Shown here in pieces: positions 1-64,000 of a DNA stretch of 64,000 nucleotides (position 1 is the first letter of the stretch; each line of letters opens with the position of its first letter). The position numbers and the translations under genes were made by a program. The stretch is from positions 892,001 through 956,000 of the forward strand of contig NZ_CP092333.1 of the NCBI RefSeq assembly GCF_018595675.2, written 5' to 3'. The stretch comes from Flavihumibacter fluvii (GTDB taxonomy: Bacteria > Bacteroidota > Bacteroidia > Chitinophagales > Chitinophagaceae). The notes below the pieces were generated by a model. The model saw nothing but the letters and a program-made list of their open reading frames with translations, made no database searches and was not told the origin of the DNA.

Positions 1-27
1 TACAGCACTGATTAATTGCGGCATTGT

Positions 28-954
28 ATGGGAAATCTGAAAGTATTGATGGCTTTTGCGGCCATTTATTTTATATGGGGTGCAACATACCTGGCTGCCT
101 GGTTTGGCCTGGATAGTATACCGCCTTACCTTTTATCGGCCCTGCGTTTTTCATTGGCTGGAATTATCCTGCTGGTCTACGGCTACACCAGTAACGGGTC
201 CCTTCCCGGGATCCGATCTTTCAAGATCAATGGTATTGCCGGCAGCCTGATGCTTGTCGGCGGCAGCGGTTCAGTACTTTGGGCCCAGCAGTATCTTGGT
301 ACCGCCCTGGCTGCAATTCTGGTTTCCTCGCTGCCGATATGGTTTATCATCCTGGACCGGCAGCAATGGAAGGTATACAGGATCCAGCCCCTGGTCATCG
401 CAGGTATAATCCTTGGTTTTCTTGGTATCATTTTATTATTTGGTTTTACTGCCAAACAGGATCCAACCACCATGACCAATGATCGCCAGGTACTTAGTAT
501 TGCCGTTTTACTTGCAGGTTGCGTACTATGGACCATTGGTTCACTTTTTGTAACATACCGGCCAGTTGCTGAACCCATCTCAACGGGCACCGGAGTACAG
601 TTACTGGCAGGTGGATTGGTTAGCCTTTTGATCAGCATTGCATTTGGTGAGACTGCGAACTTTTCGTTTGCAAATGTGTCGGTGAATGCCTGGCTGGGAC
701 TCGCTTACCTTATTCTTTTCGGGTCGGTAATTGCTTACCTGGCCTATGTGTGGTTGCTCACGGTACGTCCGGCTGCACAGGTCGGTACTTTTGCCTATGT
801 AAATCCTGTGGTCGCGGTCTTCCTCGGAGCCTTTGTGGCCCATGAGAAAATTCCGGGTATACAGGTAATAGCGCTGGCGATCATCCTTGTTAGTATCCTG
901 CTGGTCAACCTGCCGAATTACCAAACATTAAAAGGCGCTAAAAATGATAGATAA
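28..954 (+). CDS. EamA/RhaT-family drug/metabolite transporter
   Basis: A 308-residue, very hydrophobic protein with about ten membrane helices arranged as two EamA repeats, roughly residues 5-135 and 160-295. The first helix carries the motif FIWGATYLA, typical of the family. Members export small metabolites or amino acids across the inner membrane; the substrate cannot be read from the sequence. The ATG at 28 is preferred to an in-frame TTG at 16, which would only add a polar MRHC tail. The stop overlaps the start of the next gene by 11 bases, so the two are probably co-translated. Confidence 0.88.
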   Translation: MGNLKVLMAFAAIYFIWGATYLAAWFGLDSIPPYLLSALRFSLAGIILLVYGYTSNGSLPGIRSFKINGIAGSLMLVGGSGSVLWAQQYLGTALAAILVSSLPIWFIILDRQQWKVYRIQPLVIAGIILGFLGIILLFGFTAKQDPTTMTNDRQVLSIAVLLAGCVLWTIGSLFVTYRPVAEPISTGTGVQLLAGGLVSLLISIAFGETANFSFANVSVNAWLGLAYLILFGSVIAYLAYVWLLTVRPAAQVGTFAYVNPVVAVFLGAFVAHEKIPGIQVIALAIILVSILLVNLPNYQTLKGAKNDR

Positions 955-1393
955 GCCTGCTATTTACGCATTATACAAAAAAGCAATTGGTGAAAAAATC
1001 CGATTACTTCAATCCAGTCTCGATGAGTTGAAGGAGATCGGAAAAAATGAAACAAAAAGTACGGCTGGTGATAAACACGAAACAGCCTTAGCCATGGTTC
1101 AGCTGGAACAGGAAAAGAAGCGGATCCAGTTGCGTGAAGTACAGCAGCAACTGGCGGACTTCGAGAAAATTGATCCGGGCAAAACTGCATTTAACGTGGG
1201 CAGGGGAAGCCTTGTTGTGACAAGCAAGGGACTATTTTATCTTAGCCTGGCACTTGGAAAAATAGTAATTGATGGAAAGCCCATCATTGCAATATCACCA
1301 CAATCGCCGTTGGGCCAGCAATTGATGGGACGTACTTCCGGCGATACCATAATTGTCCATTCGGTCGGCTATACCATTGAATCAGTACATTGA
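944..1393 (+). CDS. GreA/GreB-like C-terminal domain protein
   Basis: A 149-residue protein. Residues about 10-75 are charged and predicted to form a coiled coil, and the C-terminal half ends in a GreA-type FKBP-like segment with SPLGQQLMG followed by a GD motif. True GreA rescues stalled RNA polymerase through acidic residues at the coiled-coil tip, but this short Bacteroidota form is often annotated only as hypothetical or misnamed 3-oxoacyl-ACP synthase. The start codon lies inside the transporter gene. Functional assignment beyond the fold is an inference. Confidence 0.7.
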   Translation: MIDKPAIYALYKKAIGEKIRLLQSSLDELKEIGKNETKSTAGDKHETALAMVQLEQEKKRIQLREVQQQLADFEKIDPGKTAFNVGRGSLVVTSKGLFYLSLALGKIVIDGKPIIAISPQSPLGQQLMGRTSGDTIIVHSVGYTIESVH

Positions 1394-1471
1394 TTTGATT
1401 TTTAAACGTGGTTTCATTGTTTCTTCTTAATTTTTCCCCTCCAAATGATTATTATAAAAATTGCCTAATTT

Positions 1472-2083
1472 ATGCACTCAATGAGAAAAGCAACGATGTT
1501 ATTTGCGCTGATGCTGATTACAGCCAGCGTTTTCAGCCAGAAATTCAAGCCGCTGTTCAACGGGAAAGATCTCAATGGATGGACTATCCATGGTACCGAA
1601 AAATGGTATGTTGAAAATGGCGAACTGGTCTGTGAAAGTGGTCCTGATAAGCAATACGGTTATTTATCCACTGATAAGAATTACAAGAATTTTATCCTTG
1701 AGCTGAAGTTCAAACTGGAGGCCAATGGTAATAGCGGTGTATTCATCCGTTCCGGAATTGACGGCACAAAAATCAATGGCTGGCAGGTTGAAGTTGCCCC
1801 TCCTGATATGCATACCGGAGGCATTTATGAATCATATGGCCGTGGATGGTTGATCCAACCAAAGCCTGAAGATGAAAAAGCACTGAAAGGCACTGAGTGG
1901 AATACGATGAAAATAGAAGTGAATGGGGATGAAGTGACCAGTTATGTGAATGGGACCAAAATGGTGTATTTAAAAGATGAAAAGATTGGTGCAGGCCAGG
2001 GTTTTATTGCCTTGCAGATCCATGATGGCGGTGGCATCAAAGTCCGTTGGAAAGACATCAGGATCAAATCACTGGATAAATAG
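1472..2083 (+). CDS. Secreted DUF1080 protein (3-keto-disaccharide hydrolase family)
   Basis: A 203-residue protein with an N-terminal signal peptide (hydrophobic residues 8-20, ending near FSQ) and one concanavalin-like DUF1080 domain. Visible family marks are LFNGKDLNGW at the start of the domain and NSGVFIRSG in the middle. Characterised relatives hydrolyse 3-keto-glycosides after a Gfo/Idh-type dehydrogenase oxidises the sugar at C3. The next gene, 32 bases downstream on the same strand, is exactly such a Gfo/Idh protein, which supports that role. A second in-frame ATG at 1481 is an equally possible start. Confidence 0.85.
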   Translation: MHSMRKATMLFALMLITASVFSQKFKPLFNGKDLNGWTIHGTEKWYVENGELVCESGPDKQYGYLSTDKNYKNFILELKFKLEANGNSGVFIRSGIDGTKINGWQVEVAPPDMHTGGIYESYGRGWLIQPKPEDEKALKGTEWNTMKIEVNGDEVTSYVNGTKMVYLKDEKIGAGQGFIALQIHDGGGIKVRWKDIRIKSLDK

Positions 2084-2115
2084 CAACCATTTGTTAAACA
2101 AGCTTAAAAGATAAT

Positions 2116-3483
2116 ATGGAAAAAAACAATGGAAAATCACGGCGGCATTTCCTGAAACACCTTGCGACCGGAACAGCAGCCGTGGCAGCAGGATCAAACC
2201 TTTTTGCCAATGAAGACAGGCATGTATTCCTGGAGCATCTGTACCGTAAACCATTTGGTGCAAACGACCAGGTTAACCTGGCCCTGATAGGTGCCGGTGG
2301 TATGGGTACACAAGATACCATTACCGCGCTTGGTGTACCGGGTGTAAAACTGGTGGCAGTTTGTGATTTGTATGATGGCCGCTTGGCTGATGCAAAGAAA
2401 AAATGGGGAGCAGATATTTTCACCACCCGCAGTTATAAGGAATTATTAAACCGCAAGGATATTGATGCTGTAATTGTTGCCACACCAGATCATTGGCACC
2501 AGCAAATTTCCATAGACGCTATGAAAGCTGGAAAACATGTGTATTGTGAAAAGCCCATGGTGCATGCAATTACTGAAGGTCCTGCGGTGATTAAAGCGCA
2601 AAAGGAAACAGGGAAAATTTTCCAGGTAGGCAGCCAGGGGGTTTCTTCTTTGGGAAATGAAAAAGCCCGTGAATTGTTGAAAGACGGTGCTATCGGACAA
2701 CTGAATTATGCTGAAGGATTCTGGGCACGTCACTCACCGGTAGGAGCATGGCAATACCCGATTCCTGCTGATGCTTCACCTGCTACAGTTGACTGGGAGA
2801 CCTTCATCTCCAATACCAGTAAGCGGCCCTTTGATGCTACCCGTTTCTTCCGTTGGCGCAATTACCGCGATTATGGTACGGGTATGTCTGGTGACCTGTT
2901 TGTGCACCTTTTTTCCAGTCTGCATTTTATTACAAATTCCTTTGGCCCCAATAAAGTGTATGCATCCGGTGGTCTTCGATACTGGAAGGATGGCCGGGAA
3001 GTGCCCGATGTTTTGTTAGGCACCTTTGATTATCCTGAAAGTCAGGCCCATCCAGCCTTTAACCTATCGCTCCGCTGTAATTTTGTAGATGGAACCAGTG
3101 GTACCACTTACCTGAAACTGGTGGGAAGTGAAGGGTCCATGGATATTACCTGGGATAGTGTTACCGTGAAAAGGAATAAGGCTGTAGAATCAGATGATCC
3201 CTTCTTCATAGAAGCCATGAAAAAAGCCGGAAAGCCTGTAAGCGACAGGAAACGTATGGTGCCTCCGGAAGAATATACATTTGCTGCAGAAAAAGGTTAC
3301 CTGGGTGGTCCACATGACCATATGGTGAATTTCTTTACGGCTATCAGGAATAGTGGTTCTGTGGTGGAAGATGCAACTTTCGGTTACCGTGCAGCTGCTC
3401 CTGCATTATTATGCAACGACAGTTATAATCAGGATACTGCCATGTTGTGGAATCCGGAAAAAATGTTGTTACTGAAAAAATAA
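2116..3483 (+). CDS. Tat-exported Gfo/Idh/MocA-family oxidoreductase
   Basis: A 455-residue protein that opens with a near-perfect twin-arginine signal (SRRHFLKHL, then an Ala/Gly-rich stretch), so it is folded with its nicotinamide cofactor and exported through Tat. The Rossmann domain begins at IGAGGMG and the family motif CEKPMVH follows about 90 residues later. The C-terminal half is the usual GFO/IDH alpha/beta domain. It is placed directly after the DUF1080 gene and before a strong terminator, so the two form a two-gene unit. Together they suggest oxidation of a glycoside followed by hydrolysis of the 3-keto product. The exact substrate is unknown. Confidence 0.88.
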   Translation: MEKNNGKSRRHFLKHLATGTAAVAAGSNLFANEDRHVFLEHLYRKPFGANDQVNLALIGAGGMGTQDTITALGVPGVKLVAVCDLYDGRLADAKKKWGADIFTTRSYKELLNRKDIDAVIVATPDHWHQQISIDAMKAGKHVYCEKPMVHAITEGPAVIKAQKETGKIFQVGSQGVSSLGNEKARELLKDGAIGQLNYAEGFWARHSPVGAWQYPIPADASPATVDWETFISNTSKRPFDATRFFRWRNYRDYGTGMSGDLFVHLFSSLHFITNSFGPNKVYASGGLRYWKDGREVPDVLLGTFDYPESQAHPAFNLSLRCNFVDGTSGTTYLKLVGSEGSMDITWDSVTVKRNKAVESDDPFFIEAMKKAGKPVSDRKRMVPPEEYTFAAEKGYLGGPHDHMVNFFTAIRNSGSVVEDATFGYRAAAPALLCNDSYNQDTAMLWNPEKMLLLKK

Positions 3484-3515
3484 AGGGAAGAAAATTTTCT
3501 GTGGAAACAAATCCG

Positions 3516-3541
3516 GGAAAGGCATTTGCCTTTCCTTTTTT
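3516..3541 (+). terminator. Rho-independent terminator of the DUF1080-Gfo/Idh unit
   Basis: Stem GGAAAGGC (3516-3523) pairs with GCCTTTCC (3528-3535) over an ATTT loop and is followed by six T residues (3536-3541). This is a classical intrinsic terminator, 33 bases after the oxidoreductase stop codon. Confidence 0.85.
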
Positions 3542-3797
3542 AATGCTGTAATCGATAAGTGCCTGAAGTAATGAAAGCAAGGCCTTCTTCAGTTAGCGTA
3601 ACTGTTGAATCCACGCCCCTCTGTTTGAATAGAACAAGGTCTTCTGCGGCCAGTTCTTCCAGGTGAACTATAATAGCATCCCATGGAAGTGTCTGGCGAA
3701 GTATGATCTGGTTAGGCTTGCAAGAATAACGCGTAGGCGAGGGAGTATCCTGAACGATCGAATATAGTATCTCCAGTGTTTTGTAACGGTTATTCAT
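3540..3797 (-). CDS. Small winged-helix-like protein
   Basis: An 85-residue protein converging on the oxidoreductase gene; its last codon touches the T-run of the shared terminator. The sequence reads as helix, helix, then a beta hairpin: TLEILYSIV, VHLEELAAEDLVLF and VDSTVTLTEEGLAFI. That pattern fits a winged helix-turn-helix such as those of MarR or PadR relatives, although no second domain is present. It may bind DNA, but no target is evident. I do not recognise a named family. Confidence 0.55.
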   Translation of the reverse strand: MNNRYKTLEILYSIVQDTPSPTRYSCKPNQIILRQTLPWDAIIVHLEELAAEDLVLFKQRGVDSTVTLTEEGLAFITSGTYRLQH

Positions 3798-3955
3798 ATA
3801 GGCTGAAAATAGTAAGATTTATGCGCTCTGGAAACAGGTTGATAAGAATGTGAATAAGTTTCGGACCTTACAGCGTAAAATTCCTCAGTCACCCTTGCCT
3901 GGTTTTGGTAGAAAATCTGGTAATGATGGTAATTTTATAGAATTATTCCCACTGT

Positions 3956-6616
3956 TTATTCAATTTCCAGAAGCCGGATATTATCCTTTAAACGGATATC
4001 CCGGGATGACGCCCCAATCATTATACTGAATTCTCCTGGTTCAACTACCCATTGCATGTCCTTGTTCAACATTGCCAGCATTTCCGGAGTAATTTTAAAT
4101 TTCACTGTGGCAGAAGCACCCGGTTCCAGGTAGATCCGTTGAAAACCTTTGAGTTCCATTACAGGCCGGCTTACGGATGACAACAGGTCACGAATATATA
4201 ATTGTACGACTTCTTCACCTGCCATTTTTCCTGAATTGGTTATCTGGCAACTGACAGTAGTTGTTTCACCATTTTTAATTTGTGCAGGACTAAACTGAAG
4301 GTCAGTATAGTCAAACCGTGTATAACTCAAACCAAATCCGAATGGGAAAAGTGGTAAGCCGGACAGGTTGTAATAATCATCGCCACGGCCGGTTGGTTTA
4401 TGGTTGTATACCAGCGGTAATTGGGATTCATGTTGCGGGAAACTGATAGGCAGGCGGCCTGACGGGTTATTATCTCCAAAAAGGATAGCAGCCAGGGCAT
4501 TACCTGCTTCTTCCCCGCCGTACCAACTGTCTATGATGGCACCGGCATTGTTTATCCAGTTGCCCATGGTAATAGCACTGCCGCCTGTAAGTACAACCAC
4601 CACCGGCTTTCCTGTGGCCGCTATTGCCCTGATTAATTCCTCCTGGTGGCCTGGCAGGGACAGGTAAGCACGGTCCTGGAACTCACCCTCATGAATGCCT
4701 GCTGCGACAATGGCGATATCTGCCTTTTCTGCTATTGCTACAGCAGCTTTTAATTTCTTAGCCCAGTCATTTTTGACATCCATGGTCCAGACCAGGCGGA
4801 TATGTGCATTGCCAACCGGTTCGAAATATTCAACACGGATTGCGTATTTTTTGCCTTTTTCAAAATACCGGCTTACGAGTTTAGTGCTATAGGTTTGTTT
4901 GTTCCAGTTATTGATCAATAGGCTATCATTGATGTATAACCGATAACCGTCATTTCCATCCAGTCCGATTGAATAATTTCCTGTTTTGGGTGCTGTTAAG
5001 TCACCGCTCCATCTTACTGAATAAAAGTCTGCATTGATTTTTTCACCAGGTGAGGAGAGGGTCCAGGAAAAGTTCAATTCACGATCGGTCCTGGTTAAAG
5101 CCGGTGTACCGGATAACAACAAATTATTGAAGTATTCCCCTTTTAATCCTTCCTCCCTGCCATTTCGCAAATTAGCTGCTGGTATGACCGTAAAATTTTC
5201 TGCAGCTATGCCGGCTCCATGGGAATAGGTTACTGGAATTTGGCCCGCTCTTTTTTTGATGCCTTCCAGGAAATTTACCGTGCCATTCCCACTTCCGCTA
5301 TATCCGCCCAGCCTTCCGGCCGTGGCTTCTTCACCAATCACTGCAATGCTGCGTATCTTCTTTGAAAGAGGTAATAGGTTGTTTTCGTTTTTTAACAGGA
5401 CCATTGACTTAATTGCTGCTTCCCTGGCAATTATTTTATGGTGATTGTTATTTAGTAATGTGATGATTTGTGATTCATCAACATAGGGGTTCTCAAACAG
5501 ACCCAATTGAAATTTGGCGGTCAGCACCCTTGCTACGGCATCATCAATACGGGTTGTATCAACTGTCCCGTTTAAAAATGGCGGTATGAATAATTTATGG
5601 TGCGCATAATCTGTCTGGAAAATCACATCCAGTCCGTTATTCACAGCATGCATCCCGGCATCTGAATAGGTTTTGGCAGTATTGTGTAAAACCACCTCAC
5701 CGCCAACAGCATTAGCATCGGAAATCACAAATCCATTAAATCCCCATTCACCTTTAAGTTGTTTCATGAGTAATTTATTGTTGCTCGAACTTGCCTGACC
5801 ATCAACTGAATTATAAGCTGTCATGATAGACCTTGAGCCACCGCGTTCAATACATGCTTTGAAGGGTACCAGGTAAATTTCTTTCATGAGGCGGTCATTC
5901 CAGTGGATAGGATAACTATCCCGGCCTCCATCCCCCACATTTGCAATAAAATGTTTGGGAGTGGTAATAATTCCCCTTTGTTCAAATGCCTTTACAAAGG
6001 CTACGCCCATTTCACTGGACAGAAATGGATCTTCCCCATAAGTTTCTTCTGTGCGGCCCCATCGCACGTCACTGGCGATATTCACGACCGGTGTAAGGAT
6101 ATCCCTAATGCCCCTTGCCTTAGTTTCAACCGCAATGGCTGATGCCACGCTGTTCATCATAGCAGTATCCCAGGTAGCTGCCAGGGCAATAGCCTGTGGA
6201 AATGCCGTAGCGCCGTCACGAACAAGTCCATGCAATGCCTCATCAAAAGCAATGATGGGAATACCCAGGCGGGTCTCTTCCACGAAAAATTTCTGTATAG
6301 CATTGATTTTCCGGGTAAGTGCCAATGGTTTTTCGGTGGTATTATAGGACAGCAGTTGGCCACCTGCATCACCTTTAGATCCGGCACTTACCTGGAAACC
6401 AAAAATGCCGTTTTTCAATTGGTCCTTGCTGACCTGGTCAAGGTCACCGGGAATCATGAACAGTTGCCAGAATTTCTCTTCCGCATTCATTCTGCCCAGG
6501 AGGTCTTTCACTCTTTCGGGTATGGGTAAACGGGGATTTTTATACGGAGGGATTTGTTGGCCAATGGATACAATTGAGGTAATAATCAACAAGAATAAAA
6601 CAGGGAGGATTCTCAC
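3956..6616 (-). CDS. Glycoside hydrolase family 3 beta-glycosidase with PA14 domain
   Basis: An 886-residue exported enzyme: signal peptide (residues 1-20), GH3 N-terminal TIM barrel, GH3 C-terminal domain interrupted by a PA14 domain from about residue 487 to 620 (starting EGLKGEYFNN), and a fibronectin-III-like C-terminal domain. The catalytic nucleophile is predicted as Asp300 in GFVISD. The motif HEGEFQDR resembles the segment holding the acid/base Glu. Such enzymes cleave beta-glucosides, xylosides or related oligosaccharides in the periplasm or outside the cell; the PA14 insert is thought to shape substrate length specificity. It is divergent from the fucosidase gene, with an 81-base gap. 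Confidence 0.93.
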   Translation of the reverse strand: MRILPVLFLLIITSIVSIGQQIPPYKNPRLPIPERVKDLLGRMNAEEKFWQLFMIPGDLDQVSKDQLKNGIFGFQVSAGSKGDAGGQLLSYNTTEKPLALTRKINAIQKFFVEETRLGIPIIAFDEALHGLVRDGATAFPQAIALAATWDTAMMNSVASAIAVETKARGIRDILTPVVNIASDVRWGRTEETYGEDPFLSSEMGVAFVKAFEQRGIITTPKHFIANVGDGGRDSYPIHWNDRLMKEIYLVPFKACIERGGSRSIMTAYNSVDGQASSSNNKLLMKQLKGEWGFNGFVISDANAVGGEVVLHNTAKTYSDAGMHAVNNGLDVIFQTDYAHHKLFIPPFLNGTVDTTRIDDAVARVLTAKFQLGLFENPYVDESQIITLLNNNHHKIIAREAAIKSMVLLKNENNLLPLSKKIRSIAVIGEEATAGRLGGYSGSGNGTVNFLEGIKKRAGQIPVTYSHGAGIAAENFTVIPAANLRNGREEGLKGEYFNNLLLSGTPALTRTDRELNFSWTLSSPGEKINADFYSVRWSGDLTAPKTGNYSIGLDGNDGYRLYINDSLLINNWNKQTYSTKLVSRYFEKGKKYAIRVEYFEPVGNAHIRLVWTMDVKNDWAKKLKAAVAIAEKADIAIVAAGIHEGEFQDRAYLSLPGHQEELIRAIAATGKPVVVVLTGGSAITMGNWINNAGAIIDSWYGGEEAGNALAAILFGDNNPSGRLPISFPQHESQLPLVYNHKPTGRGDDYYNLSGLPLFPFGFGLSYTRFDYTDLQFSPAQIKNGETTTVSCQITNSGKMAGEEVVQLYIRDLLSSVSRPVMELKGFQRIYLEPGASATVKFKITPEMLAMLNKDMQWVVEPGEFSIMIGASSRDIRLKDNIRLLEIE

Positions 6617-6697
6617 TTTGATGTAATTTTAAATCGATACTTGTTAAGTTTTGCCATATAAAACTAAACATGTTCGGTTCATTTTAAATCCTTTTGC

Positions 6698-8146
6698 ATG
6701 AAAAGAATTTTCTGTATCATTTCTTGTTGCGTCTTTTCACTCGTTGTAGCAGCCCAGGAACATGAAATGTCTACAAATTACATTCGGCCAACTGATCCAT
6801 TGGTGTTGGAGAAACTTGATCATTGGCAGGACCTAAAATTCGGCTTATTCATGCATTGGGGTACCTATAGTCAATGGGGTGTTGTGGAAAGCTGGAGTAT
6901 TTGTCCAGAAGATGAAGGGTGGACCCAGCGGCGAGGTCCATATGCTGCAAATTATAATGACTATAAAAAGGCTTATGAAAACCTTCAAACCACCTTCAAT
7001 CCAACCCGGTTTGATCCGGCTAAATGGGCTGCTGCCGCTAAGGATGCCGGAATGAAATATGTTGTGCTGACTACCAAACACCATGATGGGTTTTGTATGT
7101 TTGATACCAAAGAAACCGATTACAAAGTCACTTCCGGTAAAACCCCTTTTTCAACCAGTCCCCGGAGCAATATTGCCAAGGAGGTATTCGATGCTTTCCG
7201 GAAGGATGGTTTTATGATCGGGGCCTATTTTTCAAAGCCAGACTGGCATGAACCGAACTATTGGTGGCCCTATTTCCCACCCAAGGATCGCAATGTGAAT
7301 TATGATCCAAAAAAATACCCGGAGAAATGGGCGGCCTTTAAAAAATTCACCTATAACCAGATCCAAGAGTTGATGACGGGTTATGGTTCGGTAGATATTT
7401 TGTGGCTTGATGGTGGCTGGGTTCGACCTTTTAGTACAATCGATCCCAAAATTGACTGGCAACGAACGATACCCTATGACCAGGATATTGATATGGCCGG
7501 CATTGCCAAAATGGGACGGACATACCAGCCTGGCCTGGTTGTTGTTGACCGGTCTGTTGGCGGGGAATTTGAAAATTATGTAACCCCGGAGCAAACCATT
7601 CCCGCGAAACCTTTAGCCTTCCCCTGGGAGAGTTGCATTACCATGGGCGGATCCTGGAGTTATGTGCCCGGTGATACCTATAAACCCACCAATGAACTCG
7701 TGCATATGCTTGTCAGGATCATTTCACGCGGCGGTAATTTCCTGTTGAATATCGGGCCTTCGCCGGAAGGTGATTTTAGTGATACGGCGTATAGCCGGTT
7801 AAAAGAAATCGGTCAATGGATGAAAGTGCATGGTGAAGCCGTATATGGTACAATTCCTTTTGCACCATATGAACAGGGAAATGTTGTGTATGTGCAGTCT
7901 AAGGATAAAAAGATTCTATATGCTTACGTCCTGAGTAATAAGGAAGGTCATCTGGAATTGCCGGCTCAAATTGTTGTACCAGGAATTACTGCTAATAAGA
8001 AGACCAAGGTGATTTGCCTGGATGCACCAGCATTGAAATTGAAACTGGTCAACAAAGATGGCGCTGCTATCCTTCATTTGCCTGAAACACTGGCCAATCG
8101 GGCGGCTTCTTTCCGGTATGCTACCACCTTTAAAATTATTTTATAG
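6698..8146 (+). CDS. Alpha-L-fucosidase, glycoside hydrolase family 29
   Basis: A 482-residue enzyme with a signal peptide (residues 1-19, ending VAAQ). The N-terminal catalytic barrel shows LKFGLFMHWGTYS, TTKHHDGFCMFD and WLDGGW. Asp238 of WLDGG is the predicted nucleophile. The C-terminal part is the small beta-sandwich domain. It removes fucose from glycans by a retaining mechanism, in the periplasm or outside. Its neighbours (GH3, DUF1080, Gfo/Idh, esterase) indicate a small glycan-use region, although no SusC/SusD pair is visible. Its last 11 bases overlap the end of the convergent esterase gene. Confidence 0.93.
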   Translation: MKRIFCIISCCVFSLVVAAQEHEMSTNYIRPTDPLVLEKLDHWQDLKFGLFMHWGTYSQWGVVESWSICPEDEGWTQRRGPYAANYNDYKKAYENLQTTFNPTRFDPAKWAAAAKDAGMKYVVLTTKHHDGFCMFDTKETDYKVTSGKTPFSTSPRSNIAKEVFDAFRKDGFMIGAYFSKPDWHEPNYWWPYFPPKDRNVNYDPKKYPEKWAAFKKFTYNQIQELMTGYGSVDILWLDGGWVRPFSTIDPKIDWQRTIPYDQDIDMAGIAKMGRTYQPGLVVVDRSVGGEFENYVTPEQTIPAKPLAFPWESCITMGGSWSYVPGDTYKPTNELVHMLVRIISRGGNFLLNIGPSPEGDFSDTAYSRLKEIGQWMKVHGEAVYGTIPFAPYEQGNVVYVQSKDKKILYAYVLSNKEGHLELPAQIVVPGITANKKTKVICLDAPALKLKLVNKDGAAILHLPETLANRAASFRYATTFKIIL

Positions 8147-9098
8147 TATTTACCGGCAGGGACTGCCGGGCTGAAACTTGTTCCCCTAAAAACCCGGTAA
8201 TAAAAAGAGCAGCATCACGGCACCTTTTCCTGGCAGCTGGTCCGGTCCAAAACGGATTGAAATGACGGGAAAGTTCATGCCCGATTCCATCATATATTTT
8301 GAGTTGGTTCGGTGTTCCCAACTGGTCTAGTTGCCTGTGCATTACACTGCTGCCGAATACCGTGGGTTCTGAATAATTTATGGGTACTACGCGATCTTTT
8401 GAGCCATGGACACTAACTACAGGGATCCTTGCGTTGTTCAACCAGCTCGAATCATATATACCACCCCAGCAATTTACAATTGCTGTAATGCCCTCAATAA
8501 AAGGTTTTTGGGAAAGATTTCCTGCATGTTTTGTATCAAATATCCTGGTCAGTGCTGCAGGACTGCTGTATGCTGCCTGTATGGCCATCATTCCGCCTAC
8601 TGAATTACCGGCAAGAATAATATTATTGGTATCAATGCCATATTTTCCGGCATTCAATTTAAGGAAAGTGACGGCTTGCTGCAGGTCTTGAATGGCATCG
8701 AAACAACCTTCCGCAAGGTCTTTAAAACTTGAGAGGGGCCTTTTTTTACTGAGGCGATAGTTCAAAGAAGCACAAATATATCCTTGTTGTGCAAATGCTT
8801 TACTGAAAACTGGTGTGCTGTTTGATTTTTTTGATCCCAGTTTAAATCCACCGCCATGCATCATGATAATCAGCGGTCGTTTGATAGTAGATGTGGAAAC
8901 AGGTGAATAGATATCCAGGAGATAATAATTTGACCTGATGCCGGATTTTACAGGCTGGCCATAACGGATGTTTTTTTGAATGATAATTTCGGTTGCAAGG
9001 TGATTTGAAGCAGGTGCCATTTCCCCGCTTTGGGCGTGCAAAGCGGGAGGTAATGCAAGTAGAGGCATCAGAACAGTGATATAGATGAATGAATTCAT
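8136..9098 (-). CDS. Secreted alpha/beta-hydrolase (esterase/lipase-like)
   Basis: A 320-residue alpha/beta-hydrolase with an N-terminal signal peptide (residues 1-21). The oxyanion-hole motif HGGG and the nucleophile elbow GNSVGG are clear, and a GIGHELSR segment near the C-terminus would supply the catalytic His. The HGGG motif points to the carboxylesterase or hormone-sensitive-lipase-like branch, and a role in deacylating plant or glycan esters is plausible next to the glycosidases. It lies 5 bases after the ABC exporter gene on the same strand and is probably co-transcribed with it. The substrate is unknown. Confidence 0.85.
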   Translation of the reverse strand: MNSFIYITVLMPLLALPPALHAQSGEMAPASNHLATEIIIQKNIRYGQPVKSGIRSNYYLLDIYSPVSTSTIKRPLIIMMHGGGFKLGSKKSNSTPVFSKAFAQQGYICASLNYRLSKKRPLSSFKDLAEGCFDAIQDLQQAVTFLKLNAGKYGIDTNNIILAGNSVGGMMAIQAAYSSPAALTRIFDTKHAGNLSQKPFIEGITAIVNCWGGIYDSSWLNNARIPVVSVHGSKDRVVPINYSEPTVFGSSVMHRQLDQLGTPNQLKIYDGIGHELSRHFNPFWTGPAARKRCRDAALFITGFLGEQVSARQSLPVNTIK

Positions 9099-9103
9099 CG
9101 TTG

Positions 9104-11008
9104 CTATGCTTGTTCAGTGGACTGGGTAATGATTCCGAATTCAAATTGCATTTCATTCAGTTTCCTGTACAATCCGTTATGCGCCATCAGTTCAGCATGG
9201 GTACCTGATTCATGAACAGTACCTTTATCCACTACCACAATTTTATCTGCATTCCTGATCGTCGACAAACGATGCGCAATAACGAATGAGGTACGGCCTT
9301 GCATGAGGTTGTCCAGGGCTTCCTGAACCAATTGTTCACTTTCACTATCCAGTGATGAAGTAGCTTCATCCAGTATCAGGATGGCCGGGTCTTTAAGAAT
9401 AGCCCTGGCTATAGCGATCCGCTGGCGTTGTCCACCACTTAACTTGATGCCTCTTTCACCAACAATGGTTTCATATTGTTCCGGAAACCTGCTGATGAAA
9501 ACATGGGCATTGGCCTTGGTTGCTGCTGCTATGATTTCAGCATCGGTAGCATTGGGTTTGCCATACGCGATATTTTCTTTGATAGATCCGCCAAATAATA
9601 AGACCTCCTGGGGTACAAAAGCCATTTGGCTCCTGAGTTGTGTGAGGGGAAAAGTGGAGGCTGGCCTTTCATCAAAATATAGGGTTCCTGCGTCGGGCTG
9701 GTAAAATTGCAGTAAGAGCGAGGCCAGTGTCGTTTTGCCTGCACCACTTGGACCAACGATGGCTACCTGTTGGCCATTATTAGCAACCAGGGACAGGTCT
9801 TTCAAAACAGGGACGTCTTTTCTGCCAGGATAGCTAAAGGCGATATGTTCAAAACGAACATTTCCCATTAATGCATAAGCAGGGTCTTTTGCTGTTGGTT
9901 CCAGTTCTACAGGCTCACCTTTTGCACGTAATATTTCCCGAATGCTTTCAGTAGCCCCCAAGGTTTTTTGGAGCTGGGAAAACATATCTGCAAATCCGGC
10001 AAATGTGCCCCCCACAAACATGGAAAAGATCACAAACATAGTCAAGGAACCTATGGTAAGTTGTCCGCTTTGGATCATGTTTGCCCCATACCACATCACG
10101 AAAGCAATAGCCCCGAAAACGCTGAAGATCATAAACGATACAAAAGCGCCGCGGTACCTTGCATTGGCAATGGCTGTATCTACAACTGCATAAATACTCT
10201 TAACATAACGGCCTACTTCATGGAACTCACTTGTAAAAGCCTTTACAACAGTAATTCCCTGGAAGGTTTCCTGTACAATTGTGCCACTTTCGGCCAGTTG
10301 ATCCTGGGCCTTTCTTGACATTTTGCGGATACGTTTACCAAATACGACAGCAAGTACCGCTATTACCGGCACCACTGCCAGCATGACCAGGGCAAGTTTG
10401 GTACTTATCCAGAAAATGAATACCAACCCGATAATTAATGTGAATATCCCCCGTAGGAATTCGGCAAGGGTAAAGGAAATGGCGTCCTGGATTTGCGAAA
10501 GGTCGGAAGAGATACGGTTGCTTAATTCACCCACACGTTTTTCGGTGAAATAGCTCATTGGCATGGTCAATAGTTTGCTGTACACATCCTTGCGCATACC
10601 AGCCAGGGATTTTTCACCTACTTCGGTCAGGAGGTATACACGCATAAATGAGAATACTGTTTGTATGGATAACTGTACAAAAATCAAGAGCAGTGTTGTA
10701 TTAAGGCTCCAGTGAATGTTTTTCAATTGTAATCCGAAAGGCATGCCTGTGCTTCGATTATCCATTGCCGGGATACTGGCGCCGGGTGATGCGGCGTCGA
10801 TCATTTTTCCCAGGAATAATGGGAATAAACTTGTCGTGAACGCCGATAATGCTATAAATACCAGGCTCCAGATGAATTTTGCCCTATAGGGTTTCAGGTA
10901 ACTGAAAAGTACCAATGCCTGCCGCAAACTTTCTTTGCTTATTTTTACTTTAGGCGGTTCATCTGCTGGTGCGCCGTTAACTGAAATTTTTCCTCTTTCC
11001 CTCGCCAT
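9104..11008 (-). CDS. ABC exporter with fused membrane and ATPase domains
   Basis: A 634-residue half-transporter: six membrane helices (about residues 40-350) followed by a nucleotide-binding domain. Walker A is GPSGAGKTT, the signature is LSGGQRQR, Walker B is ILILDEATSS and the switch His lies in VIAHRLST. The organisation is that of MsbA or BmrA, which work as homodimers exporting lipids or drugs from the inner membrane. No substrate-specific marks are visible. Its start is only 18 bases from the divergent amidohydrolase gene. Confidence 0.9.
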   Translation of the reverse strand: MARERGKISVNGAPADEPPKVKISKESLRQALVLFSYLKPYRAKFIWSLVFIALSAFTTSLFPLFLGKMIDAASPGASIPAMDNRSTGMPFGLQLKNIHWSLNTTLLLIFVQLSIQTVFSFMRVYLLTEVGEKSLAGMRKDVYSKLLTMPMSYFTEKRVGELSNRISSDLSQIQDAISFTLAEFLRGIFTLIIGLVFIFWISTKLALVMLAVVPVIAVLAVVFGKRIRKMSRKAQDQLAESGTIVQETFQGITVVKAFTSEFHEVGRYVKSIYAVVDTAIANARYRGAFVSFMIFSVFGAIAFVMWYGANMIQSGQLTIGSLTMFVIFSMFVGGTFAGFADMFSQLQKTLGATESIREILRAKGEPVELEPTAKDPAYALMGNVRFEHIAFSYPGRKDVPVLKDLSLVANNGQQVAIVGPSGAGKTTLASLLLQFYQPDAGTLYFDERPASTFPLTQLRSQMAFVPQEVLLFGGSIKENIAYGKPNATDAEIIAAATKANAHVFISRFPEQYETIVGERGIKLSGGQRQRIAIARAILKDPAILILDEATSSLDSESEQLVQEALDNLMQGRTSFVIAHRLSTIRNADKIVVVDKGTVHESGTHAELMAHNGLYRKLNEMQFEFGIITQSTEQA

Positions 11009-11026
11009 AGTGTTAAGTGTTCAATC

Positions 11027-12169
11027 ATGAAAATAGACCTGCAAGATAACCATACCTTCCGCCAATTGTTCACTTTACCATTCCGCAGGTTTTTTGGCGC
11101 ATTGGTCATTATGTTAATAACGATGCCTGCGATCCAGTGCCAGGAACCCAGGATAGACTTCGAGAATTATGACCCGCCTTCCAGCCTGGTTGTGCCTGAA
11201 CATCCTGTCAAAAGGGCTAAATTCCCGTTTATTGATGTGCATAACCACCAGTATAATATGGTTTCATCAATGGACCAATTGGTAAAGGATATGGACCAGC
11301 TTAACCTGCAGGTGATGGTGAACCTGAGCGGGGGAAGCGGTAGTTCCTTAAAAAGGATGGCCGAACAGGCAAAAGTAAAATTCCCCGGGAGGTTTATCAT
11401 TTTTGCCAACCTCAATTATAGTGGAATAGGGTCAAAAGAATGGACCGCCTCGGCCGTTCAGCAATTGGAAGAAGATGTGCGTAACGGTGCAAATGGCCTC
11501 AAGATTTTTAAAGACCTGGGGTTTTCTGTGAAGGATAAGGAGGGAAACCGGGTCACTGTTGATGATCCGAGGCTCGATCCAATATGGGATAAATGCGCCG
11601 AATTGAAAATCCCGGTCCTGATCCATACTGCTGATCCCCGGCAATTCTGGCAACCTATCGACGAACGCAATGAACGATTACTTGAATTACATACCCATCC
11701 AGGAAGAAGGCGGTCTGATGATCAGCCTGCCCCATGGTTAACCCTGATCAATGAACAACACCGGATGTTTAAAAAACATCCAGGAACGATTTTTATTGCT
11801 GCTCATTTTGGCTGGTATGCCAATGACCTCCAACACCTAGATAGCCTCCTGACCGAAATGCCCAATGTATTGGTGGAGTTTGGAGCGGTCATTGCTGAAA
11901 TTGGCCGCCAGCCCAGGTCTGCCAATGCTTTTTTTACCAAATACCAGGACAGGATTTTGTTTGGAAAGGATAGTTGGGTCCCGGCAGAATACACCACCTA
12001 TTTCAGGGTATTGGAAACAACGGATGAATATTTTCCCTACCATAAAAAATACCATGCTTTCTGGCGGATGTATGGCCTGGGATTATCGGATGAAATTTTG
12101 AAGAAGATCTATTATAAGAATGCTATACGCATTATTCCCCAAATTGATCCGAAAAAATTTACTGATTAG
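11027..12169 (+). CDS. Exported amidohydrolase-family (TIM-barrel) protein
   Basis: A 380-residue protein with a late hydrophobic N-terminal segment (about residues 23-38) that reads as a signal peptide or anchor. The amidohydrolase-2 fold is supported by the metal-binding HNH in FIDVHNHQYN, HTADPRQFW in the middle, IAAHFGWYAND, and the C-terminal FGKDSW that supplies the last metal Asp. Members hydrolyse or decarboxylate small organic molecules; the substrate cannot be read. The fdhD gene begins 2 bases after its stop, so it appears to head an amidohydrolase-fdhD-oxidoreductase unit. Whether its product feeds that oxidoreductase is speculation. Confidence 0.8.
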   Translation: MKIDLQDNHTFRQLFTLPFRRFFGALVIMLITMPAIQCQEPRIDFENYDPPSSLVVPEHPVKRAKFPFIDVHNHQYNMVSSMDQLVKDMDQLNLQVMVNLSGGSGSSLKRMAEQAKVKFPGRFIIFANLNYSGIGSKEWTASAVQQLEEDVRNGANGLKIFKDLGFSVKDKEGNRVTVDDPRLDPIWDKCAELKIPVLIHTADPRQFWQPIDERNERLLELHTHPGRRRSDDQPAPWLTLINEQHRMFKKHPGTIFIAAHFGWYANDLQHLDSLLTEMPNVLVEFGAVIAEIGRQPRSANAFFTKYQDRILFGKDSWVPAEYTTYFRVLETTDEYFPYHKKYHAFWRMYGLGLSDEILKKIYYKNAIRIIPQIDPKKFTD

Positions 12170-12171
12170 CC

Positions 12172-12999
12172 ATGGAAAATCAAGCTATCAAAAAATGGGC
12201 AGCCAAAAAAGTCAAGCTGGCACAAATGGCAGACCATGTTGAACAGTTGGTGGTTGAAGAACCGCTGGAAATAGTATTAGTATACAGTACACCTGATGGC
12301 CGTATGCAAAAAAATATTGCGGTAACTATGCGTACGCCTGGTTTTGATCCTGACCTGGTTGTGGGATTTTTATTTTCTGAAGGTATCATCAGCAATTATC
12401 AGCAACTGGCCTCTGTGAAAGCCAGTCGCACAGATAATAACCAAGTCACCGTAACCATGGTGGAAAATGAAAAACCGGCACTAACAAATACTGCCAGGAA
12501 TTTTATCAGCACTGCCAGTTGTGGGGTTTGCGGGAAAACAGGTTTGGAAAATATCAGGACGGCAATGATGTGTAAGACATCGGAAAAAAATATGAAGATA
12601 AGGGCAGATTTAATGTATTCTTTCCCTGCAAAACTTTCCGGCCAGCAGGATATCTTTACCACCACGGGTGGCCTGCATGCAGCAGCCTTACTGGATGCCG
12701 CAGGAAACCTGCTGGTATTGCGCGAAGATATTGGCCGGCACAATGCAGTAGACAAAATTATAGGGGCGGCAAAAAAGGAAAATTATCCATTGAATGAATT
12801 GATTTTATTACTCAGTGGAAGAGCCGGTTTTGAATTGGTGCAAAAGGCGGCAATGGCCGGAATTCCTATGATTATGGCCATTGGTGCACCATCCAGCCTA
12901 GCGGTTGAAATGGCTGAGGAATGCGGAATAACACTGGTAGGTTTTTTAAAAGCAGACCGGTTTAATATTTATTGCGGCGCGGCTCAGATCATCGTATGA
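12172..12999 (+). CDS. fdhD: Formate dehydrogenase accessory sulfurtransferase FdhD
   Basis: A 275-residue cytoplasmic protein. FdhD moves sulfur from IscS to the bis-MGD molybdenum cofactor before it is inserted into formate dehydrogenase-type enzymes. The catalytic pair Cys117 and Cys120 (CGVC in a conserved SCGVCG setting) and the family motif REDIGRHNAVDK are both present, and the length is normal. The gene sits 2 bases after the amidohydrolase and 28 bases before the FdhF/YdeP-like oxidoreductase that is its likely client. Confidence 0.95.
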   Translation: MENQAIKKWAAKKVKLAQMADHVEQLVVEEPLEIVLVYSTPDGRMQKNIAVTMRTPGFDPDLVVGFLFSEGIISNYQQLASVKASRTDNNQVTVTMVENEKPALTNTARNFISTASCGVCGKTGLENIRTAMMCKTSEKNMKIRADLMYSFPAKLSGQQDIFTTTGGLHAAALLDAAGNLLVLREDIGRHNAVDKIIGAAKKENYPLNELILLLSGRAGFELVQKAAMAGIPMIMAIGAPSSLAVEMAEECGITLVGFLKADRFNIYCGAAQIIV

Positions 13000-13027
13000 A
13001 ATGGTTGAATACATAAAATGAACGGGT

Positions 13028-15328
13028 ATGTCAGACGAATCAACAAGAAAGCCATTATCAGAGAATCCCGTAAAATATACGGGTCTTAGTATTAGCCAGG
13101 TAAAAGAAACTGCTGGCGGTATTCCTGCAGTGCTGTCAGCATTCAGGCATATTCTTGCAGAAACAGGATGGGTTCGGGGATGGAAGGCACTGGCCCAATT
13201 GAACCAGAAGCGAGGATATGATTGCCCGGGTTGTGCCTGGCCTGACCCTGATGATGAAAGAAGCGGATTGGCCGAATACTGTGAAAATGGGGCAAAGGCA
13301 GTTGCAGAAGAAGCGACCAATAAAAAAATCGGACCGGATTTTTTCCTGCAAAACAGCGTATACGAATTGTCTTTATTATCTGACTTTGAGATCGGCAAAA
13401 AAGGCCGCATTGAATCCCCCCTTTACCTTCCCGCAGGTGCCACACATTACCGGGCTATTACCTGGTCGGATGCTTTTGAAAAAATCGCCACTTACCTGAA
13501 GGAGCTGTCGCATCCGGACCAGGCTATTTTTTATACTTCAGGCCGGACCAGTAATGAGGCTGCATTTTTATACCAGCTCTTTGTTCGCTCATTTGGTACC
13601 AACAACCTGCCTGATTGCAGCAATATGTGCCATGAAAGCAGTGGTGTAGCCCTGGGTGAATCGCTTGGCATAGGAAAGGGATCTGTTACGCTGGATGATT
13701 TTAATCAAGCTGAGGTTATTCTCATTTTAGGGCAGAATCCCGGTACAAACCATCCCCGGATGCTGACGGCATTGCAAAAAGCGAAAAGGAATGGCGCTAT
13801 TATCGTATCGATCAATCCTTTGCGGGAAGCTGGACTCATTGGCTTTGACAATCCGCAGCAGATAAGGGGTATGCTCCATATGGATCCGGCATTGTCAGAT
13901 CTTTTTTTACAGGTAAAGATCAATGGCGATTTGCCACTGTTACAGGCCATAAACTATTTATTACTACAGGAAGAAGAAATGGCACCAGGAACTATTCTGG
14001 ATATTGCCTTCATAGAAAAGAATACTATTGAATTCAGGCAGTATGTGCGACATATTAAGGCGCTTGATTTTTCGGTGCTGGCCAAACAGGCTGGAATCGG
14101 AGAGGAGGAAATACTTGCCTTGGTAAGGTTGATCAGGCATAAAAAAAGAATCATTGCCTGCTGGGCGATGGGACTTACGCAACATAAAAATGCAGTTGAC
14201 ACCATTAAGGAAATCGTAAACCTTTTATTACTGAAAGGCAGTATTGGTGTTCCTGGTGGAGGTACCTGTCCGGTACGCGGCCATAGCAATGTACAGGGCG
14301 ACAGAACCATGGGTATTTATGAGAAGCCATCAAAAGATTTGCTGGAAGCCCTTAGGGAACAATTCCATTTTGACCCGCCGGCGAAACACGGTTATGATGT
14401 TGTGGACAGCATCAGGGCATTGCATAACGGTTCGGCCACTTTTTTTATGGCGATGGGAGGCAATTTCCTATCCGCCACACCTGATACAGCTTTTACATCC
14501 GAAGCTCTCCGGAAATGCGGTATGACAGTACATATAACGACCAAGCTTAACCGCAGTCACCTGGTGCATGGCAAGGAGTCAATCATTTTACCTTGCCTGG
14601 CAAGAAGTGACAAGGATATGCAGAATGGTGTTTCACAATTTGTTTCCTGTGAAAATTCCATGGGAGTGGTGCAGTCATCAATGGGAAACCTTGCACCAGT
14701 TTCTGACCAGTTACTGAGTGAGCCTGCCATTGTATGCAAGATGGCGAAGGCTTATTTTGGAACTACCGGGACGATAAACTGGGATGGTTTTTTGCAACAT
14801 TACGATTATATCAGGGAAGCGATAGAAAAGACGATCCCTGGTTTTGACGGTTACAACCAAAAGGTTAGAAAGCCCGGTGGATTTTATTTGCCAAATGCGA
14901 ACCGGGAAGGGCGTTTTGAAACATTCAGTTCAAAAGCACAGTTTAATATTGCAGATTACCAGCCGCAGATTTTATCAGATCATGAATTGTTAATGATGAC
15001 CATCAGGAGCCATGACCAGTTCAATACCACGATATATGGCCTGGATGACAGGTATCGCGGAATAAAGGGGGAAAGAAGGGTGATTTTTATGAACGCAGAA
15101 GATATGGCTGCGCTTGGTTTAGAGCCAAAGTCGGTTGTGAATATTTATAATTTCGAAGGAGGAAAAGAGCGTGTGGCCAAAGGGTTTATTGCGATCCCGT
15201 ATAATATACCCAGAAAATGCACTGCTACTTATTTCCCTGAAACAAATGTTTTAGTACCCCTCGGCATTGTGGCAGATAAAAGCAAAACCCCTGTTTCCAA
15301 GGGGGTTGTCATCGAGGTGCGGAAATAA
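13028..15328 (+). CDS. FdhF/YdeP-family molybdopterin oxidoreductase
   Basis: A 766-residue bis-MGD oxidoreductase of the YdeP branch. The N-terminal iron-sulfur region has Cys66, Cys69 (CPGC) and Cys85. Cys201-His202 in SNMCHESSG aligns with the Sec-His pair that binds and serves molybdenum in formate dehydrogenase H, so this is a Cys form. The C-terminal molydopterin-binding domain (about 650-766) ends the protein. No Tat signal is present, so it is cytoplasmic. No electron-transfer partner subunit is encoded nearby. YdeP proteins are linked to acid or stress functions in enterobacteria, and formate oxidation is not proven for this branch. Confidence 0.9.
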   Translation: MSDESTRKPLSENPVKYTGLSISQVKETAGGIPAVLSAFRHILAETGWVRGWKALAQLNQKRGYDCPGCAWPDPDDERSGLAEYCENGAKAVAEEATNKKIGPDFFLQNSVYELSLLSDFEIGKKGRIESPLYLPAGATHYRAITWSDAFEKIATYLKELSHPDQAIFYTSGRTSNEAAFLYQLFVRSFGTNNLPDCSNMCHESSGVALGESLGIGKGSVTLDDFNQAEVILILGQNPGTNHPRMLTALQKAKRNGAIIVSINPLREAGLIGFDNPQQIRGMLHMDPALSDLFLQVKINGDLPLLQAINYLLLQEEEMAPGTILDIAFIEKNTIEFRQYVRHIKALDFSVLAKQAGIGEEEILALVRLIRHKKRIIACWAMGLTQHKNAVDTIKEIVNLLLLKGSIGVPGGGTCPVRGHSNVQGDRTMGIYEKPSKDLLEALREQFHFDPPAKHGYDVVDSIRALHNGSATFFMAMGGNFLSATPDTAFTSEALRKCGMTVHITTKLNRSHLVHGKESIILPCLARSDKDMQNGVSQFVSCENSMGVVQSSMGNLAPVSDQLLSEPAIVCKMAKAYFGTTGTINWDGFLQHYDYIREAIEKTIPGFDGYNQKVRKPGGFYLPNANREGRFETFSSKAQFNIADYQPQILSDHELLMMTIRSHDQFNTTIYGLDDRYRGIKGERRVIFMNAEDMAALGLEPKSVVNIYNFEGGKERVAKGFIAIPYNIPRKCTATYFPETNVLVPLGIVADKSKTPVSKGVVIEVRK

Positions 15329-15330
15329 AA

Positions 15331-15358
15331 ATGCCCTTACCGGAAAAGGTAAGGGCAT
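15331..15358. terminator. Hairpin terminator between convergent genes
   Basis: An 11-bp perfect stem, ATGCCCTTACC (15331-15341) with GGTAAGGGCAT (15348-15358), over a GGAAAA loop. Read on the minus strand it is followed by TTTTATTT, so it best terminates the GH109 transcript, but it could act on both strands. Confidence 0.75.
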
Positions 15359-15374
15359 GTATTGAATAGATGTT

Positions 15375-16802
15375 TTAAGCTTTCTGATTCCTGATCGTTG
15401 TTGTACCCCCACCATCAAGTGTAAGGTTTACCGGTTTATTGGATTTCCAGTTACCTCTTGTAAAGTCAGGGATATCTATGGATTTAGACCTGCTTTTTAC
15501 AGAGGCTTCAGACAATGGGGCAATAGCACTCCACAGAGCAGCATCATAAACATCCTGGTCTAAAGGCAACCCGTTTCTCAGGCAATCTATCAGGCGCCAG
15601 TCCATGATGAAATCCATACCACCATGTCCACCTACGCTTTTAGCAATATTTCCGATATGCTTAACGATTGGTAAGGTATATTTTTCTTCCAGTGCTTTCA
15701 TTTCATCGGCAGATGCCCAATCTTCACCAATAGCGATCTTAGCCGGGTCAGGCCATTTCTGCGCAACGCCTTTGGTCCCGCTTACCAGGTGGATCCTGGA
15801 ATAAGGGCGGGTTGAGCTTACATCATGCTGCAGCATCATCGTTTTCCCTTTGATGGTCCTGATGATGGTGGTATTCATGTTGCCCCTGTAGTTATAAGCT
15901 GTATAAGGCTTGTAGAAGTCATCTTTTGCAGCCAGTTCTTTTGCATGGACTCCCATACTGAAATCGTTGGATGACATCGAAACCAGGTGGTCCATCTGGT
16001 CGCCCCTGTTAATGTTCAGGACCTGGGCAATTGGACCCAGACCGTGAGTAGGGTAGAGATTGCCGTTACGCTTACCGTTTTCCTTTAAACGCCACATATC
16101 GGCATACCCTTTTTTGGAAAAGTTCAAGTCAATCAGGTTATGTATATAAGCGCCTTCAGTATGAACAAGTTCTCCGAAGATTCCATTACGCGCCATATTA
16201 AGGGTCAGTAATTCAAAGAAATCATAACAACAGTTTTCAAGCATCATGCAATGCTTCCTGGTTTTTTCTGAAGTTTCCACCAACTGCCAGCATTCATCCA
16301 GGGTCAGTGCGGCAGGAACTTCTGAAGCAGCATGTTTTCCGTGGTTCATGGCATACACTGCAATGGTTGTATGTAATGACCATGGGGTAGTAATGTAGAT
16401 TAAGTCGAGGTCATTACTTTCCGCCATGGCCTTCCAGCCGTTTTCCCCCGTGTATTCCTTAGCCTTTGGAAGCCCGGCTTTTACCAGGATTTCCTGGGCT
16501 TTGGTAACACGATCAGGAAACTTATCGCATAATGCTTTTATTTCTACGCCTTCGATAAAGCTCATTCTTTCTACTGCACCAGGGCCCCTCATGCCAAGTC
16601 CTACAAAACCGATCCTGACCTTATCAAGTTTCGGGGCCGCATAACCACTCATATTAAACTGTGCAGGTAATTTATTAAGGTGGCGGTTATAATTATCCGC
16701 TTCGGCTGCTTCCTGATCTTTTGCCCAGGCTGGCAGTCCACCTACAATTGCGCCTGTTCCCAATGTGATATTTCGTAAAAAATTTCTTCGGTTTGAACTC
16801 AT
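15375..16802 (-). CDS. GH109 family glycosidase (NAD-dependent alpha-N-acetylgalactosaminidase type), Tat-exported
   Basis: A 475-residue Gfo/Idh-fold protein with a twin-arginine signal (SSNRRNFLRN). Many stretches match the GH109 family, including NGNLYPTHGLGPIAQ, NINRGD, GHGGMDFIMDWR and IPDFTRGNWK. GH109 enzymes remove terminal alpha-GalNAc by a redox mechanism with tightly bound NAD, which fits Tat export in folded form. The gene follows a NahK-like kinase gene by 23 bases on the same strand, so release and phosphorylation of an N-acetylhexosamine appear coupled. Activity on GalNAc rather than another sugar is inferred from the family. Confidence 0.88.
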   Translation of the reverse strand: MSSNRRNFLRNITLGTGAIVGGLPAWAKDQEAAEADNYNRHLNKLPAQFNMSGYAAPKLDKVRIGFVGLGMRGPGAVERMSFIEGVEIKALCDKFPDRVTKAQEILVKAGLPKAKEYTGENGWKAMAESNDLDLIYITTPWSLHTTIAVYAMNHGKHAASEVPAALTLDECWQLVETSEKTRKHCMMLENCCYDFFELLTLNMARNGIFGELVHTEGAYIHNLIDLNFSKKGYADMWRLKENGKRNGNLYPTHGLGPIAQVLNINRGDQMDHLVSMSSNDFSMGVHAKELAAKDDFYKPYTAYNYRGNMNTTIIRTIKGKTMMLQHDVSSTRPYSRIHLVSGTKGVAQKWPDPAKIAIGEDWASADEMKALEEKYTLPIVKHIGNIAKSVGGHGGMDFIMDWRLIDCLRNGLPLDQDVYDAALWSAIAPLSEASVKSRSKSIDIPDFTRGNWKSNKPVNLTLDGGGTTTIRNQKA

Positions 16803-16825
16803 GTTGGAATGATTTGGCTTTGTTA

Positions 16826-17881
16826 TTAAATGTATTTATTCAGGATGCCCAGTAAGATTTTTTCCTTGGCAATCAGTTTTTGTAAGAGGTCAATCTGGTT
16901 CATCGCCCGGTTATAATTATGGCCTTTATACCTGGCCCCGTAATATACATCATTATTGAAGTGGTCAGCCAAAAACCTGATAGCCTGCATATAGATCATA
17001 AATTTACCGGCATATACAAATGCAGCTTTTTCAGCAGGTGTCAGCACTGCTTTCATTTCCTCCATATATCCACGTACAATAGCGCTAAAAATATCCTCGC
17101 GGATCGAATTTTTAGAAAGGTCAGTTTCTTCCTCACTTGCTGGTGATAAATAGGTGCGCAGCATATCACCTGCATCACTGATGAAATAGCCCGGCATTAC
17201 AGTGTCGAGGTCTATTACACAGATGCCTTTTTTATTATTGTCAAGCAATACATTATTAATCTTGGTGTCATGGTGCATTACCCTGATCTTGAATTCCGGA
17301 TTATTGCAAATGGCATCAAATTCTTCAACTATCGATACTTGTTCCTGAATATAGCGAACCGCACCGGCAGCTGCTGCAATTCTTTCCTGGTTGCCTTTTT
17401 TCAGCGATTGCTGGAATTGATCATACCGGAGTCGCAGGTTATGGAAGTCGGGAATGGTATTATGCAGTTCACGCGCATCCATTCCCGATAGTAATGCCGT
17501 GAATTTTCCAAATTGTTTTGCCGCTTCATAAGCTTCTTCCGGCGTGTTAACAACATTTAAGGTATGCGATCCTTTAACAAATGGAACCAGGCGGTAATAA
17601 CCATCACCCTCTACAAAAGCAAGTTCCTGGTTGGTCCTTGTTTTAATTGGTACGACAATCTGGTAGTCGGGATATTTCTTATTGAGGTAATCGGCAATTT
17701 TCCGGACATTTTCGGCAATGAAATGGGGATGTTGAAAAACTGAGGTATTTATTTTTTGAAGAATATATTCCGCTTGATTATTATATATACGCCAGGTGGA
17801 GTTGATCAGGCCAGAACCAAATGGCTCTGATCGCATATCTTCAGACGCAAGCAAAAATTCCGGCAATATCGATTGTACCAT
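16826..17881 (-). CDS. APH-fold sugar kinase, NahK (N-acetylhexosamine 1-kinase)-like
   Basis: A 351-residue cytoplasmic kinase of the aminoglycoside phosphotransferase fold. The nucleotide-loop region FGSGLINSTW, the catalytic loop HHDTKINNVLLD and the metal-binding VIDLDTVMPG are all visible. The combination HDTK..N and DLDTVMPG is characteristic of N-acetylhexosamine 1-kinases, which make GalNAc-1-P or GlcNAc-1-P, and not of antibiotic-resistance enzymes. It is the first gene of a two-gene unit with the GH109 glycosidase. Homoserine or choline kinase-like activity cannot be excluded from the sequence alone. Confidence 0.75.
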   Translation of the reverse strand: MVQSILPEFLLASEDMRSEPFGSGLINSTWRIYNNQAEYILQKINTSVFQHPHFIAENVRKIADYLNKKYPDYQIVVPIKTRTNQELAFVEGDGYYRLVPFVKGSHTLNVVNTPEEAYEAAKQFGKFTALLSGMDARELHNTIPDFHNLRLRYDQFQQSLKKGNQERIAAAAGAVRYIQEQVSIVEEFDAICNNPEFKIRVMHHDTKINNVLLDNNKKGICVIDLDTVMPGYFISDAGDMLRTYLSPASEEETDLSKNSIREDIFSAIVRGYMEEMKAVLTPAEKAAFVYAGKFMIYMQAIRFLADHFNNDVYYGARYKGHNYNRAMNQIDLLQKLIAKEKILLGILNKYI

Positions 17882-17993
17882 TTAATAGAATTCAGGTGGC
17901 CATTTGTAACATCTAACTTATGCTATAACTTTCACTAATTGGTATGCAACCGATTGTTCAAATTGAAATTCTTTTGGCTGGAAGGCAACTTTG

Positions 17994-19634
17994 CTAGCTT
18001 TTTCTTTTTTTTGCCGCGATTTGGCCTTTTTTTGCAAATAAACTTCCCGGATTTTTTTGTAAGTCTGCTTCGAATATTTTCAGTGCTTTATTATAGTCAC
18101 CGGATTTAAGATAGGCATTCCCAAGCCAATACCTGGCAGGAAGTAACCAATCTTTCGGTTCGTTGTAGATCATGGCATCCTCCAGTTCGACAGCCTTTGA
18201 ATATGCGGCAATCGACTTCTGTTGATCACCACTTGCTCCAGCAATTGCACCTTCTAAAATTGCCTGGGCAACCAATCCGCCTGATAGTGGGGCATTCATT
18301 GCACCAATTGGAAGGCTAAGGGAAGAATCAGCGAGTAAAGCTTGCATTTTTTGTAAATGCGTCTGGCTTTGCTGGATATTTCCTTTTTGCACATAGGCAA
18401 GCCCTTTGCAAAAGGCCTGTAAAATTTTTCCATATACAAGGTTATCTGGAATTTCAGGCTGGTCCAGGATTTCATCCCAATGCCCAAAAGCTGCCATAAT
18501 AAACTCCGGACTCAGGTAAATATACTGGACATAATAGCCCATTCCGGGAATGGTTAACCAATCGGCTGGAATGCTGTTGCGACAAGACTCGGCCAATTTT
18601 AATGCATTCGGATAATCTTCAACATTAATGGCACAGGCCGCCTGCATGTGCCGGTTATGTATTTCGTATAAATCTACTTTGTCTGATACAGCAGGGAAAA
18701 GTGTCTTATATAAATCGTACCCTTTTATTGCATCAGTGTTAACCTGAATGCCTTTTTCGAATTTCCCGGTTCTTACATAAATATGAGATGGCATATGAAC
18801 CATGTGGGAAAGGGAAGGTGCAAGGCTACCCAACCTGTCCGCACTTTGCATTGCCTTTGCAGGATCATCAGAAGCTTCAACTGTATGGATATAATAGTGA
18901 TTGGCACCTGGATGGAGTGGCGATTTTTTGAGTACGGTTTCCAGAACCTGAACTATTTCCGGGGTCCATTCTTTAGGACTGCCGTTATGGTACCAGAAAT
19001 CCCAGGGGTGAAGCAGCATCAAAGCGTCAGCAAAAAGGCTGCCGATATCTGCATCCTGTTCATTTTCCTTGAATACCAGCCGCATGGCTGCTGCATACTG
19101 TTCATTAAGTTTAATTTGATTGGTTGCACTATCCTTGCTATACCGGAGCTGCATCGCTTTTATCAGCGATTGTTCTTTTTGCGTTGCTGAAGACAGGTGC
19201 TGAACGGCAAGATCCGCTGCTTTGCTGGCATCAACTGATGCGGAATATCCAATATCATTGATATTGGGTCCCAGTGCCAGCGCTTCCCCCCAATATAACA
19301 TGGCACAGCCAGGATCAAATTGCTGTGCTTTCCTGAAAGAGGGTACTGCTTCAATAATATGGAAGCCATAATACAGGTTGATCCCCTGATTGAAATAAAA
19401 CTGCGCACTATCATTTGATGTGGAGATTTTCCAGGACCATTTCCCGGCACCAGGAAGAGGTACCATTTCATTAGCCAAACTGGCAATATTTATTAAGTTC
19501 CAGTTTGGTGTGCAGCCAATATTAGTTTGTACTATTTTTTCCCTTATAGCCTTTAGAGCATTCTCATCAACATCATTTCTAGGGTGTGAAATAGCTAATA
19601 AGACAAGGCAGAACCAAGCCAGCAGCAGTTTCAT
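17994..19634 (-). CDS. Exported tetratricopeptide-repeat protein
   Basis: A 546-residue protein with a short signal peptide (residues 1-17) and TPR-like helices through most of its length. Recognisable repeats include ALYWGEALALGP-type helices near residue 105 and a C-terminal pair ending in YNKALKIFEADLQKNP. A conserved central block reads HPGANHYYIHTVEAS and HMVHMPSHIYVRTG; these His-rich motifs mark a widespread bacterial family of unknown function that could bind metal. The C-terminus is very basic (KKRKS). The partner protein is unknown. Confidence 0.75.
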   Translation of the reverse strand: MKLLLAWFCLVLLAISHPRNDVDENALKAIREKIVQTNIGCTPNWNLINIASLANEMVPLPGAGKWSWKISTSNDSAQFYFNQGINLYYGFHIIEAVPSFRKAQQFDPGCAMLYWGEALALGPNINDIGYSASVDASKAADLAVQHLSSATQKEQSLIKAMQLRYSKDSATNQIKLNEQYAAAMRLVFKENEQDADIGSLFADALMLLHPWDFWYHNGSPKEWTPEIVQVLETVLKKSPLHPGANHYYIHTVEASDDPAKAMQSADRLGSLAPSLSHMVHMPSHIYVRTGKFEKGIQVNTDAIKGYDLYKTLFPAVSDKVDLYEIHNRHMQAACAINVEDYPNALKLAESCRNSIPADWLTIPGMGYYVQYIYLSPEFIMAAFGHWDEILDQPEIPDNLVYGKILQAFCKGLAYVQKGNIQQSQTHLQKMQALLADSSLSLPIGAMNAPLSGGLVAQAILEGAIAGASGDQQKSIAAYSKAVELEDAMIYNEPKDWLLPARYWLGNAYLKSGDYNKALKIFEADLQKNPGSLFAKKGQIAAKKRKS

Positions 19635-19682
19635 GATGGTATATTTCCTTTTAAGTTACGAAGAAATCCGGTGTTCGTTTTC

Positions 19683-20201
19683 TTAACCCTCCTGTTTTTT
19701 CCAGCTTTTACGCTCCTGGGCGAGGTACCTGTCAAGAAGCATCAATCCGAGAACAGAATTAATGATCATGAAGGCATTAATATAGTTATTACTGAAGGCT
19801 TTAGAAAAATTGATCTTGGTAAAATCAATCGGCAGAGCGGAGGTTCCCGAACCAACAGTCCAATCAATCTGGCCGATGGCATAAATCAGGAAACCTGCAA
19901 TCAGGGTAAGGAAAAAACCGGCGATGCCATAAATGATCTTCTTATTGATATAGGACTTCGCTGATGGCGCGATCTGGTACCTGGCAATTTCTTCCATAAC
20001 ATTGCGGGTAAAGCGCATGGAAGGGGAATCCAGGTCGATATTTTCAGACAGGGAGGCATTGAAATGTATCAATTCCTCATATTTCCTGCGCCATTCCTGG
20101 TTGGTGGCAATCAATTCGGCTATTACACTGCGTTCATCAGCACTACCTAAACCGTCAATGTACTCCCAAAGCTGGAAGTCAATATTATGTGGCGTTTGCA
20201 T
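19683..20201 (-). CDS. Probable anti-sigma factor (membrane protein)
   Basis: A 172-residue protein starting at ATG 20201, with AAGGA six bases upstream; a TTG at 20222 that overlaps the sigma gene is less likely. The N-terminal part (residues 5-75) is short, helical and resembles a zinc-less anti-sigma domain (LWEYIDGLGSADERS). Two membrane helices follow, near residues 92-112 and 137-157. Position directly after an ECF sigma gene is the main evidence for the role: it would hold the sigma factor at the membrane. No zinc-binding HxxxCxxC motif is present. Confidence 0.7.
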   Translation of the reverse strand: MQTPHNIDFQLWEYIDGLGSADERSVIAELIATNQEWRRKYEELIHFNASLSENIDLDSPSMRFTRNVMEEIARYQIAPSAKSYINKKIIYGIAGFFLTLIAGFLIYAIGQIDWTVGSGTSALPIDFTKINFSKAFSNNYINAFMIINSVLGLMLLDRYLAQERKSWKKQEG

Positions 20202-20218
20202 ATATTCCTTATTTAAGG

Positions 20219-20806
20219 TCAATAATGTGCCAGGTCTTTAACTTCCTGGGCAAAATATTTCTCCATTTTTTCTTTTAACCGTTGTCGGGCGCGGTGCAGC
20301 CGCACCTTTACCGTATTTGTTTCCTGGCCCAATACCTGGGCGATTTCTTCAAGGCTCTGTTCCCCATTGTAAAAAAGGGTAATGACCTGTGCGTCATCAG
20401 GGGATAGTAGTTGAATCGCCTTGTTTACCATGGCAATTTTGGACTTCTGTTCCACCTGGTTGGCCCGCATTCCCCCATCTATATTATCTGCATGGGCAAA
20501 TACCTTGTCATTATCCAGCGACTGGATGTCCAGCTTGTTTTTCCTCAGGAAAGTTATGCTGGTGGTGGTCGCGATGGTATACAGCCAGGTACTGAATTTA
20601 CTATCCCCCCTGAAATCGGCCAGGCTACGGTAAGCTTTTACAAATACATCCTGTGCCACCTCTTCAGCGTCCTCCCTGGATGGCAGGTAGCGCAAAATGA
20701 TGGTAAAAATATAGTTCTGATACTTGCTAACTAACTGGGCATAAGCCTGTTGGTCGCCTTTTCGGACTAGTTGTATTATATCGTTATCTGTAAGCCCTGT
20801 TTGCAT
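20219..20806 (-). CDS. ECF-type RNA polymerase sigma factor
   Basis: A 195-residue sigma-70 family protein with region 2 (FTIILRYLPSREDAEEVAQD, then FSTWLYTIATT) and region 4 (LEEIAQVLGQETNTVKVRLH). A linker of about 35 residues separates them. It directs RNA polymerase to a small regulon, presumably under control of the membrane protein encoded immediately downstream. Its target promoters are not evident in the window. Confidence 0.92.
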   Translation of the reverse strand: MQTGLTDNDIIQLVRKGDQQAYAQLVSKYQNYIFTIILRYLPSREDAEEVAQDVFVKAYRSLADFRGDSKFSTWLYTIATTTSITFLRKNKLDIQSLDNDKVFAHADNIDGGMRANQVEQKSKIAMVNKAIQLLSPDDAQVITLFYNGEQSLEEIAQVLGQETNTVKVRLHRARQRLKEKMEKYFAQEVKDLAHY

Positions 20807-21040
20807 GGCTGGTTATATGACGCGATTTCAACGCTCCCGGTTACAAACAATTATTTTACCTGTTTGTGAATTTAAGGCTTTTTAGGGTGGACTGGTGTAA
20901 CCTGTACGGGCAAGGGGTTGTCTTAGGTGGTAGATTCCTTTACCGGAAAAAAGTTTTTCAGAAGGCTGTAACCTGGATCCGGAAGTGGTCGTCTGATTGA
21001 ACAGAACAAACAATATACAGAACAATAAAAACTTGATTTT

Positions 21041-21397
21041 ATGAACGCTACGGAAATGTTAACTGCAATTTCAATCCCTTTAGGTTTTTTTGCCATGGTA
21101 TTTGGATTGGTATACCTGAAGAGCCGTGAAAACATGGCTATGATTGAAAGAGGCATGAACCCCAAAGAGTTTGCTAACCGGCCAGCCCCTTATCGCAACC
21201 TTAAAAATGGGTTGCTCCTGCTGGGTGCAGGAATTGGACTCGCCCTGGCCTATTTTATCACCCAGTATGTTTTGCATGATGAAGAAAATCCGGCTCTTTG
21301 GTTTGCTTTCATCGGTATCGGCGGGGGCCTGGGACTGATCAGCTCCTATAGGATTGAAAAAAGAGAATTGCTGGATAAAACACAACAAGATATTTAA
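21041..21397 (+). CDS. Small membrane protein (DUF6249-like)
   Basis: A 118-residue protein with three membrane segments, about residues 7-24, 53-71 and 84-100. The segment after the first helix, SRENMAMIERGMNP, is typical of the DUF6249 family found next to ECF sigma genes in Bacteroidota. Function is unknown. It is divergent from the sigma factor gene across a 234-base spacer and converges on the S41 protease gene. Confidence 0.75.
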   Translation: MNATEMLTAISIPLGFFAMVFGLVYLKSRENMAMIERGMNPKEFANRPAPYRNLKNGLLLLGAGIGLALAYFITQYVLHDEENPALWFAFIGIGGGLGLISSYRIEKRELLDKTQQDI

Positions 21398-21424
21398 GCC
21401 CCAAACCTTATCCTGGCCTACAAC

Positions 21425-21457
21425 AATAAGGGCGATCTGCAACAGATCGCCCTTATT
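21425..21457. terminator. Bidirectional terminator hairpin
   Basis: A perfect 15-bp stem (21425-21439 with 21443-21457) closed by a CAA loop lies between the convergent ends of the small membrane protein and the S41 protease. The A/T-rich ends of the stem give a U-run in both directions. Confidence 0.85.
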
Positions 21458-21474
21458 TATGCCAAAAACTTGAT

Positions 21475-23070
21475 TTAAGGTTGCAATATTTTAAGGGATT
21501 TTTTCACCATCTCATCACTGGGATTCAACACCTGGTAATAACCCTCGTTCCGCCAGCGGAAACGGGCGAGCAATCCTTTCATCCGACGGGTTACGTAATT
21601 TTTATCATTTTCTGGTAGACCTGCCAGGGAAATACTATCCCGGGATGCAAATTCAACAAATTTTTTCCAGTCCTGTTCAGACCAATTAAACCCCTTCTCA
21701 AAGGCACCGGCATTATCAAAGCTATTTATTTGGGTGGAGTGTGAGACATAGTAGAGGTAGGTGAAATTGCTGATGGTATTGTTCTGGTAAAGTGCGCCCA
21801 GGGCATTTAATCCGGTGGAGGTATCAGCTGCAATAAAATAATCCGGCATAATGCCGCCCCCGCCATATACAGTTTTTCCGGCATTGGTTTTAAATGCTGT
21901 ACCATTTGCGACTTTATTGCTATCGGCATTCACTAACTCACCATGCCGGTACCTTTTCAAGATATCATTATCATAATCATCAATTCCTTTATCATAAGGT
22001 TTTTGGATACTCCGGCCACTTGGCGTGTAATATCGGGCAATGGTAAGACGGAGTGCAGAACCATCGCTTAAATTGTATTGTTCCTGCACCAACCCCTTTC
22101 CAAAACTACGCCGGCCGACGATTTCAGCGCGATCCCAATCCTGGAGTGCGCCGGCCAAAACTTCGCTGGCAGAGGCGGATTGTTCATCCATCAGCAGCAC
22201 CAGTTTCCCTTTCTCAAATAAACCCTTGCGTTTGGCATGGTATTCAAGTTTGGGGGTATTGTTCCCTTCAGTAAATACAATTAATTTATCACCATCAAGG
22301 AATTCATCCGCTATATCAATGGCTTCCCCTAATATCCCCCCGCCGTTTCCACGAAGGTCAAGGATCAGAGCAAGCATACCCTGCCCCTGTAATTTTTCAA
22401 GACTGCCCATGAATTCTTCATAGGTATTCTCTGAAAATTTATTCAGTTTGATATATCCTGTACCTGGTGCTATAAGGTAACCGGCTTCAAGGGATGGTAT
22501 CGGGATGATACCCCGTTTTATGGTTGCTACCACGGAATGGCCATTTCTTAAAAGGGAAGTTGTGACAGTTGAACCACCCGGTCCCCGTAAAAGTTTGCGG
22601 ATCTTATCTGAAGTGATATTTCCAGTAACCACGGTATCGCCCACTTTTAAAAATTTATCACCCACCTGTAAACCTGCTTTTTCACTGGGGCCACCCGGTA
22701 AAACGCTTAACACATTCACCGTATCCTGGAATATCTGGAATTCCACACCAATTCCCTGGAAGTTTCCCTGCAAACCTTCGTTAACCTCTGCGAGGTGGGA
22801 GGCCGGAATAAAATTCGAGTGGGGGTCCAGTTTGGTCAGCATATCCTGGATAGCAGCATTTCCGAGTGTATCACTATCTACTTTATCTACATATTTCAGC
22901 ATCACCAGGTCAAGCACTTCCTGGATAGGCGCCCGCTTTTGCGTGAATTTAAACATACTGGTGGCAGTTTGCGTGTTATTGCGCAACTTATAGCCAATTA
23001 CCATCCCCATGATCATCATCACAGAAAATAGCATGGGCAACCAAACCTTAAGTGTATTCTTCCCTTTCAT
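21475..23070 (-). CDS. S41-family C-terminal processing peptidase (CtpA-like)
   Basis: A 531-residue protein anchored by an N-terminal helix (about residues 10-27). A PDZ domain (about 95-180) precedes the S41 protease domain. The Ser-Lys dyad is visible in DEQSASASEV (Ser near residue 300) and RRSFGKGLVQ (Lys about 25 residues later). Such proteases trim or degrade periplasmic proteins by their C-termini. The last 130 residues are family-specific and carry no known domain. Confidence 0.92.
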   Translation of the reverse strand: MKGKNTLKVWLPMLFSVMMIMGMVIGYKLRNNTQTATSMFKFTQKRAPIQEVLDLVMLKYVDKVDSDTLGNAAIQDMLTKLDPHSNFIPASHLAEVNEGLQGNFQGIGVEFQIFQDTVNVLSVLPGGPSEKAGLQVGDKFLKVGDTVVTGNITSDKIRKLLRGPGGSTVTTSLLRNGHSVVATIKRGIIPIPSLEAGYLIAPGTGYIKLNKFSENTYEEFMGSLEKLQGQGMLALILDLRGNGGGILGEAIDIADEFLDGDKLIVFTEGNNTPKLEYHAKRKGLFEKGKLVLLMDEQSASASEVLAGALQDWDRAEIVGRRSFGKGLVQEQYNLSDGSALRLTIARYYTPSGRSIQKPYDKGIDDYDNDILKRYRHGELVNADSNKVANGTAFKTNAGKTVYGGGGIMPDYFIAADTSTGLNALGALYQNNTISNFTYLYYVSHSTQINSFDNAGAFEKGFNWSEQDWKKFVEFASRDSISLAGLPENDKNYVTRRMKGLLARFRWRNEGYYQVLNPSDEMVKKSLKILQP

Positions 23071-23183
23071 ATGTACTCTTGGACCTGCAAATTACGGATT
23101 TGGCAGCATGGCTCCGAATAGCATATTATTACAGTTGGAATGATAACATAGTTTTATTTTCGTTTTACCATTAATGTAACAGT

Positions 23184-24026
23184 ATGGCCATCCTTATAGC
23201 AGATAGCGGTTCAACAAAATGCGAATGGTGCGTGGTAGATAAAGGCAAAATCAAAAAGACCATATTTACCCTGGGCATCAGTCCGTATTTTCTGAACCAG
23301 GAACAAATCGAGGAACTGGTTAGGCGCGACCTCTATAGTCAGATCAATCGCTTTAGTATTGATGCCATTTTTTATTATGGCACTGGTTGTAAGAGCATAG
23401 AAAACCAGCGATTGATAAAAAAAGCCATAAAAAGGGTATTCCCGGATGCGGAAATAAAAGTGGAAATTGACTTAATGGGGGCGGCCAGGGCAGTTTGTGG
23501 CAACCAGAAAGGCATCGCCTGCATCCTGGGAACCGGTAGTAATTCCTGTTATTTCAATGGAAAAAAAATAGTGAAGAATAGTCCGGGCTTAGGGTACGTC
23601 CTCGGCGATGAAGGCAGTGGCGCCTACCTGGGTAAAAAAGTAATCCAATATTATTTGTACCAGACCTTTGATGAGGAACTGAAGTATCGTTTTGAACAGA
23701 AATTCAAAATGAATGAAGTGGAGATTCTGGATAGGGTGTACAAGCATCCGCTGCCTAATCGCTTCCTGGCTGGGTTCGCCTTGTTCCTGGCTGAAAACAG
23801 GGGGCATTTCATGGTAGAAAATATTATCGAAGATGGGTTGAATGATTTCTTTTTTACACATGTTTGCAAATACAATGAAAGCTGGAAATTACCCATTCAT
23901 TTTGTTGGCGGTGTTGCTTTTGGTTTCCGGGATGTGGTGCTGGATCTTTGTTCAGCATATGAACTGGAAGCGGGTGCTATTTTGCAGCATCCCATGCAAG
24001 GCCTGATTACCTACCATTCATCGTAA
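23184..24026 (+). CDS. BadF/BadG-family amino-sugar kinase (GlcNAc/MurNAc kinase-like)
   Basis: A 280-residue ASKHA-fold kinase. The phosphate motif ADSGSTKCEW at residues 6-15, CILGTGSNSCYF and LGDEGSGAYLGKK identify the BadF/BadG/BcrA group that includes N-acetylglucosamine kinase and clostridial MurK. The murQ gene lies 40 bases downstream. Since MurQ needs MurNAc 6-phosphate, this kinase probably phosphorylates MurNAc, GlcNAc or both during peptidoglycan salvage. The substrate is inferred from this neighbour. Confidence 0.85.
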   Translation: MAILIADSGSTKCEWCVVDKGKIKKTIFTLGISPYFLNQEQIEELVRRDLYSQINRFSIDAIFYYGTGCKSIENQRLIKKAIKRVFPDAEIKVEIDLMGAARAVCGNQKGIACILGTGSNSCYFNGKKIVKNSPGLGYVLGDEGSGAYLGKKVIQYYLYQTFDEELKYRFEQKFKMNEVEILDRVYKHPLPNRFLAGFALFLAENRGHFMVENIIEDGLNDFFFTHVCKYNESWKLPIHFVGGVAFGFRDVVLDLCSAYELEAGAILQHPMQGLITYHSS

Positions 24027-24066
24027 AGGCCTATAGGTTTATACTACACTTAATGTTTATTATTGT

Positions 24067-24891
24067 ATGGCTGACTTTGTAAGAGTAACCGAACAGGAAA
24101 GTTTGTATCATGCCCTCGACAAAATGACGGTAGCTGAATTATTGTTTAACATGAACAAGGAAGACCTCCAGGTACCAATTGCCGTTAGTAAAGTGATCCC
24201 GCAGATTGAACAACTGGTGAATGCGCTGGTGGATAAGATCCTTGCCGGTGGCCGCCTGTTTTACCTGGGCGCCGGTACAAGCGGGCGTTTGGGGATTTTG
24301 GATGCCAGTGAAATTCCACCCACTTATGGATTACCCCAGGGGATTGTAATCGGGTTAATTGCCGGCGGGGATGAAGCGATCAGAAAGCCGGTTGAAAAAG
24401 CAGAGGACAATGCTGAACAGGGTTGGGAGGACCTGAAAATCCATTCCGTTTCAGATAAGGATTTTGTGATCGGTATTGCAGCAAGCGGTACCACACCTTA
24501 TGTAATTGGCGCATTGCAACAGTGCCGCAGTAGGGGGATTAGCACTGGTTCCATTTCCTGTAACCCTGGTTCACCCATTAGTGCGGCTGCTGACTTTCCT
24601 GTGGAAGTAGTGGTGGGCCCCGAGTTTGTTACCGGAAGTACCCGCCTCAAAAGTGGGACAGCCCAAAAATTAGTGCTCAATATGATCTCTACAAGTACCA
24701 TGATCCGTATCGGCAGGGTGGAAGACAATAAAATGGTGAATATGCAACTCAGCAATGAGAAACTGGTGGACCGTGGAACCAGGATGGTCATGGAGGAACT
24801 CAATATTTCCGACTATGAAACGGCCAATCAGCTCTTACTTCAGTATGGAAGTGTAAAGAAAGCAGTGGATGCAAAAAAAAAGCCACACTGA
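24067..24891 (+). CDS. murQ: N-acetylmuramic acid 6-phosphate etherase MurQ
   Basis: A 274-residue SIS-domain lyase that cleaves the lactyl ether of MurNAc 6-phosphate to GlcNAc 6-phosphate and D-lactate in the cytoplasm. The motif YLGAGTSGRLGILDASE and the C-terminal MIRIGRVEDNKMVN, with NEKLVDRG, are diagnostic. It is slightly shorter than the E. coli protein (298 residues), as is usual in Bacteroidota. The kinase gene upstream would supply its substrate. Confidence 0.95.
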   Translation: MADFVRVTEQESLYHALDKMTVAELLFNMNKEDLQVPIAVSKVIPQIEQLVNALVDKILAGGRLFYLGAGTSGRLGILDASEIPPTYGLPQGIVIGLIAGGDEAIRKPVEKAEDNAEQGWEDLKIHSVSDKDFVIGIAASGTTPYVIGALQQCRSRGISTGSISCNPGSPISAAADFPVEVVVGPEFVTGSTRLKSGTAQKLVLNMISTSTMIRIGRVEDNKMVNMQLSNEKLVDRGTRMVMEELNISDYETANQLLLQYGSVKKAVDAKKKPH

Positions 24892-24926
24892 TGGTTCAAT
24901 AATTCGGAAGGTTGTAAATTGCTGCT

Positions 24927-25490
24927 GTGCATGACATTGAACCATTTTACAACTGGAGACACATTTATGTGAGTGAGGAAGATGAACGGTCGCCTTTCTA
25001 CGGCCGCATATACTCTGAATTCGAGTACTCCCAAACTATTTATAATTATTACATTCATCCGCAGTGGGATGAGTTTGGTTCCAGGACCCTTTACCTTAAA
25101 GTGATGATGGCAGATTATGAGGAAGGTTATGCCATCATTGAATTGCTGGGCGAATGGAATGATGCCATTGAGAATGACATTATGCAGTTGAAGCGTGAAG
25201 TAGTTGATAAATTCCAGGGGAATGGAATATATAAATTCATCTTTATCAGTGAGAATGTGCTGAATTTCCATAGTGGTGACCGCGATTATTATGAAGAATG
25301 GTATGAAGAAATGGCCGATGAGAATGGATGGGCAGTCTTGCTGAATATGCCGGTACAGACCCAGCATGATTTCAGAAAAGCAAAGCTGAACCGCTTTGTT
25401 GAATTGGTTGAATTAAGTAACTGGCGTACGTTTAAGCCCTATCACCTTTTCAGGAAAATTGATGAAGAACAACTTAAACGCCTGTCCTGA
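24927..25490 (+). CDS. Conserved hypothetical protein
   Basis: A 187-residue acidic, Tyr/Trp-rich soluble protein with no signal peptide or membrane helix; the family is not one I can name. It begins at a GTG at 24927, 35 bases after murQ; the reading frame before it contains no ATG, and the next in-frame ATG would remove about 60 conserved-looking residues. Blocks such as YNYYIHPQWDEFGS and FIFISENVLNF suggest an alpha/beta fold. Position suggests co-transcription with murQ, but it could equally be an independent housekeeping gene. Confidence 0.65.
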   Translation: MHDIEPFYNWRHIYVSEEDERSPFYGRIYSEFEYSQTIYNYYIHPQWDEFGSRTLYLKVMMADYEEGYAIIELLGEWNDAIENDIMQLKREVVDKFQGNGIYKFIFISENVLNFHSGDRDYYEEWYEEMADENGWAVLLNMPVQTQHDFRKAKLNRFVELVELSNWRTFKPYHLFRKIDEEQLKRLS

Positions 25491-25559
25491 TTGATAAAAA
25501 CTAACAATTGTAAGGAAAAAAACTTTTTTTCGTATGGTTTCATTCGTTAATTTTACTAA

Positions 25560-25655
25560 ATGATTAAAGCAAATGCTTTTAGCCGGTTTTATTTTTACTT
25601 CTACTTTTTTACAAGCAGGAGGCCGGCGATGCTTTGTGTTGGATCAACGAAATAA
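25560..25655 (+). CDS. Phe/Tyr-rich leader peptide of the aromatic operon
   Basis: An ATG-to-TAA open frame of 31 codons, too short for usual gene calling. Residues 7-17 read FSRFYFYFYFF, giving six Phe and three Tyr codons in eleven; the rest is unremarkable (TSRRPAMLCVGSTK follows). It lies 57 bases before pheA and is followed by a terminator hairpin. The arrangement matches the leader peptides of enterobacterial pheA and trp operons, in which ribosome stalling at scarce charged tRNA relieves termination. The mix of Phe and Tyr codons fits an operon that makes both. I see no close match to the Bacteroidota promoter upstream. That the peptide is translated is an inference. Confidence 0.8.
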   Translation: MIKANAFSRFYFYFYFFTSRRPAMLCVGSTK

Positions 25656-25704
25656 GATCACTAACAACTAACATAAAGAGTCCCGGCAGAAAGCCGGGAC
25701 TCTT
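25565..25704 (+). promoter_or_regulatory. Ribosome-dependent transcription attenuator upstream of pheA
   Basis: Hand pairing gives mutually exclusive helices. Region 1:2 pairs 25565-25571 with 25630-25636 and 25582-25588 with 25621-25627, enclosing the Phe/Tyr codons. Region 2:3, the antiterminator, pairs 25632-25642 with 25668-25678 over 11 continuous pairs (two G-U), plus three more outside one mismatch (25628-25630 with 25680-25682). Region 3:4 is the terminator at 25676-25704. A ribosome stalled on the Phe/Tyr codons would break 1:2 and allow 2:3. A ribosome at the stop codon (25653-25655) would cover the loop of 2:3 and allow termination. Energies were not calculated. Confidence 0.75.
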
Positions 25705-25711
25705 GCATTTT
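25676..25711 (+). terminator. Attenuator terminator hairpin before pheA
   Basis: A perfect 12-bp stem, AAGAGTCCCGGC (25676-25687) with GCCGGGACTCTT (25693-25704), over an AGAAA loop, then GCATTTT. The pheA start codon is at 25712, so the hairpin could also block ribosome entry if transcription reads through. Confidence 0.85.
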
Positions 25712-26539
25712 ATGGCAACAAGAGTATCAATACAAGGTTACGAAGGCAGTTTCCACCAGGTGGCTGCCCAGCAATTTTTTGGCAAGCAGGTGGAAGTAAT
25801 TCCCTGCGCTACTTTTCGCGAGGTAGTTAAAATCGCTGCCAATAAAAAGGAAAGTGAAGGTGGTGTAATGGCCATTGAAAACTCTATTGCGGGTAGTATT
25901 TTACCCAATTACAACCTTTTACAGAAAAGCAACCTGCGGGTGGTGGGTGAGGTGTACCTCCAGATCAAACAAAACCTTCTTGTTAATCCAGGGGTTCAAC
26001 TGGAAGACATCCGAGAGGTTCACTCACACCCCATGGCGATTCTGCAATGCATTGATTTCCTGGAAAAGTATGACTGGAAGCTGGTGGAAACTGAAGACAC
26101 TGCCCTCAGTGCAAAACATATCCACCAGAAAAGGCATAAGCATGCAGCAGCTATTGCCAGTAAGCTGGCCGCAGATTTATTTGATCTTGAAATTCTGGCT
26201 CCGAATATACATACCATGAAAAATAATTACACCCGCTTCCTGGTGCTGCAAAGGGCAGAGGTTGCTGAGGTTATCCCGGATGCCAATAAAGCCTCGGTAA
26301 ATTTCCACACTGATCATTCACGTGGCAGCCTGGCCAGGGTATTGAGCCGTATTGCTGAAGGTGGCATCAACCTGAGTAAACTGCAGAGTTTTCCTATTCC
26401 GGGAAGCGATTGGGAATATAGTTTTCATGCTGATATGGAATTTGAAACAATTGAACAATTCAATACCATAATTGATGCGATCAGGCCTCTGACTGCAGCT
26501 TTGCAGGTGTATGGTATTTATAAAAACGGCAGATTATGA
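25712..26539 (+). CDS. pheA: Prephenate dehydratase PheA
   Basis: A 275-residue enzyme converting prephenate to phenylpyruvate, the committed step to phenylalanine. The dehydratase domain (residues 1-180) shows GYEGSFHQ, AIENSIAGS and the catalytic TRF in NNYTRF. The C-terminal ACT domain (about 195-275) has the regulatory SLARVLSRIAEGGINLSKLQ segment, so Phe feedback is likely. The ATG at 25712 is chosen; an in-frame TTG at 25634 would start inside the leader and run through the terminator hairpin. Unlike E. coli PheA there is no fused chorismate mutase, which is instead on the DAHP synthase in this operon. Confidence 0.95.
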   Translation: MATRVSIQGYEGSFHQVAAQQFFGKQVEVIPCATFREVVKIAANKKESEGGVMAIENSIAGSILPNYNLLQKSNLRVVGEVYLQIKQNLLVNPGVQLEDIREVHSHPMAILQCIDFLEKYDWKLVETEDTALSAKHIHQKRHKHAAAIASKLAADLFDLEILAPNIHTMKNNYTRFLVLQRAEVAEVIPDANKASVNFHTDHSRGSLARVLSRIAEGGINLSKLQSFPIPGSDWEYSFHADMEFETIEQFNTIIDAIRPLTAALQVYGIYKNGRL

Positions 26540-27714
26540 AAATGGAAACAGCCAACAGACTGAATGGTATCGGCGAATATTATTTCTCGCAAAAACTGCG
26601 GGAAATTGACACACTGAACAAGGCCGGAAAGGCCATCATAAACCTGGGCATTGGTAGTCCGGATCTTCCGCCGCACCCTGATGTGATCAAAACCTTGCAG
26701 GAAGAGGCGGCAAAACCTACCGTACATGCATACCAAAATTATAAAGGCTCCCCCGTTCTGAGAAAGGCGATGAGTGACTGGTATGCTACCTGGTATGGTG
26801 TTAGCCTTGATCCGGAAACTGAAATTTTACCATTGATCGGTAGTAAAGAAGGCATCATGCATATCTGTATGACCTACCTGAATGATGGGGATGAAGTGTT
26901 GATCCCTAATCCGGGTTATCCTACCTACAGCAGTGCCGTAAAACTTGCCGGCGGTGTGGCAATTCCTTATGAAATGGTAGAAGCATTGAATTGGGAGCCG
27001 GATCTTGATGCACTTGCCAGCACTGATTTGTCCAGGGTTAAACTGATGTGGGTGAATTATCCCCATATGCCCACCGGGCAACTTCCTTCCAGGCAATTTT
27101 TTGAAAGGCTGGTGGCTTTTGGCCATACGCATGGGATACTGATCTGCCACGATAATCCGTATAGTTTTATTCTGAATGAGCACCCCGCCAGCCTGCTGTC
27201 GGTGGAAGGCGCAAAAGATGTGGTAATAGAACTGAATTCACTCAGCAAGAGCCATAATATGGCCGGATGGCGGGTTGGACTTCTGGCTGGTGCAAAAGAA
27301 AGGATCGACGAAATCATCCGCTTTAAAAGCAATATGGATAGCGGCATGTTTCTTCCTGTACAGCTGGCGGCTGCAAAAGCCCTTCAGCTGGGTAAGGAGT
27401 GGTACGACAGTGTGAATATCGTTTATGCCAGAAGGCGTGAACTGGTATTTGACCTGTTGCAGATGCTGGAATGTAGTTTCAGCCGTGAACAGGTAGGCAT
27501 GTTCGTTTGGGCGAAAGTTCCATCTACTTACACAGATGGTTATGCGCTAAGTGATGCAATCCTGTATAGTTCAAATGTATTTATTACACCAGGCGGAATT
27601 TTCGGCAGCGCTGGCAACGGATTCATCAGGGTTAGTTTATGTAGTCCGGAAGAAAAAATTAATCAGGCAATTGAACGTATTCGTGTATCTGTTCCTGTTA
27701 CTACAAACTTATAA
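26536..27714 (+). CDS. PLP-dependent aminotransferase, class I/II (aromatic or broad)
   Basis: A 392-residue fold-type I aminotransferase. It overlaps the pheA stop by four bases (ATGA). The PLP lysine sits in LSKSHNMAGWRVG, and other marks are NPGYPTY, NYPHMPTG and CHDNPYS. Its position between pheA and tyrA implies that it transaminates phenylpyruvate and 4-hydroxyphenylpyruvate to Phe and Tyr. The sequence also resembles LL-diaminopimelate aminotransferases, so a different or dual substrate is possible. Confidence 0.85.
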   Translation: MKMETANRLNGIGEYYFSQKLREIDTLNKAGKAIINLGIGSPDLPPHPDVIKTLQEEAAKPTVHAYQNYKGSPVLRKAMSDWYATWYGVSLDPETEILPLIGSKEGIMHICMTYLNDGDEVLIPNPGYPTYSSAVKLAGGVAIPYEMVEALNWEPDLDALASTDLSRVKLMWVNYPHMPTGQLPSRQFFERLVAFGHTHGILICHDNPYSFILNEHPASLLSVEGAKDVVIELNSLSKSHNMAGWRVGLLAGAKERIDEIIRFKSNMDSGMFLPVQLAAAKALQLGKEWYDSVNIVYARRRELVFDLLQMLECSFSREQVGMFVWAKVPSTYTDGYALSDAILYSSNVFITPGGIFGSAGNGFIRVSLCSPEEKINQAIERIRVSVPVTTNL

Positions 27715-27731
27715 GATAAGGAATTGACCGT

Positions 27732-28580
27732 ATGGAAAGGAAAAAAATAACCATAGTAGGTGTTGGATTGATCGGCGGATCGCTGGCCCTGCAATTGAAT
27801 GAAAAAGGAATGGCTGCGGGGATTATTGGCGTTGAAAGCAGCCTCTCACATGCCGCAAAGGCACTTGAATTAGGGCTGGTGGATGAGATACTGCCTTTGG
27901 AAGAAGCGGTAAAGCAGAGCGCAGTTATCGTCCTGGCCATACCTGTAGATAGGATGGTGGAGCTATTGCCAAAAGTGCTCGATCTCGTGGACCACCAGAT
28001 CGTGTTTGATGCAGGTTCTACCAAATCGCAATTGATCAGTCGCGTAAAGGACCATCCCAAAAGGGGCAGGTATGTTGCCACCCACCCTATGTGGGGGACA
28101 GAGTACAGTGGTCCGGAAGCTGCAGTGAAATCGGCTTTTGAAAATAAGGCGGTGGTAATCTGCAATGCAGGCGAAAGTGATGCGGATGCTGTGAACTGGG
28201 TAAAACTGGTCTATAAAAAAATAGGTATGCACTTATTGGAAATGGATGCTGTAGCCCATGATATTCATGCTGCTTATGTGAGCCATATTTCACACATCAC
28301 TTCATTTGCACTTGCCAATACTGTATTGGAAAAGGAACGGGAAGACCGGGCGATTTTCGAATTGGCCAGTGCGGGTTTCGAAAGTACGGTACGCCTTGCT
28401 AAAAGTAATTCAGCTATGTGGGTACCCATTTTCATGCAAAACCGTGATAATGTGCTGGATGTTTTAAACGAACATATCTCACAATTGAGAAAATTCAAAT
28501 CCTGCCTGGAAAAAGAGAATTATGAGTACCTGCAGGAACTGATAGAAAATGCGAATAGAATTGGGAAAATATTGAAGTAA
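27732..28580 (+). CDS. tyrA: Prephenate dehydrogenase TyrA
   Basis: A 282-residue NAD(P)-dependent enzyme that oxidatively decarboxylates prephenate to 4-hydroxyphenylpyruvate for tyrosine. The Rossmann motif GVGLIGGSLAL starts at residue 10; THPMWGTEYSGP and HDIHAAYVSHISHITSFALA are the substrate-binding and catalytic His region. No chorismate mutase or ACT domain is fused. It starts 17 bases after the aminotransferase gene. Confidence 0.93.
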   Translation: MERKKITIVGVGLIGGSLALQLNEKGMAAGIIGVESSLSHAAKALELGLVDEILPLEEAVKQSAVIVLAIPVDRMVELLPKVLDLVDHQIVFDAGSTKSQLISRVKDHPKRGRYVATHPMWGTEYSGPEAAVKSAFENKAVVICNAGESDADAVNWVKLVYKKIGMHLLEMDAVAHDIHAAYVSHISHITSFALANTVLEKEREDRAIFELASAGFESTVRLAKSNSAMWVPIFMQNRDNVLDVLNEHISQLRKFKSCLEKENYEYLQELIENANRIGKILK

Positions 28581-28654
28581 GCAGTGTGCAGCAGGCAATT
28601 GGCAGAATGATTTACCACTGCTGGCAGCTAGCCGCAAAGCGTTCACCGCTCACC
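28581..28654. repeat. Degenerate heptamer-like intergenic repeat
   Basis: The spacer between tyrA and the DAHP synthase gene begins with 7-base units (GCAGTGT, GCAGCAG, GCAATTG, GCAGAAT) and ends with GTTCACC-GCTCACC (28641-28654). GCAGTG (28581-28586) is repeated inverted as CACTGC (28616-28621). The pattern resembles the clearer heptamer palindrome at 59394-59457. Transcription of the operon presumably continues across it. Confidence 0.45.
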
Positions 28655-28685
28655 AAATTAATTTATCTTTACAACAATCATAATC

Positions 28686-29777
28686 ATGCAAGCAACCGCA
28701 ACAAAAACAATGAAACAAGTAACCCAGGAAGCCTGGGCTAAACGCCCATTGATCATATCTGGGCCTTGTAGTGCTGAAACAGAGGAGCAGGTATTGGAAA
28801 CCGCCCAACGTCTCGCCAAAACCGGGAAAGTAGATGTGCTTAGGGCTGGAATCTGGAAACCCAGAACCCGTCCGGGATCATTTGAAGGTATTGGAACCAA
28901 AGGTTTACCCTGGTTGCAACAGGCCCGAAAATTGACCGGACTGCCCGTTGCAGTAGAAGTGGCAACCGCAAAACAAGTGGAAGATGCCCTCCATTTTGAT
29001 GTCGATATTTTATGGATCGGCGCCCGAACAACTGTAAATCCATTTAGCGTACAGGAAGTTGCTGATGCCCTACGGGGAGTTGATGTTCCGGTCCTGATCA
29101 AGAATCCGATCAACCCCGATCTTGAATTATGGTTAGGTGCAGTTGAACGCGTGGCTAAAGCCGGAATTAACCAGGTCGGATTGATCCATCGTGGATTTTC
29201 ATCCTATGGGAATACAGAATACCGTAACGCGCCAATGTGGCACCTGGCGATAGAAATGAAACGCCGCAATCCTGAACTTATGATCATTAATGATCCTTCG
29301 CATATCTGTGGTCGCCGTGATATCCTGCTGGATGTTATGCAAAAGGCAATTGACCTTGATTTCGACGGACTGATGATTGAAAGTCATATCGACCCGGATA
29401 ATGCATGGAGTGATGCCAAACAACAGGTGACACCTGAGAAACTGGCGGAAATGCTGGATGCCATTACCTGGAGAAAAGAAGATGTTGATTCTGAAGCCTA
29501 CCATGCTGCACTTGAGAAATTGCGTCAGCAGATCAATCACCTGGATGATGAACTTATGCAGATTCTTGGACAAAGAATGAAAGTGGCTGAACAGATTGGT
29601 ACTTATAAAAAGAACAATAGTATTACCATTTTGCAGACCAACCGCTGGAATGAAATCCTGGAACGTGCATTTGTAAAAGGCGATAAACTTGGCTTAAGTA
29701 AGGAATTCATCACCCGTTATTTTGATGCAGTACATATGGAAAGCATCAACCACCAGAATAAAGTCATGAACAGCTAA
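28686..29777 (+). CDS. Bifunctional DAHP synthase / chorismate mutase
   Basis: A 363-residue fusion. Residues about 1-265 are a type I-beta (KDO8P-synthase-like) DAHP synthase, with SGPCSAET, the GIWKPRTRPGSF phosphate-binding segment and NDPSHICGRRD. Residues about 275-363 are an AroQ-type chorismate mutase helical domain with LRQQINHLDDELMQILGQRM. It therefore catalyses the first step of the shikimate pathway and the conversion of chorismate to prephenate. This fusion is common in Bacteroidota and lets prephenate or chorismate feed back on the first step. The start is ATG 28686. Confidence 0.94.
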   Translation: MQATATKTMKQVTQEAWAKRPLIISGPCSAETEEQVLETAQRLAKTGKVDVLRAGIWKPRTRPGSFEGIGTKGLPWLQQARKLTGLPVAVEVATAKQVEDALHFDVDILWIGARTTVNPFSVQEVADALRGVDVPVLIKNPINPDLELWLGAVERVAKAGINQVGLIHRGFSSYGNTEYRNAPMWHLAIEMKRRNPELMIINDPSHICGRRDILLDVMQKAIDLDFDGLMIESHIDPDNAWSDAKQQVTPEKLAEMLDAITWRKEDVDSEAYHAALEKLRQQINHLDDELMQILGQRMKVAEQIGTYKKNNSITILQTNRWNEILERAFVKGDKLGLSKEFITRYFDAVHMESINHQNKVMNS

Positions 29778-29795
29778 GCCATTATTTCTGTACCA

Positions 29796-30815
29796 ATGGA
29801 AACAAAAAAAATCAGGATTGGGCATTCGGTCACTGAATATCATTTCAGTGCCTCTTTGTCGAAGCTTAGCCAGGTTGCTGATAAGAAATATTCCGTTATC
29901 ATTACAGATGACCATATTTATTCGTTGCACCAAAAGCAGCTGAAAGGTTGGAATACAATTGTTTTGAAACCCGGAGAAGAATTCAAGGTCCAGCAAACTG
30001 CTGATGCTGTCATAGATACGCTGATAGAAATGGAAGCCGACCGGAAAACAACTTTGGTCGGAATTGGCGGCGGAGTGATTACAGACCTTACCGGTTATAT
30101 CGGTGCCGTGTATATGCGTGGCATAAAGGTTGGGTTTGTTCCAACCAGCCTCCTTGCCATGGTTGATGCTTCAATTGGTGGAAAAAATGGTATTGATGTG
30201 GGGGTATATAAAAACCTGGTGGGGATCATAAGGCAACCAGCTTTTTTACTATTTGATGTGGCATTACTGAAAACGCTTCCCGACGCAGAATGGCAAAATG
30301 GATTTGCAGAAATTATCAAGCATGCGTGTATTAAAGACGCAGCGATGTTTCGCGATTTGTCAAAGCATGACATCAAATGGTACCAGACAAAAAAATCAGA
30401 AATGGCATCACTTGTCCGCCGGAATGCTTTACTTAAAACCAAAGTAGTACAGGGTGATGAAACGGAACAAGGCGATCGTAAACTGCTGAACTACGGCCAT
30501 ACCCTGGGCCATGCGCTGGAGAACCAGTATGAGCTATCGCATGGGCAGGCAGTATCTATAGGTATGACCTATGCAGCCCACCTGTCTGCTTCCATCCTGA
30601 ATTTTAAGGGAACAGAGAAGGTTGTTGACCTGATCGCTCAATACCAGTTGCCAACGTATGCAAGTTTTGACCGGAAGAAAGTGTTTGATGTGCTGAAACA
30701 TGACAAGAAACGGGAAAGAGACCAGCTACATTATATTTTGCTGGATAAAATCGGCAAAGCTGTTGTGCACACACTTCCACTGCAGCAGGTAGCACAAATA
30801 ATTGAACAGTTATAA
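29796..30815 (+). CDS. aroB: 3-Dehydroquinate synthase AroB
   Basis: A 339-residue NAD- and metal-dependent enzyme that cyclises DAHP to 3-dehydroquinate, the second shikimate step. Family marks include VGIGGGVITDLTGYIGAVYM, VDASIGGKNGIDVG, and the metal-binding GHTLGHALE region. It follows the DAHP synthase gene by 18 bases, so consecutive enzymes are encoded side by side. Confidence 0.96.
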   Translation: METKKIRIGHSVTEYHFSASLSKLSQVADKKYSVIITDDHIYSLHQKQLKGWNTIVLKPGEEFKVQQTADAVIDTLIEMEADRKTTLVGIGGGVITDLTGYIGAVYMRGIKVGFVPTSLLAMVDASIGGKNGIDVGVYKNLVGIIRQPAFLLFDVALLKTLPDAEWQNGFAEIIKHACIKDAAMFRDLSKHDIKWYQTKKSEMASLVRRNALLKTKVVQGDETEQGDRKLLNYGHTLGHALENQYELSHGQAVSIGMTYAAHLSASILNFKGTEKVVDLIAQYQLPTYASFDRKKVFDVLKHDKKRERDQLHYILLDKIGKAVVHTLPLQQVAQIIEQL

Positions 30816-30830
30816 TGTTTTGAAAAACTT

Positions 30831-32108
30831 ATGATCGCAACAATACAGCCTTCCTCGCTAAATGGGGAAATTTATGCACCGGCTTCCAAAAGTTCCATGC
30901 AAAGAGCCTGTGCTGCAGCATTAGTTGCAGGAGGGACAACCATTATTATGAATCCCGGGCATTCCAATGATGATAAGGCCGCACTAGAGGTAATCCATGC
31001 CCTGGGTGCAACAGTTGAGCCTGGTGATCACCAGCTTGTAATCAGAAGTGGGGGAATCCATGCCCGTGCAAAGACAGTTAATTGTGGAGAAAGCGGATTG
31101 GGAATCCGGATGTTCACTCCACTAGTGGCCATGAATTCAGGTGAAATTTCAATTACCGGCGAGGGAAGCCTAGTGACACGGCCAATGGATTTTTTTGATA
31201 CGGTTTTACCGCAGGTAGGTGTTACCGTACAATCCAATGAAGGCCGGCTCCCACTTGTAGTGAAAGGTCCATTACAACCCCGTGATATTACAGTGGACGG
31301 TTCTTTAAGTTCACAATTCCTTACCGGTATCTTACTGGCTTATGCAGCGTCTGGTGCCAAAGATGTGACCATCACGGTGACAAACCTCAAGAGCAAGCCA
31401 TATGTAGACCTGACCCTTGCTGTGATGAAGGCGTTCGGATTACCTGTACCTGAAAACAGGGATTACAGTTCTTTTTATTTTAATAGTAATGGTTATACAC
31501 CGGATATAAATCTGCAGCGAAAGTATACTGTGGAAGGGGACTGGAGTGGCGGAGCATTTTTACTGGTAGCCGGCGCAATTGCAGGAAATATTGTTGTGAA
31601 AGGGTTGGATGTTTTTTCTACCCAGGCTGATAAGGCCATTTTGCAGGCACTGATCAGTTGTGGTGCAGGCATCAGCATCGAAGCCGATACTATTTCTTTG
31701 CGCCCAATGCGTTTAAAGGCATTTCAGTTCAATGCAACTGATTGCCCCGATCTTTTTCCACCATTAGTAGCACTGGCGGCTTATTGTGAAGGCACCACAG
31801 TAATTGAAGGAATTGGGCGGCTAGCGCATAAAGAAAGTGACCGCGCCCTCACTTTACAGGAAGAATTCAGGAAATTGGGACTGTGCATAGAATTGCAGGA
31901 TGATCTCATGCTGATCAAAGGCGGCGGCGGGCTTACCGGTGCAGCAGTTCATTCACGCCATGACCACAGGATTGCAATGGCTTGCGCAGTAGCAGCTTTG
32001 CGGGCAAGTGGCGAAACAACAATACATGATGCCGATGCGATCAACAAATCATATCCGGATTTTTTTAACCATCTTTCAAAATTGAATGCGGGCGTACAAT
32101 ACGCATAA
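30831..32108 (+). CDS. aroA: 3-Phosphoshikimate 1-carboxyvinyltransferase AroA (EPSP synthase)
   Basis: A 425-residue two-domain enzyme that joins PEP to shikimate 3-phosphate. Visible motifs are ASKSSMQRACAAALVA at the N-terminus, CGESGLGIRMFTPL, DGSLSSQFLTGIL and HDHRIAMACAVAAL near the C-terminus. It has the normal length and is separated from aroB by 15 bases. The genes for 3-dehydroquinate dehydratase, shikimate dehydrogenase and shikimate kinase are not in this window. Confidence 0.96.
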   Translation: MIATIQPSSLNGEIYAPASKSSMQRACAAALVAGGTTIIMNPGHSNDDKAALEVIHALGATVEPGDHQLVIRSGGIHARAKTVNCGESGLGIRMFTPLVAMNSGEISITGEGSLVTRPMDFFDTVLPQVGVTVQSNEGRLPLVVKGPLQPRDITVDGSLSSQFLTGILLAYAASGAKDVTITVTNLKSKPYVDLTLAVMKAFGLPVPENRDYSSFYFNSNGYTPDINLQRKYTVEGDWSGGAFLLVAGAIAGNIVVKGLDVFSTQADKAILQALISCGAGISIEADTISLRPMRLKAFQFNATDCPDLFPPLVALAAYCEGTTVIEGIGRLAHKESDRALTLQEEFRKLGLCIELQDDLMLIKGGGGLTGAAVHSRHDHRIAMACAVAALRASGETTIHDADAINKSYPDFFNHLSKLNAGVQYA

Positions 32109-32136
32109 TCATCATTGTGAATTGAAATTATAAGCT

Positions 32137-33132
32137 ATGAACGCATTTGGAAAATTATTCAGGGTAACCATTTTTGGCGAATCGCATGGCCCGGCAGTTG
32201 GTGTGACGCTAGATGGGATTCCAGCCGGCCTGCCCATTTCTGCCGATGATTTTGTGACGGATATCGAAAGACGCAAAGGGGGAGTGCAGAAAGGGACAAC
32301 GCCTCGCAAAGAAGATGATACCCCGTTATTTCAGACTGGCCTGTTCAATGGCCATGCCACAGGGGCTCCCATGACTTTATTATTTGAGAACAAGAATACC
32401 CGTTCCGGAGATTATGAAAAGCAAAGATCAGTACCACGCCCGGGACATGCAGATTTTGTAGCTCACCGGAAATTTGGTGGCTTTGAAGATTTCAGGGGTG
32501 GCGGCCATTTTAGTGGCCGGCTTACTGTTTGCCTTGTTGGGGCAGGTGTAATTGCCAAAAAAATCATTTCACCCCTGCAAGTTAAAGCGACAATTCTTGA
32601 AATAGGTGGTGAGAAAGATCTTGAAGCCGGATTGCAAAAAGCCATCGATGCCAAAGATTCCATTGGAGGCGTAGTAGAATGCAGGGTGGGAGGCCTGCCG
32701 GCGGGTTTAGGAGAGCCATTTTTTGATTCCGTTGAATCTGTTTTGAGTCATGCTGTTTTTGCTATCCCGGCAGTTCGTGGTATTGAATTCGGAACTGGTT
32801 TTGAGGCTGCAAAGATGTTTGGCATTGACCATAATGATGCTATTGAAGACAATACAGGAAAAACGCGAACCAATCATGCTGGGGGAGTGGTAGGGGGTAT
32901 TTCAAACGGAAATGAACTGGTGTTCAGAATCGCGGTAAAACCAACTTCTTCCACACCAAAGGAGCAAACCACACTCAACTGGGAGACCGGTGAGCAGGAG
33001 GCGTTTTCAGTAAAAGGGAGGCATGACCTTTGCATTGCGCTTCGGGTTCCGGTTGTATTGGAGGCGGTTACGGCTTTGGTATTGGCCGATTTGATGATGC
33101 AGGCAAATTTAATTCCCCGCGTTATACAATAA
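32137..33132 (+). CDS. aroC: Chorismate synthase AroC
   Basis: A 331-residue FMN-dependent enzyme that makes chorismate from EPSP. The N-terminal GESHGPAVGVTLDGIPAG and the central SVPRPGHADFVAHRKFG and FRGGGHFSGRLT motifs are diagnostic, as is the later GGISNGNELVFRIAVKPTSS. It is a little shorter than the E. coli enzyme (361 residues) but appears complete. It is the last aromatic pathway gene of the operon. Confidence 0.96.
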   Translation: MNAFGKLFRVTIFGESHGPAVGVTLDGIPAGLPISADDFVTDIERRKGGVQKGTTPRKEDDTPLFQTGLFNGHATGAPMTLLFENKNTRSGDYEKQRSVPRPGHADFVAHRKFGGFEDFRGGGHFSGRLTVCLVGAGVIAKKIISPLQVKATILEIGGEKDLEAGLQKAIDAKDSIGGVVECRVGGLPAGLGEPFFDSVESVLSHAVFAIPAVRGIEFGTGFEAAKMFGIDHNDAIEDNTGKTRTNHAGGVVGGISNGNELVFRIAVKPTSSTPKEQTTLNWETGEQEAFSVKGRHDLCIALRVPVVLEAVTALVLADLMMQANLIPRVIQ

Positions 33133-33166
33133 AATCAACTGTGTAACTAACTGACAGACCAACAAA

Positions 33167-33463
33167 ATGATCTACCATATTACTTATAAGAAGGATTGGG
33201 AAAAGGCTTTCGAGACGGGACTCTATGAAGCGCCCTCATTAGTGGATGAAGGGTTTATACACTGTTCTGAATTGCAGCAGGTGGATGCTACTCTGACGCG
33301 GTATTATGTTGGTAAAACCGGACTGGTTAAACTGGTGATTGATCCGCTTAAATTAAGCAGCCAGCTGATCCATGAATGGTCACCTTCCAATACTGAAACA
33401 TTTCCCCATATTTATGGTCCGATTAATGTTGATGCTGTTATGGAGGTAATTGACGTCTCCTAA
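33167..33463 (+). CDS. DUF952 family protein
   Basis: A 98-residue protein with the DUF952 pattern: IYHITYKKDWE at the start, DEGFIHCSELQQVDATLTRY in the middle, and FPHIYGPINVDAV at the end. Relatives occur as single small proteins or fused to acetyltransferases, and the family fold resembles ADP-ribosyltransferases. No function is established. It lies 34 bases after aroC and 17 bases before the transpeptidase gene, so it probably shares their transcript. Confidence 0.85.
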   Translation: MIYHITYKKDWEKAFETGLYEAPSLVDEGFIHCSELQQVDATLTRYYVGKTGLVKLVIDPLKLSSQLIHEWSPSNTETFPHIYGPINVDAVMEVIDVS

Positions 33464-33480
33464 TAAACTAATCAGAATTC

Positions 33481-35184
33481 ATGCAATCAAACAGACATCT
33501 TTTGTTACATAAAATTCAGATGGTAGCTTTTTGTTTTATGTTGTTGGGTTTTTTGGTGGCCTGTAACAATCAACAAAAACAAAAGCCTCCTAAGGAAGTT
33601 GTGATTGTTACGAAACCTGAGGAAATACAGGTGAAGGCAAATGAACAATTGAAGGAATTGATTGCTTTTCTGCAGGGCGCTAATGGCGCTTTAAATGATT
33701 CAACAAAGCTTTCCAATTACAATGCTGTTGCGAAGATGTATGAATCTGTTGATTTTGAACCTATTTGGAGTAATGGAAGGAAATGGCGGCCGGTTGGCGA
33801 TTCCATGTTTATGCTGATCAGCAAATGCAAGGAGTTTGGTTTGTTTCCTACTGATTATCATTTACTGCCAATATTATTCGCAAGAAATCAATTTGTGGTG
33901 GATTCTCAGGCGAAGAAAAACGTGGCTTTGTGGACCAAAACTGATGTGCTACTTACTGATGCCTTTTTTCAGATGGCCAGGCACTTAAAGACCGGTCGTC
34001 TTGACCGGGACAGTACGACACTAAGAACTGATACCGCATTCAGCGAAACTGACCAGGTAAAATTTTTACAGGATGCAATAGCTACTGGCCTCATTAAACC
34101 TTCACTTGAATCATTGGAGCCAATTCATAAAGGCTACAAAGCTATAAGGGCTGCCCTGCCCGCATTTTTGGACTCTGTAAAATTTATTGAGTATACCTAT
34201 ATCGAATATCCAAATACTGATTCGCTTAAGTTGATTTCACAGGTTGCACGACGCTTGCAAGAGGCTGATATTCTGGCTAAAGACTGGCAAAATACGGATA
34301 CCGTATCTTATAAGGCCGCAGTTCGCCAATACCAGCAATCCAAAGGAATCAGGACCACTGGTATTGCTGCAGAACAAACTATTGGAAGTTTAAACAATAC
34401 CAACTGGGAAAAGTTTAAGCGAATTGCTGTTAACCTTGACCGCTATAAACAGTTGCCTTCGGCTATGCCGGAGACCTATATTCTGGTGAACCTGCCTTCT
34501 TTTGAATTAAAACTTAAGCAGGCGGATTCTGTCGCTCTTCAGTCCAAAGTTATTGTTGGTGCCCCTAAAACACGAACCCCGGTTCTCACGAGTGAAGTTG
34601 TCAATTTTATTACCTATCCCCAATGGACTGTGCCTTACAGCATCATTTTTAAAGAAATGTTGCCTAAAATTCAAAAAGATACCAATTACCTGGTTAAGCA
34701 AAACCTCATGGTAGTTGATAAAAATGATAGTGTAATCAGCCCGTCAAGCATTGATTGGTACAAATTAAGCAAGACACATTTCCCATACCGGCTACGTCAA
34801 AGACAGGGTGATGACAATTCTTTGGGGGTAATGAAGTTCAATTTTCGCAATAAATATGATGTTTACCTGCATGATACAAATGCCCGCGGATTATTTTCAA
34901 AGGGAATAAGGGCACTGAGCCACGGTTGTGTGCGGATACAGGAATGGGAAAAATTGGCGCATTTCCTGGTGCGGGATAACGAAATAAGGTATCACCCGGA
35001 TACGTTAAGAGCTTGGATAACCCGGCAGGAAAAGCATGTTATTTCAGATTTCCTGCATGTTCCCATATTTATACGCTATTTTACCTGTGAGGCAGAAGAA
35101 GGAAAAATTAAATTTTTTGATGATATTTATGGTGATGACCGGCTGCTTGCCCAACGGTACTTTAAAGGCAAACCAATTAACTGA
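33481..35184 (+). CDS. L,D-transpeptidase lipoprotein with peptidoglycan-binding domain
   Basis: A 567-residue protein with a lipoprotein signal (lipobox LVAC, Cys28). An N-terminal scaffold is followed by a PG-binding-1 domain (about residues 275-303, ending RTTGIAAEQTIGSLN) and a YkuD catalytic domain. Cys483 in SHGCVRI is the nucleophile. This is the YcbB-type arrangement, in which the enzyme makes 3-3 cross-links in peptidoglycan. It is lipid-anchored, presumably facing the periplasm. RlpA follows 3 bases later, so the pair may act together on the cell wall. Confidence 0.93.
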   Translation: MQSNRHLLLHKIQMVAFCFMLLGFLVACNNQQKQKPPKEVVIVTKPEEIQVKANEQLKELIAFLQGANGALNDSTKLSNYNAVAKMYESVDFEPIWSNGRKWRPVGDSMFMLISKCKEFGLFPTDYHLLPILFARNQFVVDSQAKKNVALWTKTDVLLTDAFFQMARHLKTGRLDRDSTTLRTDTAFSETDQVKFLQDAIATGLIKPSLESLEPIHKGYKAIRAALPAFLDSVKFIEYTYIEYPNTDSLKLISQVARRLQEADILAKDWQNTDTVSYKAAVRQYQQSKGIRTTGIAAEQTIGSLNNTNWEKFKRIAVNLDRYKQLPSAMPETYILVNLPSFELKLKQADSVALQSKVIVGAPKTRTPVLTSEVVNFITYPQWTVPYSIIFKEMLPKIQKDTNYLVKQNLMVVDKNDSVISPSSIDWYKLSKTHFPYRLRQRQGDDNSLGVMKFNFRNKYDVYLHDTNARGLFSKGIRALSHGCVRIQEWEKLAHFLVRDNEIRYHPDTLRAWITRQEKHVISDFLHVPIFIRYFTCEAEEGKIKFFDDIYGDDRLLAQRYFKGKPIN

Positions 35185-35187
35185 TCA

Positions 35188-35619
35188 ATGAAAATCTTGC
35201 CAGGGATACTGATTGTGCTAAGCATTAACCTGGCTGCTGTTGCAACTGCGCAAAACAGTACTGAACCTACATCTGCTGCAAAAAAGAAAAGGAAGGCAAG
35301 TTCGGCAAAAATCCAATACGGCACTGCAAGCTACTATTCCAACAAGTTTAATGGGAAAATGACTGCCAACGGTGAGGTGTATGATAGCAAAAAGTTCACT
35401 GCTGCGCATAATGGCTTACCGTTAGGTACCTGGGTAAAAGTCACCAACCAGTCAAACCACCGGTCTGTTGTCGTGAAAATCAATGACCGCCTGCATTATA
35501 AAAATCCCCGTTTGATCGATCTTTCAGGAGCTGCAGCAAAAAAATTGGGCTTTACAGGTCATGGCCTCACTAAAGTCAAGGTAGAAGTATTGGGTAAGGA
35601 TTTACCCGCAAACCGCTGA
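35188..35619 (+). CDS. RlpA-like septal-ring lytic transglycosylase domain protein
   Basis: A 143-residue secreted protein with a signal peptide (residues 1-20, ending ATAQ), a Lys-rich linker, and one double-psi beta-barrel domain. GTASYYSNKFNGKMTANG, FTAAHNGLPLGTWVKV and VKINDR are RlpA marks. RlpA cleaves stem-free glycan strands at the septum in Pseudomonas. The C-terminal SPOR domain of larger RlpA proteins is absent here, as often in Bacteroidota. Confidence 0.9.
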   Translation: MKILPGILIVLSINLAAVATAQNSTEPTSAAKKKRKASSAKIQYGTASYYSNKFNGKMTANGEVYDSKKFTAAHNGLPLGTWVKVTNQSNHRSVVVKINDRLHYKNPRLIDLSGAAAKKLGFTGHGLTKVKVEVLGKDLPANR

Positions 35620-35657
35620 AACGTATCAAAAGAATAAATAATTTTAACATATAGCTG

Positions 35658-35680
35658 CTAGGTTCTATTTTTGCACCTAG
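35658..35680 (+). promoter_or_regulatory. Promoter -7 element with overlapping inverted repeat, upstream of ompA-like gene
   Basis: TATTTTTG at 35666-35673 matches the Bacteroidota -7 consensus TAnnTTTG. The matching -33 site is only a partial TTTT at 35642-35645, 20 bases away. CTAGGT (35658-35663) and ACCTAG (35675-35680) form a perfect inverted repeat that straddles the -7 box and would suit a repressor site or a short hairpin. The start codon is at 35700. Confidence 0.45.
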
Positions 35681-35699
35681 TTTAAAATAACTACGCATT

Positions 35700-37019
35700 A
35701 TGAAGAAAATTATTTTTTCGTTGATTATGGTCTGCGGTCTGATCAACGGAGCATTCAGTCAAAAAAAGGACTACCTCAAAAGGCCAGCAATAGGCATCAA
35801 TTTCTTTGGAAACGATTTTCAGACGCCTGCGAGGATTAAAGCCACATCATTAAGTGATGTATTAAATGACAATCAATGGGCCACATTGGGTGAACATGAA
35901 TTCGGTTTTGGCCTGAACTACATGAAAGGACTCACTAATAAGCTGGATTTCTCTACAACTCTTGGTGTGTCATTTGTGGACTATCCAGTTGAGGACCGAT
36001 TGAGTGATGGTAAAGATGGTGCCCTGTTTGAATGGGATGCCATGGTACATGCAAAAATGTTAACTGATAAATATTGGGTTGTACCCTACCTGTCTGCTGG
36101 TGTTGGCGCTTCACAATGGCGGGGCTATTTTGGGGCAATTGTACCAGTAGGTGTTGGTATTCAGGTGAGCTTTTTTGATGAAGCCTTCCTTTTGATCAAT
36201 TCACAATACCGCCTGGGTGTAACCAGTTCTACTACAGATCACTTCTATCATAGCATAGGATTTGCCGGAAATATAGGTAAGCCACGTGAAGTAAAAGTTA
36301 TTCCCCCGCCACCAATGCCAGTTGTGTCAGACAGGGATAGCGATGGTATCGTTGATTCATTGGATGCCTGCCCAGATGTTGCCGGACTTGCTGCACTTGC
36401 CGGATGTCCGGATAAAGATGCTGATGGTATTGCCGATAAAGATGATAAATGTCCTGATGTGCCCGGTATCGCAACTTACCAGGGTTGCCCGATTCCTGAT
36501 ACCGATAATGACGGCGTGAATGATGAAGAAGACAAATGTAAAGATGTTCCCGGGGTTGCCCGATTCCAGGGTTGCCCTGTTCCTGACCGTGATAATGACG
36601 GAGTAAACGATGAAGAAGATCGTTGTCCGGATATCGCTGGTCCTGTTGAAAATGGTGGTTGCCCAATGCTGGAAACTTCAAAATTCAATGCCAGTGCCAT
36701 TCAGTTCATTACTGGAAGTGCAGCTTTGACTGCTGCTTCCAAGAAAGAACTGGATAAAGCTGCAAGAATCCTGAACGAGCAATATCCAACCATAAAAGTG
36801 GAAATTGCCGGTCATACAGATAATACCGGGAAGCCTGAGTCAAACAAAACCCTCAGTGAGAAACGGGCTGGTTCTGTAAAGGCCTATCTTGTTAAAAAAG
36901 GTGTTGCTGAAGATCGTTTGACCACCGTAGGTTTTGGCCAGGAGCAGCCAATTGCAGATAATGCTAATTCTGCTGGTAAAGCTAAAAACCGCAGGGTTGA
37001 ATTTAAAGTTAGTCAGTAA
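35700..37019 (+). CDS. OmpA-family protein with thrombospondin type 3 repeats
   Basis: A 439-residue outer-membrane protein: signal peptide (residues 1-20), N-terminal beta-barrel (about 25-195), four calcium-binding TSP3 repeats of the DxDxDGxxD type (about 210-320), and a C-terminal OmpA domain (about 325-439) with AGHTDNTGKPESN that binds peptidoglycan. It links the outer membrane to the cell wall and is likely abundant. A promoter element lies just upstream and a strong terminator just downstream, so it is a single-gene unit. Confidence 0.93.
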   Translation: MKKIIFSLIMVCGLINGAFSQKKDYLKRPAIGINFFGNDFQTPARIKATSLSDVLNDNQWATLGEHEFGFGLNYMKGLTNKLDFSTTLGVSFVDYPVEDRLSDGKDGALFEWDAMVHAKMLTDKYWVVPYLSAGVGASQWRGYFGAIVPVGVGIQVSFFDEAFLLINSQYRLGVTSSTTDHFYHSIGFAGNIGKPREVKVIPPPPMPVVSDRDSDGIVDSLDACPDVAGLAALAGCPDKDADGIADKDDKCPDVPGIATYQGCPIPDTDNDGVNDEEDKCKDVPGVARFQGCPVPDRDNDGVNDEEDRCPDIAGPVENGGCPMLETSKFNASAIQFITGSAALTAASKKELDKAARILNEQYPTIKVEIAGHTDNTGKPESNKTLSEKRAGSVKAYLVKKGVAEDRLTTVGFGQEQPIADNANSAGKAKNRRVEFKVSQ

Positions 37020-37037
37020 ATAAATTGATTTCCTGCA

Positions 37038-37079
37038 TATAAAGAGAAGACCTGCCAACCGGCAGGTCTTCTCTTTATA
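37038..37079. terminator. Bidirectional terminator between ompA-like gene and PBP1A
   Basis: A perfect 19-bp stem (37038-37056 with 37061-37079) with an AACC loop. A/T-rich outer pairs serve as U-runs on both strands. It separates the convergent OmpA and PBP1A genes. Confidence 0.88.
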
Positions 37080-37096
37080 AAACATTCCTGATTTTA

Positions 37097-39502
37097 TTAC
37101 TGTTCCTTTTTCTTTCCGAATATCTTTCTCAGGAATCCTTTCTTTTCTTTTTTTGGTGTCTCCGTAGCAGGAGTTTTATCCTGGCTTTTCTTGTCATCTT
37201 TTCTGCCCTGTGCCTCCTTTAAGATATTTTCTTCTTCTGGGTTCAACCTGGAATCAACAGGGACGTTACTGGTATCCGGTTCAGAAAGGTATTGGTCTGC
37301 GCCGCCATTACCCTGGTCTGCGCCTTCTGCACCAGGGGGTGGTGTCTGGTCTATGATATTCATATAATCATACATCACTTCATTCTTCATTTGTTCCGGT
37401 TGTGCAAATCTCGATTCTTTATCGATCCCCAGAGTTTTATCTGCATAGACCTTTTGGAAAAAATATTCCCATATAGGCATGGCTGCCTTGCCACCATATC
37501 CCAATCCGCTTTCGAGCCGGATAAACCGGTCATCACAACCGATCCAGGTGCCAGCCAATAATTGCGGGGAAAATCCAATAAACCAGGCATCTGCATTATC
37601 ATTGGTGGTGCCGGTTTTTCCCGCCATTTCAACAGCGCCCAAACGTGCACGTAAACCAGCTGCTGTGCCAACTTCAACGGGTCCGCCAAGCATTTTTGTA
37701 GTGGTATAAGCAGCCGATTCGCTGATCACCTGGTTCATTTTTGTCTGGAAGCTTTCCAGTACGTTTCCATTCCTGTCTTCTATCCGTGTAATATAAACGG
37801 GTTGGGTGCTGAATCCGCGATTGGCAAACATGGTATAACCATACAGCATTTCATACATTGATAAATCTACCGCACCCAAACAAATTGAAGGGTAGGCGTC
37901 CATTTTTGAATTGATATTAATATTATGCAGGAATTCAACGAAGCGCTTGGGGCCGATCTGTTTCATTATATAGGCAGTAGCGCAGTTGAGTGAATAAGTA
38001 AGTGCGCTGGCCATAGTTACCGTATTTCCTTTACATTCTCCCTTGGCAGGTACCAATCCATAACCCGGAAAATTCTGTGCCACATTCTGAACGGGTGTTT
38101 CCGGTGTAAATCCGGCCTCTTCGATCGCTTCGCAATACAGGAAGGGTTTGATCGATGAACCTACCTGCCGTTTAGTTTCAATATTTACGTGATCATATTT
38201 ATAGTTTTTAAAATCTATACCGCCAACCCAGGCTTTTACTTCACCGGTAACAGGGTCCATCACCATAAAAGAGGTTTGCAGCATTTGCCGGTGATATTTT
38301 ATAGAATCCATTGGTGTCATCAGCGTGTCTTTTTCCCGCTTTGAATTCCAGGCAAAAATTTTCATCGGAACTTTCTGTTTAAAGCTGGCCTTGATCTCTT
38401 CATCACTCATGCCATCTTCCTTACTGTTTTTCCATCGGTCACTCTGTTTCATGGCATTTTCGAGCACATTATTGTGTTCTTTCCAAATCGTTCCTTTCTT
38501 GAGTGAATTTTGTGCATTCAATGCTTTCTGCAAGGTGGGCATATGTTTGGCCACAGCTTCTTCGGCATAAATCTGCATCCGTGGGTTTATGGTAGTGTAC
38601 ACGCGTAATCCGTCTTTGTATATATCATAAGGATCACCGGTTCCTGGATTGGTATTTTCCTTGCACCATTTTTTCAGGTCATTCCGCACCACTTCACGCA
38701 GGTAAGGGGCAAGCCCGGTATTTTCATCCAGCTTTTTATAATTCAGGGTTATGGGCTGTAATTTCAATTTATTTGCCTCTTGCTCACTGATATAATTGTT
38801 TTCCCCCATTTTTGTGATAACATGGTTCCTGCGCATCAGGGCTGATTTAGGGTTCCTGCGCGGGTTGAATATGGTTGGACCATTAACCATACCTACCAAT
38901 ACAGCAGATTCGGCAACGTTCAGGCGGTCGGGTTCCTTGCTGAAGAAGGTCAGGGATGCATTCCTGATACCATATACGTTATCACTGTACGGTACTACAT
39001 TTAAATAGAGGGCCAGGATTTCCGGTTTGGTAAAATTGCGCTCAAGCTTGATTGCAATTATCCATTCCTTTAATTTCTGGATAACCCGGGCTATGGGATT
39101 AGTTGCCCTTTCATCAAACATATTCAGCGCCAGCTGTTGTGTAATGGTCGATCCACCACCTTTCGTACCTAAAAATGCAACAGCACGGACTACGCCTTTT
39201 CCATCAATTCCGGAGTGTTCATAAAAACGCTCATCTTCAGTAGCAACCAGTGCATTGATGACATGTTTTGAGATATCATTATACTCAACATTACTGCGGT
39301 TACCCCTTTCCCGGAAATACTTTCCCATTAAGGTGCCATCAGCTGCATAAACTTCTGTCGCCTGCAGAATTGAGGGGTTTTCCAGTTCACTTAAGGATGG
39401 TAGTTTGCCAAAAAGACCGAGGTTAATCAATAGTATCAGTAAAGCAAATCCGGCAAAGCCGAAAAAGAATATTTTCCAAAAGACCTTTACGGTTTGTTTC
39501 AT
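37097..39502 (-). CDS. Penicillin-binding protein 1A (glycosyltransferase/transpeptidase)
   Basis: An 801-residue bifunctional peptidoglycan synthase anchored by an N-terminal helix (about residues 12-32). The GT51 domain contains ATEDERFYEHSG with the catalytic Glu and GGGSTITQQLALNMF. The transpeptidase domain has GSSIKPF (catalytic Ser), SLN and KTGTTND. A long Gln/Asp-rich and then Lys-rich C-terminal tail ends the protein. It follows the porW fragments by 23 bases on the same strand and is probably transcribed with them. Confidence 0.95.
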   Translation of the reverse strand: MKQTVKVFWKIFFFGFAGFALLILLINLGLFGKLPSLSELENPSILQATEVYAADGTLMGKYFRERGNRSNVEYNDISKHVINALVATEDERFYEHSGIDGKGVVRAVAFLGTKGGGSTITQQLALNMFDERATNPIARVIQKLKEWIIAIKLERNFTKPEILALYLNVVPYSDNVYGIRNASLTFFSKEPDRLNVAESAVLVGMVNGPTIFNPRRNPKSALMRRNHVITKMGENNYISEQEANKLKLQPITLNYKKLDENTGLAPYLREVVRNDLKKWCKENTNPGTGDPYDIYKDGLRVYTTINPRMQIYAEEAVAKHMPTLQKALNAQNSLKKGTIWKEHNNVLENAMKQSDRWKNSKEDGMSDEEIKASFKQKVPMKIFAWNSKREKDTLMTPMDSIKYHRQMLQTSFMVMDPVTGEVKAWVGGIDFKNYKYDHVNIETKRQVGSSIKPFLYCEAIEEAGFTPETPVQNVAQNFPGYGLVPAKGECKGNTVTMASALTYSLNCATAYIMKQIGPKRFVEFLHNININSKMDAYPSICLGAVDLSMYEMLYGYTMFANRGFSTQPVYITRIEDRNGNVLESFQTKMNQVISESAAYTTTKMLGGPVEVGTAAGLRARLGAVEMAGKTGTTNDNADAWFIGFSPQLLAGTWIGCDDRFIRLESGLGYGGKAAMPIWEYFFQKVYADKTLGIDKESRFAQPEQMKNEVMYDYMNIIDQTPPPGAEGADQGNGGADQYLSEPDTSNVPVDSRLNPEEENILKEAQGRKDDKKSQDKTPATETPKKEKKGFLRKIFGKKKEQ

Positions 39503-39525
39503 ATGATTGTTCCTTGGTATGGTAT

Positions 39526-41880
39526 TTAATATTGGTCGGGGAATAACTGTTTCATGAAATCGTTGTAAGCAGGCAGGTTTTTATTAGTGATCAACAGGTC
39601 CATATTATCCTCTGCAATTGGGAGAAAATAATATTTATTGCCTTTCAGCCAGGGTATGATCTCTTTTGGAGCCAATACTTTGGCCTGCTGAATATATTCA
39701 AGTGCCGCTTTTTCATTGGTCAGACCGCTAATGGAAACCAGTTTAACCTGGTCGGACAAATTTACGATTACCACATTCATGGGTTGGTTGTAATATTTTT
39801 CCTTGTTGTATCGGTTGAAGGCATTCCTGGCTTCATTCACATAAACCGGATCAACCTGGTCGAGTACCAATACGACAAAATGCGGTTGTTCTGAATGCCG
39901 GTTAAAAATGGTGCTTGCTACTAAAACCGGTGCTTCTTTTTTAAGACGGCTGCTATCTGTTGTGGGTTTTGTCTTAACAATCACCGGATTGGATACTGCC
40001 GGTTTAAGGACCTTCACCGAATCTTTTGCGGGAAGTGGAGCAGGTTCTGGAATTACTATAATGCTATCTTCTGCCGGCCGTTCTACCTGCAGGTTGTTAA
40101 GGTAGTTTTCTATTTCAGTCCTTCTTTTCAGAACACTGATGAGATTATTGGCTCTTTCTGCCAGCAAATGGTCGGGATATTGTGCACTTAACTGGCCCAG
40201 TGTTTGAATCGCAAGACTATCCTGCTTTGTTCGCATTAGATAGATCGCCTGGATATACAACAATTGAGGTGTCCAGTAATGGGTACCGTAAGCGCTGTCG
40301 GCCTGAGTTTTTGCAGCAATCGCTTCATCAAAACGACCAGTAATATAGAGGTTGTAAATGTTATTATACTTGTCCGTTGCTTGCCATGTAGCTGCACTAT
40401 CAGCTGCCTGAACGGCAACCGGATTAATGGCCAGCTGGGATTGCCTGCTTTGGGGAAAGTCACTGCTCAATTTTCCTACTGTTGCCTTGAGCGCGTCATT
40501 CTTGCCGATCTTGCGGTAACAGATGGATAAATTATACAAGATATCTGCTTCTACAGGATTCCCGGGAAACTTTTGCTGCAGTTGTTCATACAGTGTAGCA
40601 GCACTTGCGTAATCTTCCAGCTTATTTTGTATTCCAAAAGCCAGCTGGTATTGGGCCTGCAGGATGGAGTCATTTGATATTTTAAGTTTTTCCGGGCCAA
40701 TGGGTAATTGGTTATTTAAAGCCTCCAGTGTTAAATTGCCAGTATTTGCAGCTTCTTCCTGGTTTGCGGCCTCAGTTATTTCTTTGTTGAAGGTAACATT
40801 ACTTACGCTGCTGCTTCTTCGCCAATTGTCAGTATTTGGCCGGTTACCCCATTTGGTCCGGAATTCAGTGAATCCCCTGCTCTTCAGGCTATTGTTATAA
40901 AAATACCATTCCCCGGAATTGTAATCGGAGAAAAGGTCAGAAGGTACCATATTTCCGGAAGGCATTAATACCGGTCCGCCTGCTACGGGTCCCTGGTCCT
41001 CTTCCTTTAAGCCCTGTTGTTTTCTTAGTAAACGCAATTGCTTTTTAAGGATTGCAGTTCTTTCGGTTTCGGGCAGCGCGGCAAGTTTTTGCAGGCTGTC
41101 CTGCCGCTGGATGACTTCATAATAGGGTATTAGGGTATGAAGGATGGCTTTTCTTTCCTCAATGGATGCCATTTCTACATCAGGCAGAACACTAGTGACC
41201 ACGCTATCGTATTGCCGACTGGATTCCTGGTAAAGAAACTGGTTAAATAGGAGATCGCCCAATAGGGCGTAAGATTTTGACTTCTGTTCCGGATTATTGG
41301 TACTATATTTTATGCTTTTAAGCAGGTGGTTTTTGGCAAAAGGAATTTTGTCCCGTCGAATTTCAATTCTTGCCATTGTATAATAAATCAGGTCGCGATA
41401 AGTGATATATTTTTCGCGTTTGGCCATTTTTTCAAGGCCACTAAGTGCAGCCAGCCAGTCTACATCATCTATCCCATTGATTTCCTGGGTGGATTGTAAT
41501 TGCGCGGCAACCTCCATTACCGGGTTCAGGGTATGCTGGATGCATCGGTTAAAGGCTGCTTTGGCCTGCTCCGGTTTACCTGCTCTTGAATACAATTGCC
41601 CCGTCAGGTATTCCCAGCGCGCCATTTCCTGGCGGTTAGCTGCAGCCGGTAAAGCCTTTTCAAGGTAGAATGCGGCACTATCATATTGAGTCTGGTTATA
41701 AAACCAGTAGGCGGTGACTTCTGCCAGTTGAGGTGCCAGCCTCTTTGGAAAATTAGGATCATTGCGCAGGGTCTGGATCAGCGTCGCAGCAGTAGCCATA
41801 TCCTGACGGGTGATATGTGTGCGGATCAGCCAGACCAGGGCATCATTCCTACTGGGGGGGGGCAGAAAAAGTCCGGTCAA
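39526..41880 (-). CDS. porW: PorW-like type IX secretion TPR protein, C-terminal part (frameshifted)
   Basis: This frame encodes the larger, C-terminal part of a TPR protein that matches PorW/SprE of the type IX secretion and gliding system. TPR-like helices fill residues 20-300 and 430-570, then a Pro/Lys linker, then a C-terminal domain with VVLVLDQVDPVYVNEARNAF. The first residues, before SRNDALVWLIR, come from out-of-frame sequence, so the apparent TTG start is not real. The frame joins the upstream fragment if one base is removed from a run of nine C (41854-41862 on the plus strand as G). The joined protein would be 983 residues. Either a sequencing error or real variation explains the break. 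Confidence 0.85.
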   Translation of the reverse strand: MTGLFLPPPSRNDALVWLIRTHITRQDMATAATLIQTLRNDPNFPKRLAPQLAEVTAYWFYNQTQYDSAAFYLEKALPAAANRQEMARWEYLTGQLYSRAGKPEQAKAAFNRCIQHTLNPVMEVAAQLQSTQEINGIDDVDWLAALSGLEKMAKREKYITYRDLIYYTMARIEIRRDKIPFAKNHLLKSIKYSTNNPEQKSKSYALLGDLLFNQFLYQESSRQYDSVVTSVLPDVEMASIEERKAILHTLIPYYEVIQRQDSLQKLAALPETERTAILKKQLRLLRKQQGLKEEDQGPVAGGPVLMPSGNMVPSDLFSDYNSGEWYFYNNSLKSRGFTEFRTKWGNRPNTDNWRRSSSVSNVTFNKEITEAANQEEAANTGNLTLEALNNQLPIGPEKLKISNDSILQAQYQLAFGIQNKLEDYASAATLYEQLQQKFPGNPVEADILYNLSICYRKIGKNDALKATVGKLSSDFPQSRQSQLAINPVAVQAADSAATWQATDKYNNIYNLYITGRFDEAIAAKTQADSAYGTHYWTPQLLYIQAIYLMRTKQDSLAIQTLGQLSAQYPDHLLAERANNLISVLKRRTEIENYLNNLQVERPAEDSIIVIPEPAPLPAKDSVKVLKPAVSNPVIVKTKPTTDSSRLKKEAPVLVASTIFNRHSEQPHFVVLVLDQVDPVYVNEARNAFNRYNKEKYYNQPMNVVIVNLSDQVKLVSISGLTNEKAALEYIQQAKVLAPKEIIPWLKGNKYYFLPIAEDNMDLLITNKNLPAYNDFMKQLFPDQY

Positions 41881-42478
41881 TCAGGTTTCTGTTTTCCAGT
41901 GTCGATACCTTCAGGTTATTACCATCTTCATTGGCATTACTGGCAATTATCTTATCATAACCACCCTCTTCCTTTGGCGAAAACGCATAGTTCATATACT
42001 GGAAGGTCATAAATGCAGTATCCAGGGTATTTCGATAATAATACGCTTCCCCCATCATAAGGTAAATATTGTCCATCCAGTCACTCCTGAGGTCATGGAG
42101 GAATACGCCCGCATTTACTTTATAGATTACTGAATCGAGTTCTGTTTTTTGCAGGGCGGTATTTTCCAGGGAATAATTGTAAAAACTCAATAATTCTGAA
42201 TAGCGGTCAATATGCTGCGATTTTGCGTTTTCCAGCACCTGTGTCAGCTTATTGCGGGCATTGAAAGCATAGTTATAATGGGTATAGGTATTCTGGAAGA
42301 AACGACGGGGTACAGTAAATTTCTTCTCGCCGGTTTTCTCCGCCCGCAGGATACGATTCTCGTATTTAACAGGTTTTTTTAGGTCGGGATCCAGCGTTGG
42401 CTGGCCCAGGCCGGGGAAAAAACAGGAAAGGCAGAACAACAAAGGAAAGAAGTATCTGATGCCCTGTATATTGATCAT
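41849..42478 (-). CDS. porW: PorW-like type IX secretion protein, N-terminal part (frameshifted)
   Basis: The start of the same gene: a signal peptide (residues 1-25) and 180 residues typical of PorW, including KYENRILRAEKTGEKKF, PRRFFQNTYTHYNYAFNA and a TPR-like segment. It reads into the C9 tract and stops at a TAG three codons after it, giving a 209-residue fragment. In T9SS bacteria PorW links the outer-membrane translocon to the cytoplasmic-membrane motor and is essential for secretion, so a true loss would matter. The rest of the protein is intact in another frame directly downstream. Confidence 0.85.
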   Translation of the reverse strand: MINIQGIRYFFPLLFCLSCFFPGLGQPTLDPDLKKPVKYENRILRAEKTGEKKFTVPRRFFQNTYTHYNYAFNARNKLTQVLENAKSQHIDRYSELLSFYNYSLENTALQKTELDSVIYKVNAGVFLHDLRSDWMDNIYLMMGEAYYYRNTLDTAFMTFQYMNYAFSPKEEGGYDKIIASNANEDGNNLKVSTLENRNLIDRTFSAPPQ

Positions 42479-42598
42479 CTCCGCAAACTAAATGGATAAA
42501 AACTCATTGGCAAGAAAAATATTTTAAAGTTACCTAAATATTTTGGCTCGAATTTTATGTAAGTTGTGATAGCACCATAAGAAAACTTAACAATTTTA

Positions 42599-42994
42599 AT
42601 GCCTGAAAACAATACAAATACCACCTTTCGACGTTTACGTAACAGGTATCGACTGGTTGTGATGAATGACGATAGCTACGAAGAAGTCGTAACTTTCAAA
42701 TTATCGAGGCTGAGTGTGTATATCGGGATGAGTACCTTATTTGTATTGTTGACCGGATTAACTGTTGCGCTTATTGTATTCACTCCGTTAAAATTGTATA
42801 TACCTGGTTATGGGAGTGCAAATGCCACCCGTGAACTGCGGCAATTGAAGATGAGGACAGATTCACTGGAGCAGGCAATGGAGTATAAAGACAAGTATTT
42901 ATCCAATATAAAAAGTGTATTACAAGGGGATGCAACGGTTAAACTCGATACCACCACCCTGAATATACCGGCTACAGAAACAACCACAGACTAA
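42599..42994 (+). CDS. Bactofilin-associated membrane protein resembling the N-terminus of M23 peptidases
   Basis: A 131-residue protein with one membrane helix (about residues 44-66), a short cytoplasmic start (RRLRNRYRLVVMNDDSYEE) and a periplasmic coiled coil (about 78-110). This matches the N-terminal anchor of Bacteroidota M23-type endopeptidases that are paired with bactofilins, but the M23 catalytic domain is absent and the frame ends in a clean TAA. It is 11 bases before the bactofilin gene. It may tether the bactofilin to the membrane. The M23 link is based on resemblance of the anchor only. Confidence 0.7.
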   Translation: MPENNTNTTFRRLRNRYRLVVMNDDSYEEVVTFKLSRLSVYIGMSTLFVLLTGLTVALIVFTPLKLYIPGYGSANATRELRQLKMRTDSLEQAMEYKDKYLSNIKSVLQGDATVKLDTTTLNIPATETTTD

Positions 42995-43005
42995 AATCCA
43001 ATGTT

Positions 43006-43428
43006 ATGTTCAACGGAAAATCCAAATCAGAATTCGCTGCAGAGACCGGCGGAAACAGTACCAGTTTAATCGGAAATGGTACAACCCTAAAAGGAGATAT
43101 CACCTGCACCGGTGACCTTCGGATCGATGGCCTCCTTATCGGCAATGTGCACAGTACCGCAAAAGTGGTCATAGGCGCAAATGGTGTGGTTGAGGGTGAT
43201 ATCAATGGTTTACAAGCCGATATCATGGGCAAGGTAACCGGTACCATTAAAGTAAAAGAGTTATTGCAACTGAAAGCCAGCGGCATTGTTAACGGGAATA
43301 TCCACGCAGGAAAACTGCAGATAGAGCCGGCGGCAACTTTCAATGGTGCCTGCCATATGGGCTCCGTATCGGCATCTCCGGTTACCCCGAACATTAGTGA
43401 CAAGCAAAAAGACAGTAAGGCAGCCTGA
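43006..43428 (+). CDS. Bactofilin
   Basis: A 140-residue protein with one bactofilin beta-helix domain, about residues 18-125. The short repeats GNGTTLKGDITCTGDLRI, GNVHSTAKVVIGANGVVEG and GNIHAGKLQIEPAATFNG are typical. Bactofilins polymerise without nucleotide into filaments under the membrane and position cell-wall enzymes. The upstream gene encodes a likely membrane partner. N- and C-terminal tails are short and disordered, as usual. Confidence 0.93.
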   Translation: MFNGKSKSEFAAETGGNSTSLIGNGTTLKGDITCTGDLRIDGLLIGNVHSTAKVVIGANGVVEGDINGLQADIMGKVTGTIKVKELLQLKASGIVNGNIHAGKLQIEPAATFNGACHMGSVSASPVTPNISDKQKDSKAA

Positions 43429-43505
43429 TTTGTCCATCTGCTCATTGTAACCTCAGCCAGTTTAGGCTGTTCCCCAAACTTTGATGGATTGGGGGCAGGT
43501 ATTCA

Positions 43506-43536
43506 TTTGTCATATTTGGTTTGGGCATTACCTTTG
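43506..43536 (+). promoter_or_regulatory. Bacteroidota-type promoter
   Basis: TTTG (43506-43509), a 19-base spacer, then TACCTTTG (43529-43536) match the -33/-7 consensus exactly. The predicted start of transcription, near 43543, is 14 bases before the ATG at 43557, which argues for that ATG over the upstream in-frame codon at 43521. Confidence 0.65.
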
Positions 43537-43556
43537 GCCAAACCAGGACAATAAAG

Positions 43557-43958
43557 ATGGATACCCAGAGCCAGCCGGCAAAAACGATTTTTCTACCGAT
43601 CATTGGACTTTTTGTTTTTGTAAGTTCCCTTTTGTGGTTGTTTAAGCCGCAACTGGATGGAAATGGCATCAATACAACCGTTCTCCTGGCTGGCAATGTA
43701 TTTCTTTTTGTCCTTTTTATGATCTCAACGTGGCTGCAGCGAAATGCTATGATGGATAAGTCTACCCAGATTTTTCTGCGGAATGTGTATGGAGGCATCT
43801 TATTGAAACTCTTCGGAGGGGCGACCGCCGCCTTTATTTATATCTATATTGCCAGGGATAATGTGAACAAACCGGCATTATTTGGAACCATGTTCCTGTA
43901 TATGCTGTATACCATTATTGAATTACGGGTGGTTCTAAAAAAAACCAAGTCATCCTAA
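43557..43958 (+). CDS. Small integral membrane protein, four helices
   Basis: A 133-residue protein with four hydrophobic helices (about residues 11-28, 38-55, 73-98 and 103-122). I do not recognise a named family; a weak similarity to AtpI-type ATP synthase accessory proteins is suggested by size and helix spacing only. The ATG at 43557 is preferred, because translation from 43521 would begin inside the promoter. The SprT-like gene starts 3 bases after its stop, so both form one unit. Confidence 0.65.
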   Translation: MDTQSQPAKTIFLPIIGLFVFVSSLLWLFKPQLDGNGINTTVLLAGNVFLFVLFMISTWLQRNAMMDKSTQIFLRNVYGGILLKLFGGATAAFIYIYIARDNVNKPALFGTMFLYMLYTIIELRVVLKKTKSS

Positions 43959-43961
43959 CCT

Positions 43962-44585
43962 ATGGCCAAAAAGGAATACCCGTTACATCAACTGTCTCAT
44001 TTCCTTCCGGAAGGTTCATTCGAATATATAGCCGCGTACCTGCATGCGCACAAAGTACATTTAACGATTACGCGGGAACGCAGAACAGTGCTGGGTGATT
44101 ACCGTCATGCGCTGCATGACCGAAACCACCGAATCAGTGTGAATGGTAACCTGAATCCATATGCGTTTTTAATTACCCTGATCCATGAATTGGCGCACCT
44201 GGTTACTTTTGAGCAGTTTGGCCATAGGGTTGCTGCACATGGAAAGGAATGGAAGCACTTGTATAAACTTTTACTGCAGCAATATTTAGGCAAACAAATT
44301 TTTCCTGCAGATGTAGAACAGGCACTTTTGAAGAGTTTACATAATCTGCCTGCTAGCAGTTGCGCAGATGAGCCTCTGATGAGGATTCTGCGAAACCACG
44401 ACCATCCAGATGACAAGGGTACGCTTGTGGAAGAATTACCGGAAGGCGCTGTATTTGCAATTGAAGGTGGGCGTATTTTTAAAAAAGGCAAAAAGCTGAG
44501 GAAGCGGTTCCAATGCAAAGAACTGGCTACAGGTAAATTGTACCTTTTCAGCGGGTTGTATGAAGTGGAGCAGCCCACCACATAA
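43962..44585 (+). CDS. SprT-like zinc metalloprotease-family protein
   Basis: A 207-residue protein with the SprT zinc motif LIHELAHL (HExxH) near residue 75 and a further His/Glu segment HGKEWKHLYK about 20 residues later. The SprT fold is related to Spartan proteases that remove DNA-protein crosslinks, but bacterial members are not well characterised. The C-terminal zinc-ribbon of eukaryotic relatives is replaced by a short beta domain (residues 150-205). No signal peptide is present. Confidence 0.88.
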   Translation: MAKKEYPLHQLSHFLPEGSFEYIAAYLHAHKVHLTITRERRTVLGDYRHALHDRNHRISVNGNLNPYAFLITLIHELAHLVTFEQFGHRVAAHGKEWKHLYKLLLQQYLGKQIFPADVEQALLKSLHNLPASSCADEPLMRILRNHDHPDDKGTLVEELPEGAVFAIEGGRIFKKGKKLRKRFQCKELATGKLYLFSGLYEVEQPTT

Positions 44586-44609
44586 ATAGCATATACTGAA
44601 TCTTTAAAT

Positions 44610-44976
44610 ATGTATAATGAGGAAGAGATCCTGGTTGTATTAGCCGTGGTTTTGAGTTTGAACGTGGTAAATGCTGAAATATCCAAGGAAGACTGGCTGG
44701 TGGGAGGAAGTTTTTCCCTCAATTCGACCAGCGATACTACGGTAAGCCTGAACCCTGCTGCCGGATATTTTAAAGTTAATAACCTGGCATTGGGAGGGGA
44801 TGTTTAATTTCAGCTTTATAAAAACCGGGTAAATTAAAACTAGGGTCTATGGGGTTGAACTAAATTGCAGGTCTTTGATGAGGCGTCTTCCACCAGGAAT
44901 GGTTATGATTTTTTACCGGGTGCCAGACTTACGACTTTTGTGAATGAACATGTGGCAGGTTTACCTTTCCCCACAT
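44610..44976 (+). pseudogene. Decayed outer-membrane beta-barrel gene
   Basis: The first 65 codons read as the start of a small barrel protein (WLVGGSFSLNST, then SLNPAAGYFKVNNLALGG), but a TAA follows at 44805 and more stops follow at about 44838, 44844 and 44859. In the same frame beyond them, NGYDFLPGARLTTFVNEHVA again looks like the last strands of such a barrel. One reading frame with four stops and no intact product indicates a dead gene. The surrounding region up to 45054 contains nothing else I can support. Confidence 0.6.
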
Positions 44977-45053
44977 AAAATGGTAGAAACATATAATAGT
45001 CCTGATAGTTGTGAATAAATAGAAAGGATTAGATTGAAAATGTACAATGTTCC

Positions 45054-45539
45054 TTATACTAATGCCTTCAGCATCCAGACATCACAGCCAAAATGACCCG
45101 ATTTGCCAAGTGGGCCCTGGAGGAATTTAAATCCAAACTTTTCATATACCGATACTGCTTTGCGCAGTTCCGGCATAGTTTCAAGGTACACTTGTGTATA
45201 CCCCATATCCCGTGCCACTTCCAGGCAATAGGCTATCAGGTCCTTGCCAAAGCCCTTTCCTCGGGCGGAATGATGCAAGTACATTTTAACCAGTTCACAA
45301 CAATTTTCAGGTAATCCTTCGGTAGGGTAGATGCCACCACCACCTAACAGTTGGCCATTTTCTTCAGCGATAAAATAGGCTGAGCCTGGTGACCGGAATA
45401 ATTCATACAAATGGTCAGTGGTTTCATCATAAAACACTGTGCCAGGTTTATTGGCGCCAAATTCTGCGAGGGATTTTCTAATGATATTGGCCAATTCAGC
45501 ATTGTCTCTCTGTTCAATTGGCCTGATCGTTATTTGCAT
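45054..45539 (-). CDS. GNAT-family N-acetyltransferase
   Basis: A 161-residue single-domain acetyltransferase. The acetyl-CoA-binding loop is in HHSARGKGFGKDLI (R/QxxGxG/A pattern), and YLETMPELRKAVSVYEKFGF is the typical C-terminal segment. The acceptor substrate is not predictable. A tiny hydrophobic frame ends 17 bases upstream on the same strand. Confidence 0.88.
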   Translation of the reverse strand: MQITIRPIEQRDNAELANIIRKSLAEFGANKPGTVFYDETTDHLYELFRSPGSAYFIAEENGQLLGGGGIYPTEGLPENCCELVKMYLHHSARGKGFGKDLIAYCLEVARDMGYTQVYLETMPELRKAVSVYEKFGFKFLQGPLGKSGHFGCDVWMLKALV

Positions 45540-45556
45540 GCCATAAATCTACTTAT

Positions 45557-45643
45557 TCAGGCCAATATGATGGCAAAAACTGAATAGAAGACTACGAGTG
45601 AGGTAAATATGGCAGCCAGGAAAATTTTATCAGCATTTTTCAT
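45557..45643 (-). CDS. Possible 28-residue membrane peptide
   Basis: ATG at 45643 opens a 28-codon frame: MKNADKIFLAAIFTS, then LVVFYSVFAIILA. It is a charged start plus a single membrane helix, the shape of known bacterial small membrane proteins. It lies directly upstream of the GNAT gene. Evidence is only the ATG, the hydrophobic profile and the spacing; it could be chance. Confidence 0.35.
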   Translation of the reverse strand: MKNADKIFLAAIFTSLVVFYSVFAIILA

Positions 45644-45686
45644 ACTGCAAGCTTTTGCTAATAACGTGCCAGAATTACAAAAAGTA

Positions 45687-45717
45687 TTTGAAAAGACAGT
45701 TCAAATATTTATATTTG
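45687..45717 (+). promoter_or_regulatory. Bacteroidota-type promoter of the TonB receptor / metal-efflux unit
   Basis: TTTG (45687-45690), a 19-base spacer and TATATTTG (45710-45717) match the -33/-7 consensus exactly. Transcription should begin near 45724, 23 bases before the receptor ATG. Confidence 0.7.
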
Positions 45718-45729
45718 GCTAAAAATATA

Positions 45730-45745
45730 TTTAGACGAGCCTAAA
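45730..45745 (+). promoter_or_regulatory. DtxR/MntR-like palindromic operator
   Basis: TTTAGACGAGCCTAAA is a 16-base inverted repeat (TTTAG and CTAAA are perfect; TTTAGAC against TTTAGGC differ at one place). The form TTTAGnC-GnCTAAA recalls binding sites of the metal-sensing DtxR/MntR/TroR family. It sits between the predicted transcription start and the ATG, where a bound repressor would block transcription. The regulator is not in this window. Confidence 0.5.
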
Positions 45746-45746
45746 A

Positions 45747-48041
45747 ATGAGAATATTTTTATTATTTTTTTACCTTCTCCTTGGGGGGGAATTATGGTCA
45801 CAGGGCAGGGTGATTTCCGGTAGGGTAGTACAGGAAATAACCACTGTGCCCATACCACACGCCACCATAAGGATTATGGGAAGTTCAAAATCGGTGGTAT
45901 CCAATACCATTGGCCGGTTTGAGCTTGTGATGCCCGACTCATTGAACCAATTGGTGGTGAGTGCAATTGGTTATGCAACCGACACCATTCTGGTGATGTC
46001 TGATTCCGTGGTAGCAGCGCTGAGAACTGCCGGCATAAACATGGAAGAAGTTGTTATTACAGGTACAATGCGCGCTGTTCAGCGTTCTGCCAGTATTGTA
46101 CCGGTAGAAGTATATACCCCTCAATTTTTTCGTAAGAACCCAACACCTTCCATTTTTGAAGCCCTCCAGCTTGTGAACGGTGTACGTCCACAATTGAATT
46201 GCAATGTGTGCAATACAGGTGATATCCATATCAACGGCCTGGAGGGTCCATATACCATGGTGCTAATTGATGGCATGCCCATTATTAGTAGCCTCGCGTC
46301 TGTATATGGCTTGCAGGGTATTCCTAATGCTTTGGTGGAAAGAATAGAAATTGTTAAAGGCCCGGCATCATCCTTGTATGGATCTGAGGCAATTGGCGGA
46401 CTGATTAATATCATAACCCGGAATCCCCAGAAAGCACCAGTAGTATCGATGGAATATACCGTTAGCTCCTGGCGGGAACACAACCTGGATGCAGGCTTCA
46501 AGTTAAAGTCCAGCAAACGCAGTCAGACCTTAATTGGTATAAATTACTATAATTTCACGCAACGCTATGATAAGAATGCAGACAATTTCACTGATGTGAC
46601 CCTTCAAAACAGGATCGCATTTTTCGGTAAAACAAGTTGGGTAAGAAAGGATAACCGCGCTGCTGCCCTTGCTATCAGATGGATAAACGAAGAACGATTT
46701 GGTGGCGAAATGCAATGGACCCGGAAATTCCGTGGTTCCGATTCGGTTTATGGAGAACAAATCAGTACAGCAAGGGCTGAAATGATTGGAAACTACCAGC
46801 TGCCTGTAAATGAAAAAATGATCTTTTCTTTTTCCGTTAATACCCACCAGCAACTTTCTGCATATGGAACCACCGTGTTTAACGCAGACCAGCGAATTGC
46901 TTTTGCCCAACTTACCTGGGAGAAGCAGGCAGGTACAAATCAACAGCTTTTGGCAGGTCTTGTTGGCCGCTATTCTTATTATGATGATAATACGCCCGCA
47001 ACCGGTGGCGATGGTGGTCCGCTAAACATTCCGGATAAAGTTTTCATTCCAGGAATTTTCTTGCAGGATGAAGTCAATATCAATGATAATCACCTTTTTT
47101 TGGCCGGACTGCGTTATGATTATGATCAACGCCATGGAAGCATACTAACTCCTCGGTTAGCCTGGAAGTGGACTTTTTCTGCACGGGATAACCTGCGTGT
47201 GAATGCAGGCTCTGGTTTCAGGGTGGTTAACCTTTTTACAGAAGACCATGCGGCTCTTACCGGGGCCCGGGAGGTAGTAATCATGGGGCAATTGAAGCCC
47301 GAGAAAAGTTATAATATCAACCTGAACTATTCCAGGAAATTTATTATGCCGGGTGGGTTTTTAAACCTCGAAGCTACAAGCTGGTATACTTATTTTACTA
47401 ACCGCATTGTACCTGATTACCAGACTGATCCCGATAAAATCATATATGCTAATTTGAATGGTTATGCGCAGTCTTATGGCGGTAGCCTTAACTTTGAAGC
47501 TGCTGTCCAGAAAGGACTCAGGTTAACAGCCGGAATAACCCTGCAGGAAGTATCTTCCACCCAAAATGCTGAAACGGGCCAAAAAACAACCGCCCGGCAA
47601 ATGTTGACGGAACGCTGGTCTGGCACCTGGACCATTTCCTGGAATTTTGGCAAAACTGGCTGGTCGGCTGATTATACAGGTAACATCTATGGCCCAATGC
47701 TTTTACCCCTCATATCGGACCTCGACCCCCGTAGTCCACAATCGCCTGTATGGAGTCTCCAGAATATCCAGGTGACCAAAAAATGGAAAAATGGAATTGA
47801 ATGGTTTGGCGGAGTAAAGAACCTGCTGAATTTTACGCCATCCCAGAATATGGATTTTATTATAGCCAGGGCTGAAGACCCCTTCGATAAGCAAGTGGTT
47901 CGGGACAGTAATGGAAGAGTGGTGGTTACAGCAAATAATCCATATGCCCTGACCTTTGACCCCAATTATGTATATGCACCCAACCAGGGTCGAAAGATTT
48001 ATGCCGGCTTTAGGTACACCTACCACCGAAAGGCTAAATAG
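45747..48041 (+). CDS. TonB-dependent receptor with carboxypeptidase-like N-terminal domain
   Basis: A 764-residue outer-membrane receptor: signal peptide (residues 1-18), a CarboxypepD-reg-like domain (about 20-95), plug (about 115-225) and a 22-strand-type barrel. The plug contains NCNVCNTGDIHINGLEG, where two Cys close together could bind a metal. The gene is under a strong consensus promoter and a DtxR-like operator and is followed by a metal-efflux system. A role in metal or metal-chelate transport is an inference from that context. Confidence 0.9.
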   Translation: MRIFLLFFYLLLGGELWSQGRVISGRVVQEITTVPIPHATIRIMGSSKSVVSNTIGRFELVMPDSLNQLVVSAIGYATDTILVMSDSVVAALRTAGINMEEVVITGTMRAVQRSASIVPVEVYTPQFFRKNPTPSIFEALQLVNGVRPQLNCNVCNTGDIHINGLEGPYTMVLIDGMPIISSLASVYGLQGIPNALVERIEIVKGPASSLYGSEAIGGLINIITRNPQKAPVVSMEYTVSSWREHNLDAGFKLKSSKRSQTLIGINYYNFTQRYDKNADNFTDVTLQNRIAFFGKTSWVRKDNRAAALAIRWINEERFGGEMQWTRKFRGSDSVYGEQISTARAEMIGNYQLPVNEKMIFSFSVNTHQQLSAYGTTVFNADQRIAFAQLTWEKQAGTNQQLLAGLVGRYSYYDDNTPATGGDGGPLNIPDKVFIPGIFLQDEVNINDNHLFLAGLRYDYDQRHGSILTPRLAWKWTFSARDNLRVNAGSGFRVVNLFTEDHAALTGAREVVIMGQLKPEKSYNINLNYSRKFIMPGGFLNLEATSWYTYFTNRIVPDYQTDPDKIIYANLNGYAQSYGGSLNFEAAVQKGLRLTAGITLQEVSSTQNAETGQKTTARQMLTERWSGTWTISWNFGKTGWSADYTGNIYGPMLLPLISDLDPRSPQSPVWSLQNIQVTKKWKNGIEWFGGVKNLLNFTPSQNMDFIIARAEDPFDKQVVRDSNGRVVVTANNPYALTFDPNYVYAPNQGRKIYAGFRYTYHRKAK

Positions 48042-48081
48042 CCTGGGGTCTCGTTAGTTTTTCGTAGCTTAGCAGGGCATT

Positions 48082-48465
48082 TTGAATAAAAGCATTACCA
48101 TATTATTCCTGGTGGTTTATCTCTTTTCGGCTACTGAAGCACATCAATTGCTGAAAATCCCTGTCATATTTGAACACTTCAGCGAGCATCAGGAAGTAGA
48201 CAGGAATATCTCCCTGTTGCAATTCCTTGCAATGCACTATTTACATGGAAGTCCGAAAGACAAGGACTATGATCGGGATATGCAGCTTCCCTTTAAAACA
48301 TCAGGTGATTGTGTTGCTGCAATTGCCCCTGCATTCATTCCTGTTATGATAGAATGGAATATTGATCAACCCGTTGAAATTATTCAGCAGGATAATTTGA
48401 TTAAACCAGACCATTTCTTTGTATCCGCCTACCTCTCTAAAATCTGGCAGCCTCCAAAATCTTGA
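48082..48465 (+). CDS. Conserved small exported protein of the metal-efflux unit
   Basis: A 127-residue protein with a signal peptide (residues 1-20, ending TEA) followed by a conserved block rich in His and Asp (HQLLKIPVIFEHFSEH, then KDKDYDRDMQLPFK). The frame starts at TTG 48082; no in-frame ATG is near, and the signal peptide begins right there. It lies 40 bases after the receptor gene and 101 before the RND pump gene, and similar proteins are found next to CusA-type pumps in this phylum. Function is unknown; periplasmic metal handling is a guess. Confidence 0.6.
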   Translation: MNKSITILFLVVYLFSATEAHQLLKIPVIFEHFSEHQEVDRNISLLQFLAMHYLHGSPKDKDYDRDMQLPFKTSGDCVAAIAPAFIPVMIEWNIDQPVEIIQQDNLIKPDHFFVSAYLSKIWQPPKS

Positions 48466-48566
48466 TTAGTATTATGTTAATTGTGCGTCTTACTTAAACT
48501 TAGAATAGATGCTATGCAGCTATCCGGGATTAAGGAACATACTAACTATTATCAATTCTATCAAGT

Positions 48567-51500
48567 ATGCTTAATAAAATTATAGAGTTTTCTGTAAGGA
48601 ATAAACTCATCATCGGCTTGTTTGTCATTGCCCTAGTTTGCTATGGTGCTTATGATTTTACCAAATTGCCAATAGATGCAGTTCCTGATATCACAAATAA
48701 CCAGGTACAGGTCATTACCATTGCGCCATCTTTTGGCGCTACTGATATTGAAAGGTTGGTGACATTTCCCATTGAACAGGCCAATAATAATATATCCGGA
48801 TTAAAAGAGATCCGCAGTTTTTCCAGGTTTGGATTATCACTTGTGACCATTGTTTTTGATGATGCCACAGATGTATATTGGGCCCGCCAGCAAGTGGCTG
48901 AGCGGCTCCAGAAAATCCAGACCCAGATACCGGCAGGTATCGGCACACCTGAATTAGGTCCAGTCAGTACCGGTTTGGGAGAGATTTACCAATATGTAGT
49001 CAGGCCAAAGGAAGGCTATGAAAACAAATACACTGAAACAGAGTTAAGAACTATCCAGGACTGGATAGTGCGGCGGCAATTGCTGGGGGTAAAAGGTGTA
49101 GCAGAGGTGAGCAGTTTTGGTGGAAAATTAAAACAATACTCCATTGAGGTTGAACCCAATAAGCTCCTTTCCTATGGTATTACCATCAACGATGTTTTCA
49201 GGGCATTGGAAAACAATAACCAGAATACAGGTGGTGCATATATTGAGAAAGGCCCCACAGTATTGTATATACGAAGTGAAGGGCTGATTGGGAATATTGA
49301 AGACATACGCAATATAGTCATCAAAACCAATCCAGGTGGATCACCGCTTTTTATCAGGGATGTAGCTGATATTAAAATCGGACATGCCACCAGGTTTGGG
49401 GCTATGTGTTATAATGATAAAGGTGAAGTTGCCGGTGCAGTGGTCATGATGCTGAAGGGAGCGAATAGCAGTGTGGTTATTAAAAATGTAAAAACCCGGA
49501 TCGCCCAGATCCAGAAAACCTTGCCGGAAGGGGTGGTTATTGAACCATTCCTGGACAGGACTAAAATGGTCAACAATGCAATTGGGACTGTAGAAAAGAA
49601 CCTGCTGGAAGGAGCATTGATTGTGGTTTTCGTACTGGTGTTATTCCTGGGCAATGTCAGGGCCGGCTTGCTGGTGGCCTCTGTTATTCCACTGGCCATG
49701 CTTTTTGCTATCATTATGATGAATATTTTTGGCGTTAGTGGAAACCTGATGAGTCTTGGTGCGCTTGACTTTGGGTTAATTGTCGATGGTGCAGTGATTA
49801 TTGTTGAAGCGGTGATGCACCAACTTTCCCACAGCAAGAGATTTGCGGGGATAAAAAAACTTACCCAACCGCAGATGGATGAGGAAGTAAATCACTCCGC
49901 CAGCAAGATGATGAACAGTGCGGTATTTGGTCAGGTCATCATCCTGGTAGTTTACCTCCCCATATTCACGTTGCAGGGTATTGAAGGCAAAATGTTCAAG
50001 CCAATGGCACAAACCGTTGCCTTTGCCTTACTTGGAGCCTTCCTGCTTTCACTAACCTATATTCCCATGATGAGCGCGGTATTCCTGAACAAGACCATCA
50101 AGCACAAACAAAATATTTCAGATAAAATAATGGCCGCTATAGAAAGGGTTTACCAGCGGACATTAAACAAAGTAGTGGGTTTCCCCAAAACAGTGTTAGC
50201 TACAGTTATTGTTTTTTTCGGGGTGTCTGTTTATATATTATCTACACTTGGTGGTGAATTTATTCCAGCGCTGGAGGAAGGCGATTTCGCAGTAGATACA
50301 AGGGTATTAACCGGAAGTAACCTGAATACTTCCATTAAAAGTACACAACAGGCGGCACATATCCTGCTCACCCAATTTCCGGAAGTACAAAAAGTTGTCA
50401 CGAAAATTGGCAGTGGTGAAGTACCCACTGATCCCATGCCCATGGATGCCAGTGATTTAATGGTTATTTTAAAACCTAAAGAAGAATGGACCTCAGCTAA
50501 AACATTTAATGAATTAAGCGAGAAAATGGGCAAAGCTCTTGAGGCTGTTCCTGGGATTACCACCGGATTCCAGTTCCCGGTGCAAATGCGGTTTAACGAG
50601 TTAATGACCGGTGCCAGGCAGGACGTGGTTTGCAAAATATTTGGGGAGAATCTCGACTCTTTAGCAGCCTACGCCGGTAAACTGGGTACTATTGTAAATT
50701 CTGTTGATGGTGCAAAAAACCTTTATGTGGAAGCTGTTTCAGGTTTGCCCCAGATCATTATTCAGTATAACAGGAATACCATTGCACAATACGGATTGAA
50801 TATTGCGGATATCAATAAGGTAGTGAATACTGCATTTGCGGGGCAAAGCAGTGGTATGTTGTTTGAAGGGGAAAAGCGGTTTGATATTGTTGTCCGCATC
50901 AGCGGCTCCGAAAAAAAAGATATTAAAGCAGTACAGAATCTGCTCATCCCAACCCCGCAAGGCACACAGATCCCTTTGTCGCAGTTGGCCGATGTAAAAA
51001 TAAGCGATGGCCCTAACCAGATTCAAAGGGAAGATGCGAAAAGAAGAATTGTAGTGGGGTTTAATGTGCGCGGCAGGGACGTGCAGAGTATTGTTAATGA
51101 ACTGCAGGTAAAGGTGGACAAGCAAATTAAATTTCCGGCAGGCTACTATGTTACGTATGGTGGCGCATTTGAAAACCTGAATGCAGCCAAGCAAAGACTG
51201 CTTATTGCAGTGCCTGTTTCGTTGCTGCTCATCTTCTTATTATTGTATTTTGCCTTTAATTCAATTAGACAGGGGTTGTTGATTTATTCCGCCATACCCT
51301 TGTCAGCTATTGGTGGAATTTTATTCCTGGCCCTTCGAGGAATGCCATTCAGTATTAGTGCCGGAGTTGGATTTATTGCCTTGTTTGGGGTGGCGGTGTT
51401 AAATGGTATTGTATTGATTGCGGAGTTTAACCGGCAAAAGGCAGAAGGGTTAACCGATTTAAAAAGTATTGTCATGATGGGAACCAAATTAAGATTGAGG

Positions 51501-52925
51501 CCTGTTTTGATGACGGCTTTTGTAGCATCCCTTGGTTTTTTTCCTATGGCTGTGAGCAATGGTGCCGGCGCTGAAGTACAAAGGCCACTGGCTACAGTAG
51601 TGATTGGTGGATTGCTGATTGCTACCTTACTGACCCTTTTTGTCTTGCCGGTTTTGTATATGAGTTTTGAAAGGAAGCATTCCGGAAATAAGCATGGGAA
51701 TACACCAGTTGTTTCGGTGATTATGTTGGTTGTTTTTGTAATGATGACGGAGAAGTCACAAGCCCAAATCCCTATTTCCCTAAAAGCGGCTATTGATACT
51801 GCCCTTAAGAATAATTTGAGTGTAAAACAGGAACTTTTAAAGGCAAATTACCAGAAGATGCTGATCAAATCCACCGCTATAATACCTCAGACAAGTATTA
51901 CAGGTGAATTCGGCCAGATCAATAGTATTTATACAGATACGAAATTTGGGATTTCGCAATCAATTAATTTTCCTACAGTTTATGCCCGCGAAAAGAACCT
52001 GATGCAGAAAGAATGGGAAAACAGTTTACTGAGCGTATCCGTAAGAGAAGTTGTGCTGAAAAAACAAGTATCCTTGTTGTTTAACCAAATAATGTACCTG
52101 GAGCATAAAAGGGTTTTGGTCCTTTATGCAGATAGCCTATTTGATGCATTTTATAAGAGGGCAGAATTGCGCCTGGCCAAAGGTGAATCAAATATATTGG
52201 AAAAGACCAGTGCTGAAGCACAATTGGGACAGATCCGAATGCAACTGGACCAACTCAGGCAGGATTCAGCCATACTTCAGGTGCAGTTTCAACTTTTACT
52301 GAATACTGTCACAGCATTTATTCCAACTGAAAAAGGAAATATTCTGCCAATTATGGCCCTTGGAGATTCGACGACTTTGCAGGAACATCCTTCGTTAAAG
52401 ATAATCCGGCAACAACAGGAGGTTGCTGCTGCTGTAATCCAGTTGGAAAAAAGCAGATTGTTACCTGATCTGTCATTGGGTTATAATAATGGCAGTATAA
52501 AAGGTGTTGGTGCTGACGAAAAGTATTATGATGCTTCAAAACGTTTCAGCTCCATACATGTAGGTGTTGGAGTGCCGATTTTCGCCGGCCCGCAACAAGC
52601 AAAAATCAATAGTGCGAAGATCAATAAACTACTGGCAGAAGGGAATTATGCAGTGGGCATCCAGGCTATGCAGGCCGAACAAACTGTTGCAATTAACCAA
52701 TATAAAAAGCATCTGCAAACTGTGCAATATTATGAACGAACAGCTCTTAAAAATGCGCAACTGATCACAATAACTGCTCAGCAACAAATGGCCAATGGCA
52801 ATATCAACTACCTGGAATGGGTACAGTTGGTAAACCAGGCAACCATTATCAGGAACGACTATGTGGAAGCCATCAGGAGCCTGAATGAATCTATAATTCA
52901 ATTAAACTATTTTAGTAATAACTAA
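48567..52925 (+). CDS. CusA/CzcA heavy-metal RND pump fused to a TolC-like outer-membrane channel
   Basis: A 1452-residue fusion. Residues 1-1035 are a heavy-metal RND transporter with the family motif DFGLIVDGAVIIVE in helix 4 and twelve membrane helices. After a short cytoplasmic linker comes a hydrophobic segment (about 1044-1058) ending KSQA-QIP, which reads as a signal peptide with cleavage after Ala1066. Residues 1067-1452 are a TolC/CusC-type channel with two long coiled-coil repeats. The pump, adaptor and channel would form a tripartite efflux system for monovalent or divalent metal ions. The metal cannot be read; copper, silver, zinc, cobalt or nickel are possible. Confidence 0.92.
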   Translation: MLNKIIEFSVRNKLIIGLFVIALVCYGAYDFTKLPIDAVPDITNNQVQVITIAPSFGATDIERLVTFPIEQANNNISGLKEIRSFSRFGLSLVTIVFDDATDVYWARQQVAERLQKIQTQIPAGIGTPELGPVSTGLGEIYQYVVRPKEGYENKYTETELRTIQDWIVRRQLLGVKGVAEVSSFGGKLKQYSIEVEPNKLLSYGITINDVFRALENNNQNTGGAYIEKGPTVLYIRSEGLIGNIEDIRNIVIKTNPGGSPLFIRDVADIKIGHATRFGAMCYNDKGEVAGAVVMMLKGANSSVVIKNVKTRIAQIQKTLPEGVVIEPFLDRTKMVNNAIGTVEKNLLEGALIVVFVLVLFLGNVRAGLLVASVIPLAMLFAIIMMNIFGVSGNLMSLGALDFGLIVDGAVIIVEAVMHQLSHSKRFAGIKKLTQPQMDEEVNHSASKMMNSAVFGQVIILVVYLPIFTLQGIEGKMFKPMAQTVAFALLGAFLLSLTYIPMMSAVFLNKTIKHKQNISDKIMAAIERVYQRTLNKVVGFPKTVLATVIVFFGVSVYILSTLGGEFIPALEEGDFAVDTRVLTGSNLNTSIKSTQQAAHILLTQFPEVQKVVTKIGSGEVPTDPMPMDASDLMVILKPKEEWTSAKTFNELSEKMGKALEAVPGITTGFQFPVQMRFNELMTGARQDVVCKIFGENLDSLAAYAGKLGTIVNSVDGAKNLYVEAVSGLPQIIIQYNRNTIAQYGLNIADINKVVNTAFAGQSSGMLFEGEKRFDIVVRISGSEKKDIKAVQNLLIPTPQGTQIPLSQLADVKISDGPNQIQREDAKRRIVVGFNVRGRDVQSIVNELQVKVDKQIKFPAGYYVTYGGAFENLNAAKQRLLIAVPVSLLLIFLLLYFAFNSIRQGLLIYSAIPLSAIGGILFLALRGMPFSISAGVGFIALFGVAVLNGIVLIAEFNRQKAEGLTDLKSIVMMGTKLRLRPVLMTAFVASLGFFPMAVSNGAGAEVQRPLATVVIGGLLIATLLTLFVLPVLYMSFERKHSGNKHGNTPVVSVIMLVVFVMMTEKSQAQIPISLKAAIDTALKNNLSVKQELLKANYQKMLIKSTAIIPQTSITGEFGQINSIYTDTKFGISQSINFPTVYAREKNLMQKEWENSLLSVSVREVVLKKQVSLLFNQIMYLEHKRVLVLYADSLFDAFYKRAELRLAKGESNILEKTSAEAQLGQIRMQLDQLRQDSAILQVQFQLLLNTVTAFIPTEKGNILPIMALGDSTTLQEHPSLKIIRQQQEVAAAVIQLEKSRLLPDLSLGYNNGSIKGVGADEKYYDASKRFSSIHVGVGVPIFAGPQQAKINSAKINKLLAEGNYAVGIQAMQAEQTVAINQYKKHLQTVQYYERTALKNAQLITITAQQQMANGNINYLEWVQLVNQATIIRNDYVEAIRSLNESIIQLNYFSNN

Positions 52926-52929
52926 TTAT

Positions 52930-54063
52930 ATGAAGAATATTCTTTTAATAGCGATTGTTTTTACCACGCTGGCTGGATGTGGAAATGCTGCCAAAACAGA
53001 TGAATCAACCACAGAACCCGGATATGAAAATGCGGTTATCTTAACTGATTCACAAATGAAGAATGCCGCAATTGAAATGGGTAAAATTACGCAACGTGAA
53101 ATTTCATCTATTCTAAAAGTGAATGGGAAGGTAGATGTGCCACCGCAGAACATGGTATCGATTAGTGTTCCCCTTGGTGGTTACCTCAAATCAACAAGGT
53201 TATTGCCTGGTATGCATGTTAACCGCGGTGAGGTGCTTGCAGTGGTGGAAGACCAGCAATACATCCAGTTGCAGCAGGATTACCTTACTGCTAAATCGCA
53301 GATTGGTTTCCTGGAGAATGAATACATCAGGCAGAAGGAATTGAACCAAAGCCAGGCCTCGAGTGATAAGGTATTTCAGCAGGCTGAAGCACAATACCAT
53401 AGCCAACGCGTATTACTTACAGCTTTGACTGAAAAACTTAGACTTGCTGGAATCAATACTGAGCTGATTAATGAAAACAATATTTTCCGAAGCGTGAATA
53501 TCTTTTCACCCATCAATGGTTTCGTATCTAAAGTAAATGTAAATATTGGTAAATATGTTTCGCCTACAGATGTGTTGTTTGAACTGGTAAATCCCTCTGA
53601 TATCCATTTGGCTTTAAAAGTTTATGAAAAAGACCTGGGCAAATTGCATATTGGGCAAAAATTAACGGCGTACACCAATAGCCAGCCAGAGAATAAGCAC
53701 GATTGTGAAATATTGCTGATCGGCAAGGACCTTTCAGCTGATCGGAATACAGACGTGCATTGCCATTTCGAAACCTATGATAAAACCCTTGTTCCTGGTA
53801 CTTATATGAATGCTGAAATTGAAGTAAAAAATACTAATGCCTATGCATTGCCTGCAGATGCCCTGGTTAGTTTTGAAGGAAAACAGTACATATTCAGGGT
53901 AAAAGGCAAAAACCAATTTGAAATGATGGAAGTAACAGCCGGAGAAAGTGAAAATGGGTACACTGAAATTTTGACTCCCGACCCCGCTGGACTTTCCAAT
54001 GCGGAATTTGTAACGAAAGGCGCATATGCCTTATTGATGTCGTTAAAGAATAAGGCGGAATAA
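52930..54063 (+). CDS. RND efflux periplasmic adaptor lipoprotein (CusB/CzcB-like)
   Basis: A 377-residue membrane fusion protein. The lipobox LAGC gives a lipid-anchored Cys17. The order is a first beta-barrel strand, a lipoyl half (GGYLKSTRLLPGMHVNRGE), a coiled-coil hairpin (about 115-180), the second lipoyl half (FSPINGFVSKVNVNIG), a beta-barrel and a membrane-proximal domain. It bridges the RND pump and channel encoded 4 bases upstream. Its stop is 5 bases from the end of the convergent cupin gene. Confidence 0.92.
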   Translation: MKNILLIAIVFTTLAGCGNAAKTDESTTEPGYENAVILTDSQMKNAAIEMGKITQREISSILKVNGKVDVPPQNMVSISVPLGGYLKSTRLLPGMHVNRGEVLAVVEDQQYIQLQQDYLTAKSQIGFLENEYIRQKELNQSQASSDKVFQQAEAQYHSQRVLLTALTEKLRLAGINTELINENNIFRSVNIFSPINGFVSKVNVNIGKYVSPTDVLFELVNPSDIHLALKVYEKDLGKLHIGQKLTAYTNSQPENKHDCEILLIGKDLSADRNTDVHCHFETYDKTLVPGTYMNAEIEVKNTNAYALPADALVSFEGKQYIFRVKGKNQFEMMEVTAGESENGYTEILTPDPAGLSNAEFVTKGAYALLMSLKNKAE

Positions 54064-54068
54064 TTATT

Positions 54069-54383
54069 TCAGCGATAGGCCTCACGTACAGGTGTCCATG
54101 AATCAATAGCTCTGCAATCAGTAAGTGCCACAGCACTATGCGGAATATTGGGCGGAATCACCTGTGCGTTGCCTTCGCGGAATACCGTGGTAATCCCGCC
54201 AATGGTCATTTGCAACTCACCCTCCAGGATACAGGTAATCTGTTCATTTTCGTGTTGGTGTTCGGGAATGATACTTCCCTTTTTTATTTCCCAGAAACCA
54301 AGTGTACTTTTTTCACCATGTAACATTTTGCCTGATAAGCCGGGTAAAAACTCGCGGCCTTGAATATTTTTAAGGTTTACCAT
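54069..54383 (-). CDS. Small cupin protein
   Basis: A 104-residue single-domain cupin. The metal motif is visible as PEHQHENEQITCILEGE and, after 20 residues, PPNIPHSAVAL. Such small proteins act as dioxygenases, isomerases or sensors. It is the last gene of the minus-strand amidoligase-type cluster, 12 bases after the ATP-grasp-like gene, so it may process the same metabolite. Confidence 0.85.
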   Translation of the reverse strand: MVNLKNIQGREFLPGLSGKMLHGEKSTLGFWEIKKGSIIPEHQHENEQITCILEGELQMTIGGITTVFREGNAQVIPPNIPHSAVALTDCRAIDSWTPVREAYR

Positions 54384-54395
54384 TGACTGGATTAT

Positions 54396-55589
54396 TTATT
54401 GTTCAAAATATGCAACACTTCCGCCTACCCATTCCTTGTCCTTATTATACCTAACCCCAATCATTTTACCTTTACTCAGCCGTGCAAGGTTGATGGCTGC
54501 TTTTGGCCTCGCCCATCCATCTTTCCAGATATACATTATCCTTATCTCGGCCTTTGCAGGAATGTCTGGGGTAGGGATTACATCAGCATAGGTAACTTTC
54601 TTCTGGAGTATCCAATTTTCAGGATCCTTTATTTTGCTGATATCATCTTCATTTACATCAATAACTACACCCTGACCAGCAAAGGAAAATAATGGTTTTA
54701 ATACATAGTTTTCAAGGTCGGCCGGCACCTGTTTCAACTCATTTAAATAAAAAGTGGCCGGAATATAAGGATGGCGGATCAATGGCAGGGTGAATTTACT
54801 GATGCGATAAAACCAGTTTGGGTGCGGGATCCATTCCACATCAAGGTCCTGTGTTATATCAACAAAATCTCCCAGGGCATCTTTCTGTGCATGCAGGTCA
54901 TCGAATATAACCCGGTTGTATATACGCCTGATGCGGGTCTTAATGCCGTTATCGATATAATATAAAGCTTTGCCTTCCTGGATAAGCTTAGTAATGCAAA
55001 CCGGTTTTATGTTCGTATAGTCTTCATTGCAATAAAAGTCGATGCGGGTCTTTTGTTGCTCTGGTTTAATTTCCAGCAGGATTACTTCTTCCGGTGAATG
55101 GGTGCCGAGTAATAGATCGCGTAAGTCTTTAAGGTAGGTTTCGCGGGTGTATCCACCCAGATATTGTGTATAATTTTCTGGAATGGGAAAATGCCTGCGT
55201 AATACTTCAGGGTATAAAACCTGGAATGCATACAAGGTAGGGAAGCCCTGCATCTCAATTAACTGGGGTTCAAGTTCATTTTCTTTATTGATACAGATTC
55301 CGAAGTCAAATGCGATCATATGTGTGTGATCGTTTTCATTGGGTACATTTTCCCCCTTGGGTATACTTCTTTGGGTAATTTCCCGGAAGGACGGGTCCAC
55401 TATCACGTCTACAATACTTTCACAGGCATCAAGGAGCTTCCTTGTAAAAGCTTTATCAATAAAAATGGGTGTCTCAGCTACCCTGAATTCAATAGCTCCT
55501 TCATGATAGCTATGCAGTTCTTTGAGGAACTTTTCGTATTGTTCTATGGTAAAACTGGAATTGAATGCTTTCCTTAATGCTGCAACCAT
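54396..55589 (-). CDS. ATP-grasp-like ligase (unusual, Bacteroidota-specific type)
   Basis: A 397-residue cytoplasmic protein with no signal peptide. The C-terminal half has ATP-grasp-like marks: YVLKPLFSFAGQGVVIDV (a glycine loop preceded by the ATP-binding Lys), NWILQKKV and AEIRIMYIWKDG. The N-terminal half carries HMIAFDFGICINKENELEP. The nearest well-known shape is the glutathione synthetase or glutathionylspermidine synthetase fold, but I cannot name the reaction. It sits 57 bases after the amidotransferase gene in a cluster of ligases. Confidence 0.6.
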   Translation of the reverse strand: MVAALRKAFNSSFTIEQYEKFLKELHSYHEGAIEFRVAETPIFIDKAFTRKLLDACESIVDVIVDPSFREITQRSIPKGENVPNENDHTHMIAFDFGICINKENELEPQLIEMQGFPTLYAFQVLYPEVLRRHFPIPENYTQYLGGYTRETYLKDLRDLLLGTHSPEEVILLEIKPEQQKTRIDFYCNEDYTNIKPVCITKLIQEGKALYYIDNGIKTRIRRIYNRVIFDDLHAQKDALGDFVDITQDLDVEWIPHPNWFYRISKFTLPLIRHPYIPATFYLNELKQVPADLENYVLKPLFSFAGQGVVIDVNEDDISKIKDPENWILQKKVTYADVIPTPDIPAKAEIRIMYIWKDGWARPKAAINLARLSKGKMIGVRYNKDKEWVGGSVAYFEQ

Positions 55590-55646
55590 TGATCAGGCTT
55601 TAGCGGAAGGTAAGAAAAACTAAAAAAGCACAATCATACTGTTTGT

Positions 55647-56483
55647 TTAATTATTCTGCAATTTTGAGATAGAGTGTGAGATGAAATTGGGAAGCACCTG
55701 GGAATAGGTCCACCTGATCTTATCCGGATCATTCAGGTGTTCTATCATGCTGGCCCATTTTTCTGCGCCATGGTTATCGATCACTGTTTTTTTCTTATCC
55801 TCACGCTGCAGGTATATACTCATTCCAATGGGATCTGCTTCAGGATGAAATTGTGTGCCTACCATATAATCATTGAAGCGTATTGCCATCATAGCTCTTT
55901 CAAAAGGTACGTGGGGACGATCTTTTTCGATAGCCAGGATTTTAGCGCCTATTTTCCTGATCAGGCTATGGTCTGGTTCAATCACCTGGTAGTCCCGACT
56001 ATCTACTGAATAAAACGGATCCCTGAGGTTCGAGAAAACCGGTTCCTTTTGCGCGCCAGGCAACATGTGTATTGGAAATACACCGAATGCGGTTGATTTC
56101 CTTTTGGCCACCTTGCCCACTTTGTAATGGCGGCAAGCCAGTTGGTAGGAATGGCAAATGAAGAAAACGAATTTTTTGCGGTTTTCCGGGGCTTTTATAT
56201 TATAGTTCTCAACAGATGACAACCAGTCGAAATATACTTTTTCCCATTCGCTGCCTTCACTTTCCAATGGAGATCCGGGACCACCACTGGAAATATACAG
56301 GTCATACGTGAGATCCGGCACTTTATGGTGGATCCTTACCTCAAATTCATCCCATTGAAGGTCTAACTGGTTAGCCTCTGCATACTGATTCAGGATTTCC
56401 CGGATGCACCGCATACCCTGGTTCTCAACACCTTCATATAGGTCCAGGATTGCAACTTTGATCAATTTATTCACCCCTTGCAT
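55647..56483 (-). CDS. Class I glutamine amidotransferase-like protein
   Basis: A 278-residue protein with the GATase-1 fold. Cys110 in FICHSYQLA takes the place of the usual GxCxGxQ nucleophile elbow, and His213-Glu215 in GTQFHPEADP complete a catalytic triad. SSGGPGSPLE is the oxyanion-hole region. The elbow is atypical (no Gly two residues before the Cys), yet all three catalytic residues remain, so hydrolase or amide-transfer activity is plausible. It would supply ammonia or hydrolyse a gamma-glutamyl compound. Confidence 0.8.
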   Translation of the reverse strand: MQGVNKLIKVAILDLYEGVENQGMRCIREILNQYAEANQLDLQWDEFEVRIHHKVPDLTYDLYISSGGPGSPLESEGSEWEKVYFDWLSSVENYNIKAPENRKKFVFFICHSYQLACRHYKVGKVAKRKSTAFGVFPIHMLPGAQKEPVFSNLRDPFYSVDSRDYQVIEPDHSLIRKIGAKILAIEKDRPHVPFERAMMAIRFNDYMVGTQFHPEADPIGMSIYLQREDKKKTVIDNHGAEKWASMIEHLNDPDKIRWTYSQVLPNFISHSISKLQNN

Positions 56484-56500
56484 AGCGACAAAAGTACAAA

Positions 56501-58129
56501 TTACCTGGAAAATACCCGTTGACCGCCTAAATAGGTATGGATTACCCTTGTAGATAACAGTTCTGAGGGAGGTGCTTTTAAAAGGTTTTTATCGAGCAGG
56601 ATGAAATCAGCCATTTTACCTGGTTCAAGACTACCTTTTTCTGATTCTTCAAAATTGCTTTTTGCCGCCCATATGGTCATACCTCGCAGGGCATCTTCCC
56701 GGGTTAGCGCGTTTTCCATCTGGTACCCGCTTTCAGGGTAGCCTTTGGCATCTTTACGGACGACTGCTGCATAAAAGGTTTTAAATGGTGAAATATCTTC
56801 CACCGGAAAATCGGTTCCCAGTGCCAGCCATCCATTTTCTCCTTGTAGCTGTTTAAATGCATAAGCGCCTTTCTCGCGTTCTTTTCCCAGTCTTTCACCC
56901 GCCCAATACATATCGGACGTGGCATGGGTAGGTTGAACGGATGGGATAATAGAATTGGCACCAAATTTTGAAAAATCTTCCGGATTAATTACCTGCGCAT
57001 GCTCTATTCGCCAACGCAGGTTATTTTTCCCCTTAAGGTATTTGGCATATGTATTCAAAATGATCCGGTTGCCACTATCACCAATGGCATGGGTGCACAT
57101 CTGGAAATCCTTGCTGGCGATCAAGGCGGCTACGGAATCATAATGTTCCGGATTGCTGAGCAGGAATCCGCGGTGCCCAGGCTGGTCTGAATAAGGTTGT
57201 AACAAGCAGGCACCCCTTGAACCTAAAGCGCCATCTGCGTATACCTTGAATGAACGTACATTCAGCCGGTCGGTTTTAATTTTCCCCCGGGCAAAAATGG
57301 CCGTATAATTATCTTTTGCATCACTAAGCATGGCATAGATCCGCATTTTAATGGTACCCGATTTTTGAAGGCTGTCTAGGAGCAACACTTCGTTGTAATT
57401 GATCCCGCAATCATCCAGCGTGGTGAGTCCCATGGCAAAACAATTCGCCTGAGCTTCAACCAACGCTGCAGTCAATAAAGGAATCGTAATGCCGGGTGTC
57501 TTATTATATACCAGGTTTACAGCATTATCTATAAGTATGCCAGTTAATCGGCCATTTTTTACTTCTATTTCCCCGCCGACCAGGGTTTGTCCGACTTTTA
57601 TTCCAGCCAATTCAAGTGCCTTATCATTTGCAATCGCAGCATGGCCGTCGATCCTTGATAAGATAACCGGCCTTTCCGGAAAAATAGCATTCAGTTGTTC
57701 ATTGGTGGGATAAACTTTCGAAGGCCAGTCATTCTGGTCCCAGCCATTACCGATTACCCATCCCTCAGGATGCTTTAATGAAAAGGATTTCAAGGAATCG
57801 ATGATCGCTTCCCAACTTTCGGTACCCACAAGGTTAGCTGTTTGTAACCCAAGTCCGTAACCCATAAAATGGCAATGTGCATCAATAAAACCCGGGTAAA
57901 TGTATTGACCACCTGCATCAACGGTTTCTTTGGCTGAGTATTTTTCCAGAATATCCTTATTCGTACCTACGGCAAGAATTTTCCCATCTTTCACAGCGAG
58001 GGCTTCATGAATACTGAAACTACTGTCCACACTGTAAATAGTGGCATTGTGCACCAGCAGATCGGCTTTTTTTTTCGATGTACAGGCCAAAAGAAAGCAT
58101 AGGGCTATTAAGCTGGTATATTTTGTCAT
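56501..58129 (-). CDS. YtcJ-like amidohydrolase, lipoprotein
   Basis: A 542-residue amidohydrolase-3 family protein. The lipobox LLAC makes it an anchored periplasmic protein (Cys16). Metal ligands are in IDAHCHFMGYG and in ICTHAIGDSGN-type and RIEHAQ segments; VEDISPFKTFYAAV marks the end of the barrel. Family members cleave N-acyl bonds or formamides, often in exported peptides. The gene stands between the carboxylate-amine ligase gene and the amidotransferase gene, with a 135-base gap upstream, and might start its own transcript. Confidence 0.88.
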   Translation of the reverse strand: MTKYTSLIALCFLLACTSKKKADLLVHNATIYSVDSSFSIHEALAVKDGKILAVGTNKDILEKYSAKETVDAGGQYIYPGFIDAHCHFMGYGLGLQTANLVGTESWEAIIDSLKSFSLKHPEGWVIGNGWDQNDWPSKVYPTNEQLNAIFPERPVILSRIDGHAAIANDKALELAGIKVGQTLVGGEIEVKNGRLTGILIDNAVNLVYNKTPGITIPLLTAALVEAQANCFAMGLTTLDDCGINYNEVLLLDSLQKSGTIKMRIYAMLSDAKDNYTAIFARGKIKTDRLNVRSFKVYADGALGSRGACLLQPYSDQPGHRGFLLSNPEHYDSVAALIASKDFQMCTHAIGDSGNRIILNTYAKYLKGKNNLRWRIEHAQVINPEDFSKFGANSIIPSVQPTHATSDMYWAGERLGKEREKGAYAFKQLQGENGWLALGTDFPVEDISPFKTFYAAVVRKDAKGYPESGYQMENALTREDALRGMTIWAAKSNFEESEKGSLEPGKMADFILLDKNLLKAPPSELLSTRVIHTYLGGQRVFSR

Positions 58130-58264
58130 GAATGGTGAATTGAACTTGTGTAACTATATCAAAAATTGTCGCAAAGATCAGTTAATGCTGATTATTGCAC
58201 AACTGATTGATCCTTATCAGGATGACCAATTTTACGAAAAGTAATTTGCAAACCAGGCTCATTA

Positions 58265-59377
58265 TCAGATGCCGTAAAGGAACTGGTCTTTTATATAGTC
58301 TACAACGGCCACCATACTATTAGTTTCGTTGTACACTTTTAATTGCCGGTCTGCCCCTGTTCCAGTATCAAGGAGGTTGGGTACCAGTTTTAAAATGTGG
58401 CGACTTCCCAGGTCATCGACCACGTCATCCACAAAATCGAGTAATTCATAGATCAAAACCCTGGTATTCACCTCTTCTTCCTTGCCGAAATCGATGAGCC
58501 TGCCATCCAATCCGTACCGGCTGGCCCGCCATTTGTTTTCATTGATCAGGGCTCGGGAATACTGCATATAATTCATGTTCTGGGTCCGAAGCTTATAGAT
58601 CTTCGCGCAGATCGCCTGGAAAAGTGCTGCTATGATAATAGTTTCATGCGTGGTCATTGGAACATCACAGATCCTGAACTCAACAGTATTGAAGAAAGGG
58701 TGAACGCGAAGGTCCCACCAGATCTTTTTCGCATTATCAATACAATTGGTCTTTACCAGCATTTTTACGTAATTGTCATAATCTTCGATGGTCGCAAAAT
58801 ATTCAGGTATGCCTGTCCTTGGGAATTTGTCAAACACTTTGGTACGGAAAGATTTATAGCCGGTTTGCCTGCCTTCCCAGAAAGGTGAGTTGGTGCTCAG
58901 TGCATAAATATGCGGCAGAAAATACCTGGTACTGTTGGCGATATGGTTGGCCATTTCACGATTTTCCATACCTACATGCACATGCAGGCCGAAAATGAGA
59001 TTACTGCGTGCTGCTTCCTGTAATTCATTCACGATTTCACTGTAACGGATATGGTCTGTAATCAGCTGGCTTTCCCAATGGCTGAAAGGGTGGGTGCCAG
59101 ATGCTCCCATGGCAAAGCCGAGTTCCCCCGCCACCTGTGCAATGGTTCTTCGAAGGGTGGCCACGTCATGCAAGGCTTCATCAATATTTTTACAGATATC
59201 CGTGCCCACTTCAACAACAGCCTGGTGCATTTCTGCTTTAACTTTGTCTTTGATGATCTTTTGTCCCTCCAGCACAATACGCTGTTCATGACTTTTCAGT
59301 TCACGGGTCTGCGGATCAATCACCATGTATTCTTCTTCAACACCCAGGGTGAATTGCTGGTAATTGATGGCACTCAT
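58265..59377 (-). CDS. YbdK-like carboxylate-amine ligase (GCS2 family)
   Basis: A 370-residue enzyme of the glutamate-cysteine ligase 2 family. The start is ATG 59377; an in-frame TTG at 59383 is not needed. Visible marks are FTLGVEEEYMVIDPQTREL, GTHPFSHWESQLITDH, the metal site FGLHVHVGMENREMAN and NTVEFRICD. These enzymes use ATP to join the gamma-carboxylate of glutamate or another acid to an amine; E. coli YbdK has weak gamma-glutamyl-cysteine activity. The neighbouring ATP-grasp gene suggests a two-step peptide synthesis. Confidence 0.92.
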   Translation of the reverse strand: MSAINYQQFTLGVEEEYMVIDPQTRELKSHEQRIVLEGQKIIKDKVKAEMHQAVVEVGTDICKNIDEALHDVATLRRTIAQVAGELGFAMGASGTHPFSHWESQLITDHIRYSEIVNELQEAARSNLIFGLHVHVGMENREMANHIANSTRYFLPHIYALSTNSPFWEGRQTGYKSFRTKVFDKFPRTGIPEYFATIEDYDNYVKMLVKTNCIDNAKKIWWDLRVHPFFNTVEFRICDVPMTTHETIIIAALFQAICAKIYKLRTQNMNYMQYSRALINENKWRASRYGLDGRLIDFGKEEEVNTRVLIYELLDFVDDVVDDLGSRHILKLVPNLLDTGTGADRQLKVYNETNSMVAVVDYIKDQFLYGI

Positions 59378-59393
59378 AAGCAATGTTTTTTAG

Positions 59394-59457
59394 GTAAACA
59401 GTAAATGGTAAACGGTGAACGGAAGACTTGTTCACCGTTCACCGTTTACCATTTGCC
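59394..59457. repeat. Palindromic heptamer-repeat hairpin
   Basis: Left arm: GTAAACA, GTAAATG, GTAAACG, GTGAACG in succession; right arm: GTTCACC, GTTCACC, GTTTACC, ATTTGCC. AAATGGTAAACGGTGAAC (59403-59420) pairs perfectly with 59437-59454, an 18-bp stem with a 16-nt loop. It lies in the 83 bases between the ATP-grasp stop and the YbdK start and could stabilise or end RNA. Confidence 0.75.
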
Positions 59458-59460
59458 TTC

Positions 59461-60414
59461 TTATATCAGTTTCGTTTTATTAGCACTCCTTGTAATATAT
59501 TCCCCCCAAGTAAGGTTATCAGCACCTGGTTTAAAGGCCATTGCTTTTTCAATGGCATAATTGGCTGCGGTTTCCACCACCCAGGCGAAATTATCTTCAC
59601 CTACACTTTTAATTTCTGCATCAGGGGCCGGGTTACAGAAATCAATGGCATAAGGAACGCCATCCCGCAAGGCGAGTTCTACTGTATTAAAGTCATAACC
59701 CAGATAATGGTTAATGCGTAATACAATGTCTTCCATTTGTTTCAAGCGTTCAGGACCCGGGGTGAAACCTGCCTGGTATCGCAAATGATGCGGATTTCGG
59801 GGTTCATATGGCATTATCCGCACATATTTTCCGCCGATACAATAACAACGGTAGTATTCATCGAAAACGATTTCTTCCTGCAACAGCATCACCAGTTCCC
59901 CCGTTTCATTGTGCTTCTCAAAGAAATCATCCATGCTGGTAAGCCTGTAAACATTTTTCCAGCCGCCACCTGCAAATGGTTTCATATAGGCCGGAAAACC
60001 AACATAATTGAATATGCCTTCCCAGTCAAGTGGGTAGGCCAGGTTGCTAAAAGACTGGTCGTTGGTATCTGCCGGATGATCCCTTGATGGCAGGATGACC
60101 GTTTTGGGGACAGGCACACCAATTTTTGTAGCAAGGCAATTGTTGAAGAATTTCTCATCGGCACTCCACCAGAATGGATTGTTGATCACGGCAGTACCGC
60201 AAAGTGCAGCATTTTTAAGGAAGGCCCTGTAAAAGGGCACATCCTGCGAAATACGATCCACAATTACCGCATATTCCGTGGCTTCGCCCTGCATCACTTT
60301 GTCGATGCGCACCGGTTCTGCTGTAATCCCTTCAATATTTTTGCTATTTATACGCTCTATAAAGGCCATTGGAAAACTGCGTTCCTGGCCAAAGAGGATG
60401 CCTATCTTTTTCAT
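59461..60414 (-). CDS. ATP-grasp ligase (RimK/D-Ala-D-Ala-ligase-like)
   Basis: A 317-residue protein with an ATP-grasp fold: pre-ATP-grasp domain (residues 1-100), AYMKPFAGGGWKNVYR for the glycine loop and ATP-binding Lys, LQEEIVFDEYYRCYCIG for the adenine site, and AIDFCNPAPD at the metal-binding end. Such enzymes form amide bonds through an acyl-phosphate. It is the first gene of the cluster, followed by the YbdK-like ligase. Whether it acts on a glutamyl compound made by that ligase is an inference. Confidence 0.85.
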   Translation of the reverse strand: MKKIGILFGQERSFPMAFIERINSKNIEGITAEPVRIDKVMQGEATEYAVIVDRISQDVPFYRAFLKNAALCGTAVINNPFWWSADEKFFNNCLATKIGVPVPKTVILPSRDHPADTNDQSFSNLAYPLDWEGIFNYVGFPAYMKPFAGGGWKNVYRLTSMDDFFEKHNETGELVMLLQEEIVFDEYYRCYCIGGKYVRIMPYEPRNPHHLRYQAGFTPGPERLKQMEDIVLRINHYLGYDFNTVELALRDGVPYAIDFCNPAPDAEIKSVGEDNFAWVVETAANYAIEKAMAFKPGADNLTWGEYITRSANKTKLI

Positions 60415-60562
60415 AGCTTTTGAAACAGTTTAATGATTACTAACTGTATTCAATATACTATTATTTGTTCAACTGAATATGGGCGTCAAGTGAAATCCTT
60501 CTGAGATTTTCACCAAAATCCTGTAATTTCCACACTTCACATTCTTAAGCGTTTGAACCGTC

Positions 60563-61405
60563 ATGAAGGATATTATGTGCCTTGAGAAAACAAATACCAT
60601 AAAAACCCTGGAACTGGAGTTGGATTCTGTTCACCTGAACAGGCCTGTAAAGTTTGATATTTACCTTCCTTTTAGACCTTCACCTGCTACAGATCCGGCT
60701 TTGTTGCTGATCAATGATGGCCAGAATATGGATGAACTGGGCCTTTCGGCTATTTTAGAGAACCTTATTTCATCAGGCAGTACAAAACCATTGGTTACTG
60801 TCGCCATCCATGCTGGTGAAGAACGTAAATCGGAATACGGAACAGCAGGCCACCCTGATTATCTGGGAAGGGGAAATAAAGCCCGGGCATATTCCCTGTT
60901 TATTTTCGAGGAATTATTGCCCCGTGTGAGAAAGGAACTGGCGATACCACATTTCAGTGAAAAATGGTTTGCCGGTTTTTCACTAGGCGGATTGAGTGCA
61001 TTGGATATTGTTTGGGCGCATCCCCATGAATTTACCCGGGTTGGCGTTTTTTCTGGTTCACTTTGGTGGCGAATGATCGACCAGGTTGATCCGGGCTACG
61101 ACGATGACAAGCACCGGATCATGCACCATCTGGTTCGAAAAGGCCATTATGCGTCCTGGCTGAAGTTCTTCTTCGTTACCGGAACACTCGATGAAACCAA
61201 TGACCGTAATAATAATGGTATCATTGACTCTATTGATGATACACTTGGACTCATTAACGAATTACATCTTAAAGGATACCATCCTGAAAAAGACATCGTT
61301 TACCTTGAATTGGCTGATGGCCGTCATGATGTTGCCACCTGGGCGAAGGCGATGCCTGAATTTTTGAAATGGGCGATGGGGGACGAAAAAGTAAATACCA
61401 CATAA
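60563..61405 (+). CDS. Esterase (Fes/EsteraseD-type alpha/beta-hydrolase)
   Basis: A 280-residue hydrolase with the PF00756-type fold. The nucleophile elbow is GFSLGG and the catalytic His lies in LADGRHDVATW; LLINDGQNMD is the strand before the oxyanion region. No signal peptide is apparent. It is transcribed away from the ligase cluster across a 148-base spacer. Substrates of relatives include enterobactin, S-formylglutathione and acylated sugars; the substrate here is unknown. A second in-frame ATG lies at 60575. Confidence 0.85.
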   Translation: MKDIMCLEKTNTIKTLELELDSVHLNRPVKFDIYLPFRPSPATDPALLLINDGQNMDELGLSAILENLISSGSTKPLVTVAIHAGEERKSEYGTAGHPDYLGRGNKARAYSLFIFEELLPRVRKELAIPHFSEKWFAGFSLGGLSALDIVWAHPHEFTRVGVFSGSLWWRMIDQVDPGYDDDKHRIMHHLVRKGHYASWLKFFFVTGTLDETNDRNNNGIIDSIDDTLGLINELHLKGYHPEKDIVYLELADGRHDVATWAKAMPEFLKWAMGDEKVNTT

Positions 61406-61446
61406 TAATAAAGCCGATCCAAAAGACCGGCTTTATTATTATGTGG
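61398..61446. terminator. Bidirectional terminator hairpin
   Basis: A perfect 19-bp stem (61398-61416 with 61428-61446) and an 11-nt loop between the esterase and the convergent TonB receptor gene. The esterase stop codon lies in the left arm. Outer pairs are A/T-rich on both strands. Confidence 0.85.
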
Positions 61447-61456
61447 TTGGATTATC

Positions 61457-64000
61457 TTAAAAAATATATCGCACACCAAGCTGGGCCTGCCACACATCGA
61501 TTAGACCGGTTCCCTTTCTTGTAGTAGTATAGTTGAGGCTGTTGTTCACCGTATTCATCCTGAACAAAGGTACACCAGTATCCGGATTATATCCTCGTGC
61601 TGCGAGAGGAGAAGTGTTATTCAAAACATAACCAACTCCCCATTCGCTACTCATCATATTGCCTATGTTAAATATGTCGGCACGGAACTGAATGGTGTGT
61701 CTTTGCTGGCCAATTTTCTTAAATACTTCCAGTAAAGCACTCAGGTCAAAACGAGTAACCATCGGTAAATTGCCGCCGTTCCGTTCTGCTACGGTACCAC
61801 GGTTATCCTTTAGGTAGGCATCCTGGCCGATATAAGTTTCAAACGCAGCAGCCTGCTCTTCGGCAGAATAGGTTACCGCAGTTGCGCCGGATCCAACTGT
61901 ATAGGCCTGGAAATTCATTTCACTGGTATTCTTGGGAATATACATCAGGTCATTACCTGAAATCCCATCACCGTTCATATCTCCAGAATAGGTATAAGAC
62001 CAGCGACCCTGGTTTTGTGATTGGCCGATCAGGGTAATCTGGAAGGCTGCTGCCTTAGCGATTTCTTTACGGTAAGACAGGTTTCCTATCACACGGTGAC
62101 GAAGGTCGTTGTCACTGAATGCAATATCCGGACGGTTGTTGCCATTAACCGATTTGTTATCTCTCCAGCTGCTGAAGGCAATTGAACCTGCACTGATATA
62201 ATCACGGCTTCTGCCGTAATTATAAGCAATCATCCATCCAATCCCTTCATTGCGTATTGGTTTCTCCACTTTGAAAGTGGTCATGAACGATTCTCCCAGT
62301 GGTCCGCTTTTCAATACAGTGGCATCTGTGATTTTGGCATTTAACCTGGATGCATTATTGAAGGCTGATCCGGATAATAATGACCCGGTAGAAGTATTGA
62401 ATGTGTTGAATCTTGGGCGGTTATCCGGACCGCTGAAATTTCCTGTTGCAGGTTTAAGGTTGGCATTGTAATAGAATACATTGCTGATACTTTGAGAGAA
62501 CAATATTTCTGCGGTAGCTACGATGTTAGCCCCGATTTTCTGGTCGATGGCCATGTTAGTGCGAAATACCTGCGGAAACCGGAAATTTTTTTCAGTGGTT
62601 GCCAGGTTATAGGATGGTGCTGGCTGACCGGGATTTTCAATCACCGGAATATTTGCGGTTACATCCGGATTGAATGGATACTGACGGGTATTGTCTGTAC
62701 TGATAGATCCACTTTGTACCCCGTTGTTGCCCACCTGGTTACTGATCCAAACGAAAGCCGGCCGACCTGCAAACAGGCCCATGCCACCGCGGATCTGGGT
62801 GCGTTTATTTCCATCAATATCATAATTGAAACCAACACGTGGTGATATCATCAATTTGGCAGCAGGTAATTCTGAAGTGCTTAATTTGGTGGGTTGGCCA
62901 TTTTCATCCACAAATCCAAATCCATCTACCTCGGTATTGGTAAAACCACTTCCTGTAAAAAATGGCACATCAAAACGAACACCATAGGTCAGGTTCAGTT
63001 TCTTATCGAAAGTGATTTCATCCTGGATATACAGGCCAATGTTTTTTGCCTTTGTAACAGCGTTCCATAATGCGGCATCTTCCAGGTTACTGTAACCCAG
63101 TGCGTACCTCCTTAGGTTGACTGGATTGGCGGTCATTTCAGGATTTGCGAGGAAGGCATTGGCTGATGCATAAAAACTATCCAGGTTATGGAATACATAC
63201 TGGCCATTTATATTTGGTGTAAACTGGTTGAAGAATTTGAAAGATTCAAAGTTCACGCCAACGGACAGAGTATGCCGGCCTGCATAATAATTCAGGTTGT
63301 CTGAAAACTGCCAGGTGTCTGTGTTCAGCACGTTGTTTGGTGTAAAGGGTTCAGAACCAAATGCGATATAGTTACGGTCTGCACCATCCAGGATATCAAC
63401 AGTTGGGAAGGGGCCGGCTTTTTGGTTGCGGTAATCGCGGTTGGCGGTATATCCGAAAATTAATTCGTTATTGAATTTTCTGCTGAAACGGCTGTTCAAA
63501 TGGAGGATACCGGAATAGATATCGTTGTTTATCACATAATTTGAATTTTCGAAAGCCATTCCAAACAGGTTGTCTCTTCTTCCGTTAAATCCACCTGAGC
63601 TGCTCATCGGCACATCACGCTTGGATTTCAGGAAATTACCACGTAAGCTGAGTTTATGTTTATCGTTAATGTTCCAATCGAATTTCAACAACCCTTTATC
63701 ACTTTGCGTGAGCATGGAATAATCCTGGTATGCACCCGGATTATAATCGAAATTATTAATCAGGTAGGTCGATAAGGCTTCCAGGTCTGATTCTTTTACC
63801 CGTGTAACATTACCACCGGTGCTTGTGCCATCGCTTGCAATAAAAGTGGTTCCCGGGTCGGTTCTTCTTTCCCCTTCATAGTTGGCAAAAAAGAACAATT
63901 TGTTTTTAATTATTGGTCCGCTGATGCTACCGCCAAATTGCTTCACATCAAAGGCTGTGGTGACTACATCCTGTTTACCATCTTTACCTGCCTTACGGCC
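61457..64000 (-). CDS. TonB-dependent receptor, Oar-like (5' end beyond the window)
   Basis: At least 848 residues of an outer-membrane barrel; the reading frame stays open to the window edge, so the signal peptide, N-terminal domain and plug lie outside. QFGGSISGPIIKNKLFFFANYEG is the typical Oar-family plug-to-barrel transition, and the C-terminus ends in the aromatic strand GVRYIF. Oar-type receptors import or export large substrates, including proteins. A GTG at 63946 is only an internal codon. The substrate is unknown. Confidence 0.92.
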   Translation of the reverse strand, partial: GRKAGKDGKQDVVTTAFDVKQFGGSISGPIIKNKLFFFANYEGERRTDPGTTFIASDGTSTGGNVTRVKESDLEALSTYLINNFDYNPGAYQDYSMLTQSDKGLLKFDWNINDKHKLSLRGNFLKSKRDVPMSSSGGFNGRRDNLFGMAFENSNYVINNDIYSGILHLNSRFSRKFNNELIFGYTANRDYRNQKAGPFPTVDILDGADRNYIAFGSEPFTPNNVLNTDTWQFSDNLNYYAGRHTLSVGVNFESFKFFNQFTPNINGQYVFHNLDSFYASANAFLANPEMTANPVNLRRYALGYSNLEDAALWNAVTKAKNIGLYIQDEITFDKKLNLTYGVRFDVPFFTGSGFTNTEVDGFGFVDENGQPTKLSTSELPAAKLMISPRVGFNYDIDGNKRTQIRGGMGLFAGRPAFVWISNQVGNNGVQSGSISTDNTRQYPFNPDVTANIPVIENPGQPAPSYNLATTEKNFRFPQVFRTNMAIDQKIGANIVATAEILFSQSISNVFYYNANLKPATGNFSGPDNRPRFNTFNTSTGSLLSGSAFNNASRLNAKITDATVLKSGPLGESFMTTFKVEKPIRNEGIGWMIAYNYGRSRDYISAGSIAFSSWRDNKSVNGNNRPDIAFSDNDLRHRVIGNLSYRKEIAKAAAFQITLIGQSQNQGRWSYTYSGDMNGDGISGNDLMYIPKNTSEMNFQAYTVGSGATAVTYSAEEQAAAFETYIGQDAYLKDNRGTVAERNGGNLPMVTRFDLSALLEVFKKIGQQRHTIQFRADIFNIGNMMSSEWGVGYVLNNTSPLAARGYNPDTGVPLFRMNTVNNSLNYTTTRKGTGLIDVWQAQLGVRYIF

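Follow-up and report, generated by a model that had tools for sequence, protein, structure and literature searches.

What governs transcription of the aromatic amino acid genes of Flavihumibacter fluvii? In the 5.0-Mb, single-contig genome of this bacterium, a leader and a terminator precede a seven-gene operon for chorismate, phenylalanine, and tyrosine synthesis, with all genes on the forward strand and intergenic gaps of −4 to 105 nt. The window analyzed here is the whole 64,000-nt stretch from positions 892,001 to 956,000 of contig NZ_CP092333.1, and the features of the locus are collected in Table 1. Sequence and comparison with relatives give us high confidence that this leader is a ribosome-mediated transcription attenuator, predicted to sense charged tRNA-Phe and tRNA-Tyr and to control the whole operon from chorismate to the two amino acids.

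Table 1. Features of the leader and operon in the window (position 1 is the first base of the window).
Feature	Coordinates	Strand	Basis or remarks
Predicted −7 promoter box TAATTTTA, 5/6 to TAnnTTTG, 4 nt before leader ATG	25548-25555	+	Sequence; family conservation
Leader peptide ORF, 31 codons plus TAA, MIKANAFSRFYFYFYFFTSRRPAMLCVGSTK	25560-25655	+	F/Y leader in 91/91 usable family upstreams
Control codons, residues 7-17, FSRFYFYFYFF (6 Phe, 3 Tyr)	25578-25610	+	6-11 F/Y codons in run in all 91 family leaders
Segment 1, two stretches able to pair with segment 2 (1:2 helix)	25565-25588	+	Weak covariation
Segment 2, within leader ORF, 3′ of control codons	25622-25642	+	
Segment 3, pairs with segment 2 over 19 pairs (antiterminator); 3′ portion is terminator 5′ arm	25668-25687	+	Covariation
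3:4 terminator hairpin, 12 pairs, loop AGAAA, then GCATTTT	25676-25704	+	Covariation
pheA, prephenate dehydratase	25712-26539	+	PF00800; ATG at 25712
Class I/II aminotransferase	26536-27714	+	PF00155; 4-nt overlap with pheA
tyrA, prephenate dehydrogenase	27732-28580	+	PF02153, PF20463
DAHP synthase-chorismate mutase fusion	28686-29777	+	PF00793 + PF01817
aroB, 3-dehydroquinate synthase	29796-30815	+	
aroA, EPSP synthase	30831-32108	+	
aroC, chorismate synthase	32137-33132	+	

An initial annotation of this DNA had described a 31-codon ORF ahead of pheA, with a run of codons for the end products of the operon, and three helices paired by hand. The ORF is present with its run at residues 7 to 17, and every helix was recovered base by base. 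The 1:2 helix joins 25565-25571 to 25630-25636 (7 pairs, one G-U) and 25582-25588 to 25621-25627 (7 pairs, two G-U). The 2:3 antiterminator joins 25632-25642 to 25668-25678 (11 pairs, two G-U) and 25628-25630 to 25680-25682 (3 pairs, one G-U), and the perfect terminator, 25676-25687 with 25693-25704, has 12 Watson-Crick pairs (−23.1 kcal/mol for the hairpin) and ends 7 nt before pheA. The antiterminator is stronger than first noted: 25622-25626 (GCCGG) also pairs with 25683-25687 (CCGGC), which brings it to 19 pairs. It takes up the GC-rich 5′ arm of the terminator, so that 2:3 and 3:4 are predicted to be mutually exclusive, and it lies in a segment passed by a ribosome that finishes the leader peptide. 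The leader in the window folds 5.0 standard deviations lower in energy than the average of 200 shuffles, and no shuffle reaches its stability (0/200). The T-run behind the hairpin is modest and is longer in many relatives.

Searches with PheA gave 110 family loci, made up of 30 from one family genome search (drawn from 133 family places found) and the best 80 of 171 relatives, among which the closest are Flavihumibacter species at 91% identity. Removal of 17 duplicates (by the last 150 nt) left 93, and two with less than 100 nt upstream were set aside, leaving 91 usable loci. A Phe/Tyr leader (at least 5 F/Y in 10 residues) was found upstream of pheA in all 91, bearing out the search of relatives that the initial annotation had proposed. 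An ATG-started ORF with at least 7 F/Y in 10 occurs in 87/91; the corresponding frequency is 0.2% for shuffled upstreams and 0.5% for 730 pieces drawn at random from these loci. The control run consists chiefly of TTT, TTC, TAT, and TAC codons. Behind the leader, all 91 upstreams carry a hairpin of 9 to 18 pairs, which by its sequence is a predicted intrinsic terminator (at least 9 pairs) separating the leader ORF from the first gene.

The position of this hairpin also bears on translational attenuation, in which it would chiefly hide the pheA start region until a stalled leader ribosome opened it. Such a mechanism would fit the 7-nt spacing to the pheA ATG in the window and the distances of 17 nt or less between stem and pheA in 50 of the 91 relatives, but in 27/91 over 60 nt separate the hairpin from the aligned pheA start, in 89/91 the hairpin is followed by T-rich sequence (5 T or more among 11 scored bases), and in five genomes the leader-hairpin element precedes genes other than pheA. 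We regard this explanation as improbable and favor termination of transcription.

The second half of the leader is conserved in a manner different from the control run. The core of segment 2 is not fixed relative to the leader frame: 72 leaders have it in phase 0, 11 in phase 2, and 8 in phase 1 (this group including partly ambiguous matches), and similar segment 2 nucleotides yield differing C-termini, such as RPGMLLL or SRVVFAK. This suggests that segment 2 is kept as RNA and the F/Y run as codons. Peptide homology was considered as the cause of the conserved second half and was rejected, since the frame of segment 2 differs among leaders.

Covariation was counted in 77 of the 91 leaders, near-identical ones being left out. 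In the 2:3 helix, 86.7% of the cells are paired and 46 are double-change cells, against a shuffled mean of 15.3 (reached by 0/500 shuffles), and sliding the helix by 1 to 3 columns leaves 26.6 to 55.3% paired. Both sides have changed in 7 of its 14 pairs (reached by 2/500 shuffles); two slid registers also show 7 such pairs, with far fewer paired cells. Further pair types in the 77 leaders were not above shuffles (101/500 reach the count). The 3:4 helix has 95.5% of its cells paired and 46 double-change cells against 5.7 in shuffles (0/500 reach this), and both sides have changed in 6 of 9 pairs (again 0/500). Compensatory examples include segment 2 CCGGAG(G) opposite C(C)TCCGG in the terminator arm (L026 and L028) and GTATTTGC-like segments opposite GCA(A)TAC-like ones (L016, L060, and L085). 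When segments were swapped, independently of any alignment, among 26 representatives of the 91, the cognate 2:3 sums beat all 5,000 permutations (0/5,000), and 28/5,000 reached the cognate sum for 1:2. The initial annotation had proposed looking for compensatory changes in all three helices. They are found in 2:3 and 3:4, but 1:2 covaries only weakly: its score is reached by 7/500 shuffles and its count of pairs changed on both sides by 88/500, and in three slid registers the number of such pairs is equal or higher and double-change cells are more numerous than in the true register. The 1:2 helix forms readily only if the RNA stops after segment 2 (89/91 leaders). Judged from these comparisons, it is weakly supported and is the weakest part of the model.

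Beyond this set, F/Y leaders (at least 6 in 10) precede pheA in 54 of the 60 additional family loci, in 29 of the 45 loci examined from other families of the order (of 50 non-family places found), and in 17 of the 27 class-level loci (of 49 places outside the family), with shuffles at about 1%; the 60 were not de-duplicated against the first 93 and hold at least one repeat (L112 is L100), and L226 of the class set is the same place as L195. No leader was found upstream of pheA in 4/60 additional family loci and 15/45 order loci. Among the family pheA loci, L182 has an odd leader, and none was found at L183, L184, and L143, the last being one of two pheA copies. Outside the family the peptides are dissimilar apart from their F/Y richness (e.g., MNNTFFYGYYFFRT or MKAGYVFFSFYFFYYPKQ). 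Antiterminator-like pairing (z < −2 versus shuffled segment 2), scored only at loci with at least 6 F/Y in 10, is present in 51/54 leader-positive family loci, 14/29 order loci, and 13/17 class loci. Thus, by sequence, the attenuator architecture is clear in the family and mostly so among the class loci, whereas for the order loci it is only half confirmed.

The presence of the ORF in 91/91 family loci could also be explained by a conserved small protein with its own function and an ordinary terminator-like hairpin behind it. We consider this extremely improbable, as the C-terminus changes frame while the nucleotides stay, the peptides of other families in the order share little but F/Y richness, segment 2 covaries with the terminator arm, and no NCBIfam match was found for the peptide.

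Folding in the presence of a ribosome is consistent with attenuation of transcription. With the ribosome stalled in the run, as the initial annotation had suggested modeling it, 2:3 (at least 6 expected pairs) is predicted in the nascent RNA of 90/91 family leaders; in the window, a stall at codon 10 or 14 gives the 19-pair helix, and at codon 17 one pair is lost. With the ribosome at the stop codon, 3:4 is predicted in 91/91 full leaders, and the terminator forms in the full leader of the window. The stop codon had been described as placed so that a terminating ribosome covers the loop of 2:3. With a ribosome at that position, 2:3 nevertheless keeps at least 6 pairs in the nascent RNA of 72/91.

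Equilibrium folding also points to the importance of timing. With segment 3 present and no ribosome, 1:2 has at least 6 pairs in 2/91 leaders and 2:3 in 88/91. Because 2:3 is thus the favored helix at equilibrium, RNA that is not translated would have to terminate under kinetic control; we infer a role for 1:2 in such RNA. When the ribosome is stalled and the RNA is full-length, 3:4 still has 6 or more expected pairs in 73/91 leaders and 2:3 in 53/91, which suggests that antitermination too relies on the order of synthesis. The full leader of the window likewise makes the terminator with a ribosome stalled at codon 14, so that antitermination would depend on 2:3 forming before segment 4 is synthesized.

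The start of the transcript can be predicted from a promoter element. The sigma-A −7 box of Flavobacterium psychrophilum is given as TAnnTTTG, at −12 to −5 (PMC9723704), and we scored this consensus within 22 nt upstream of the leader start. A box matching at least 5/6 lies 4 to 10 nt before the leader in 88/91 family loci (6/6 in 73), against 106/910 control stretches, and a box at the same distance was found in 39/54 further family loci, 14/29 of the order set, and 3/17 of the class set. This spacing predicts a 5′ untranslated part of 0 to 6 nt, and of 0 in the window (start at 25560), which makes a leaderless or nearly leaderless mRNA probable. The lower frequency of the box in the order and class sets suggests that the leaderless trait may be special to the family of Flavihumibacter. 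So short a 5′ part is rare: leaderless transcripts are put at 5.5% in F. psychrophilum (PMC9723704), and 5′ parts of less than 10 nt at about 3.7% in Bacteroides thetaiotaomicron (PMC7366714). A 187-codon ORF with a GTG start (24927-25490) and no Pfam match lies directly upstream of the predicted promoter, and a resembling sequence was seen by eye upstream of the leader at three other loci (L031, L012, and L025).

Taken together, the proposed attenuator would operate as follows. RNA polymerase would begin on the leader AUG or only a few bases from it, and a ribosome would load on the 5′ end without a Shine-Dalgarno site. When Phe or Tyr is scarce, the ribosome would stall in the FYFYFYFF run and leave segment 2 free downstream; segment 2 would then pair with the emerging segment 3, locking the 5′ arm of the terminator and allowing polymerase to enter pheA. 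When both amino acids are ample, the ribosome would pass segment 2 to the stop codon in the 2:3 loop and disfavor 2:3, and 3:4 would form and stop transcription just before pheA. The initial annotation had recognized here the logic of the enterobacterial pheA and trp attenuators, which is supported by the leader and terminator in 91/91 loci and by the 2:3 and 3:4 helices. A wider extension, toward which we remain tentative and somewhat doubtful, is that the Bacteroidia, lacking Shine-Dalgarno sites, may run their own class of leaderless attenuators. The AUG would be the transcription start, the ribosome would board the 5′ end as soon as it emerged, and initiation on the leader would be tied to promoter escape; mixed Phe/Tyr leaders would integrate two end products on one switch and specialize to Phe or Tyr when the branches split.

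Rearranged operons provide natural tests of codon specificity. A covariance model of the antiterminator found one convincing place in the F. fluvii genome (E of 7e-16; the next two, 2 and 6.9). Among 195 family genomes it gave a single place in each of 122; compared by eye, 117 adjoin pheA and 5 lie elsewhere. The five precede aminotransferase-tyrA (G049 and G074), tyrA (G016 and G068), and DAHP synthase-chorismate mutase (G157), as identified by BLAST with the proteins of the window (57 to 80% identity). In G049, pheA sits behind another gene, and a search there gave no F/Y leader. The leader before tyrA in G068, a genome without a PheA match at E 1e-30, contains six Tyr and no Phe (MTQYSKYYYWYYLNRITG). 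The converse is seen in G135, with pheA and tyrA on different contigs and a Phe-only leader before pheA (MNKKSKTFRFRFFNCFLFKKK); having 5, not 6, F/Y in 10, it fell outside the codon-share statistic. In that statistic, which rests on small numbers of leaders related by descent, with the 146 pheA leaders not de-duplicated and the G157 leader (5 Phe, 4 Tyr; before DAHP synthase) left out, the F share is lower in the four Tyr-branch leaders than in the 146 pheA leaders (Mann-Whitney P = 0.0008), and Y exceeds F in 3/4 versus 12/146 (Fisher P = 0.003). These comparisons argue for a shift of codons with the Tyr branch. Of the 195 family genomes, 63 gave no match to PheA (E 1e-30) and 62 none to TyrA (E 1e-20); many of these are nearly complete, and loss of Phe/Tyr synthesis is possible in them.

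Comparable leaders precede other amino acid operons of the same genome. Upstream of hisG is a His leader (MKQFTQQHHHHFLPSR) whose ATG is preceded, at a distance of 8 nt, by a −7 box, and the hairpin behind the leader is by eye terminator-like. Of 75 family hisG loci found, 30 were examined, and 29 of these have a His leader, compared with 1.3% of shuffles. Also by eye, a GC-rich hairpin and a T-run follow both a Trp leader before trpE (MNMNLNNLQWWWHTNSSGVL) and an Ile/Val-rich ORF of uncertain start codon, ending ITIIIVVVLVIPVIHGGG, before the branched-chain operon ilvE-ilvD. In the extracted loci, these three leaders lie upstream of position 1348 (hisG, L243), 889 (trpE, L245), and 485 (ilvE-ilvD, L246). 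The aspartokinase-homoserine dehydrogenase gene has a Thr-rich leader with a GTG start (MAKILSYQSISSFGASASTTTTITTTTTR, containing TTTTITTTTT, at 375-464 of locus L250) and, by eye, a weak terminator. A riboswitch or protein-bound leader that senses Phe or Tyr directly, with an incidental ORF, would suit a structured leader ahead of a biosynthetic operon that matches no Rfam family at the gathering score, but it is hardly credible given the in-frame F/Y codons in 91/91 leaders, a codon content that tracks the pathway branch in the few cases seen, and the His codons before hisG in 29/30 relatives.

The attenuator was finally compared with systems already described. An Rfam scan of the window at the gathering score gave no match, and a permissive scan of 25400-25800 (E up to 10) gave 14, all far below gathering. 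Only one is relevant, the Phe_leader family RF01859, which aligns to 25572-25708 with 17 bits (E of 2.7), against a gathering score of 55 bits that places the leader outside that family. The enterobacterial pheA leader represented by RF01859 combines Phe codons in a short leader ORF, a terminator before pheA, and an alternative antiterminator, all of which have counterparts here. It differs from the present leader, in which Tyr codons are mixed in, the start is predicted to be leaderless, and the operon includes tyrA, DAHP synthase-chorismate mutase, and aroBAC. The trpL attenuator of Sinorhizobium meliloti, also a leader-peptide attenuator, reportedly starts directly at its AUG as well, and differs in its Trp codons and its alphaproteobacterial host.

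Within the phylum, the Bacteroid-trp RNA motif (RF01692) was tabulated as a candidate motif for Bacteroidetes by Weinberg et al. in 2010 (PMC2864571), and its name suggests trp genes. It did not match the window at the gathering score, nor was it among the 14 permissive matches in 25400-25800, and four other operon loci of the genome likewise gave no match to it with E up to 0.1. The trpE leader matched no Rfam family at that cutoff. Short ORFs reminiscent of leader peptides are mentioned in B. thetaiotaomicron (PMC7366714). The initial annotation knew of no described case in this lineage. For the Chitinophagaceae, our searches of an open-access library likewise showed none, but a hint exists in the Flavobacteriaceae: the F. 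psychrophilum transcriptome of 2021 speaks of "strong clues" of leader-peptide attenuation before amino acid operons, and of unclassified structured elements before pheA and hisG that are present in other Flavobacteriaceae and have no Rfam matches (PMC9723704). That pheA element precedes the same gene in the same phylum, and the main-text sections on it give no leader sequence, helices, or survey beyond the family (PMC9723704).

Collectively, the finding is real and its mechanism very likely, of a kind known from enterobacterial pheA and trp and already hinted at in the phylum. The features that seem new are how widely it occurs, the covariation, the control by two amino acids in which codons shift with the pathway branch, and the probable leaderless start, which raises the question of how polymerase and ribosome stay in step without Shine-Dalgarno initiation. 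The locus thus offers a fully specified, testable amino acid attenuator in the Bacteroidota, one in which the enterobacterial logic would recur at a score far under the cutoff of the Phe leader family and a single leader would read two amino acids.
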